A stretch of DNA of 41,021 nt from Cytophagaceae bacterium (GTDB taxonomy: Bacteria > Bacteroidota > Bacteroidia > Cytophagales > Flexibacteraceae): assembly GCA_027485575.1 (NCBI GenBank), contig JAIXQU010000140.1:1-41021 (forward strand). The letters are read 5' to 3'. How positions within the stretch are numbered: position 1 is the stretch's first letter; every line of letters starts with the position of its first letter. This document shows positions 1 through 41,021 of the stretch, piece after piece. A program made the translations under genes and the position numbers. The notes beneath the pieces are model-generated. The model saw nothing but the letters and a program-made list of their open reading frames with translations, did not search any database and was not told the DNA's origin.

Positions 1-78
1 ATTCCGAACAGAGTAGTTAAGCCCGGTAACGCCAATGGTACTGCCCTAACCGGTGGGAGAGTAGGTAGCCGCCAGATC
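1..78 (+). rRNA. rrf: 5S ribosomal RNA, 3' part (cut by window start)
   Basis: The first ~78 bases match the 3' two-thirds of a bacterial 5S rRNA: the CCGAACAG loop segment, the AGTTAAGCCCGG helix strand, and the GGTGGGAGAGTAGGT segment followed by the closing strand. The 5' part lies outside the window. It is followed within 10 bases by a strong terminator, so this is the end of a ribosomal RNA operon transcribed rightwards. The exact 3' end (about 76-78) is estimated from the family and not seen directly. Confidence 0.93.
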
Positions 79-87
79 ATTATAATT

Positions 88-119
88 AAAGCCCCCTCAT
101 TTGTGTCGGGGCTTTTTTT
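88..119 (+). terminator. rrn operon terminator
   Basis: A hairpin with arms AAAGCCCC (88-95) and GGGGCTTT (108-115), followed by a T run, lies just after the 5S rRNA. It is a textbook intrinsic terminator. Its T run directly abuts the copied NFACT gene tail that begins at 119. Confidence 0.9.
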
Positions 120-195
120 ATGCCTTTGGTGTAACCAATATTGTATTTTCCTTTTCAACCTTCACCTGACCGGGCAGCATGTTTTTTCCTTTTCG
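119..195 (-). pseudogene. Detached 3' tail of the NFACT/RqcH gene (direct repeat of 2422-2498)
   Basis: These 77 bases match 2422-2498 in the same orientation at 75 of 77 positions by hand alignment. Read on the minus strand they encode the last 25 residues of the NFACT protein, ending in LVTPKA and a stop (TAA here, TAG in the intact gene). One mismatch changes Ile to Asn; the other is silent. Homology stops abruptly at 195/2498. There is no upstream coding sequence, so this is a gene fragment and not a gene. It sits immediately after the rrn terminator, with the 509-codon membrane gene between it and the intact NFACT gene. Confidence 0.88.
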
Positions 196-377
196 ATCAA
201 TTTGCTGTCTTAAAACCTGATGTGTTTTTCCAACTCAATGGTTTTTTAATTGTATACATCTAGTATTGACTGTATGGCCATCGAAAGCCAGTTTTATAGC
301 GTGAAATTTGTAGATAAACAGCTTTGCGATGGGGAAAAAGGCTTGTTCTGCTTATTTCATATTTATAAGAGTTTGGT
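196..377. other. Intergenic stretch before the membrane glycosyltransferase gene
   Basis: This is AT-rich DNA between the copied NFACT tail and the gene at 378. I see no ORF, no strong hairpin and no good -33/-7 promoter pair. The promoter of the downstream gene is presumably here but cannot be pointed to. Confidence 0.5.
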
Positions 378-1907
378 ATGATAGAAAGGGTAGTTTCGCA
401 CTACTTATTATTTTCATTTATGGTTTTTACTGAAAAAGGCTATTCCAGAATATTTTTAGTTGGGTTTTGCCTTGTTTTATTAGGATTCTTTTGTACCCTT
501 TGGAATCGTTATATCTATATCGATGATGCCTGGTTTGGGGAGCAGGCTTTTTGGTTTTCTAAGTATGGGATTCCAAGAACAGAATCGTTGGTTGGTTATT
601 TCGGATGGGATAGTCATCTTTTGGTTTACCACCGATTGAATATAATTTTTGGTGCTTTATTGATAAAGCTATTTGGTTGGTCGGTTGCGACACTTAGGGT
701 CCCCACACTTTTGATTCTTGCTGGATTTTTTTTTGTATTATTTCGATATTTTAAGGCGAATGAATCAACATTTGGAAAAAAGGCTTTTTTCATTTGGGTT
801 CCTTTTATATTTGCAAATCCACTTGTTATTTTTTTGTCTTTTACCTATCGCCCAGAAATATTACTCATGTTTTTGGGTTTTCTTTCCTGGTGGATGGTTG
901 AAAAATCCGTCAAAACCAAAGATTCGAATTTTCTTCAGCCTTTTCTTGGTGGGGCCTTTGCCGGACTTGCCTTTTTCACTCACTTGAATGGCTTAATTTT
1001 TTCAGTTGCCGGATTTTGTCTTTTAATTTTTAATAGAAGGTTTAAAAATACCCTTGCTTTTACATTTTCTGCCTTTTTATTTTCCTCCCTTTTCTTTTAT
1101 GATTTATGGCAAGAAGGTGCTATGGAAACCTTCCTTTTCCAAATGAGAAACTGGCCTGACCCGGTAGGGGCAAGTTATAGCAGCCTCGGTATTTTGGGTT
1201 GGTTGCAAAAAGCCGTTATTAAATTGTTGGACGAGCAACAAAGGTTTTTTTGGAGTTACAAGGTTTGGGTTGTTTCTATTTTATATATCCTTTCATTGAT
1301 TCTATTTTTTAAGAGCCTTTGGGCTCAAAATAGAAATTTACTTGTATACCTTTTTATTTTGAATTTAACTCTTAATGTTTTGGGAAGTCAGATTGCAGAA
1401 CGATTTCTTATTTATTTACTTCCCTATATGGCAATGGTGGTTGGCCTGGCCTTTAGGATGGCAAAAGAAAAGTTTAGAAAACCAATTGTTTGGTTATTTA
1501 GGGGGTTAGCCACTGTGCAATTTTTATTTTGTTGGATTATGGTGGTTTGGTTGATTCAAAAAAGTGGTGATTTTGTGGGGTTGCACACCAGAATTTTAGA
1601 TCAAATTCCTGAAAAGGAGAAACCCATTTTAGTGGATTATCCATTGGTTTTTAATGGTTTGGAGACCCATAGGTTGGTTACTTTTAAGTTATTCGAATAT
1701 CTGGAGGTTACTGAGAAAATGAAGTTTGACCTTCACAGTTTTACCAGAAAGGCCCATGACCTAAATATCCAATTTATGGTGTTGCCTCTTAAGGAAGAAA
1801 ATATTGAAAACTCAAATTATTCTATTCTTTTTAAGGATGTTGTAGATTATCCTTTTTATGAAAAATATTTAGAATCTGAAGGATATCTGGTGTTAAAGCA
1901 TAAATAG
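378..1907 (+). CDS. Integral membrane glycosyltransferase-like protein (GT-C fold, ArnT/PMT-like)
   Basis: This 509-residue protein is almost wholly hydrophobic, with roughly ten predicted membrane segments. After the first segment comes a loop with YIDDAWFGEQ (Asp49, Asp50, Glu55), then a YHRLN...LFGWSVATLRVP stretch. That pattern is the N-terminal signature of GT-C enzymes such as ArnT and protein O-mannosyltransferases, which move sugars from polyprenyl-phosphate donors on the outer face of the inner membrane. A soluble tail of about 110 residues follows. The acceptor and sugar cannot be told. The ATG at 378 is used; an in-frame ATG at 420 is a possible alternative. The gene stands alone, facing the NFACT gene, and lies between the two copies of the NFACT tail, so it may be part of an inserted segment. 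Confidence 0.72.
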   Translation: MIERVVSHYLLFSFMVFTEKGYSRIFLVGFCLVLLGFFCTLWNRYIYIDDAWFGEQAFWFSKYGIPRTESLVGYFGWDSHLLVYHRLNIIFGALLIKLFGWSVATLRVPTLLILAGFFFVLFRYFKANESTFGKKAFFIWVPFIFANPLVIFLSFTYRPEILLMFLGFLSWWMVEKSVKTKDSNFLQPFLGGAFAGLAFFTHLNGLIFSVAGFCLLIFNRRFKNTLAFTFSAFLFSSLFFYDLWQEGAMETFLFQMRNWPDPVGASYSSLGILGWLQKAVIKLLDEQQRFFWSYKVWVVSILYILSLILFFKSLWAQNRNLLVYLFILNLTLNVLGSQIAERFLIYLLPYMAMVVGLAFRMAKEKFRKPIVWLFRGLATVQFLFCWIMVVWLIQKSGDFVGLHTRILDQIPEKEKPILVDYPLVFNGLETHRLVTFKLFEYLEVTEKMKFDLHSFTRKAHDLNIQFMVLPLKEENIENSNYSILFKDVVDYPFYEKYLESEGYLVLKHK

Positions 1908-2420
1908 TATTAAATCAGATATTTCTGGACTTATCTTAAGTTCAGATAACAAATGAACCTGTTTTTACTTTTTTGGCACCATGCTATTATATTCTTACTT
2001 GCTTATACGGTAAGGAGATGAAAATTTCGACAGGTTTTATTATATGGTATTTTGCATCGAATATTGCTTTTATTGAGTTGAAATGGAAGGTGAATGTGGT
2101 AGGAGATGGACGGCCAGGGAGGCAGTCGACGGAAAGAGAAAAGGACTTTGCAGAGGCACTTACTTCTTTAGTCCTTAAACCCTGAATTACTATTGGGAAA
2201 TTCCTGTCGGTCAAAAGGCAGGTATTTCGGGTCTAAACTGCTTGAAATCAGATTCTTCGCACCTTTTTTTCGGTATCCGTAGCGCTATTACGAATTTCGA
2301 ATAAAAGGGATTGATTTTTTGCAAGTTTGCCTAGGACAGTTTTGCTGTCGTGATTAACCTTCTATAACGAAGACCTAACGACAAATTCGGGTTAAAAGAA
2401 ATAGTTACTTGAATCTTGTC
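1908..2420. other. Gene-poor interval with a GC-rich, foldable segment
   Basis: I accept no protein gene in these ~510 bases; the two overlapping short ORFs (1973-2185 plus, 1987-2214 minus) resemble no family and lack gene-like context. A locally GC-rich patch spans about 2098-2160. Next to it is a perfect 7-bp inverted repeat, AAGGACT (2141-2147) and AGTCCTT (2170-2176), which could form a hairpin. No T run follows, so it does not look like a simple terminator. It may be an extragenic element or a small RNA; function unknown. Confidence 0.4.
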
Positions 2421-3953
2421 CTATGCCTTTGGTGTAACCAATATTGTAATTTCCTTTTCAACCTTCACCTGACCGGGCAGCATATTTTTTCCTTTTCGCA
2501 CATATTTTCGCTCGGTAACCATTACCGGACTTAAAGCATTTGTCTTTGCTTTCGAATAAAATGCCGCCAATTCTCCTGCCCTTTCAATTACTGGTTTTGG
2601 AACCTTTGTCCCATTTTTATTTCTTATGATGACATGGCTTCCGGCAACATCTCTGGCATGCAGCCAAAGGTCATTTTTATGGGCATGCCTTAGCATTTCA
2701 TCATTTGATTTTGCATTTTTTCCTACCCAAATATCATAGCCTGAAAAGAACTGAATATGATAAGGCAAGTTTGTTTCCTCAAAATTATTTGAAACCGAGT
2801 TGGCTATAAATGGCTTAAGACCGGCCCAATTTTGCACAAGACCGAGCTTTTCAAGTGAATCCAGATGGGTAGTGTATTGTTCTTGCCAGGAAGCCCTTCT
2901 TTTTGTTAGTTCTTCTAGTTTCAGATAGTGACCTTTTGATTTTCTATAAAAACGCTCAGCATTTTCAATCATTCCCAATTCTGGCTTAAGCTTAATTTCT
3001 ATTGGTTTATTGTCTAAGAATCTGGGATAAACAACTGAATTTGAACCAAATGGAATGTTTTGGCCATATGCCATAAGTAAATCTGCATATTCCTGGTATT
3101 TTGAATTAGACTCTTCTCCAGACAATTGCTTCTTACAATTCTCGATTTGTGTTTTAATGTAAAATAGCTTTTGGTTTAGAAGGGAAATTAGTTGGGTCTT
3201 CTTTTTGTTGAACTGATTAAATTGCCAATAGTACTTTGAAAACTGATTTGAGATTTCAATAGGATCATAACTTTCAAAAAGGATTTCTTCTTTTTGAAAA
3301 AATGTGAGGATTACTTCTTTTTCATCCTGGCATAAATACATTTTTCCTGATTGAAGGGCAAAAAGAAATCCTTTGAGTACAACTTGTTTTTGTTCTAAAG
3401 ATAATCCCTCAGTTAGTTTTACCCATTCTTCCCATATTTTGGGAGTTATGATTCCTGATTGTGTATTAAAGGAACTTATGGTTAAACTTTCAATTGTGGT
3501 TGAATCATTAGAGTTTTCGGGAATGTCTGAAATTGATTGAAAGTCTTTCTTTAGATTCTTGTTAAAAATTTCTAGAACAGAAGAATCCTTGAATAATATG
3601 ATATTGGATTTTACCCCATGTAGCTTTATAAACAGTGAAAGTTGATTTTTTAACTCAATATAAAAACTTCTGTCCTCAGGCGTTTGCCTTACCGAGATTA
3701 CGTTTTCTCCTATTATATCTTTGAAAAGGTCTACTGAATTTTGGTTCGTCCTTGAAAATTCTTTTGGAAACGAAAATAGATTTCTTCCCTGGTGTAAATC
3801 AATTCTTAAGTTGAAACAAGTGTTTTCTTTGGTGTAAAAAACAAAAACCAATTCGTCTTTTTCCTGAGAAAAACATTCAATAATCTTTGAATCCTTAAGT
3901 AAATCATTCAGTCGATTTGAAAGCCGGGAAATAAAAAAATAGGTTTGGTACAT
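2421..3953 (-). CDS. rqcH: NFACT-family ribosome quality control protein (RqcH/Rqc2-like)
   Basis: This 510-residue protein has the NFACT layout: an N-terminal NFACT-N/FbpA region (about 1-180), a helical, probably coiled-coil middle (about 230-400), and a C-terminal NFACT-R domain (about 405-500) with the hallmark DLWLHARDVAGSHVIIR. The Asp-Arg pair characteristic of RqcH NFACT-N is present as PEDRSFYIEL (Asp94-Arg95), followed by GVKSNIIL. Known RqcH proteins bind stalled 50S-peptidyl-tRNA complexes and recruit tRNA-Ala to add C-terminal alanine tails; that activity here is inferred from the family. The protein is somewhat shorter than Firmicutes RqcH (~570 residues). The ATG at 3953 gives the expected N-terminus. 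The 3' end is duplicated at 119-195. It lies 48 bp downstream of the frameshifted sensor-like gene. Confidence 0.88.
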   Translation of the reverse strand: MYQTYFFISRLSNRLNDLLKDSKIIECFSQEKDELVFVFYTKENTCFNLRIDLHQGRNLFSFPKEFSRTNQNSVDLFKDIIGENVISVRQTPEDRSFYIELKNQLSLFIKLHGVKSNIILFKDSSVLEIFNKNLKKDFQSISDIPENSNDSTTIESLTISSFNTQSGIITPKIWEEWVKLTEGLSLEQKQVVLKGFLFALQSGKMYLCQDEKEVILTFFQKEEILFESYDPIEISNQFSKYYWQFNQFNKKKTQLISLLNQKLFYIKTQIENCKKQLSGEESNSKYQEYADLLMAYGQNIPFGSNSVVYPRFLDNKPIEIKLKPELGMIENAERFYRKSKGHYLKLEELTKRRASWQEQYTTHLDSLEKLGLVQNWAGLKPFIANSVSNNFEETNLPYHIQFFSGYDIWVGKNAKSNDEMLRHAHKNDLWLHARDVAGSHVIIRNKNGTKVPKPVIERAGELAAFYSKAKTNALSPVMVTERKYVRKGKNMLPGQVKVEKEITILVTPKA

Positions 3954-4001
3954 TTTCCCAATCGAGAAGGTTTAAAGGAATGGCAAAAAAATGCTTGAAA
4001 A

Positions 4002-5631
4002 TTATTTTTTTACAGAACTGATATTTCGGATTGCAAGATCAAAATCTTCTGTTGATAAACTTGATTTATTTCTCACTTTCGTTTTGTATGTATAAATCGT
4101 ATTAACAGAATATCCCAAAGCCTTTGCTATAGTCTCGTTATTGTGAATCCCCATTCTCATTAGTGCAAAAATTCGTAGTTCCGTGTTTAAACTATCGGTA
4201 ACCTCAAACTTAAAATCATCATCCAAGTCAATAATTTTATTAATTTCATTTATGAAATCTGGAAATATTTTAAGAAATGCCAGGTCAAAATCGTGAAGCA
4301 ATTTTTTCTTTTCATGGTTAGGTTTAATAACCGATAGTTGGAACTTTATCTCAGAAATGTCTTTGCTGGCAATGCTTTTTTCAAGGTCATTAAAGAGTTT
4401 TTCTAATTTGTTTATTAGCCTGGTGTTGGTTTGAAAAAAATGACCTACATATTCTTCCTTTATTATTTGCGCCTCTTCTAGTTCATTTTTCTTTCTTTCC
4501 AGTTCATGATTATATTGTTCTAATCGCTCTTCATTTTTTTTGATTTTTAATTATTGTGGTCCTTATCAGCCAAATACAACCCAATAGAAATAGAACCAGC
4601 AATGCGAGTAGAATTATTAGGTTATCTCTTTTTTCCTTAATTAATCCAAGTTGTTGTGCTTTTATAAGGGGTAACACTTCCAATACCTGAATTTTACGTT
4701 GTTTTGAACCAAAAAAATTGGCATCCTCCAATGCCAGATTGATATAGAAGTTTGACCTATCGAGATCTCCAATTTCGAAAAGATGATAAGCCAATCGAAT
4801 AAGCGAAGTGTACTCCTTAACCAATAAAATTTCATCAGATATTGCTGAGATGGTGAAGTATTCTATACTCTTCCTATTGTCCTTTAATTTTTCATAAATG
4901 TAACCCAGGCAGGCAGCTTCCATTGCAAGTTGCCTTTTAGGCAAATCGCTTCTGACAATTAACTTTTCATAAATCGTCCTTGCCTTATCAAGTTTGGATT
5001 CCTTTAGAGCCTTGTATCCTGAATAGGATTGAAATTCTATTGATTCTGGAGAAGAAATTTTTATTGCGGAATCCAGATATCGATTTCCTAATTCATTAAA
5101 TTCAATTGAGAATGCTTTCTCAGAATTGAAATTTGCCAATTCATAGTAGCCTTTGGAAAGGGTGAATAAATATCTTGCGCTCAATGAGTTATCACAACTA
5201 TCCAGAGAAACATTTTTTAAAGAATCGATACCTTGATTTATAATCCCAGCTGAAAGGAGAATGTAGGCATGTAGTGTCGCGGCCTCAGCGACCTGAGTTT
5301 TAACTTTGTTTTTTTTTGCTTCTCTAAGCAGCAAAACTGAATACTTGGATGCTGAGTCAAATGAGAAGGATTTGTATTCTTCGCAAATTGATTTTAAGGT
5401 AGTAAAGTTTTCAAGGCTACTTGCCGAAGGATTGTAATAGGATAATAAAGAATCAATTCTCCTTTTTTTCGCTTTTTCCCGAATCGGTCTTTTTAGAATT
5501 TCTTCGTCAAGCAGGAGAAGACTGTCGTTTTTTGAGTTGGAACAAGAAAATAAACATCCAATCAATAGTCCCGAAAATAAGAACTTAAAACATGTCCAAA
5601 ATCGAATATATTTAGTTCTATTGCCCACCAC
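4002..5631 (-). pseudogene. DUF6377-type TPR/membrane/HTH sensor-like regulator, split by a frameshift
   Basis: Two ORFs in different frames together make one protein of ~543 residues. The first (5631-4531, 366 aa) has a lipoprotein-like signal with lipobox LFSC (Cys30), a TPR-like helical region (about 60-330) and a membrane segment (about 341-362). The second frame continues past its stop: a cytoplasmic coiled coil, then EEYVGHFFQTNTRLINKLEK, then a LuxR-like helix-turn-helix (NNETIAKALGYSVNTIYTYK) to 4002. This order matches the Bacteroidota DUF6377 family, putative one-component membrane regulators. The switch falls at an A8 run on the coding strand (4541-4534); one extra A restores the frame. 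It may be a true pseudogene, a sequencing error, or a slippage-expressed gene. The target is unknown. It lies between mreD and the NFACT gene. Confidence 0.8.
4534..4541 (-). other. A8 homopolymer at the frameshift point
   Basis: On the coding (minus) strand the sequence reads CAAAAAAAATGAAG, with TGA ending the 366-codon frame. Inserting a single A gives AAT GAA GAG CGA..., which stays open through the coiled coil and HTH to 4002. Runs of this length are both common sites of indel error and known sites of polymerase slippage, so the cause cannot be decided from one sequence. Confidence 0.8.
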
Positions 5632-5748
5632 AGTTGAAGTACTTTATAAAAATTTACAGATAAAGCAGTGTTAAGATTGCGATTAAATAGTTAAAACGCA
5701 GTAAAATTATTTTTGTTTTGCAAAAAAGATAAGTTAGAGCGCCTAAAA

Positions 5749-6270
5749 TTAGTCCCCTCTTCCAGGGGGTTCAATACCCAATTGAAGTAAAATAATTGTC
5801 ATTAGTGTAAAAAGGGAAGTTGCTAAAATTTTAAGTACTGTCAGGAAGAAATTTTCAAAACTGGCAGTATCTAATAAAAAGTAGAATGTGTGATGCAATA
5901 AAACTAAAATTACCGTATACGGAAAATACCATTTTATTCCCATAGAAGAAATGCTAACCGTCATATATTCTTCATATCCACCTGCAGGCACCATCCATTG
6001 CAAGAGGTTCGCCCTAAAAAAGGCCATTAAAACACAAGCGGCTGCATGAATTCCTAAAGTTGAATGAAAGATATCTATGCCCAGGCCAACTAAAAAAGCA
6101 AAGAACATAACCCTGACAGAATTGGTATTGAACGGTAGCAGAAATATTACGGCGGTATAGCTAAGGCAAAGTGCGACCCCAAATAAGTGTAAATGGCTGA
6201 AAACTAAAAAGTAGCTTAAAAGATAAATCAATACTTTTAGCACAAGTTGGAAAATATTACCTGCCTTCAT
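5749..6270 (-). CDS. mreD: Rod shape-determining protein MreD
   Basis: This 173-residue, highly hydrophobic protein has about five membrane segments. It starts in the stop codon of mreC (ATGA overlap, 6270-6267), which with its size and topology identifies it as MreD. MreD is an inner-membrane part of the elongasome that works with MreC and the MreB filament to direct lateral wall synthesis. Recognition rests on position and topology more than on sequence motifs, as MreD is poorly conserved. In many Bacteroidota the next genes are mrdA (PBP2) and rodA; here the next gene is the unrelated sensor-like gene 117 bp away. Confidence 0.85.
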   Translation of the reverse strand: MKAGNIFQLVLKVLIYLLSYFLVFSHLHLFGVALCLSYTAVIFLLPFNTNSVRVMFFAFLVGLGIDIFHSTLGIHAAACVLMAFFRANLLQWMVPAGGYEEYMTVSISSMGIKWYFPYTVILVLLHHTFYFLLDTASFENFFLTVLKILATSLFTLMTIILLQLGIEPPGRGD

Positions 6271-7106
6271 TCGACTTGGCCTGTGGTTTGAAATTGCAAA
6301 GTATCTTTTTCCCGCTTTAGCTTATTGTCTATCACATAAACAAAATTTAGAGTGCTGAAATCTGTAGCCAAATCCACAACTATGTTGTAAAAGGTTGCGT
6401 CATCTTTCAGTTTAACACTATTGATAACACCAACATGTATGCCCTCGGGCAAGATATTACTATATTCTGAAGTCCGGATTGTATCCCCTTTTTTGGGTTT
6501 TAAATGTCTGGCCACAAATTCCAGATTTGCTCTATCTGGATCAAATCCTCCCCATTTAAGCGATCCGGAAGCATTGATTCTGGAGATTTCCGCAGAAATT
6601 AGCATTTTGGAATGCAAAAGGGATGTGGCTGTACTGAAATGAGGAGAGCAAACCATAACCCGCCCCACCACACCCTGAGGGGAAATAATTCCCATTCCAG
6701 GCTTTATTCCATCAAGGCTTCCCTTATTCAGGGTAATGTAATTGTTTGGTCTTGCTACTGAGTTGTTTATAACTTTTGCAACAATAAAAGTATACTGATT
6801 TTCCATGGCTGGAATGTGAATGCTATCCATGGCCATTTTTTGAATTATTTGCTCGCTCCGCACCAACATTGAATTCAGTTTGGCATTTTCTTTTGCCAAT
6901 TTCTCGTTTTCTTGCACCAATCCAAAATACCCGGTTACAGCATCTGAGACTTCCATGAGTTTCGCAGAAACTTCATTTGAAGAGTTTAAAAACGAGTTGC
7001 CTTGTTTAATGTTATTGTTGATAATTAGCCAAAAGCTTGCCAATTCAAGCAAAATGAATAAGAAAAAAAGCCTGTATTCGTAAAGAAATCTAAAAAGTGA
7101 CCCCAA
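6267..7106 (-). CDS. mreC: Rod shape-determining protein MreC
   Basis: This 279-residue protein has a short cytoplasmic start, one membrane segment (about 12-30), a coiled coil (about 45-90, rich in ENEKLAKENAKL), and a beta-rich periplasmic domain with motifs typical of MreC (NKGSLDGIKPGMGIISPQGVVG, shown in part: GIKPGMGIISPQGVVGRV at about 135-152). MreC is a periplasmic scaffold that links the cytoskeleton to penicillin-binding proteins. It lies 61 bp downstream of mreB and overlaps mreD by 4 bp, so the three genes are surely one operon with purH upstream. Confidence 0.95.
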   Translation of the reverse strand: MGSLFRFLYEYRLFFLFILLELASFWLIINNNIKQGNSFLNSSNEVSAKLMEVSDAVTGYFGLVQENEKLAKENAKLNSMLVRSEQIIQKMAMDSIHIPAMENQYTFIVAKVINNSVARPNNYITLNKGSLDGIKPGMGIISPQGVVGRVMVCSPHFSTATSLLHSKMLISAEISRINASGSLKWGGFDPDRANLEFVARHLKPKKGDTIRTSEYSNILPEGIHVGVINSVKLKDDATFYNIVVDLATDFSTLNFVYVIDNKLKREKDTLQFQTTGQVE

Positions 7107-7167
7107 TTCAAACGTAGGCTTTTGAGTATAATTTCACTTTCCTGTTCATTCCCATCTCGCAAAGAAA

Positions 7168-8193
7168 TTATGTCATAAGGACTGCCTTAAAATTATCAAG
7201 GTGTTTCAGTGCCATTCCAGTTCCTCTTACAACGGCTCTCAATGGATCTTCGGCGATATGAATTGGTAATTTAGTTCTCATATGCAACCTTTTATCCAGA
7301 CCTCTAAGCAAGGCACCACCTCCGGTTAAGTGAATGCCTTTATCATATATATCGGCAGATAGTTCAGGAGGGCTAATTTCCAATGCTTTTAAAACCGCTT
7401 CTTCAATTTTAGAAACAGATTTATCCAGTGCAAATGCAATTTCGGAATAAGTTACTTTGATAACTTTGGGAATTCCGGTCATCAAATCTCTGCCTCTTAC
7501 TTCATAGTCTGGTGGAGGATTTTCTAATTCAGAAAGTGATGCACCAACCTCTATTTTTATTCTTTCTGCGGTCCTTTCTCCAATCAAAAGATTGTGTTGC
7601 CTTCTCATATAATCAAGGATGTCTTTTGTAAAAACATCGCCTGCAATACGTATGGACTGATCGCAAACAATACCTGATAACGCAATAACAGCAATCTCAG
7701 TGGTTCCACCGCCGATATCAACAATCATTGACCCTACGGGTTGTTCTATATCTATTCCAATTCCAATGGCGGCTGCAAGTGGCTCAGCTATCATATAGAC
7801 TTCTTTTGCTCCTGCATGCTCCGCAGAATCCTTAACCGCTCTTTTTTCTACTTCAGTAATTCCTGAGGGGATGCAAATCACCATTCTATGGGAGGGAGAA
7901 AACCATGAATTACCCTTGTAAATCATTTTTATCATTCCCCGGATCATTTGCTCAGCTGCAGTAAAATCGGCTATTACCCCATCTTTTAAAGGCCTGATGG
8001 TTTTTATACTGTCATGGGTTTTTTCATGCATTTGCATTGCCTCTTTACCAATGGCAATAACTTTTCCAGTGTTTTTATTGAGTGCAACAATGGAAGGTTC
8101 GTCCACCACTATTTTATCTTTATGAATAATCAGTGTGTTTGCCGTACCGAGGTCAATGGCAATGTCACTTGTGAAGAAATCAAATAATCCCAT
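7168..8193 (-). CDS. mreB: Rod shape-determining actin homologue MreB
   Basis: This 341-residue protein opens with the MreB signature (DIAIDLGTANTLI), followed by the phosphate-binding and hinge motifs of the actin/Hsp70 fold: PLKDGVIADF, VDIGGGTTEIAVI and LTGGGALLRGL. MreB forms membrane-bound filaments that guide the cell-wall elongation machinery. The length is normal for the family and no key motif is missing. It follows purH by 50 bp with no terminator between, so it is probably cotranscribed with purH; this purH-mreB linkage is common in Bacteroidota. Confidence 0.98.
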   Translation of the reverse strand: MGLFDFFTSDIAIDLGTANTLIIHKDKIVVDEPSIVALNKNTGKVIAIGKEAMQMHEKTHDSIKTIRPLKDGVIADFTAAEQMIRGMIKMIYKGNSWFSPSHRMVICIPSGITEVEKRAVKDSAEHAGAKEVYMIAEPLAAAIGIGIDIEQPVGSMIVDIGGGTTEIAVIALSGIVCDQSIRIAGDVFTKDILDYMRRQHNLLIGERTAERIKIEVGASLSELENPPPDYEVRGRDLMTGIPKVIKVTYSEIAFALDKSVSKIEEAVLKALEISPPELSADIYDKGIHLTGGGALLRGLDKRLHMRTKLPIHIAEDPLRAVVRGTGMALKHLDNFKAVLMT

Positions 8194-8243
8194 TTGATGA
8201 GCTAAGTTTTTCTTAGGCTTTTGTTTTTAAATCTGAATTTATT

Positions 8244-9782
8244 TTAATGTTTAAAATGTCTAATCCCTGTTGTTACCATGCAGATTCCCAATCGATTACA
8301 GGCATCAATTGAGTCTTGATCTTTTATAGATCCGCCTGGTTGAATTACGGATTTAATACCTTCTGCAGCTGCAATTTCTATGCAATCTGAAAAGGGAAAA
8401 AACGCATCAGAAGCCATTGCCGCACCCTTCAAGTCAAAACCAAAAGATTTTGACTTTTGAATGGCCTGTTTTAGTGCATCTACCCGGCTCGTTTGGCCGG
8501 TTCCACTGGCAAGCAATATGCCCTCTTTCACTAAAACTATGGTATTGCTTTTGGTATGTTTTACGATTTTGTTGGCAAATAGGAGATTTTCCCAATCCAT
8601 TTGGGTAGGAACCATTGTAGTGGTTACTGTACATAAATCTTTTTGAACTACTGCCAAATCATTTTGTTGAACCAGAAAGCCATTGAACAGGGATTTAACC
8701 TGCATTTTTGGACTTGTTAGGTTCCTGGATTTTAAAATTATTCTGTTTTTCCTGGATTTTAAAATTTCTAACGCTTCAGAATCGTATTCAGGAGCAATTA
8801 ATATTTCAAAGAAAAGTGAGTTTAATAACGTCGCAGTTTCTTTATCCAATATTTGATTTACCGAAATCACCCCTCCAAATGCTGAAACCGGATCACAGGA
8901 TAAAGCCAATTGATATGCAACGGGTAAAGTTATTCCAGTAGCAACCCCGCAGGCATTTGTGTGTTTTACTATTAAGCAGGTAGGGAGTTCTTTTTCAAAC
9001 TCATTTAATAGGTTAAGCGCACTTTCGCAGTCTACCAGGTTATTGTAACTTAGTTCTTTACCATGTAGTTTTTCGAAAACGTCATCCAGATTTCCATAAA
9101 ATGCAGCTTTCTGGTGTGGGTTTTCGCCATATCTGAGTTCATTTTTAATAGAATTTGCTTCAATCCAATTTTGTGGCAGGTCTTCCGTGGCACCAGAAAT
9201 TTCTGATAAATACCGGCCAATCGCAGCATCATATGAAGCGGTAATTTGAAATGCTTTGGCTGCAAGTTTTTTTCTTGTTTCCAGGCTGATAAAACCTTTG
9301 GTTGTTTCTAGCTCTTTGGCAATTATTTCATAATCGGCTTTATCTGCCACCACACAAACATCTACAAAATTTTTGGCGGCAGCCCTGATTAGGGACACTC
9401 CCCCAATGTCAATTTTCTCAATCATTTCCTGAAGAGAACCACCCTTTTGCAAAGTTTCCTGAAATGGATATAAGTTCACAACCACCAGGTCGATTGATGG
9501 AATTTCAAATTCTGCTATTTCTGATTGGTCTTCAGCTATTTGTCTCCTATTAAGAATTCCTCCGAAAACTTTGGGATGAAGTGTTTTCACTCTTCCTCCC
9601 AACATTTCCGGAAATTGGGTGAGGTCTTCTACCGGTTTTACCTCCAGCCCCATATTTTTCAGGTATTCCAGTGTTCCTCCAGTTGATATTATTTCGATTT
9701 CCAGGTCTCCTAAAATCCTACCCAAAATATTCAACCCATCTTTGTAATAAGTTGAAATTAAGGCGGTTTTTACTTTTATCAT
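8244..9782 (-). CDS. purH: Bifunctional purine biosynthesis protein PurH (AICAR transformylase/IMP cyclohydrolase)
   Basis: This 512-residue enzyme catalyses the last two steps of IMP synthesis: formylation of AICAR by 10-formyl-THF, then ring closure. The N-terminal IMP cyclohydrolase domain (about 1-145) starts KTALISTYYKDGL and carries GGRVKTLHPKVFGGIL. The AICAR transformylase domain (about 200-512) has NELRYGENPHQKAAFYG, the catalytic KHTNACGVATG segment and SDAFFPFSD. Length is normal. The ATG at 9782 is preceded by a Bacteroidota-type -7 box at 9821-9828, which fits it being the first gene of the purH-mreBCD unit. Confidence 0.97.
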   Translation of the reverse strand: MIKVKTALISTYYKDGLNILGRILGDLEIEIISTGGTLEYLKNMGLEVKPVEDLTQFPEMLGGRVKTLHPKVFGGILNRRQIAEDQSEIAEFEIPSIDLVVVNLYPFQETLQKGGSLQEMIEKIDIGGVSLIRAAAKNFVDVCVVADKADYEIIAKELETTKGFISLETRKKLAAKAFQITASYDAAIGRYLSEISGATEDLPQNWIEANSIKNELRYGENPHQKAAFYGNLDDVFEKLHGKELSYNNLVDCESALNLLNEFEKELPTCLIVKHTNACGVATGITLPVAYQLALSCDPVSAFGGVISVNQILDKETATLLNSLFFEILIAPEYDSEALEILKSRKNRIILKSRNLTSPKMQVKSLFNGFLVQQNDLAVVQKDLCTVTTTMVPTQMDWENLLFANKIVKHTKSNTIVLVKEGILLASGTGQTSRVDALKQAIQKSKSFGFDLKGAAMASDAFFPFSDCIEIAAAEGIKSVIQPGGSIKDQDSIDACNRLGICMVTTGIRHFKH

Positions 9783-9820
9783 TGGAGGAAGCTATAGATT
9801 GATTTATCAGAATTAAAACG

Positions 9821-9828
9821 CAAAGATA
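9821..9828 (-). promoter_or_regulatory. Candidate promoter -7 box for purH-mreBCD
   Basis: On the minus strand the sequence reads TATCTTTGCG, an exact match to the Bacteroidota -7 consensus TAnnTTTG, about 39 bases before the purH start. No convincing TTTG -33 element sits at the expected 19-base spacing, so this rests on the -7 box and position alone. Confidence 0.5.
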
Positions 9829-9883
9829 GACAAACCAGAAAGACAATGGTTTGAATTTAAGAGATAATATGTCTTTAAAATTG

Positions 9884-10330
9884 TTATTTTCTTTTTTCTT
9901 GAAAAAATCGTTTCAGTAGTAATTCTGATTCAATGGCACATAATCCCGTATGAACTGTTGTAGAAGGGTGCAGAAGGGACGGTTCGAACTTTGTCAGTCC
10001 TCTTTTTTCATCGTTTGCTCCCCAAAATATAGTTTTTATTTGAGTCCAATATAAAGCTGCCGCACACATTGGACAAGGTTCAAGACTAATATACAGGGTA
10101 CAATCTTTCAGGTATTTAGAATTGAAGTGTGCGCAGCCTGAAGTGATGGCAAGCATTTCTGCATGGGCCGTCGCATCGTTTAACATCTCGGTCTGGTTAT
10201 GGGCTTTTGAGATTATTTTTCCATCACAAACTAAAACAGCGCCTACTGGCACTTCACCTTTTTCATAAGCAATTTCTGCCAGTTGGATGGCTTTTTGCAT
10301 AAAAACAGCATCGTCTGGTTTTGAAATCAT
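9884..10330 (-). CDS. tadA: tRNA-specific adenosine deaminase TadA
   Basis: This 148-residue protein has the cytidine/deoxycytidylate deaminase zinc site: His56-Ala-Glu58 (ATAHAEMLAI) and Cys86/Cys89 (EPCPMCAAAL). The length and the PVGAVLV start region match TadA, which converts A34 to inosine in tRNA-Arg(ACG) so it can read CGN codons. A related guanine or cytosine deaminase is possible, but the PCPMCAAAL context and small size favour TadA. It is a single gene between the purH unit and the metallopeptidase. Confidence 0.88.
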   Translation of the reverse strand: MISKPDDAVFMQKAIQLAEIAYEKGEVPVGAVLVCDGKIISKAHNQTEMLNDATAHAEMLAITSGCAHFNSKYLKDCTLYISLEPCPMCAAALYWTQIKTIFWGANDEKRGLTKFEPSLLHPSTTVHTGLCAIESELLLKRFFQEKRK

Positions 10331-10367
10331 TGAATTAACTTAAGATTGGCAGAAAAAAATAACTTAA

Positions 10368-10400
10368 TAATAAAAAGCCGACCCTTTTCGGGGGTCGGCT
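10368..10400 (-). terminator. Terminator after the M43 metallopeptidase gene
   Basis: Arms AGCCGACCC (10376-10384) and GGGTCGGCT (10392-10400) form a 9-bp GC-rich stem. On the minus strand it is followed by TTTTTATTATT. It lies 40 bases after the stop of the metallopeptidase gene and upstream of tadA, so it separates the two units. Confidence 0.85.
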
Positions 10401-10439
10401 TCTGCAATGGTTTGCTTTTTGGTCGATCCGGTGTCAGGA

Positions 10440-12446
10440 TCAAGGATGTAATATTACAACCTTTTTGGACATTTTCGAATCTCCAGAGAAAATAATTAGG
10501 TTGTAAAGTCCGTTTGGCAAATTATCTACCCTTATTTCTGCTTTTTCCAATTCATTATTTGGGGTACTTAAGGTTTCGTTTTTCCAGGTTTTGCCTTGCA
10601 TATCCACCAACATGATTGTTGAATTTTGAAACCAGGCAAGGTTTGGTAACTCTAAGCTTAATACGTTATTCGCTGGATTCGGGAATATTTGCAATTCAGA
10701 CAAGTCAACGATTTCATTTTTGAAATCGCTTTCTGACTGACGGGCAGTTCCACCACTTACAACTACGTTATAGTCTTCCACTTCTCCATAACTAAAAGTT
10801 TCGCAGCTTGTATTGTTAGAGTTCCACTTCATTGAAACCCTCATTCTTGTAGTTCCATTTCTAGCAGTGGTTGGTACAGTAAAGGTTGTGCTTAAATTGG
10901 CTGCAGAGGTAGAGCTTCTTGATACTACTTGTTCGCCAGCATCCAAAAAGTCTCCATCCTTATTCCAATCTATCCAAACTTTCCAAAATTCGGTTGCAGT
11001 ATATCCAGTCCGGAATCCTGCACTGTAGCCAAGTGAATAAGACGTTCCGGCGGTAATATTTGCTGCTGTTGTTGTAAAATAGATGTAACCTGCATCTGAA
11101 GCGGATGTTCTTGTAAGGTTACTCAATGATACCCTGTCTATCCACTCATCAGTTTGGGCATTTCCTCTTGAAGCACAATATGTGACTGTTCCTGAAGACT
11201 GGGTTGTGAATGCGGCATTGCTGCTGTAGGCACTTGTCCCGGTTGCACAAACAGTTTGAACACTGAATAGATAATTTGATCCGGCAACTAATCCAGTAAT
11301 GGCAAGGCTATTGGTAGTTGAGGTTAAAGTTGATAAAACAGTTCCCGCTGAATTTTTTACCTGAACGTTGTATGAAACAGCTCCACCGGCTACAGCCCAA
11401 TTAAGGGTTGCGGTTGTTTGGGTAACCAATGAAGTTGAAAGGCTGGCAGGAACTGCACAAGTAGTTCCACTAACTGGTTGGCATCCAATGGAAGATGCTA
11501 AGCTTGCTCTGGATCCACCAGCTGCAAAAAGGGCTCTCATTCTGGATGCCTGTCCAGCCGAAAACATAAACATGCAAGCGTCATCTGTGTAATCCATATA
11601 GTTCATATACATATCACTTGTGTTGCTGCAGGATGCAGTCGGAAATGCCGGGCAGCCATAATTTTCATCCGCCTGATTTGGTGTGTCAGCAACATTGTCT
11701 GTCCCTGTGCAAGCGGTGCCATCATCACCCCAAATGTGGTTCAGGTTTAAATAGTGACCCACTTCATGGGTTCCTGTTCTTCCCTTGTTGAAGGGCGCAA
11801 CTGCTGAACCGCCTCTTCCCATGTATCTGTAATCGATAACAACTCCATCTGTTGAGGCAGGGCCACCCGGGAATTGGGCATAACCCAAAATACCACCACC
11901 AATATTACAAACCCAGATATTTAGGTAGGCCGCAGTATTCCAAGCAGCTTTACCGCTGGTTGAAGCACTTTTTACCGCATCATTGGTTCCAAAGCTTGTT
12001 CTTGTAGTCGATGTCCTTGTTATACCTGTGGTTGCCACACCAGTTGGGTCTTGTTTTGCAAGACAAAATTGAATTTCGACATCTGATTTTAAACCTGCAA
12101 AAAGTGAAGGAGTGTTTACATTGTCAGCATTGAGCAATCTGTAATCTTCATTTAGCACATCAATCTGAGATTGCACCTGGGCATCACTAATGTTTTCGGC
12201 CGCTGTTCTGTATACCACGTGAACGACTACGGGTATTGTATATACGATACCTGTGACCTTGTCATTGCCATGGTTTTTTATATACTGTGTGGTGTGGTCC
12301 TCGATTTGTTGTCGGGATTTCTGCATTTCTGGATTCATTTCCAATAAATGGTTGTGCTGCTCTACTGCACCACAATTTCGCTGTGCCGAAGCTGAGGAAA
12401 CAATACCTGCAGCAAGGGCTAATGTTTGTAAGAGTCTGAATTTCAT
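10440..12446 (-). CDS. Secreted M43-family zinc metallopeptidase with Fn3, GEVED and T9SS sorting domains
   Basis: The 668-residue precursor starts at the ATG at 12446, which gives a clean signal peptide (MKFRLLQTLALAAGIVSSASAQ); an earlier in-frame ATG at 12488 would add 14 hydrophobic residues and is less likely. The peptidase domain has the zinc motif HEVGHYLNLNH (His227, Glu228, His231, His237) and the Met-turn region YMNYMDYTDDACM, as in pappalysin/cytophagalysin enzymes. A fibronectin type III domain follows (about 331-416), then a GEVED domain (about 488-563, WIDWNKDGDFLDAGEQ ... YGEVEDYNV). The last 84 residues are a type A T9SS sorting domain (FPNPANN ... LPNGLYNLII ... KKVVI). It is thus exported through T9SS and released or anchored at the surface. 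The substrate is unknown. Confidence 0.93.
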   Translation of the reverse strand: MKFRLLQTLALAAGIVSSASAQRNCGAVEQHNHLLEMNPEMQKSRQQIEDHTTQYIKNHGNDKVTGIVYTIPVVVHVVYRTAAENISDAQVQSQIDVLNEDYRLLNADNVNTPSLFAGLKSDVEIQFCLAKQDPTGVATTGITRTSTTRTSFGTNDAVKSASTSGKAAWNTAAYLNIWVCNIGGGILGYAQFPGGPASTDGVVIDYRYMGRGGSAVAPFNKGRTGTHEVGHYLNLNHIWGDDGTACTGTDNVADTPNQADENYGCPAFPTASCSNTSDMYMNYMDYTDDACMFMFSAGQASRMRALFAAGGSRASLASSIGCQPVSGTTCAVPASLSTSLVTQTTATLNWAVAGGAVSYNVQVKNSAGTVLSTLTSTTNSLAITGLVAGSNYLFSVQTVCATGTSAYSSNAAFTTQSSGTVTYCASRGNAQTDEWIDRVSLSNLTRTSASDAGYIYFTTTAANITAGTSYSLGYSAGFRTGYTATEFWKVWIDWNKDGDFLDAGEQVVSRSSTSAANLSTTFTVPTTARNGTTRMRVSMKWNSNNTSCETFSYGEVEDYNVVVSGGTARQSESDFKNEIVDLSELQIFPNPANNVLSLELPNLAWFQNSTIMLVDMQGKTWKNETLSTPNNELEKAEIRVDNLPNGLYNLIIFSGDSKMSKKVVILHP

Positions 12447-12508
12447 TGCTGTTAATTTGATTGAACAAAAACAAATGATGAAAAACAAAGTGATTAATAA
12501 AAATTGTT

Positions 12509-12523
12509 TGCGACACTGTCGCA
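12509..12523. promoter_or_regulatory. Perfect 15-bp palindrome upstream of the metallopeptidase gene
   Basis: TGCGACACTGTCGCA is a perfect inverted repeat (7 + 1 + 7), 63 bases before the metallopeptidase start. On the minus strand it lies about 15 bases upstream of TCACTTTG, a one-mismatch -7-like box, so it would overlap a -33 region. Its shape suits a dimeric repressor or activator operator. The regulator is not identifiable. Confidence 0.4.
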
Positions 12524-12694
12524 GAACATAAATGCGAAATACTTGAAAAACTCGCTAAAACACAAATATTATTCGGCGAAATTGACCAATCGCGAAAACA
12601 AATTTGGTGGAATTCCGGATTAATTGTTCAAAATTGGATTTATAATTCCCCAGATCTTTAACCGGGAATTTTTTCGTTTTAAAAAAACAGGGAC

Positions 12695-12723
12695 AAAAAA
12701 AAAGCGACTCAAAAGTCGCTTTT
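12695..12723 (-). terminator. Terminator after rpmE
   Basis: Arms AAAGCGACT (12701-12709) and AGTCGCTTT (12714-12722) form a tight stem with a 4-base loop. Read on the minus strand it ends in a run of nine T. It lies 19 bases after the L31 stop codon. Confidence 0.9.
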
Positions 12724-12741
12724 CTATAAAATATAAAAATC

Positions 12742-12984
12742 TTATCGATTGTATTTTTTGTTGAATTTCTCCACCCGACCCGCAGCATTGAATGCTTGCT
12801 TCTTGCCTGTGTAAAATGGATGTGATGCTGAAGAAACCTCAACACGAACCATTGGATATGTGTTACCATCTTCCCAAACTATGGTTTCAGAAGAACTCAT
12901 TGTTGAGCGGGTAAGAAATTTGAAATCGCTGGAGGAATCTGCAAAAACGACTTCGTTATATTTTGGATGGATATCGGCTTTCAT
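12742..12984 (-). CDS. rpmE: 50S ribosomal protein L31, type B (zinc-independent)
   Basis: This 80-residue protein matches L31 type [15 protein letters not shown] at the start and [13 protein letters not shown] ... [10 protein letters not shown] near the end. No cysteines are present, so this is the C-minus form that needs no zinc. L31 bridges the 50S and 30S subunits. The ATG at 12984 is chosen over an upstream in-frame TTG (12990) because it gives the canonical N-terminus. It has its own promoter-like box and terminator, so it is a single-gene unit. Confidence 0.96.
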
Positions 12985-13006
12985 CGTCAAAAAAATTTTC
13001 GGACCG

Positions 13007-13014
13007 CAAAAGTA
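13007..13014 (-). promoter_or_regulatory. Candidate promoter -7 box for rpmE
   Basis: The minus strand reads TACTTTTGCGG, an exact TAnnTTTG match, 22 bases before the rpmE ATG. It would give a short leader of about 15 bases. No clear -33 TTTG is seen at the expected spacing. Confidence 0.55.
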
Positions 13015-13147
13015 GTAAAAAAATGTATCTAAGCTACTTTGGGTTTAAAAAAAGTTGAAATATTTGATTTTTATATTTGACTGGTCCACAATTTTGTTGT
13101 TTCAAACAATTGAAATTCAGTGGATTGATGGTTTTTAAATTGGATTA

Positions 13148-13230
13148 GCGGGCCAGATGGCAGCGGTAGCCCACAGCGAGGGAGGAACGACTGAAGCGAG
13201 GACTACAAGCGAACAGCTGGAATTTCCCGC
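13148..13230. other. GC-rich foldable extragenic element
   Basis: This 83-base stretch is far richer in G+C than its surroundings. Its ends pair: GCGGG-CCAG (13148-13156) with CTGG (13217-13220) and CCCGC (13226-13230), with a small AATTT bulge. The inside holds purine-rich near-repeats of the GCGAGG/GCGAAC type. Short ORFs across it look like chance. It resembles the GC-rich intergenic elements seen in many Bacteroidota, but copy number in this genome is unknown. It could be a repeat element or a structured RNA; the strand is undecided. The rest of the 12985-13355 gap holds only the two promoter-like boxes listed. Confidence 0.5.
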
Positions 13231-13316
13231 CCAAAATGAAAGGTCGGTTTTACGGGCGATATCGATTTTAGAAAATGAAAATAGTGCAACTATGGGTCCG
13301 ATTGAAAAATAAAATT

Positions 13317-13324
13317 TATACTTG
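13317..13324 (+). promoter_or_regulatory. Candidate promoter -7 box for the coiled-coil/zapA unit
   Basis: TATACTTG differs from TAnnTTTG at one position and lies 31 bases before the ATG at 13356, between the GC-rich element and the gene. No clear -33 element. Confidence 0.4.
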
Positions 13325-13355
13325 CAACAGAAAAATAACACAAAAAGCTGCTATC

Positions 13356-13649
13356 ATGGACGCATTGATAAAAGGGAAACTTGAACTGTTATCCAGCAAG
13401 ATAAATGCACTTTTGGCAGAAAAAGTAGCCCTGAAAGACGAAATCAGATACTACCAGGCAGAGAATAGAGAGCTAAAATCAGAGCTCAACAAAGAAAGAG
13501 GTGTTGTGAAAAATTTTCCTTTACCGACTGAAAAGCCTAACATTGCAATTGAAAATGGGAGCTATGCCGAAAAGGTAGCCGCAATTACAAAGCAGATAGA
13601 TGTGTATGTGGAGGAAATCGATAAGTGTATAGCCCATCTCGGAGAATAA
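13356..13649 (+). CDS. Small coiled-coil protein upstream of zapA
   Basis: This 97-residue, highly charged protein is predicted to be mostly coiled coil from about residue 5 to 50 (KLELLSSKINALLAEKVALK, then ENRELKSELNKE), with a second helical stretch at the C-terminus. The ATG at 13356 is chosen because it gives a compact product and follows a promoter-like box; an upstream in-frame ATG (13275) would add 27 residues lacking this character. It sits 19 bp before zapA and is surely cotranscribed. Size and coiled coil recall ZapB, which bridges ZapA to other division proteins, but that is inference from shape and place; no sequence signature proves it. Confidence 0.75.
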   Translation: MDALIKGKLELLSSKINALLAEKVALKDEIRYYQAENRELKSELNKERGVVKNFPLPTEKPNIAIENGSYAEKVAAITKQIDVYVEEIDKCIAHLGE

Positions 13650-13668
13650 AGTATTCATTTACAGGAAT

Positions 13669-13944
13669 TTGGAAAAGATTTCAGTTGTAGTTCAAATCGC
13701 TGGCAAAGATTACCCGATGAAGGTAGTGGCCACTGATGAGCCTCGGGTGCGTGAAGCGGCCCAACAGCTTGCGACACAAATTGAGTCGTATAAGAATTTC
13801 GGAATTATAGAAAAGCAAGACTTGCTCGCCATGGTAGCCTTTGATTCAATTTTTTCAAAGCTAACACTCAACGAGCAAAAAACGCAGCTGATAGAAGGTG
13901 TTTGTGCTGAAATAGAGGCACTTGCCGGTCAGTTGGATGGCTGA
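13669..13944 (+). CDS. zapA: Cell division protein ZapA
   Basis: This 91-residue protein has the ZapA pattern: an N-terminal beta-rich head (EKISVVVQIAGKDYPMKV), the DEPRVREAAQQLATQIESYK helix, then a long C-terminal helix ending in GVCAEIEALAGQL. ZapA binds and bundles FtsZ at the division ring. The start is a TTG (13669) with AGGA five bases before it; no nearby ATG or GTG keeps the conserved N-terminus. It follows the coiled-coil gene by 19 bp and precedes rny by 207 bp. Confidence 0.9.
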   Translation: MEKISVVVQIAGKDYPMKVVATDEPRVREAAQQLATQIESYKNFGIIEKQDLLAMVAFDSIFSKLTLNEQKTQLIEGVCAEIEALAGQLDG

Positions 13945-14120
13945 TTCTCCGTCAAACCAAATAGATTTCGAATAGTCAACTTGTTGATTATCTGAATAAT
14001 AAAATATGGCCTTTTCAGAAGGCAAAATTTTCGGCTATAGGGCCAAAGATTTTTATTTGGGGGCCAGCTCATTTCTTCCAATTTTCATTTTCCTGCGTAA
14101 TCGGTTTTTCGGGAGGTTTC
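13945..14120 (+). ncRNA. ssrS: Candidate 6S-like structured RNA between zapA and rny
   Basis: The gap has no ORF but has long-range pairing: CTCCG...AAACC (13947-13958) can pair with GGTTT...CGGGAG (14103-14115), enclosing about 170 bases. Inside are smaller hairpins, for example GCCTT/AAGGC at about 14009-14023 and a GGCC...GGCC pair at 14041-14065. A ~170-180-nt RNA closed by an end-to-end stem next to zapA fits 6S RNA, which sits beside zapA in many bacteria. No promoter is clear and I could not confirm the 6S central bubble, so the identity is tentative. Confidence 0.35.
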
Positions 14121-14151
14121 CTTCATTAATCTTTATACACATATAACATAA

Positions 14152-15714
14152 ATGGAAGTAATCATTTGGATTGTTCTTATTGCAGCAGGAGGCGCTGCCG
14201 GATTTATAGCCTCGAAAACAGTCTTCAAGAGTTCACTATCAAAGTTTGAAGACGAAGCAAAAAGCAAAGCCAGCACTATCTTAAAGGAAGCAGAATTGAA
14301 TGCTGAGGCGACCAAGAAAAATAAGATGTTGGAGGCCAAGGAGTTTTTTATTAAGCAAAAATCTGAATTTGAGGATGATGCAAATAGAAAGAGAAATCTG
14401 ATGGCTCAAAACGAAAACAAACTGAAGCAGCAGCAACAGCAAATTTCGAAAATGCAAGAGCAGGTGAGTAGAAAAGAAGCTGAATTGGAAAGTGGGAAAC
14501 AAAATCTTGATGCACAGATTGAAATTGTTGCCAAGCGAAAAGAAGAGGCGGAGAGATTACTTTCACAACAACAGCAACAATTGACCAGAATAGCCAATCT
14601 ATCGTTGGAGGAAGCAAGGGATCAATTGGTAGAAAGCCTTAAAAATGAGGCCAGTACAAAAGCTGCATCCCACATCAAAGACATGATGGAAGAAGCAAAA
14701 CTTACTGCAACCAAAGAAGCGAGGAAAATTATTCTGACCACCATTCAAAGAACTGCGCATGAGCAAGCCATTGAAAATTGTGTTTCGGTTTTTAACCTCG
14801 AAAGTGACGACATCAAGGGTAAAATCATTGGAAGGGAAGGTAGAAACATCAGAGCCATTGAAGCTGCAACCGGGGTTGAGCTGATAGTTGATGATACCCC
14901 AGAGGCCATAATTATTTCTGGTTTTGACCCTGTCAGGAGAGAAGTTGCCAGACTTTCGCTCCATCGATTGGTTCAGGATGGAAGAATTCACCCTGCCCGT
15001 ATTGAGGAAGTTGTGAATAAAACCCGAAAAAATATCGATGACGAAATCATAGAAAATGGAGAAAGAACGGCCATCGATCTTGGAATACATGGCCTGAATC
15101 CAGAGTTAATCAAGATGGTTGGCCGCATGAAATACCGATCTTCTTATGGACAAAATTTATTGCAACACAGCAGAGAAGTTGCAAGGCTTTGTGCTACCAT
15201 GGCGGCAGAACTTGGATTGAATGCCAAACTTGCCAAACGGGCAGGATTGCTCCACGATATCGGAAAGGTTTGGCCTGAAGAGGCTGAACTTCCGCACGCA
15301 TTATTGGGAATGGAACTTGCCAAGAAGTTTAAGGAACATCCGGATGTGATTAACGCCATTGGTGCTCACCATGATGAGATTGAAATGACATGTATGATTG
15401 CCCCTATCATCCAAAGCTGCGATGCCATTTCTGGTTCCAGACCAGGAGCAAGGAGGGAGGTGATGGATAGCTATATCAAACGATTGAAAGACCTTGAAAA
15501 TATGGCGCTTTCATTTGACGGAGTAAACCAATGTTATTGCATTCAAGCAGGTCGTGAGATTCGGGTTATGGTTGATGCAGATAGAGTTAGTGATGATAGG
15601 GCGGGAACTCTTTCATTTGAGATTTCTTCAAAAATTGAAAATGAAATGCAATATCCAGGTCAAATTAAAGTTACCGTAATCAGGGAAAAGAGGGCAGTTA
15701 GTTTTGCCAAATAA
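14152..15714 (+). CDS. rny: Ribonuclease Y
   Basis: This 520-residue protein has the full RNase Y layout: an N-terminal membrane anchor (about 3-24), a long coiled coil rich in Lys, Glu and Gln (about 30-195), a KH RNA-binding domain with [15 protein letters not shown] (about 224-238), and an HD hydrolase domain with the metal-binding [12 protein letters not shown] (His368-Asp369). RNase Y starts mRNA decay by endonucleolytic cleavage at the inner membrane. All key residues are present and the length is normal. It precedes the DUF3857 gene by 42 bp, so the two are likely cotranscribed. Confidence 0.97.
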
Positions 15715-15756
15715 AACACAGAAAATAGCCCGGCTTGGGTAGAAAATAAAGTCAAA

Positions 15757-18700
15757 ATGGGGATAAATTATAAAATAAAAGCCATTGTCATGATTTTGGC
15801 AATGGCTTTTTCATGCGCAGCCTTTGCTGAGTCTGAACTTGAAAAGGGCAACAAAGCATTTTATTCGAATAAGCGTGGAGAGGCAAAATCTGCCTATCAA
15901 AATGCGGTTTTGGTTCCCAATGAAAAGGCAGAAGCCCATTTGATGCTTTCTTTACTTGCCACACTGGAAGGAAAAGAAGGAGAAGCCTTTACTCAATTTG
16001 AAAACTTTTTTAAGGTTTCTGAAAATCCCTATCCCTATTTATTTTCACTTTGGAGCACTGAATCTGTTTTTGGCACAAGTCAGAAAAAATCTCCTGAAAG
16101 GTTAAAGTTTTTTAACCAGATAGTTTCAGACCCCAAGGCCAATGGAACATTAAAAGCAATGGCTTATGCCGCCTTGGGAGACCATTTCAATGCCAGTAAC
16201 CAACTAGCAAAATCAAAAGAAAACTATGCAAAAATTGGTGCGCTGGATGTTTGGTCTCTTGTTGGAGAATTTGAAAATATTTCAGAATCTGGATTTGATA
16301 AATCATATGAACCGATTTCAAAAGCGGAGGATAATTCCACGTTCATTAACAAGAATGGGGCTAAAGTGAAGTGGTTTAAAATGCTTGGCAATAGAAATGA
16401 TAAATGGCTTGATTTTACATACCATTATTTTTATGAGAATTCAATCATTTATGCCCAGACTTTTGCCAATAGTCCTGCTGAACAAGAAGTTACGTTTAGA
16501 ATAGGCACCTCTGGTTCTGTAAAAGTATGGCTTAATGACGCCTTGGTTGTATCTGAATCTGAAGAAAGAAACAACGACATGGATACCTATCAGGCGAAGG
16601 TAAAATTGAACAAAGGCTTTAATCGAATTCTTGTTCAAATTGGCTCAAGCGAAATAAACCGGTCAAACTTTCTTGCCCGGATAACGGATGATTTTGGAAA
16701 TAACATTCAGGGAATTACCTATTATTCAGGTTACCAGCCATATAATAAATCCAACGCACCCCTTCCTAAGATAATTCCAATTTTTGCTGAGCGATTTTTT
16801 GATGAGAAAGTGAATTCCGGCAAAGCAACTGTGATTGATTATTTGCTTTTGGCCAATGCCCACTTAAGAAACGACAAGGGCTATGAAGCCAGAAAAGCAT
16901 TATCTAAAGCTCAAATGCTGGCGCCTAATTGCAGCTATCTGAAGATTAAGCAAATAGAGGCATATAATCGGTCGGGAAATGAAACCGATGCTAAAATAAC
17001 AATAGAATGGTTAAAAGAAAATGATCCGGACGGCTTACTCACACTTAATCTTTTTTATCAGGAGGAAATCGACAAAGAAAACTACGAAGAAGCCGGTAAG
17101 ATTGTGGATAAAATAGAAAAGTTCTATGGAAATAATGAAGACATCCTGGTAAAGAGAATTGGCCTTGCAGCAAGTGAAAAAAAGCAGGACTTATTGGTTA
17201 GGCTTGTAGAAGATGCATATAAAAAATATCCTGAAAATTATGGATTTGTTTCATTGAAGGAGGATGTTGAAAAATCGATGAATAAATCCTTTGATGGAGC
17301 ATTGGACGTTTTGAAGAAATTTTTAAAGAATAATTTCAACTATGAAGCTCAAAAGGCATTTTCTGATTTATATTTTGGAAAAGGCTTAGCGAAGGAAGGT
17401 CTTGCAGCGTTTGATAAGATTGTTGAAAATTCGCCTTACACCCCGGGTTATAAATTCAATTTGGGTAATTATTTTTTTGGCGCCAGAGACTATACAAAGG
17501 CAGAATCTTATTATCAGCAATGTATAAACAATGCCCCCGATATTTTTTATTTCTGGTCTGCTCTTGCCCAAAACTATAATGAAATGGGCAATTCATCTAA
17601 AGCTAAAGATGCTTATCAAAAAGCCCTGGAGTTAAATCCGGCTGATTTTGAATCAAGGGAACAACTTCGGAAGCTTCAAAATAAAAAGGAGGTTTTCTCT
17701 TATTTCCCCAAGGTGGATGTGTATGACATTGTAAAAAAATCTCCACCGGTTTCCTCCACCCCGGATGACAACAGTCTTGTACTTTTGGATGAAGTTCAGA
17801 AAGTGGTTTATTCAGGTGGAACCTCAGAAGAAAAGCGAATTTTCGTAGTAAAAATTATGAATGAGGAGGGAATCAACCGCTGGAAACAATACTACATTCA
17901 ACATTATGCAATGCAAAATTTCGATGTTGAAAAGGCCGAGGTAGTCAAAGCCAATGGATCAAAAGTGGAAGGAAGTAGCGATGGGTCTGAAATAGTTTTT
18001 ACCAATCTTGAGGTGGGAGATGCGATTCATGTTACCTACAAATTGAAGAGTTTCAATGGAGGTAAACTGGCGAGGCATTTTTGGGAAACCTTTCAGTTTT
18101 CTCACTATTTGCCATTTTTAACCACGCGATATAGCTTGATGGTGGAGCAAGGCGTAAAATTTCAACATAAGTTTTCAAAGGAAAGAATTGAGCCCAAAGT
18201 GCAGAATTTGGATGAATTTGAAATGTACACATGGGAAAAGCTCAACCAGCCATCTTTACCCTATGAAGATAAAATGCCTGAGCTTTCCGATATAGGAAAT
18301 GCGCTATACATCAGCACGATACCTGATTGGACATTTGTTTCAAACTGGTATTACGATTTGGCAGCTTCGAAATCCAAAGGAAATCTGGAGGTGAAAGAGG
18401 CTGTTGCAAAATTGTTTGAAGGCAAAACGGGATTAAGCGAAATGCAAAAAGCGAGAATGATTTATGAATCTATCGTAACCAATATTAAGTATCTATCAGT
18501 CGCTTTTTTGCAAAGTGGCTTGATACCTCAAAAAGCCTCTCATACATTGAATACAAGGTTGGGAGATTGTAAGGATGTGTCTACGCTTTTTGTGGCTATG
18601 TGTCGGGAAGTTGGAATACAGGCAGACCTGGTTTTGATTGCGACACGAAATCAAGGAAAATATCAGATGCTTCTTCCAAACATTGATTTCAACCATTGCA

Positions 18701-19557
18701 TAGCCCGTCTATCCTCAGGAGGAAAAGCCTATTTTATTGAATTGACCTCAGATAAACTGCCTTTCAATACCTTTTATGACAATCTAAAAAACTCCAGTTC
18801 ACTTTTAATCAATTCAGAAAAAAGTGGTCAAAAAGCTGAATTGGTATATCTCAATCCAGAAACAAGAAATCTTAATCTCGTGGTTCGGAAAACGGAGATG
18901 AGCCTTGATGGAAACGATGTAAAGGTGAAAAAAACAACCACTAAAACAGGCGTTTTTGCTTCCAGCATGCGTGAAAGTTATAGAAATATGGGTCAGACGG
19001 ACCAATTGAAGGAAATGCAAAGGGCCATTGCAGGTGATTACAACCAAACCAACCTTAAAACCATCCAATTTAAAGGTCTCGAGGGCATTTCTGATACTGT
19101 TTTGTACACCTATAATTTTGAAGCTCCGGATGCTGTTTCTGAAATAGGCGGATTAAAATTATTGCCTTTGCCATGGAGTGAGCGATGCAAGTCAACTGAC
19201 TTTAACTTTACAGATGACCGAAAATTCCCAATAGATTTGTGGAACAACGATGCCGATGGAGAAGAGGAAACCATTGAATTGAATCTTCCCCCAAAGATGG
19301 AACTGGCAGAATTACCTGTCAACGTTCAGATTAGCAATCCAATTGCAGATTATAGTTTGGTTTATAAGCAAAAGCCTGGAAAGCTGGTGTTTAATAGAAA
19401 ATTCATGTTCAAAAAGGATAATATTGGTGTTGAAGAAATAAAAGATTTCCAACTTCTTTATAGAAAGATTATTGCTGCTGACAATAAGCAAATTGCACTT
19501 AAACAGAGTGCCGGGAATGCTGATTCCGGATTGAAAAAGAAGGGCAAAAGTAAATAG
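15757..19557 (+). CDS. Large periplasmic protein with TPR, DUF3857 and transglutaminase-like domains
   Basis: This 1266-residue protein has a signal peptide (to about Ala23). TPR-like repeats follow at both ends of a beta-sandwich segment (about 200-305). More TPRs run from about 355 to 650. DUF3857 covers about 675-850 and a transglutaminase-like core lies at about 890-1010. The core triad is visible: Cys938 (LGDCKDVSTL), His980 (DFNHCIARL) and Asp999 (ELTSDKLP). A beta-rich tail ends with a Lys-rich stretch. DUF3857-transglutaminase proteins are common in Bacteroidota; their substrates are unknown, and the fold could act as a peptidase or crosslinking enzyme. The added TPRs and beta-sandwich make this one unusually large. 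It lies 42 bp after rny and converges on mgtE 20 bp away. Confidence 0.88.
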   Translation: MGINYKIKAIVMILAMAFSCAAFAESELEKGNKAFYSNKRGEAKSAYQNAVLVPNEKAEAHLMLSLLATLEGKEGEAFTQFENFFKVSENPYPYLFSLWSTESVFGTSQKKSPERLKFFNQIVSDPKANGTLKAMAYAALGDHFNASNQLAKSKENYAKIGALDVWSLVGEFENISESGFDKSYEPISKAEDNSTFINKNGAKVKWFKMLGNRNDKWLDFTYHYFYENSIIYAQTFANSPAEQEVTFRIGTSGSVKVWLNDALVVSESEERNNDMDTYQAKVKLNKGFNRILVQIGSSEINRSNFLARITDDFGNNIQGITYYSGYQPYNKSNAPLPKIIPIFAERFFDEKVNSGKATVIDYLLLANAHLRNDKGYEARKALSKAQMLAPNCSYLKIKQIEAYNRSGNETDAKITIEWLKENDPDGLLTLNLFYQEEIDKENYEEAGKIVDKIEKFYGNNEDILVKRIGLAASEKKQDLLVRLVEDAYKKYPENYGFVSLKEDVEKSMNKSFDGALDVLKKFLKNNFNYEAQKAFSDLYFGKGLAKEGLAAFDKIVENSPYTPGYKFNLGNYFFGARDYTKAESYYQQCINNAPDIFYFWSALAQNYNEMGNSSKAKDAYQKALELNPADFESREQLRKLQNKKEVFSYFPKVDVYDIVKKSPPVSSTPDDNSLVLLDEVQKVVYSGGTSEEKRIFVVKIMNEEGINRWKQYYIQHYAMQNFDVEKAEVVKANGSKVEGSSDGSEIVFTNLEVGDAIHVTYKLKSFNGGKLARHFWETFQFSHYLPFLTTRYSLMVEQGVKFQHKFSKERIEPKVQNLDEFEMYTWEKLNQPSLPYEDKMPELSDIGNALYISTIPDWTFVSNWYYDLAASKSKGNLEVKEAVAKLFEGKTGLSEMQKARMIYESIVTNIKYLSVAFLQSGLIPQKASHTLNTRLGDCKDVSTLFVAMCREVGIQADLVLIATRNQGKYQMLLPNIDFNHCIARLSSGGKAYFIELTSDKLPFNTFYDNLKNSSSLLINSEKSGQKAELVYLNPETRNLNLVVRKTEMSLDGNDVKVKKTTTKTGVFASSMRESYRNMGQTDQLKEMQRAIAGDYNQTNLKTIQFKGLEGISDTVLYTYNFEAPDAVSEIGGLKLLPLPWSERCKSTDFNFTDDRKFPIDLWNNDADGEEETIELNLPPKMELAELPVNVQISNPIADYSLVYKQKPGKLVFNRKFMFKKDNIGVEEIKDFQLLYRKIIAADNKQIALKQSAGNADSGLKKKGKSK

Positions 19558-19577
19558 CGTTTAGCCTGTATTGTGGT

Positions 19578-20936
19578 CTACAACATCCACCAGGCCACGC
19601 CAAAATAAACGGCCAGACCTAAAAGGTCATTTGCTGTAGTAATGAAGGGGCCCGAAGCAAGAGCAGGATTTATCCCAGCTTTATCCAAAAAATAAGGCGT
19701 AACAGTTCCTAAAACAGAAGCCAGCATGACTACTGAAAAAATGGCAACTGAAACAGTAAGCGCAAGTCGAATAGGGTCTCCTAAAAGAAATGTAAGGGCG
19801 AGGACTGTCAAACAAATCACAGTGGCATTCACCGAAGCAATCAAAATGGTTTTTCCTAGTTTTTGATAAAAAGAAAGGCTGTTAACGGTTTTATTACCAA
19901 GACTTTGCACCATAACTGTACTGCTTTGAATGCCAACATTTCCACCCGTAGCTGTAATCAATGGTATAAAAAAAGCCATGGCAGGAACAAGTCTGATTTG
20001 CCATTCAAAAAGCCCGGCAAATTTAGCACCCAGTAGTCCTCCTGTCATACCAATGAGCAGCCATGGAAGCCTGGATTTTGCAGAAAGCCAGATAGATTCA
20101 TCCTCCTCCACCGTTTCCGAAATACCAGACATGAGGTTCATTTCCTCTTCTGCTTGTTCGGTAATCACATCCACCACGTCATCAATGGTGATGCGGCCCA
20201 ATAATTTTCCCTGAAAATTAACAACAGGAACAGACTCTAAATCATAACGTTGCATGATTTCTGCAACTTCACTTTGGTCTCTGTAACTTTCAATGAAAAC
20301 AATTTCCTCTTCGTAAATATCTTTAATTAGGGTGTGGCTTTTGGCAAGAATTATCTTTTTTAAAGAAACCCGGCCAAGCAAAATATCCTCATCATCAACC
20401 ACATACACAGAGTAAATCTTCTCTACATTTTCTGCCTGCCTGCGAATTTCCTCAATGGTGCGGACGATGGTCCAATTCACATTCGCCTTAATGATTTCTT
20501 TGGCCATCAAACCGCCGGCACAATCTTCATCGTACCGCAGAAGTTCCACAATATGACTGGCCATTTCTCTGTCCGTCATTCTGGCCAAAACCTCTTCGCG
20601 AAATCGAACGGATGTATCAGTAAGAATATCCACGGCATCATCAGAATCCATCGAAGGGATGAATTCCACAAATTCTGCAGAGTCGTACACCTTCAGATAT
20701 TTCTTTCTGGTTTCGGGATCCAGGTTGGTAATAATCTCAGCACCAATGTCATAAGGCAAAAGAGAAATGATGTATTTGCAAGCCTTGCTGTCGAAACTAT
20801 AAAGTAGATTGGTGATATCAGCTGGGTGCAAATCGCCGATTTCTTCCACAATATATGCCGCATCCTTCTCCTCAACTGCCACTTCCAGCATTTCGAGCTG
20901 TTCACCGTTTGGTTCTATTCCAGATTCTAAAGGCAT
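19578..20936 (-). CDS. mgtE: Magnesium transporter MgtE
   Basis: This 452-residue protein has the MgtE order: an acidic helical N-domain (about 25-130, with the repeated LLPYDIGAEIITNLDPETRK type), two CBS domains (about 135-255) and a five-helix membrane domain (about 285-452) containing the GGNVGIQSSTVMVQ pore-helix region. MgtE is a homodimeric Mg2+ channel closed when its cytosolic domains bind Mg2+. Length is normal. It probably follows rsmA in many relatives; here a toxin-antitoxin pair stands between them. A promoter-like site lies just upstream at 20965-20996. Confidence 0.96.
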   Translation of the reverse strand: MPLESGIEPNGEQLEMLEVAVEEKDAAYIVEEIGDLHPADITNLLYSFDSKACKYIISLLPYDIGAEIITNLDPETRKKYLKVYDSAEFVEFIPSMDSDDAVDILTDTSVRFREEVLARMTDREMASHIVELLRYDEDCAGGLMAKEIIKANVNWTIVRTIEEIRRQAENVEKIYSVYVVDDEDILLGRVSLKKIILAKSHTLIKDIYEEEIVFIESYRDQSEVAEIMQRYDLESVPVVNFQGKLLGRITIDDVVDVITEQAEEEMNLMSGISETVEEDESIWLSAKSRLPWLLIGMTGGLLGAKFAGLFEWQIRLVPAMAFFIPLITATGGNVGIQSSTVMVQSLGNKTVNSLSFYQKLGKTILIASVNATVICLTVLALTFLLGDPIRLALTVSVAIFSVVMLASVLGTVTPYFLDKAGINPALASGPFITTANDLLGLAVYFGVAWWML

Positions 20937-20964
20937 ATTTCGGATAAAAGAAAGACGTGAGCGG

Positions 20965-20996
20965 CAAAGGTCAAAAATGAAAGCCGTTGTGGCAAT
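20965..20996 (-). promoter_or_regulatory. Candidate promoter for mgtE
   Basis: On the minus strand ATTG is followed, 20 bases later, by GACCTTTG. These match the Bacteroidota -33 (TTTG) and -7 (TAnnTTTG) elements with one mismatch each and near-normal spacing. The -7 box ends about 29 bases before the mgtE ATG. This suggests mgtE has its own start and does not rely on the toxin-antitoxin operon. Confidence 0.45.
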
Positions 20997-21053
20997 TCTT
21001 TTTATTGGTTTTAGGTATAGTTTTCAAAATGAAGACTGAAACCGATTCAAGTT

Positions 21054-21350
21054 TTACTGTGGTAAAAACCTTTTGTGAAAAATAGCCCATATGATAATTT
21101 TTCCTGGGCTTGCTTCAAAAGCTAAAATCCATTGACGATATTTTGAGCAAAACAAACCTTTAGATTTTAATATTTTATTTCCACAAGGGCTAAAAAAGGG
21201 ATGGCTCTTTTTAAGGCGGTTAATTTTTCCCTCAAAATTGTTTAAAAATCGTTCTCCACCTCCAATTGTGTTTTGACCTTCAAACCAGAAAGCTATACTT
21301 GAAAGTGCGCTTTCGGCACTTGTAGAGAATTCAACCTCGATTCCCACCAA
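21054..21350 (-). CDS. Putative ParE/RelE-family toxin
   Basis: This ~98-residue protein fits the ParE/RelE fold: a first strand (EVEFSTSAESALSSIAFWFE), two helices with a FLNNFEGKINRLKKSHPFF stretch, and C-terminal strands ending KIIIWAIFHKR, where ParE toxins usually have an I..V.H.R pattern. ParE toxins poison DNA gyrase and RelE toxins cut mRNA; which applies here cannot be told. The start is a TTG (21350) or GTG (21347), both inside the 3' end of the upstream gene, giving about 20 bp of overlap, which is typical of antitoxin-toxin translational coupling. Similarity is judged by pattern only. Confidence 0.65.
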   Translation of the reverse strand: MVGIEVEFSTSAESALSSIAFWFEGQNTIGGGERFLNNFEGKINRLKKSHPFFSPCGNKILKSKGLFCSKYRQWILAFEASPGKIIIWAIFHKRFLPQ

Positions 21351-21576
21351 GTTCTTTCCTTATCCGTTTAAAAACTGCCTTAGAATTGGAAGTTTTTTCG
21401 GACATTGTTATAGAAATAAACTTTTCAAATTCTTCTTCAGAAACAGTATTCTCTCCTGGTAACGCCATTTGTTCAGCACTTGGGATGCGTGAAATATTAG
21501 CTCCTTTTGAAATCAATAGATTTTTGGCTTCCAATGGAAAAGTTTGGTGACCAGGTAATTCTACAACATAACGCAT
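21331..21576 (-). CDS. Putative antitoxin partner of the ParE-like toxin
   Basis: This 81-residue, acidic-to-mixed protein starts at the ATG at 21576 (an in-frame TTG at 21582 is less likely). I recognise no DNA-binding fold; the C-terminal half (SEEEFEKFISITM ... SNSKAVFKRIRKEL) is helical, as in antitoxin toxin-wrapping tails. Its assignment rests on size, place and overlap with the toxin gene. A TAATTTTG box ends three bases before the ATG; if it is a promoter the mRNA would be nearly leaderless, so another promoter may exist. The pair sits between rsmA and mgtE. Confidence 0.6.
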   Translation of the reverse strand: MRYVVELPGHQTFPLEAKNLLISKGANISRIPSAEQMALPGENTVSEEEFEKFISITMSEKTSNSKAVFKRIRKELGGNRG

Positions 21577-21650
21577 ACACAAAATTACCTATTTTTTGCT
21601 ATAGTTAATGTAGTCTTCAATTTTTCCAATTTGTTTAATTGAATTCCAAT

Positions 21651-22439
21651 TCACTTCTTCAACATCCCAGCCTCTTCATATAATACAGTTAGTTCCTCAA
21701 ATTCAGCTACACCCAACTGCTCTGCCCGTTTTTCCATCCAGAAACTTTCTTTCAATGAATCTGGAATGCCAAATGGTTTCAGCGCATTCCTCAGCGTTTT
21801 TCGCCTCATGTTGAATGCTTGTTTTACCAATTTCTGAAAATTTGAAAACTTGCAGGGAAACACTTTTCCTTCAATCAGTTCCAAACGAATAACTCCCGAC
21901 CTTACTTTTGGTGGCGGATTAAAAACATGGGGCTCAACTGTAAACTCATATGTGATTTTGTATTTACTTTGAAGCAGAACAGACAAAATACCATAATCCT
22001 TGGTGCCAGGTCCGGAGGCAATTCTTTTAGCAACTTCCATTTGTAACATGCAAACCACCTCAGTCACGGTTGCGTTTTGCATTTCCAGAATCTTAAAAAA
22101 TATGAGGGAAGAAATGTTGTAAGGAAAATTCCCAATCACCGCAAATCTGTTCACATTCAGGTCTTTGGGTTCAAATTTAAGAAAATCCAAAAGCTGTAGT
22201 TTTTCCTGATGCAGGGGATAATGCAGTTTTAGATAATCTATCGATTCCTGGTCCACATCGGCGGCAATAAATTTCCAGGGTTTTGGTTCCAGCAAATGTT
22301 GGGTAAGCACTCCTGTTCCCGGGCCAATTTCTACCAGCAATTCGGGCGCTCCAAATCCAGTGAAAAGGTTCACAATGTCCTTGGCTATGCCCTGGTCTGT
22401 CAGAAAGTGCTGACCCAGGTTCTTTTTTGGTCTTACCAT
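21651..22439 (-). CDS. rsmA: 16S rRNA (A1518/A1519) dimethyltransferase RsmA (KsgA)
   Basis: This 262-residue enzyme begins with the RsmA signature KKNLGQHFLTD and has the SAM-binding VEIGPGTGVLTQHL motif and the catalytic GNFPYNISSLIF motif (an NLPY-type site with Phe in place of Leu). It dimethylates two adjacent adenines near the 3' end of 16S rRNA late in 30S assembly. The C-terminal helical domain (FNMRRKTLRNAL) is present and the length is normal. It follows the HemJ-like gene by 39 bp on the same strand. Confidence 0.97.
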   Translation of the reverse strand: MVRPKKNLGQHFLTDQGIAKDIVNLFTGFGAPELLVEIGPGTGVLTQHLLEPKPWKFIAADVDQESIDYLKLHYPLHQEKLQLLDFLKFEPKDLNVNRFAVIGNFPYNISSLIFFKILEMQNATVTEVVCMLQMEVAKRIASGPGTKDYGILSVLLQSKYKITYEFTVEPHVFNPPPKVRSGVIRLELIEGKVFPCKFSNFQKLVKQAFNMRRKTLRNALKPFGIPDSLKESFWMEKRAEQLGVAEFEELTVLYEEAGMLKK

Positions 22440-22478
22440 ATTTTTGAAAATTCGACGACTATCAGAAAGTTTGATGTT

Positions 22479-23009
22479 TTAGCGTTTTTCCCTTAATGAT
22501 TTGTAGATTTTTATTGCAGAAAACAGCAACAAAATAAAAATAAGCAAACCCCCGAGTCCATAGGCAATGCTAATATTTTGTTTCACCACGACCAGCATCA
22601 CAATGGCAATAAGAAAAACGGTAGGCACTTCATTCCAAATCCTTAATTGAAAACTGGTAAAGGCAAATTTGCCGGAAGCCTGATTGCGATAGATTTTATC
22701 CAGACTGATGTGATAAAGACTTAGTAAAATCACAAGGCCGATTTTTATAATCAACCAAATGGGCCAACCTGGATACATGATTACCAGCCAAATTCCAAAA
22801 AACCAGGTTAAAACTGCAGAAGGCCAGGTGATTGCATAGAGTAATCGCTTCGTCATCAGCGTAAACTGTTTTACAAGAATGTTTTTTTCCGGCTCCTCCT
22901 TTTGGCTGGATTCCTGGTTATAAATCAAAAGTCTACCCAAATAAAACAGGCCACTAAACCAGGTGATTACAAAAATGATGTGCAGCGCTTTGACGTAGGC
23001 GTATTCCAT
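22479..23009 (-). CDS. hemJ: HemJ-like protoporphyrinogen oxidase (UPF0093 membrane protein)
   Basis: This 176-residue protein has about four to five membrane segments and opens YVKALHIIFVITWFSGLFYLGRL, with the conserved His10 and the region TKRLLYAITWPSAVLTWFFG typical of HemJ. HemJ oxidises protoporphyrinogen IX to protoporphyrin IX in haem synthesis and binds a b-type haem through its N-terminal His. The fit to HemJ is by pattern; CopD-like proteins share the fold. It diverges from the aminopeptidase gene at 23153. Confidence 0.82.
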   Translation of the reverse strand: MEYAYVKALHIIFVITWFSGLFYLGRLLIYNQESSQKEEPEKNILVKQFTLMTKRLLYAITWPSAVLTWFFGIWLVIMYPGWPIWLIIKIGLVILLSLYHISLDKIYRNQASGKFAFTSFQLRIWNEVPTVFLIAIVMLVVVKQNISIAYGLGGLLIFILLLFSAIKIYKSLREKR

Positions 23010-23152
23010 GAAAGGGCGAATTTAGGCTCCTAATTTATATTATGATGAAATTCCTTGCCCTGAATAAAATTTGAAAAGAATTAAACGAATGTATCCAATT
23101 TCCTCTTTCCCATTTTTTCAGCTTGTTTTGTAGTCTTAAATTTTAAAAAACA

Positions 23153-24568
23153 ATGACAAGTATTTCTGAAGTTTTCCTTATCAAATCCCCTGAAAATCAA
23201 AAAGTAAACCTTTGGCTTTTCGATACCCCGGGAAATTGGAACCAAGAAGCCCTTGGAAATTTTCCAGCATGGCTTAAACCATCAAAGCCAGAGACAACAC
23301 AGGTTTCTTTGTTTGGTAATAAGGACAAACAAAATGTAGTTGTTTTTTTACAGGGTCAAGCAGCTGAATCTTGTCGAAAAGCAGGTGCAGAAGCTTATAA
23401 CTTGTTGAAAAAGTTACAGTTAACCGATGCAAAAATCTGGTCAAATGTAGCAAATACTGCTTCAGTTCTTGCTTTTGCTGAAGGTTTGGTTTTGGCTTCT
23501 TATCGATTCGACAAGTACAAATCTGAAAAAGAAAAGGGCCTGAAAAAGGTTGAAATATTCCATCCTGAGATTGACAAGAAGGAAGTTAAGAACCTCAATA
23601 TCATTTGCCAGGCAGTCAACCTGACAAGAAATCTGGTTAATGAACCCGCAAGCCACCTTACTGCCAAAAAGCTTTCCGAAGTTTTTGAAAAAACTGGAAA
23701 AGATTCCGGTTTCGAAGTAGAAGTTTTGGGTAAAAATAAAATCCAAAGCCTGAAAATGGGTGGATTGTTGGGTGTTAACCAAGGTTCAGATCTGCCGCCA
23801 ACCTTCAATATTTTTGAATACAAAGGCAAACACGCCAAAAATAATAAGCCCATTGTTCTTATTGGTAAAGGAGTGGTGTATGATACTGGGGGCCATAGTC
23901 TTAAGACCAGTTCCGGCATGGAAGCCATGAAATGTGACATGGCAGGTTCGGCTACAGTTTTGGGTATTTTTAAAGCTGTTGCCGAATTGGAATTACCAAT
24001 TCATTTGATTGGTTTGGTTCCGGCAACTGATAACCGGATTTCTGCCAAAGCTTTGTCGCCTGGCGATGTTATTACCATGTCAGATGGAACAACCGTTGAA
24101 GTTTTAAACACCGATGCCGAAGGGCGATTGATTTTGGCCGATGCCTTGGTTTTTGCCCAAAAATATGAGCCGGAACTTGTCCTGGATTTCGCCACATTAA
24201 CTGGCGCAGCCGCCAGAGCCATTGGAAAAGATGGTTTTGTATTCATGGGAACGGCTTCTAAAGAAACCATTGAAGCCATTCATGATGCGGGTAAAACCGT
24301 ATATGAGCGTGGTGTAGAATTTCCGCTTTGGGATGAATACAAGGACTATATCAAATCGGATGTGGCTGATATCAAGAATATTGGCGGTGCAGAAGCAGGC
24401 GCAATAACTGCCGGGAAATTCCTGCAACATTTTACCAATTATCCATGGTTGCACTTTGACATTGCCGGTACAGCCTTTTTTGATGGAGCCGGAGTTGGGT
24501 ATATTCCAAAAGGAGGAACGGGTAATTCAGTCAGGTTGATTGTGGAGTTTTTGAAAAGGTTGAAGTAA
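23153..24568 (+). CDS. pepA: M17 leucyl aminopeptidase
   Basis: This 471-residue enzyme has the M17 catalytic core: GKGVVYDTGGHSLKTSSGME (Lys and Asp metal and active-site residues), KCDMAGSATVLG, and NTDAEGRLILADAL. It removes N-terminal residues, preferring Leu, with two metal ions, as a cytosolic hexamer. The N-terminal alpha/beta domain (about 1-150) is poorly conserved as usual. The 3' tail (about 24451-24568) has a decayed paralogous copy at 26249-26391 beyond the next gene. Confidence 0.95.
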   Translation: MTSISEVFLIKSPENQKVNLWLFDTPGNWNQEALGNFPAWLKPSKPETTQVSLFGNKDKQNVVVFLQGQAAESCRKAGAEAYNLLKKLQLTDAKIWSNVANTASVLAFAEGLVLASYRFDKYKSEKEKGLKKVEIFHPEIDKKEVKNLNIICQAVNLTRNLVNEPASHLTAKKLSEVFEKTGKDSGFEVEVLGKNKIQSLKMGGLLGVNQGSDLPPTFNIFEYKGKHAKNNKPIVLIGKGVVYDTGGHSLKTSSGMEAMKCDMAGSATVLGIFKAVAELELPIHLIGLVPATDNRISAKALSPGDVITMSDGTTVEVLNTDAEGRLILADALVFAQKYEPELVLDFATLTGAAARAIGKDGFVFMGTASKETIEAIHDAGKTVYERGVEFPLWDEYKDYIKSDVADIKNIGGAEAGAITAGKFLQHFTNYPWLHFDIAGTAFFDGAGVGYIPKGGTGNSVRLIVEFLKRLK

Positions 24569-24644
24569 CTTGAAGCCAAACTCGGTAAATTTGATTTTTG
24601 GTAAATTTTCTATTTAGTAGTAAAAAATCAAAACTAAATTCCGA

Positions 24645-26129
24645 ATGAAATACATCTTTAACATTTTCCTGCTCTCTTTTTGGATTTTATCATATTCAGT
24701 TCATGCGGAGAATTGGCATCCCTTTCCTTTTAAAGTTTCCTATTATGGTGTTAAAACTTCGCTTGGCGCAATTGCTGAACAAAGCTCGCCTCTGCCTTAC
24801 ATTCCTGGAAACGGACCGATAACCAAAGGATTTGTTGTAGATGCTTTGTATCTGGACGAGGCTTTTGCTCAAAATAACCTTACTGGTCGAAGGCGTTCTC
24901 TAAAATACCCTGTCAGCCAGTTGAGTGAAATTGGTAATGGTTCTGATTTTAAACCATTTATTAAATCATCTACTGTAACCACATCTGCAGATAGTCAGAC
25001 AGTAATTGCGTCTATTGCCACCTACATTACAATTTCTGAAACTTACTTTCCTAAAAACATCAAATTAGGCAAAACCGCGATCGGTAACTCTGGAATAGTT
25101 ACAGATCTCTCAGTCAGGAGTTTATGGGGAATACAAGATTCAATCGCCACGATTACCATGGGATCGAACACGCTGTTATGGAGTAAAAAATTTGGAGTTA
25201 TTCAATCATATGTTGCCTGGGTAAACAATGGATTATCCAGATTGGAATTGGTTGGGATTAAAGATATTTCCCTTGGTTATCAAGACAATACAATGGTCTT
25301 ACAAAAACCAGAACCAGGAGATGAATTTCATTTCCTGAACCTTTCAAAAGGAAATCTTTTTTGTCCAGGCACTTTTGGCACCCCAAGCACAACGTTTTCT
25401 GATAATACATTTAACAAGATGCAGGTCAAAGTTCTTTCTTCTGAACAAGAAGGTGCTACAGTTAAAATAGTAATGTCCAATCTAAATGACACCACCGGAA
25501 TAGAATATACCAAATTCATTGAATACTACAGTAATACGGGTGTCAGAATTGCATTATCTGGTTTAGAAGATTCTTTGCATCCGGTCGGAACAGCTCCTTT
25601 CGTTTTTTCGGGTGGTCAATTTATCGGAGAGTTGAGTTTTCTTGGTTGGGCTGATTCTCTAGGCAACCAAATGAAAATTATGTATGTTTCAGCGGTTGAT
25701 TTGCCTACTGTTGTTCAGTTTTTCACTTGTTCAAAAATGCCCTTTGCTGCTTTAAAAGGAGGACCCGATAATTTGTTTTCATTTTGCATAGGAGCATTTA
25801 CAAATTTTCAATATCCCGTTTACGGAAAAATCGGGGGTCGTTGCGTTTTTGGGACTCCTTTCGATTCTGTCCTAATTACCAATACCTTACCTGAATTTGT
25901 TAAATCAAATGACTTCAGAATTATACCGAATCCTGTGGAATCAGCCTTTCAAATTTCGGGTATTTTAGATGGCGAATATGCAATTTCAGATGCCTTGGGA
26001 AAAGTTCGAATCCAAGGAATTATCTCTGATAGTCCAATTGGAGTCAGTAGTTTGCCATCTGGAATGTATTTTGTTCGAATCACTCAGGATGGAAAAATTT
26101 CGGGCTGCAGAAAGCTGTTTAAAAAGTAG
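24645..26129 (+). CDS. Secreted T9SS-sorted protein of unknown function
   Basis: This 494-residue protein starts with a signal peptide (KYIFNIFLLSFWILSYSVHA, cleavage near Ala21). Residues about 22-410 are beta-rich, with no domain I can name. The last ~75 residues look like a type A T9SS sorting domain: FRIIPNPVESAFQISGI, then SSLPSGMYFVRITQDG and a basic end (RKLFKK). It should cross the outer membrane through T9SS. The gene lies between the intact aminopeptidase tail and a degraded copy of such a tail. After the stop a TAGGTA/TACCTA inverted repeat (26127-26144) occurs without a T run. Confidence 0.82.
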   Translation: MKYIFNIFLLSFWILSYSVHAENWHPFPFKVSYYGVKTSLGAIAEQSSPLPYIPGNGPITKGFVVDALYLDEAFAQNNLTGRRRSLKYPVSQLSEIGNGSDFKPFIKSSTVTTSADSQTVIASIATYITISETYFPKNIKLGKTAIGNSGIVTDLSVRSLWGIQDSIATITMGSNTLLWSKKFGVIQSYVAWVNNGLSRLELVGIKDISLGYQDNTMVLQKPEPGDEFHFLNLSKGNLFCPGTFGTPSTTFSDNTFNKMQVKVLSSEQEGATVKIVMSNLNDTTGIEYTKFIEYYSNTGVRIALSGLEDSLHPVGTAPFVFSGGQFIGELSFLGWADSLGNQMKIMYVSAVDLPTVVQFFTCSKMPFAALKGGPDNLFSFCIGAFTNFQYPVYGKIGGRCVFGTPFDSVLITNTLPEFVKSNDFRIIPNPVESAFQISGILDGEYAISDALGKVRIQGIISDSPIGVSSLPSGMYFVRITQDGKISGCRKLFKK

Positions 26130-26248
26130 GTAAGCAACTACCTAAAGCGAAATGTTTTGTGTAGTAAGGTACATCCTTCCTTTTGATTTGAGATTTTAAA
26201 AAACGAAGTTGAAGGTCAGGTTCCGGGAACTTGAGTGAGAATGATCGG

Positions 26249-26391
26249 GCAACACTTTATCCAATTATCCCTGACTCCACTTTGACATGGCAGGTCCATA
26301 CTTTTTTGATGGAGCTGGGGTTGGTTATATTCCAAAAGGAGAAACCCGAAATGCAGTTAGGTGGATTGGGGAGTTTTTGAAAGGGAAAATA
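26249..26391 (+). pseudogene. Degraded 3' tail of a second leucyl aminopeptidase gene
   Basis: From 26278 the sequence reads in frame HFDMAGPYFFDGAGVGYIPK and on to EFLKGK, matching the C-terminus of the aminopeptidase at 23153-24568 (HFDIAGTAFFDGAGVGYIPK ... EFLKRLK). By hand, 93 of 117 bases agree with 24451-24567. Homology continues weakly upstream to about 26249 but with small indels that break the frame, and no catalytic core is present. It is a relic, older than the NFACT tail copy judging by divergence. The frame runs on past the normal stop. Confidence 0.85.
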
Positions 26392-26456
26392 GCCTGGATT
26401 TTACTTTGTATTAGGAATTGGGTTTCAAAGTGAAATGTAAAACTCCCAAATTTCCC

Positions 26457-26464
26457 TAGTTTTG
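26457..26464 (+). promoter_or_regulatory. Candidate promoter -7 box for ychF
   Basis: TAGTTTTGCGG matches TAnnTTTG exactly and ends 17 bases before the ychF ATG. The -33 region is weak (AATG at 26434-26437, at the expected 19-base spacing). Confidence 0.55.
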
Positions 26465-26481
26465 CGGCCCGATTCCAACCA

Positions 26482-27579
26482 ATGAGTTTACAATGTGGTA
26501 TTGTGGGCCTGCCCAATGTGGGCAAATCCACCCTTTTCAATGCACTTTCAAGTGCCAAAGCTGAAGCAGCGAATTATCCTTTTTGCACGATAGACCCAAA
26601 TGTGGGCGTGGTCACAGTTCCTGATGAGCGCCTTGATGCGCTGTCAGAAATTGTAAAACCAGAAAAAGTTGTGCCGACCGTCATCGAAATCGTTGACATT
26701 GCCGGTTTGGTAAAAGGTGCGAGCAAAGGCGAAGGTCTTGGCAATAAATTCCTCGCAAATATCCGGGAAGTGGATGCCATTATTCACGTGATCCGGTGCT
26801 TTGATGATCCGAATATCGTCCACGTTTCAGGAGGAGTTGATCCAATCTTTGATAAAGAAATCATCGATTATGAGCTTCAGGTAAAGGATTTGGAATCTAT
26901 TGACAAAAAAATATCGAAGATTGAAAGGATAGCAAAAGCCGGCGACGCCAATGCCAAGAAAGAACTTGAGGTTTTAGTAGGATTTAAAAAGCACTTGGAA
27001 AGCGGAAAAAATGCCCGGAATTTCCAAACTTCTCCTGAAGAAAGATTGGCAGTTGAAGAACTTAACTTGCTCACTGACAAGCCTGTAATTTATGCTGCCA
27101 ATGTGGATGAAGCTTCAGTAAATACTGGAAATAAATTTTCTCAGACACTTTGGGATAGTGTAAAAGATGAAGGTGCAGAAATGATTATTGTTTCCGCTTC
27201 CATAGAATCTCAAATTGCAGAACTAACTGACCCTGAGGAAAAAGCAATGTTTCTGGCTGAATATGGATTGACACTTTCCGGCCTTGAAAAATTGATAAAA
27301 AGCTCTTATAAAATTTTAAATCTTATAACTTATTTCACTGCAGGTGTGAAGGAAGTTCGTGCCTGGACCATTCAAAAAGGCTGGAAAGCACCAGCCGCTG
27401 CCGGCGTAATTCATACAGATTTTGAACGAGGTTTTATAAAGGCGGAGGTTATCCGATATGCAGATTATATTCAATACCGGTCAGAACAAGCCTGTAAAGA
27501 AGTTGGCAAACTTGGCGTAGAAGGCAAAGAATATGTGGTGCAAGATGGCGACGTGATGCATTTTAGGTTTAACGTTTAA
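26482..27579 (+). CDS. ychF: Redox-regulated ribosome-binding ATPase YchF
   Basis: This 365-residue P-loop protein has the G1 motif [15 protein letters not shown], the G3 region [20 protein letters not shown], and AANVDE where GTPases have NKxD; that change is the hallmark of YchF, which prefers ATP. A coiled insertion (about 130-190) and the C-terminal TGS domain (about 280-365, ending [10 protein letters not shown]) are present. YchF binds ribosomes and is linked to stress responses and translation fidelity. The ATG at 26482 is clear from the N-terminal motif. Confidence 0.97.
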
Positions 27580-27686
27580 GTCAAAAGGGTTAATTCAAAA
27601 GTCAAAAGTTGAATTCCCATTTGCCTGACCATCCTATTAAGTTTTTTTCATCCTGAATAAGAGACAACTTTTAATTTTTGATTTTT

Positions 27687-28505
27687 ATGACCTACAACTG
27701 GGAAACCATCAAAACCTACGAAGAAATCAAATACAGCTACTTCGAAGGCATTGCGAAAATAAGCATCAATCGTCCACACAAACACAATGCTTTTACACCG
27801 CTTACTGTAAATGAAATGATAGATGCCATTCAATTGGCAAGAGAGGACAACAGAGTTGGTGTAATTATCTTGACAGGTGAAGGTGGCAAAGCGTTTTGCA
27901 GTGGAGGTGACCAATCGGTTCGTGGAACTGGAGGTTACGTAGGTATTGATAAAGTACCAAGACTAAACGTACTTGATTTTCAAAAACTTATCCGCTCCAT
28001 TCCAAAACCTGTTGTTGCCATGGTTGCGGGTTGGGCCATTGGTGGCGGGCATGTTCTGCATGTGATGTGCGACTTAACCATTGCTGCTGAAAATGCCCGT
28101 TTTGGCCAGACCGGACCTAATGTCGGTAGCTTTGATGGAGGATTTGGGGCTTCCTATCTGGCAAGAATAGTTGGGCAGAAAAAGGCCAGAGAAATCTGGT
28201 TTTTGTGCGACCAGTACGATGCCAAAGAGGCGCTTGAAATGGGTCTGGTAAACAAAGTGGTTCCATTGGATCAATTGGAAGAAACAACCATTTCCTGGTG
28301 TAAAAAAATATTGGAGAAAAGTCCATTGGCTCTCCGTTTGTTAAAATCAGCCTTCAACGCAGAGCTTGATGGGCAGGCCGGAATTCAGGAATTGGCTGGG
28401 AACGCTACTCTTTTGTATTACATGAGTGAAGAAGCCCAGGAAGGCAAAAACGCCTACCTTCAAAAACGCAAGCCTGATTTCAATAAGTTTGAAAGATTTC
28501 CCTAG
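27687..28505 (+). CDS. menB: 1,4-dihydroxy-2-naphthoyl-CoA synthase MenB
   Basis: This 272-residue crotonase-family enzyme has the MenB marks: [55 protein letters not shown] (oxyanion hole), and the [15 protein letters not shown] loop that distinguishes MenB from other crotonases. It closes the second ring of menaquinone, the respiratory quinone of Bacteroidota. The ATG at 27687 is chosen over an upstream TTG. No other men genes are in the window. Confidence 0.96.
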
Positions 28506-28511
28506 AAAACA

Positions 28512-28532
28512 CAAGATATTTCTTGGTTTTTT
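28512..28532 (+). terminator. Weak candidate terminator after menB
   Basis: A 5-bp stem CAAGA (28512-28516)/TCTTG (28521-28525) with a 4-base loop is followed by GTTTTTT, just after the menB stop. The stem is short and AT-rich, so the call rests mainly on the T run and position. Confidence 0.35.
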
Positions 28533-28584
28533 CATATTGTAAAATTCATATTTTTAATAGTTTTTAGCCAAAAACCATACACAT

Positions 28585-28615
28585 GTTGCATGTTTATAAA
28601 AAGTTATTCTATTTG
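28585..28615 (+). promoter_or_regulatory. Candidate promoter for the giant surface-protein gene
   Basis: GTTG (28585-28588) is followed by exactly 19 bases and TCTATTTG (28608-28615), which differs from the Bacteroidota -7 consensus at one position. The leader to the likely start (28707 or 28737) would be about 85-115 bases. Confidence 0.5.
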
Positions 28616-28706
28616 CATCGTTGAACAACCTGGATATTATAAAATTTGATGCTGTTTATTGGCACAATAAAGCATTAAAATTAGTATCCAAACCCTTGTT
28701 TATTAG

Positions 28707-31700
28707 TTGATTAAATTTAAAAAAATACGACACACCGTGACGAAGTCTTACCCTAATTTAAGAAATTGTTTTTTCATTCTTTTTATTGGTTTTTTTATCT
28801 TTTCATTCAATATCAATGGATTTGGTGAAAAATATTTTGTCAGTTCAACTGGTGATAATGGAAATACGGGCTTAACGGCTTCATCCCCATGGCAAACAGT
28901 TGCATTTGCCATTTCAAATCCAATTGTGGTAACCAATGATTCTATTATTGTTTTGCCTGGAACCTATAGTGAGACCAATATCACCATTACAAAAAGTCTT
29001 AAGCTTTTTGGAAATGAAATTTCTGGTAATCCGGGAACAGGTCCAAAGCCAGTTTTCAATGGTGTCGCCCCAACTCCGACAAGTTCAATTTTTATTATTC
29101 AATCGGCCAATGTGGTAATTAAAAACTTTGAAATTCAGGTAAATCAAGGAAATACCATGCGTGGTATTTTTGCCTCTGGTCCTGGTTTCAATCGGGTTCG
29201 AATCGAAGACAATCATATTTTTTCTACCGGCTCTGCTTTTGGTTCTGCTTTCAATTCATTTGGAATTCAGTTGGGGCAACCCACCTCACTTGCAACAGCA
29301 GATTCCTTTTTAATCGTCAGAAATATTATTCGGCCCCTCGGACCATTTAATGGGGCATTTGGCAGGGGAATAAGGCTTGTAGGCGGATTTGGAAAAGTAG
29401 GAGGCGAAACACTTGCAGATTCAAATCAAATATGGGGCACCTATGCAATTCAATGTGGTGATGCATCAGGAGCAATTCAAATCATTAACAATCATTTAAT
29501 TGGAAGTTCTGCGGCTTTAGAAATTAACAATCCAGCTTCATCCAGAATTCATAGATTAGAAGGAAATACATTCAATCCTTTACCCAATCTTACGGCTTTG
29601 TCAATGATTGAGATAAAGAATAATCGAAGGACCAATTCAATAATTCAGGTGGCGAATAATAAATTTATTGGCCATCATATATTTGGGGTTTTTTCAACCC
29701 GTTCTGTAAATGTCGAGGTTATGGATAATGTTTTTATTCCTTCAGACACATCGACAATTTATACACATATAGGTGTAAACAATAAGCAACAAACAACTGC
29801 AACTGATGCGCCGGTTAGTTGTGGAATTACTGTAACAGGAAATGATTTTCAGTCCAATGCACTTTCTGCCGGAAGAGGAATTTTATTTCAAAACCATAAT
29901 TCGGGTATCACTCCGCCTTTTTCCAATGTTGTAATTGGTGGGGCGGGAAATTTGGCCAATACATTTTCTTCTAATTTAAAGTTTTGTATTGGTTTAGATT
30001 CAGCCTCAGGAGCTTCTAACAGGCTGCCAATCTGGAATCAAACGGGTTATAAATTAACCACAATGAGACCGGTAAATTTCAATCTGGACATATCTCAGAA
30101 TGCATTTAATCTTGGGACAGGTAACAAGCTTCCATCCATCATGACGAATTCGGAGCTTCTTGCTTTGGAAAATAAGATTATTCATGGAATTGACTTTGAT
30201 TCTTTAGGTTTTGTTACTGTTGTCCCCAACCAGGCTTTTGTAACTTCAACCAGCTTTCTTTTTCCAAAATCAACAGCTCCTTCCATTCAGAGAGCACATG
30301 ACATTGCAAGTTCTGATGGCTGGTCCATATTGGCAGAGCCATTTTCATATCCAGAACCCATTGCTGTTTCAAAAACTATTTCTATTCAATCTGAACCAGC
30401 AAATGCCATTACGGTTCAGGCTTTAACAATGAATGGAGTGGGAAAAACATTTTCCGTAAACTCCCCATTGACCTTGGGTAACTCATTCAACCTTACCAAT
30501 GGTTTTGTAAAACTTGACGGTAGTGACCTGACATGTAACTCCACGGGTTCATTTTCAGGAGGTAGTCAACAAAGTTATGTGGTTACGGCGGGTGCAGGAA
30601 AGTTGGTTTACACGGGTTTAACCAGCGCACGACTTTTTCCTTTAGGAACCTTAACTAGTTATTTTCCCGCTACTTTGGCCAATTCTGGTACAGCAGATGA
30701 TTTTGGTCTTTCTGTAAAGAATGATGTTTTGTCCTCAGGAGTCACAGGTACACCGGTAGATAGTGTAGTAGGTGCCACGTGGATATTAAATGAAGGAACT
30801 CAGGGTGGTTCAAATCTGACATTTACTCCACAATGGGCAGAAGTAAATGAAAAGCCTTTTTTTACCAGAAACTTAACCTCTTTACAGGCTTTTGGAACCA
30901 GTTGGTCCACAATTTCAGGAGCTTCAGGTGTTGCAGCTTCAGGTTCCAATCCTTATCAGGTTGTATTTTCTGGCTTAAATGCCTCTTTTAACAACACGCC
31001 TTTAAGAGTAAAAACGTTTGAAAACACTTCTAGTCCAAGCAGGCTTTATTATGTGGATGTGGCGACCGGTTTAGATACCAGAACAAATGAAGAAGCCAAG
31101 AACCCCAATACACCATGGAAAACCATTGCCAATGCGCTCCTTCAAACTGCCGGCGGCGACAGTATTCAGGTTTTTCCCGGAACATACAACGAATTTGACC
31201 TTAGGGTAACCAAGGGCTTAACCATATTGGGTAATGTGATTGGTGTTGGCGTAGGCCCAGGCGCTGGAACCGGTGTCAAACCAATCATAAATGGAGCCGG
31301 TCCAAGTCTAATAGATAGTTCCATTTTTATAATTACGGCTCAAAATGTTAACATCAGGAACTTCAATATCAAAGTTGACCAACTGAATATTAAACTGGGT
31401 ATAAATGCCCCAAAAACTGGTTTTGGAGGTTTGGTGATTGAAGACAACCTGATTGAAAGTACAAGAGATATTGTTGGCAATTTCGACGTGATAGTTATGT
31501 CCCATGCCATATTGTTGGGACGACTAATCGGAACCAACGTAAATGGAAATGATTCTATCATTGTTAGAAGAAATGTTATAAACCGGGAATCTGCCACCAA
31601 AATGTATTTTAGCAGAGGTATCAGATGGTGGGGAGGAAGAGGTATGGTAGGCGGTAACACCCTGGCCGATGGCAATGAGGTTCATGCGGATTTTGCTGTT

Positions 31701-34700
31701 CAATTGGCAGGTGGAAATACAGGTGGAAGAATCCAAACAAGAAATAACAATCTGTTTGGACGGGCTGCGGGTGTCGAATACAATACCTTGGCACCCACAT
31801 TCAGACACGTCATTGCAAATAATACTGTTCAACCTTTGGATGGAAGAGGTCATTTTGCACTGATTGAAATGAAGAGCAATATCAGGACAACCGGTCCTAC
31901 TGCACCAGCACCTCCATTTATTGATATTGAAAACAACACCTTGATCAATTTCTACAAAATAGGGGTTGCAATTACCCGTTCAAGAAACATCAATTTGTTT
32001 AATAATACTTTTACCCCAATTGCAGATTCCATCAATTATACCCATGTTTGGGTTAATACAAAACAAAGAACCTCAGGAACTGCCGCCAGCCAACCGCCTT
32101 TAGCCTTGATAGAGACCTTTATTCAAGGTAATACCTTCAATGGAAATAACGTTTTAGGAGGGTACGGTATAGCTTTTCAGGATGCAAATAGTAGTGGCAA
32201 TCCTGTATTTACTGTAAGCTCAATCGGTGGTGCAGGAAATTTAGCAAACACTTTTGGCTCCAATATTAAAACGGTTGCCTATCTCGATACCATAACCGGA
32301 CCAAGTAGTGGAGATCCATTCTGGTCAAATCCAGGAATAAACTGGTCAGCATGGCCAAGTACCAATACAAATCCTGTAAAGGACAATTTTGATTTTTCTG
32401 AAAATAACTTCGATGTTGGAACTGGCTCCAAGCGACCTGCGGTAATGACTGCCGCAGAGTTATTGCAATTGGAAAATAAGATTTCACATAAAATTGAATC
32501 CGATGTTTTGGGATTTGTCACTGTTAAGCCAAGCAATGTTTATGTAACCTTGAGCAGCTTTATTGCTCCTTTGACCACTGCCCCTAGTCTGCAAAGAGCT
32601 ATAAATGCCACAAACACTACCGATGGGTTTACTATTAACATTGAACCGGGTGTTTATTCAGGAAATTCGGTGGTTACCAATGATGTAACTTTTGATGCTA
32701 CGCCAAATCAGGAGGTTACCACACAAGGTATTGAAATCAACGGTGTGGGAAAAACTCTATTGTTGAATGATTCCCTTAGAATTTCTGGAAGTCTTGTACT
32801 CTCTCAGGGTATCATTGACATTAATGACTCTGATTTATCTATGGACCCAACTGCAACCATATCCGGAGGTAGTCTTGCTACACACGTAAGGGCAATTGGT
32901 GCAGGTTATTTTGTTCATACAGGTCTGGGCGCAACTGCCAGGAAGTATCCTATTGGAACCGCTACCCGTTATGTAGAAGTAGAATTGTCAAATACTGGTA
33001 CCGTTGATAATCTTGGTATTAAACTAAAAGATGATGTTCTTAGCAACGGTCTTACAGGTACTCCAGTTGATTCAGTGGTCGGAATTACCTATCAGTTAAA
33101 AGAAGAAGTTTCCGGAGCCAGTAACCTTAACTTTAAGACAACCTGGGGTGAATTTGACGAAAAGCCATTCTTTGACAGGTCTAAGGCATATATACAACAG
33201 TTTAATGGGGTCTGGGGAAATGTAAGTGGAAGTGCATCAATAGCAGCTTCTGGTTCAAATCCTTATACAATTCAAGCTCCTATCTCTGGCAGCTGGGATG
33301 GGGAGGCCATCCGGATATCAAGTCCCAATTTTAATCTTACTTCCATTGTAACCCAATCCATTATTAAAATCGGACCAGGGTTTTCAGGTAAATATTGCTT
33401 GGGGGATAGTTTAAAAATTCCATTTACTGTAACTGGCACCGCCATTATACCAGGAAACGTATTTAATGCATTTCTTTCAAATCCAGATGGAACATTTCCG
33501 ATAAATGGGGGAACCATAATTGGGTCCCTATCCGGAAGCACTTCAGATACAATTATTGGTGTCATTCCAGCTTCTACACCTCTTGGCCTGAATTATAGAA
33601 TAAGAGTTCAATCTTCTGCTCCGGAAATAACAGGGGATCCAAATCCAGATAGCATTAAAGTTTTTGGATTGCCAGCCCGCCCTGTAATAACTGGCGACTC
33701 TGCCCTTTGTTCAGGTGAAACTTCTGTATTAACCTCTTCATTATCTGCGACCTATGTTTGGCTTCCCGGAGGTCAGACTACCCAAAACATAAATGTGACT
33801 ACGCCAGGTTCATACAGGGTCCGGATTTTTGATAACAACGGATGTAAAAACACATCTGCTGTGAGAAACGTAACCGTAAGTCCAAATCCGGTTGCCGAAC
33901 CTATTACCGTGACGGGTTCTTTGACAAGATGTGAGGGTGATTCCATTGAACTGACAGCCAATCCGGCAGGTCTTACTTACAGCTGGTTGAATCAGGTTCC
34001 AGCAGTAACATCTCGGAATTTCTTTGTAAAGGCTTCTGGTTCCTATTCAGTAATAGTTACGAATACCAGTGGCTGTTCAGATACATCAACATCGGTATCT
34101 GCAACTATTAATCCTAATCCGGTAAAACCTGTTGTTACTTCTCCTAATGCAAATATTTGTCAACCAGGAACCCTCGTTTTTGAAACCGCCGCAGGATTTA
34201 CTTACAATTGGAGTATTACCAGTATTACTCCAAATCCAACTTCAAATACGGTTTCAATTACAGACCCAGGAATATATACTGCTATCGTTAACATTACAGA
34301 TGTCAATGGATGTAAAAATGTTTCAGATCCTTTTATTGGCACTTTACGAAAGGCTCCGGTATCACCCGCTATTGTTGCTTTAAACGGTTCTTTTACTGTC
34401 TGTCAGGGGACAAATATTCAACTTCAGGCAAATCCTTTTACGGCAACCAACACATATACATGGCAGCCAGGAAATGTTCAAACGCCAACGTTGACTTTAA
34501 GTAATCCGGGTTCATTTACAGTTACTTTACTCGTGGATTCAAATGGATGTACTTCTCCAGGTTCAGCTGCTGTTACTGCGGTGGTCAATCCAAAACCTGC
34601 GACCCCTGTTGCAACTTTGACTTCAGGAAGTAACTCGATTTGTCCTGGACAAAGTGCAACTATATCTTCTTCGGTCGGATCAACTTATGTTTGGTCTCCA

Positions 34701-35834
34701 GGTGGTCAAACATCTCAAGATATTCAGGTTTCTACTTCGGGGAATTACAGTGTGGTTGTATCAAATACGGAAGGATGTTTGAGCGACCCTTCAAACGCCA
34801 TCAATATAAATCTTAAACCACTTCCGGCAAACCCCTTAATTTCAAGTTCAGCTGCTGAATTTTGTGAAGGAGCATCTGTTACAATAACCGTTACCAATCA
34901 AGGGGCGGGGGTAACTTATAGTTGGAATAACAGTCTTACCGGTCCTCAGATTACAGTTAATAATACAGCAACTGTAACCGCAACAGCAAATTTAGATGGT
35001 TGCACAAGTATTTCTGACCCACTTACAGTAACCAGAAATCTTTTACCAATTCCAGTCATAACCGCAGATAACAATGATTTAAGAGTATGTTTAGGGGATT
35101 CTGTAATTTTGAATTCGAATTTTCCAACTGGAAACAGATGGTCAGTCGGAGCACCTGCTGCTGCCCAAAGAATAGTTTTTAAATCCTCAGTTCCGGCAGT
35201 TACCCTTGAGGTTACGGATGCAAAAGGATGTAAAAACACTGCCGGGCCGGTTCAGGTAATTATAGATCCGCTTCCAAGTGTCGGTTTGCTAAAAGATACA
35301 GCCATAGTTCTGGGAGAAGATGTAGAACTTACCGCCATCAATTTTCCAGTAAACACCAGGAGTTATGAGTGGTATAAAGAAGGTGTATTAGAATTTACAA
35401 CTACATCGCCAGTTCAATTGATTTCACCTCAGAGAACTGCTGAATATTTTGTTGTTCTTACAGATTCAAATGGTTGCAAAGCCACTGATTCAGTTTTAAT
35501 TAGAGTGAGTAGTGAGGTATATGTTCCGAACTTGTTCAGTCCAAATAAGGATGGTAAAAACGATAGATTTAAAGTGTACGGTTTCGGTGTTCAATCCATT
35601 GAGTTCAAGATTTGGGATAGGTTGGGCAACCTCATTTATGAAACCAATAAAGTAGAGGATATCGTTGAAACTTCTGAGTCTGTTGACACAGTCAAAGGAT
35701 GGGACGGAACCTACAAAGGCAAAGAATTAGGCCAGGAATCATATATATGGTCTTTAACTGGGAAATCTACTACTGGAGAAGACCTCAAAGTAAGGGGTGG
35801 TAAAAAGTCAGGCGCAGTAATTTTAATGAATTAA
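28707..35834 (+). CDS. Giant secreted beta-helix/Ig-like surface protein with type B T9SS sorting domain
   Basis: This protein is up to 2375 residues. The start is a TTG (28707) or, equally plausibly, a GTG at 28737 just before the signal peptide (CFFILFIGFFIFSFNINGFG). Two long modules repeat in tandem: about 42-779 and 780-1545. Each opens with a DUF1565-like start (PW.T.A.A..., PGTY.E), continues as a right-handed parallel beta-helix rich in Asn, and ends with VDSVVG ... EKPFF.R ... ASGSNPY. A linker (about 1546-1655) and about eight Ig-like/PKD-like units (about 1655-2268) follow. The C-terminus (about 2270-2375, VPNLFSPNKDGKNDRF ... WDRLGNLIYET) is the gliding-motility-type (type B) T9SS sorting domain. 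Expected role: adhesin or polysaccharide-binding surface protein. The PorP/SprF gene next door is its likely export partner. Confidence 0.9.
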   Translation: MIKFKKIRHTVTKSYPNLRNCFFILFIGFFIFSFNINGFGEKYFVSSTGDNGNTGLTASSPWQTVAFAISNPIVVTNDSIIVLPGTYSETNITITKSLKLFGNEISGNPGTGPKPVFNGVAPTPTSSIFIIQSANVVIKNFEIQVNQGNTMRGIFASGPGFNRVRIEDNHIFSTGSAFGSAFNSFGIQLGQPTSLATADSFLIVRNIIRPLGPFNGAFGRGIRLVGGFGKVGGETLADSNQIWGTYAIQCGDASGAIQIINNHLIGSSAALEINNPASSRIHRLEGNTFNPLPNLTALSMIEIKNNRRTNSIIQVANNKFIGHHIFGVFSTRSVNVEVMDNVFIPSDTSTIYTHIGVNNKQQTTATDAPVSCGITVTGNDFQSNALSAGRGILFQNHNSGITPPFSNVVIGGAGNLANTFSSNLKFCIGLDSASGASNRLPIWNQTGYKLTTMRPVNFNLDISQNAFNLGTGNKLPSIMTNSELLALENKIIHGIDFDSLGFVTVVPNQAFVTSTSFLFPKSTAPSIQRAHDIASSDGWSILAEPFSYPEPIAVSKTISIQSEPANAITVQALTMNGVGKTFSVNSPLTLGNSFNLTNGFVKLDGSDLTCNSTGSFSGGSQQSYVVTAGAGKLVYTGLTSARLFPLGTLTSYFPATLANSGTADDFGLSVKNDVLSSGVTGTPVDSVVGATWILNEGTQGGSNLTFTPQWAEVNEKPFFTRNLTSLQAFGTSWSTISGASGVAASGSNPYQVVFSGLNASFNNTPLRVKTFENTSSPSRLYYVDVATGLDTRTNEEAKNPNTPWKTIANALLQTAGGDSIQVFPGTYNEFDLRVTKGLTILGNVIGVGVGPGAGTGVKPIINGAGPSLIDSSIFIITAQNVNIRNFNIKVDQLNIKLGINAPKTGFGGLVIEDNLIESTRDIVGNFDVIVMSHAILLGRLIGTNVNGNDSIIVRRNVINRESATKMYFSRGIRWWGGRGMVGGNTLADGNEVHADFAVQLAGGNTGGRIQTRNNNLFGRAAGVEYNTLAPTFRHVIANNTVQPLDGRGHFALIEMKSNIRTTGPTAPAPPFIDIENNTLINFYKIGVAITRSRNINLFNNTFTPIADSINYTHVWVNTKQRTSGTAASQPPLALIETFIQGNTFNGNNVLGGYGIAFQDANSSGNPVFTVSSIGGAGNLANTFGSNIKTVAYLDTITGPSSGDPFWSNPGINWSAWPSTNTNPVKDNFDFSENNFDVGTGSKRPAVMTAAELLQLENKISHKIESDVLGFVTVKPSNVYVTLSSFIAPLTTAPSLQRAINATNTTDGFTINIEPGVYSGNSVVTNDVTFDATPNQEVTTQGIEINGVGKTLLLNDSLRISGSLVLSQGIIDINDSDLSMDPTATISGGSLATHVRAIGAGYFVHTGLGATARKYPIGTATRYVEVELSNTGTVDNLGIKLKDDVLSNGLTGTPVDSVVGITYQLKEEVSGASNLNFKTTWGEFDEKPFFDRSKAYIQQFNGVWGNVSGSASIAASGSNPYTIQAPISGSWDGEAIRISSPNFNLTSIVTQSIIKIGPGFSGKYCLGDSLKIPFTVTGTAIIPGNVFNAFLSNPDGTFPINGGTIIGSLSGSTSDTIIGVIPASTPLGLNYRIRVQSSAPEITGDPNPDSIKVFGLPARPVITGDSALCSGETSVLTSSLSATYVWLPGGQTTQNINVTTPGSYRVRIFDNNGCKNTSAVRNVTVSPNPVAEPITVTGSLTRCEGDSIELTANPAGLTYSWLNQVPAVTSRNFFVKASGSYSVIVTNTSGCSDTSTSVSATINPNPVKPVVTSPNANICQPGTLVFETAAGFTYNWSITSITPNPTSNTVSITDPGIYTAIVNITDVNGCKNVSDPFIGTLRKAPVSPAIVALNGSFTVCQGTNIQLQANPFTATNTYTWQPGNVQTPTLTLSNPGSFTVTLLVDSNGCTSPGSAAVTAVVNPKPATPVATLTSGSNSICPGQSATISSSVGSTYVWSPGGQTSQDIQVSTSGNYSVVVSNTEGCLSDPSNAININLKPLPANPLISSSAAEFCEGASVTITVTNQGAGVTYSWNNSLTGPQITVNNTATVTATANLDGCTSISDPLTVTRNLLPIPVITADNNDLRVCLGDSVILNSNFPTGNRWSVGAPAAAQRIVFKSSVPAVTLEVTDAKGCKNTAGPVQVIIDPLPSVGLLKDTAIVLGEDVELTAINFPVNTRSYEWYKEGVLEFTTTSPVQLISPQRTAEYFVVLTDSNGCKATDSVLIRVSSEVYVPNLFSPNKDGKNDRFKVYGFGVQSIEFKIWDRLGNLIYETNKVEDIVETSESVDTVKGWDGTYKGKELGQESYIWSLTGKSTTGEDLKVRGGKKSGAVILMN

Positions 35835-35858
35835 TAACCACCATTTACCTTTAAGAAA

Positions 35859-37700
35859 ATGACATTTAATCAATTAAAAGCTTTGAAAAAGATAATGTTT
35901 TTAGGCCTTGTGGTTCTTTCTTTAAGTTCTCAGGCTCAACAATTATACTATTCCCAATATCAACTTACACCAATGTTGAATAATCCATCACTGGTTTCAT
36001 TGACTGAGGAATTGAAAATAGACGTTGGATATCGAAACCAATTTGGGGGTAAGGGGTCGAATTATTCTACACCAGTGGTTTCTGCCCAAATGCCATTTTA
36101 TCAGGAAGTGGGAAGGGATTTATTTAAGAAGTTTGGTGCCGGTGGAATTCAGATTCTTACGGATAGGACAGGTTTTAGCGGAATTTTGGCTACTACTGGA
36201 TTCTCCCTTACTTATGCACACATAGCCCACTTAAGCAAAACGGATTGGATTTCATTTGGTATTCAACCTGGTTTATATCAAAGGAGGGTTGATTTCTCTA
36301 AATTGAATTCCGGAAGTCAATGGGATGATTTCCAAGGTTCTTTTGACCAAAGTCTGGATATCAATGAAAATATTCAAAACACAGAAAGAAAGACTTTTTT
36401 CACTATTAACACTGGAGCGACGTATGTGAGCGAAGATTCTAGAGGAAATCCATTTTTGGTTCTTTCTGTGGCCGCCAATAACCTGACTCAGCCCAATGTT
36501 TCCTTGAATACAAAGTCTTTTAGTAATCCAATAAACTGGAATGTTCAAGGCTCATTGGTTGCCTATGAAAACCAGCAAGCAATAATCAAACCTACTATCA
36601 GACACATTCAGGCCAGAAATCTGAACCAGACCAATATTGGTTCTTATTTTTACTACAAGGTAGCAGACAAAATGGGTTTTATTGGAAAAGGAACTGTGGG
36701 TCTTGGACTTTGGTATTCCACAAGAAATGCGGTTGTTACTGCTTTGGAAATTAACCAAAAAGATTGGGCTCTCGGATTTAGTTATGATTTTCTTGCATCC
36801 ACTTTAGCTGATGCCAATAATAGTATGGGAGCGCCTGAATTTATTATTGGTTTTAGAAAGTATCTTGGAAAAGTAAAGAAAGGGTCTTCAGATATTAACG
36901 CATCGGGTGAACCAGGACTTGGTGGTTCAGGGGGTGGCAAATTAAAGGATCCTAAAAAAGTTACGCCACCACCTACAGAAATTACTCCTGAGCCTGAAGC
37001 AAAACCTGAAGATGGAAAAGAAGGTAAAGAAAACAAGCCTGCTGTTGATCCTACGGTAACCGAGAAGAAAGTTGATCAGCCGTTGGTGGAAGCAAAACCT
37101 AAAGAAGTTGAAAAACCTGCCGCTGAGCCAACCAAACCTAAGGATAAGGCTGCAAAAGCAGGGTCTAAGAAAGCAGGGAAAACAGGCTCGAAAAAATCGG
37201 GTGCCTCTAATTCTTCTGGCTCCAGAAAGGCAGTTAAATCTAGGTTAAAGTCAAATCTGAGTCCTGAAATGTTGGCTAAACTATCGAAGGTTGTGACTTC
37301 TGATGAAGACTTAGGTGAGGATCCTTATAAGGGAACAGCCTTGGCCTTAACCAAAAAGCAAAAGGACGTATTTAAGAAGCAACCAAGATATGGAAAGGGA
37401 GGAATAGAAATTGATGACCTAACCAAGGCACAATTAAGTAAGGTTGCTAAAATAATGAAGAGCCGACCAAAGCTTAAATTGGAAGTCAATGGTTTTACTT
37501 GTGATTTGGGAACCAAAGAGGGAAATGAAATGATTTCAAAGGCAAGGGCAGAGAATGTTAAGAAATATTTGATTTCAAAAGGAGTACCGGCCAGTCGGGT
37601 TGAAACCAAAGGAAATGCATTTGAAAAGCCTATTGTTAATAATACCTCTGAAGAGGCAAGGCAAACCAATAGAAGGGTTCAGTTTAGGTTTATTCCATAG
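35859..37700 (+). CDS. PorP/SprF-family outer-membrane protein fused to an OmpA domain
   Basis: This 613-residue protein has a signal peptide (to about Ala26), then a PorP/SprF beta-barrel region (about 27-330, opening QQLYYSQYQLTPMLNNPSLV). A low-complexity linker rich in Lys, Pro and Glu (about 345-475) follows. The end is an OmpA-type peptidoglycan-binding domain (about 500-613) with CDLGTKEGNEMISKARAENV and NRRVQFRF, retaining the Asp and Arg that bind diaminopimelate in OmpA. PorP/SprF proteins hold type B T9SS substrates at the surface. It starts 24 bp after the giant gene, so the two form one operon and likely one pair. The fusion would tie the attachment protein to the cell wall. A strong terminator follows. 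Confidence 0.92.
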   Translation: MTFNQLKALKKIMFLGLVVLSLSSQAQQLYYSQYQLTPMLNNPSLVSLTEELKIDVGYRNQFGGKGSNYSTPVVSAQMPFYQEVGRDLFKKFGAGGIQILTDRTGFSGILATTGFSLTYAHIAHLSKTDWISFGIQPGLYQRRVDFSKLNSGSQWDDFQGSFDQSLDINENIQNTERKTFFTINTGATYVSEDSRGNPFLVLSVAANNLTQPNVSLNTKSFSNPINWNVQGSLVAYENQQAIIKPTIRHIQARNLNQTNIGSYFYYKVADKMGFIGKGTVGLGLWYSTRNAVVTALEINQKDWALGFSYDFLASTLADANNSMGAPEFIIGFRKYLGKVKKGSSDINASGEPGLGGSGGGKLKDPKKVTPPPTEITPEPEAKPEDGKEGKENKPAVDPTVTEKKVDQPLVEAKPKEVEKPAAEPTKPKDKAAKAGSKKAGKTGSKKSGASNSSGSRKAVKSRLKSNLSPEMLAKLSKVVTSDEDLGEDPYKGTALALTKKQKDVFKKQPRYGKGGIEIDDLTKAQLSKVAKIMKSRPKLKLEVNGFTCDLGTKEGNEMISKARAENVKKYLISKGVPASRVETKGNAFEKPIVNNTSEEARQTNRRVQFRFIP

Positions 37701-37722
37701 TTTTTTTAGGACAATATTTTCT

Positions 37723-37752
37723 GAGAAGGGCTAAATGCCCTTCTCTTTTTTT
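37723..37752 (+). terminator. Terminator after the PorP/SprF-OmpA gene
   Basis: A 9-bp stem GAGAAGGGC (37723-37731)/GCCCTTCTC (37737-37745) with a 5-base loop is followed by seven T. It closes the giant-protein operon. An ATG at 37735 lies inside it and is not a credible start for the next gene. Confidence 0.92.
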
Positions 37753-38592
37753 ATGATTTCCGGAGGCCTTTGGTTACAAGATTCTTTTAAGCAATCCTCA
37801 AAGGATCTCCCTTTGGTCTCAGTCGTAACGGTCACCTTCAATGCGCAGGAGTTCCTCGCTCAGGCGCTTGATAGTATTATTAATCAATCCTATCCAAACG
37901 TCGAACTATTAGTTGTTGATGGTGGCTCAACAGACAACACGCTATCCATTATCAAGGCAAGAGAAGCTAAAATTGACTTTTGGATTTCTGAACCGGATAA
38001 GGGAATTTATGATGCTATGAATAAAGGTCTCGAGTTGGCCAGAGGAGAATGGATAGGTTTTAAAAATGCCGACGATTGGTATCTTGATGATGCAATTCAA
38101 AATCTGATAATAAAATCCAAAGAGGTTTATGCTGATGTTTTTTATGGTAATTCCTATTCCGTAATTCAGGCCTCGCCTTTGAAGCTTTCCCCATATTTTA
38201 CCAATCACCTTAATTTAGGGCAATCGCCCAGCATTGACCATCGTAGTTTATTTGTAAGGACAGAAATCCACAAAAAAATCAAATTTGATTTGCAATATAA
38301 ATTGGCTGCAGATTTTGATGTATTCATGCGATTAAAAAGTGCAGGTGCTGTTTTTAAACATATGAATTGCTTTGTTTCTTACAAAAGATATGGAGGTGCA
38401 AGCGATGGAATACAAGTTTTGAAGGAGTCTTTTGAGATTAATAGAAAATATTTTGGTCTGGCTAAAGCCCTCTATTTCAGATATAATAGCATTTTGAAGT
38501 ACTGGAAATGGCAAACAGGAAATAAAATTCTTAAAATTTTTCTCGGTGAAAGGCGTTATCATGAATTCAAGGAAAGAAAATTGAAATCATAA
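37753..38592 (+). CDS. Family 2 glycosyltransferase
   Basis: This 279-residue cytosolic enzyme has the GT2 fold: VSVVTVTFNAQEFLAQALDS, VDGGSTDNTL, EPDKGIYDAMNKGLELARGE and the DxD-type NADDWY metal site. The pattern DKGIYDAMNKG is frequent in enzymes that build surface polysaccharides. The ATG at 37753 is chosen because the upstream in-frame ATG (37735) lies inside the terminator hairpin. The donor and acceptor sugars are unknown. It is a lone gene between the surface-protein operon and porX, so its link to either is only by place. Confidence 0.88.
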   Translation: MISGGLWLQDSFKQSSKDLPLVSVVTVTFNAQEFLAQALDSIINQSYPNVELLVVDGGSTDNTLSIIKAREAKIDFWISEPDKGIYDAMNKGLELARGEWIGFKNADDWYLDDAIQNLIIKSKEVYADVFYGNSYSVIQASPLKLSPYFTNHLNLGQSPSIDHRSLFVRTEIHKKIKFDLQYKLAADFDVFMRLKSAGAVFKHMNCFVSYKRYGGASDGIQVLKESFEINRKYFGLAKALYFRYNSILKYWKWQTGNKILKIFLGERRYHEFKERKLKS

Positions 38593-38780
38593 TGATTAAA
38601 GTTAGTTGCCTTTTATTTCTTCAAAATTTCCATTTATCCTTGTTGTACCGTTTTAGGCAAATCTTCATTTTGGTCTTAAAATGTATTAGTTCACCTTTGG
38701 GAATCTAAAAAAGCCAGAAACTACCGGAAACATTTCTACCCAATATTTTATTACTTTAAATTTTACTGGCACAATCTCTT

Positions 38781-40343
38781 ATGCAAAAACCTCAAATCTT
38801 ATGGGCAGACGATGAAATCGATTTGCTTAAACCACATATTCTTTTTCTTACAGGTAAAGGATATGAAATTACGGCTGTTAATAATGGATTAGAAGCCGTT
38901 GAAAAAGCCAATTCTCAATATTTTGATATTGTGTTTTTGGATGAAAACATGCCTGGTTTAACAGGTCTTGAGGCATTGGCTCAAATTAAAGCCAGTAAGC
39001 CATCGCTTCCCGTTGTGATGATAACCAAAAGTGAAGAGGAGCATATCATGGAAGATGCGATTGGGGCAAAAATTGCTGACTATCTAATCAAACCCTTGAA
39101 TCCAAACCAGATTTTACTTTCAGTAAAAAAACTGCTTGACAACAAAAGGCTTATCACTGAAAAAACCAATATGAGTTATCAGCAGGATTTTAGAAATCTG
39201 GCAATGACTTATAACGACCGATTAGGACATGAAGAATGGGCAGATATTTATAAAAAGCTTATTTATTGGGAGTTAGAAATTGATAATACCGAAAATAAAA
39301 GCATGTCGGAGGTGATATACATGCAGAAAGATGAGGCAAATTCTAATTTTTCTGAATTTATTTCCGACAATTATGAGGATTGGTTGAACGATCCAAAAAT
39401 TGAAAAGCCTTTGATGAGCCATCAATTGATGAAGAAAAAAGTATTTCCACTACTTTCTCCAACCAAGCCTTTGTTTTTTATTTTGGTCGATAACCTGCGG
39501 TTTGATCAATGGAAAGTATTGCAGCCTGCAATTTCTGAGATGTTCAATATCGATGAGGAAGAGTCTTATTATGCCATTCTCCCAACGGCCACAGCCTTTG
39601 CCAGAAATGCAATTTTTTCAGGAATGATGCCTTCAGAGATGGAAAAGTACCATCCCAATCTTTGGGTAGGCGATGATGAGGATGAAGGCAAAAACATGCA
39701 TGAAGAGGAGTTTTTAACCAGGCAAATGCAAAAAGCGGGTGTGGGTCAGATGAAGATGAGCTATAACAAAATTCTCACTGCACAGCAGGGAAAAGAACTT
39801 GTAGAAAAGTTCAACAACCTCAAAAATAACTCTTTGAACGTAGTTGTTTATAATTTTGTTGACGCGCTTTCTCATGCTCGAACTGATAGCCAGATGGTAA
39901 GAGAATTGGCTCCTGATGAATCAGCTTACAGAAGTATTACCAAGTCCTGGTTTAACCATTCACCCCTTTTGGATCTTTTGAAAAAGATTTCTGAGTCTGG
40001 TTTTCAGGTTGTGTTGACAACCGACCATGGGACAGTTAAAGTTAAAAAAGCATTTAAAATTGTTGGAGATAAAAATGTGAACAGCAATTTGAGATACAAG
40101 GCCGGTAAAAATCTCGGATTTGATGATGGCAAGGAAGTAATGCTAAGTAGAAAGCCGGAGAGGTTGTTTTTGCCAAAGCCAAATGTTTCAACAGCATATG
40201 TTTTTGCAACCAATGACAATTTCTTTGCCTACCCCAACAACTTTAATTATTATGTCAATTTCTATAAGGATACATTCCAGCATGGCGGAATTTCTCTCGA
40301 AGAAATGATCATTCCCATTATAAAACTTAGTCCGAAAGGATAA
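38781..40343 (+). CDS. porX: T9SS response regulator/PglZ-domain phosphodiesterase PorX
   Basis: This 520-residue protein joins a receiver domain (about 1-120; acidic pair Asp10-Asp11, phospho-acceptor Asp54, Thr82, Lys104) to a PglZ/alkaline-phosphatase-like domain (about 200-515; FFILVDNLRFDQW, PTATAFARNAIFSG, TTDHGTVKVKKA, HGGISLEEMIIP). This is the exact PorX architecture. In Porphyromonas and Flavobacterium, PorX with the kinase PorY controls T9SS genes and has phosphodiesterase activity on nucleotide substrates. All receiver residues are intact, so it should be phosphorylatable. No kinase gene is beside it. Its presence fits the T9SS cargo genes in this window. Confidence 0.95.
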   Translation: MQKPQILWADDEIDLLKPHILFLTGKGYEITAVNNGLEAVEKANSQYFDIVFLDENMPGLTGLEALAQIKASKPSLPVVMITKSEEEHIMEDAIGAKIADYLIKPLNPNQILLSVKKLLDNKRLITEKTNMSYQQDFRNLAMTYNDRLGHEEWADIYKKLIYWELEIDNTENKSMSEVIYMQKDEANSNFSEFISDNYEDWLNDPKIEKPLMSHQLMKKKVFPLLSPTKPLFFILVDNLRFDQWKVLQPAISEMFNIDEEESYYAILPTATAFARNAIFSGMMPSEMEKYHPNLWVGDDEDEGKNMHEEEFLTRQMQKAGVGQMKMSYNKILTAQQGKELVEKFNNLKNNSLNVVVYNFVDALSHARTDSQMVRELAPDESAYRSITKSWFNHSPLLDLLKKISESGFQVVLTTDHGTVKVKKAFKIVGDKNVNSNLRYKAGKNLGFDDGKEVMLSRKPERLFLPKPNVSTAYVFATNDNFFAYPNNFNYYVNFYKDTFQHGGISLEEMIIPIIKLSPKG

Positions 40344-40350
40344 AAAGTAA

Positions 40351-40380
40351 AGGCCTGTTTTTCAGGTCTTTTTCTTTTTA
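40351..40380 (+). terminator. Terminator after porX, overlapping the protease gene
   Basis: A 7-bp stem AGGCCTG (40351-40357)/CAGGTCT (40363-40369) is followed by TTTTTCTTTTT. It overlaps the 3' end of the converging protease gene: the complement of its T run encodes the terminal Lys-rich residues and the stop of that gene. Confidence 0.7.
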
Positions 40381-41021
40381 GTGGCTTTCTCAGCAGCGAA
40401 TATTGCTTTTTTTGCATTCAAAATTCCACCTGTTTTGGAAAGATGCGAAAACGGAACAAGGCCATTTCCGCCTGGCATGTTTACCTGCTTAACTGCTGGT
40501 ATATAAACAGATTCCATTAAAATTGATTTTAATTGGACCGCAGTAAGTGCTGGAAAATAAGACCAGATTAAAGCTGCCACACCTGTTACCATCGGGGCGG
40601 CCATACTCGTTCCAGAAAACGATTCATACGTATTTCCAGGTGTAGTAGAAAATATGGAGGTTCCGGGGGCAAAAAGGTCAACTGTCTTTTGGCCAAAGTT
40701 CGAAGTTGGGGCCACTAAATCTTCATTTGCTGCATGGGTTGAATTTCCAACCTCAATCCAGGTTGAGCATTTTTTGCCATTGTTAAACAGGCTTACCGGA
40801 TAAAATGGAATAGAATCCGTATTGGAAGCGCTGTTTCCTGAGGCATTTATCATTAAAACTCCTTTTTGTTCAGCGTATTGGATAGCAGCGTCTATTTCTG
40901 TTTTAAAAGGGCTCATATTTTTTGCAAAACTCATATTTATGATTTTTGCTCCGTTGTTTGCCGCATACATTATTGAGTTGGCTACATCCTTGTCCCTTTC
41001 ATCTCCTTGCGAAGGAACTGC
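40362..41021 (-). CDS. Subtilisin-like serine protease (S8), C-terminal part, cut by window end
   Basis: The open frame enters from the right edge and ends at 40362; 219 codons are visible. It has the S8 oxyanion-hole region (LMINASGNSAS) and the catalytic serine motif FSGTSMAAPMVTGVAALIWS. The Asp and His of the triad lie upstream, beyond the window. The tail ends KKAIFAAEKATKKKKT with no T9SS sorting domain, so if exported it probably uses another route or is cell-bound. The ATG at 40970 is internal to the frame and not the true start. Confidence 0.9.
   Translation of the reverse strand, partial: AVPSQGDERDKDVANSIMYAANNGAKIINMSFAKNMSPFKTEIDAAIQYAEQKGVLMINASGNSASNTDSIPFYPVSLFNNGKKCSTWIEVGNSTHAANEDLVAPTSNFGQKTVDLFAPGTSIFSTTPGNTYESFSGTSMAAPMVTGVAALIWSYFPALTAVQLKSILMESVYIPAVKQVNMPGGNGLVPFSHLSKTGGILNAKKAIFAAEKATKKKKT

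Follow-up and report, generated by a model that had tools for sequence, protein, structure and literature searches.

The window analysed here is a stretch of 41,021 nucleotides that makes up the whole of contig C65, from base 1, in the 198-contig draft genome of a Cytophagaceae bacterium (G000). At its left end lie the edge of an rRNA operon (rrn), a gene for a probable membrane glycosyltransferase and a gene for an NFACT (RqcH-like) protein, the last codons of which occur on both sides of the glycosyltransferase gene. The features at this end of the window are as follows.

1–77, plus strand: 5S rRNA gene, 3' portion, truncated at the contig edge (RF00001, 37.3 bits, just below the gathering score of 38; E 2.8e-5, model positions 37–120)
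88–119, plus strand: rrn terminator-like hairpin and T-run (fold −14.2 kcal/mol, z −4.0)
119–195, minus strand: left copy of the NFACT tail, 25 codons and stop TAA (75/77 against 2422–2498)
226–396, minus strand: decayed ISL3-type transposase fragment (tblastn and DNA match to contig C34)
378–1907, plus strand: gene for a membrane glycosyltransferase of 509 amino acids, probably GT-C, the cargo (ORF; homologue in G005 matches PMT_2)
2175–2396, no strand assigned: MITE (2180–2391) between two copies of TTAAA (family copies, alignment)
2422–2498, minus strand: right copy of the NFACT tail, within the intact gene, stop TAG (sequence comparison, ORF)
2421–3953, minus strand: NFACT (RqcH-like) gene, 510 amino acids, ORF intact (Pfam NFACT_N 1e-21, NFACT-R_1 2e-14)

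The two copies of the NFACT tail lie 2303 bp apart in direct orientation, and both read leftward, toward the rrn operon. They are identical at 75 of 77 bases, with mismatches at positions 146 and 181 and a longest exact run of 34 bp; the repeat search pairs 112–195 with 2415–2498. The sequence-only reading from which this analysis started had reported this same-oriented repeat and had proposed looking for further copies in the genome. Both the repeat search and the genome search bear it out: the 77-mer occurs at just the two known places (E 2e-34 and 1e-31), and the next match covers 22 bases (E 0.08), which excludes chance. That reading had also held that the copies stop abruptly, and this agrees with the comparison of the ends of the insert with the continuing flanks, in which 41 of 300 and 297 of 300 shuffles scored as well as the actual sequence.

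The repeat starts inside the NFACT stop codon, and the TAA of the left copy is completed by the T-run of the terminator. The hairpin spans 88–115 and the T-run extends to 119, so the left copy does begin at the T-run of the rrn terminator, as had been claimed. This hairpin is missing from a simple terminator scan because its loop is longer than the limit of the scan. A minus-strand hairpin is also found just past the stop codon of the left copy (−14.7, z −3.4), with no clean T-run on that side, while the present 3' flank of NFACT folds no better than shuffled sequence (z 0.15). The copies differ at a single amino acid, which is Asn in the left copy and Ile in the right copy, and is Lys in all four same-genus relatives (G001 to G004). 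The codons for Lys (AAA/AAG), Asn (AAT) and Ile (ATT) are separated by single base steps, so that the left copy, judged at this one site, does not look decayed; two of these relatives, G003 and G004, are 97% identical at the ORF neighbouring NFACT and are hardly independent, and in more distant relatives the residue varies. Owing to the closeness of Asn to the Lys of relatives and to the stable hairpin that is present beside the left copy and absent beside the right copy, the left copy is read as the displaced old NFACT tail. The idea that the tail is a fixed part of every rrn flank has no support, since the 77-mer has just two copies in the genome, in an assembly with a single 5S end, and since the tail is absent from the 2.2-kb 5S locus of G001, the only further 5S detected in the genus.

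The copies enclose 2226 bp (196 to 2421), which look like ordinary chromosomal DNA and not like a tidy cassette or a purpose-built circle. The transposase fragment next to the left copy aligns by tblastn with 39 residues (94–132) of a C34 ORF at 44% identity (280–396, E 4e-6 against 2.5 kb) and contains a stop codon. At the DNA level it is 77% identical to C34 at 281–363, within a local alignment spanning 226–363, and the C34 ORF itself matches DDE_Tnp_ISL3 (1.5e-49). The presence of such a decayed piece beside repeats that are 97% identical suggests that the insert was already old when the repeat formed.

The 509-amino acid cargo protein has no Pfam or NCBIfam match, and its probable assignment as a GT-C glycosyltransferase comes through its homologue in G005, a genome of the same family, which matches PMT_2 above the cut-off (1.1e-8). 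The gene has no match in any of the four same-genus genomes (E 1e-5), and matches occur in 3 of 58 other genomes in one sample (E 1e-5) and in 2 of 394 others in a class-wide sample (E 1e-20). Its GC content is low (6th percentile of 769 ORFs), as is that of NFACT (4th percentile), and in codon usage the gene resembles the rest of the genome (96th percentile of 769 ORFs). Foreign composition is therefore unusable as a marker for the GT-C gene, and DNA from a close relative need not be so marked. The MITE is one of a repeat family for which the genome has at least 39 further matches, counted among the 40 of 72 candidates that were scored (the window's own copy included), and none of these scored matches lies elsewhere on the window's contig. 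The family has inverted ends and a 5-bp direct duplication; in the best register scanned, 12 of the 30 aligned copies have it exact, and the right end of one of the 30 is misplaced. As its own target duplication is 5 bp and the element lies wholly inside the insert, we reject the MITE as the cause of the 77-bp duplication. The absence of an integrase, stated in the sequence-only reading, holds for 1–3953, where the only ORFs above 100 amino acids are the GT-C gene and NFACT; the transposase fragment and the MITE had been overlooked there.

A repeat scan of the whole window detected a second direct pair, missed in the sequence-only reading, that involves the tail of a leucyl aminopeptidase-family gene.

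23153–24568, plus strand: leucyl aminopeptidase-family gene (NCBIfam leucyl aminopeptidase 1e-122, 410 bits against a cut-off of 432)
24424–24559, plus strand: aminopeptidase tail, functional copy (sequence comparison)
24645–26129, plus strand: cargo, gene for a 494-amino acid protein with a type IX secretion sorting tail (Por_Secre_tail 3.7e-7)
26249–26385, plus strand: aminopeptidase-tail relic (83% over 137 bp, frameshifted, 25 differences)
From 26482, after the relic: YchF-type GTPase gene (YchF-GTPase_C 2e-40)

This second case shares the anatomy of the NFACT case, and here too similarity ends at the stop codon. Among the 40 of 50 candidates that were scored, the relic is the sole further match to the aminopeptidase tail in the whole genome at E 0.01, and DNA comparison revealed no further aminopeptidase sequence before it. 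Differences within the pair are concentrated at third codon positions (15/49, as against 10/94 at positions 1 and 2; Fisher p 0.0035), and at one site the relic has a Pro that is shared by two of the three same-genus relatives with this region, where the aminopeptidase gene has Thr. The copies thus differ as two coding alleles would, with later decay in addition, and the aminopeptidase case is the older-looking of the two. A PADLOC search for defence genes gave no match for either cargo protein, GT-C or 494-amino acid. We saw no conserved aminopeptidase–YchF order, and likewise no empty site, among 27 relative loci: with the window's own locus excluded from the 28 searched, a YchF match was absent from the fetched aminopeptidase flanks (up to 1.5 kb, some cut by contig ends, including those of G001 and G004).

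NFACT was matched in 47 of 58 other sampled genomes, the closest being the four of the same genus (39–50% identical). None of the 8- to 13-kb stretches around NFACT in G001 to G004 has a second NFACT tail, and every one of them has a convergent ORF whose end lies 6 or 14 bp away from the NFACT stop codon. What this ORF encodes varies. In G001 it is a family-2 glycosyltransferase; in G004 it is a WG-repeat protein, with an end common to G003 (97%); and in G002 the ORF has 571 amino acids, ends 14 bp from the stop codon and has no Pfam match. By eye, the G002 protein is a membrane protein too. The family-2 glycosyltransferase gene adjoins NFACT on the 3' side in G001 and on the 5' side in G002, where it was recognised through its matching start. 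In the window's genome, the best match to the G001 gene (69%) is on contig C123, with no NFACT relic within 1.5 kb, and this location weighs against the insertion reading favoured below, as it means that other rearrangements at the NFACT site must be assumed. On these sequence comparisons, the 3' side of NFACT has been rearranged more than once in the genus, which makes the state just before the duplication unreadable from relatives. A conserved rrn–NFACT neighbourhood was not seen in the sample: of 29 relative loci, 20 were covered, and none of these 20 has a 5S within 1.5 kb of NFACT or up to the contig end, in drafts that often come without rRNA (5S exceeded the cut-off in one of five genomes of the genus). 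Neither an empty site nor an ancestral rrn–NFACT neighbourhood was seen in the four same-genus genomes, whose NFACT proteins are only 39–50% identical to that of the window; the sampled relatives are too distant to show an empty site, and we therefore infer the order of events.

The reading that we favour, at a probability of about 0.52, is that donor DNA recombined into the chromosome at the NFACT tail, with a circularised fragment and a single crossover as the best fit. What has been observed is the repeat and where it ends, the composition of the insert, and the second case; the direction of the event, the donor and the form of the fragment are what we infer from here on. The donor DNA would have been a chromosomal piece from a close relative, consisting of an NFACT tail, a MITE or its empty site, the GT-C gene and the old transposase fragment, and the NFACT gene of the recipient would have ended directly at the rrn terminator. 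The incoming piece would have recombined by homology within the NFACT tail, and its other end would have been attached by a homology-free junction lying 77 bp inside the gene. This joining is most simply pictured as a fragment that was trimmed, circularised and then integrated by a single crossover. NFACT would thereby have stayed intact, now ending in the incoming tail, and the old tail, still at the rrn terminator, would have ended up 2.3 kb downstream. A repeat that runs from inside the gene to the stop codon would result if homology between the two DNAs was confined to the coding tail and lost beyond it; at the other junction of the NFACT case there is no significant similarity. That both duplications in the window end at a stop codon fits such tail-anchored recombination better than it fits an integrase or a staggered-cut duplication, and the decayed transposase beside young repeats suggests that ordinary chromosomal DNA entered and not a compact element. 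Target duplications in transposition usually measure a few to some 14 bp, and a duplication of 77 bp is far too long for this.

A precedent exists in Escherichia coli, in products that arose in a search for homology-facilitated illegitimate recombination (HFIR). Of 60 Lac- clones made with a fragment that had homology at one of its ends, 56 yielded a PCR product for a partial duplication of the homologous segment, and 14 sequenced clones had duplications of 109–950 bp; the authors attribute these products to a single crossover with a circular molecule from which part of the segment was missing (PMC3240628). As here, foreign DNA sits at a homologous segment and is flanked by a direct partial duplication; the E. 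coli products, however, came from laboratory conjugation with selection, whereas the present case is a natural locus with a 77-bp duplication and a putative donor. Linear HFIR, according to the same paper, usually gives a deletion coupled with the insertion and not a duplication (PMC3240628), and fits less well because the NFACT locus has a duplication instead. The earlier proposal that about 2.3 kb with the GT-C gene had been inserted by a single crossover, for instance of a circle, is hence the best-fitting one and gains a precedent from these products (PMC3240628), though the empty site has gone unseen and the insert does not have the look of a purpose-built circle.

The strongest rival, which we nevertheless consider unlikely, reverses the roles: the GT-C gene would be the old neighbour of NFACT, and the rrn operon a newcomer that was joined beside the transposase fragment, 77 bp of NFACT tail being copied in as filler, by template switching during break repair. 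In its favour, the insert looks old and resident, with its decayed transposase, MITE and host-like codon usage, and the left copy starts where the rrn terminator ends. The 3' neighbours of NFACT also vary within the genus, and the 571-amino acid ORF that ends 14 bp from the NFACT stop codon in G002, a membrane protein by eye, would be in keeping with a resident gene of this kind. Yet the filler would by chance have to start at the stop codon and be oriented with its tail against the hairpin, the left copy is not like a decayed right copy (at one site), and the second case, which has no rrn operon, would be left unexplained. Long target duplications arise when an insertion takes place at a staggered break. 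Such an event would produce the same anatomy, of which an example is given in PMC1643837, citing Nobusato et al. 2000; it is a rather improbable explanation here, as both duplications in the window end at a stop codon, which a random staggered break does not favour, and as the second pair differs like coding alleles whereas target duplications start out identical.

Many integrative elements enter the 3' end of a gene and restore its tail, and the 77-bp copies could accordingly have served as attachment sites for an element, integrase-driven or cis-mobilised, whose integrase has since been lost. We regard this as very unlikely, given that the GT-C gene and NFACT are the only ORFs above 100 amino acids in 1–3953, that the tail of a different gene is duplicated in the same manner some 22 kb away, that the 77-mer has no further copy in the genome and that the insert carries degenerate DNA. 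An assembly artefact has the least to recommend it and would be quite surprising. It is brought to mind by the contig edge, which lies inside the 5S, 118 bases from the left copy and its junction with the rrn end, and by the division of the assembly into 198 contigs. But two bases distinguish the copies, and no exact run common to both exceeds 34 bp, a length below the common final k-mers of assemblers; moreover, the flanks of the left copy are found nowhere else in full on both sides.

Insertion with a flanking duplication, and the displacement of gene ends, have both been described, so that the NFACT and aminopeptidase cases are added examples (PMC1643837, PMC5361080). In the insertions with long target duplication of Nobusato et al. 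2000 (cited in PMC1643837 and listed among the references of PMC3031569), a gene likewise lies between long direct repeats in a natural genome, as it does in the window (77 bp with 75/77 identical in the NFACT case; 137 bp with 83% in the second). That phenomenon, as outlined in the citing article, was found by comparison of two strains and often involves restriction-modification genes (PMC1643837), whereas the present cases are known from one genome and involve a probable glycosyltransferase and a secreted protein; the NFACT repeat also ends at a stop codon, unlike the long target duplication as cited (PMC1643837). At the wzy locus of Salmonella Typhimurium, a deletable stretch of 2558 bp with a polysaccharide gene is flanked by 113-bp direct repeats, similar in size and layout to the NFACT case (PMC12074656). 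The wzy repeats, unlike those at NFACT, are identical and intergenic, and the stretch between them has been demonstrated to excise, to form a circle and to be restored in co-culture (PMC12074656). In the Vibrio type VI secretion system (T6SS), an incoming module likewise takes over and shifts the old 3' end downstream, for which HFIR has been proposed; the genes concerned are those of effectors and immunity proteins, whereas here two housekeeping-type genes keep their full length (PMC5361080). Duplications made by transformation can be much larger, at about 100–900 kb (PMC3784515).

If the NFACT case is as we propose, recombination between the tail copies should now be able to delete a unit of exactly 2303 bp and leave NFACT intact, and a glycosyltransferase as cargo would give such a reversible loss a biological meaning. 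Two natural examples of different age within 41 kb suggest that single genes may join core genes with no mobile element and with the core gene unbroken. A broader idea, which we think distinctly doubtful, is that in this lineage the tails of housekeeping genes may serve as general landing and exit pads, with the glycosyltransferase gene switched on and off at the level of the population. DNA pieces with one or a few genes would then enter through homology to the last codons of a gene that stays whole, and leave by recombination between the tails; switching of the GT-C gene would resemble that of the Salmonella wzy locus (PMC12074656).

Gene-tail duplication is rare in this genome. Across 1.18 Mb, relics within 8 kb were detected for 2 of 872 gene tails, 1 of 674 heads and 0 of 674 middles (E ≤ 1e-11), and both strong tail relics lie in the window. 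With the habit so rare, the occurrence of both cases in one window may be luck. Six control genomes (0.80 Mb) had no relic among 639 tails, 469 heads and 469 middles at this cut-off, which was chosen after the list had been viewed and which a middle in G014 (7.6e-11) just misses. The difference between 2/872 and 0/639 tails is not significant, and a common habit of tail duplication in the genome is thus not supported. Same-frame matches inside an ORF of at least 100 amino acids (paralogues) and matches beyond 8 kb were excluded before the count. At E ≤ 1e-3, the list gains tails on C67, C125, G009, G049 and G014, heads on C125 and G014, and middles on C134 (two rows, one gene) and G014. Two DNA-level pairs of similar layout, on C99 and C149, involve uncertain genes and were left out of the count; the C99 pair surrounds an IS-like gene, which we take to be an IS transposase, and the C149 pair surrounds a PIN-domain gene.

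The tail of the leucyl aminopeptidase gene is also present twice, at 24424–24559 and 26249–26385, making this the second gene-tail duplication in the window; the two copies enclose a single gene, which encodes a secreted protein.

On contig C149 of the source genome (G000), direct repeats some 110 bp long and 75% identical enclose a PIN-domain gene (PIN_3, 2e-19) and an adjoining small ORF (stretch L145, 9310–10661; C149, 49310–50661). By eye, these repeats look like the tail of a secreted protein's coding sequence, and a further repeated block appears to adjoin them. A stretch of contig C99 (27820–30213; 7820–10213 in L098) is likewise bordered by direct repeats, here about 120 bp long and 75% identical; visual inspection suggests that it contains a gene for an IS transposase, with inverted ends. 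On contig C122 (L190, 8180–8420), it is the head of a gene that is repeated: its first 30 codons are duplicated directly upstream of the same gene, with 77% identity.

The MITE at 2175–2396 of the window belongs to a high-copy family, with at least 39 further places in G000. The family has two forms, a long one (the window copy, about 212 bp) and a shorter one. Its termini read CCC(A/G)GA...TC(T/C)GGG, and copies are bordered by A/T-rich 5-bp duplications.

In the same-genus genome G001 (contig C75; L054, 1021–1508), the 5S gene is followed by a 108-bp unit in 4.5 tandem copies that are 92% alike. This unit contains a terminator-like stretch along with a few bases resembling the end of the 5S gene.

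Within the window, at 4002–5631, a one-base frameshift splits a DUF6377 gene at a run of eight Ts (4534–4541), which may reflect decay, phase variation, or sequencing error.
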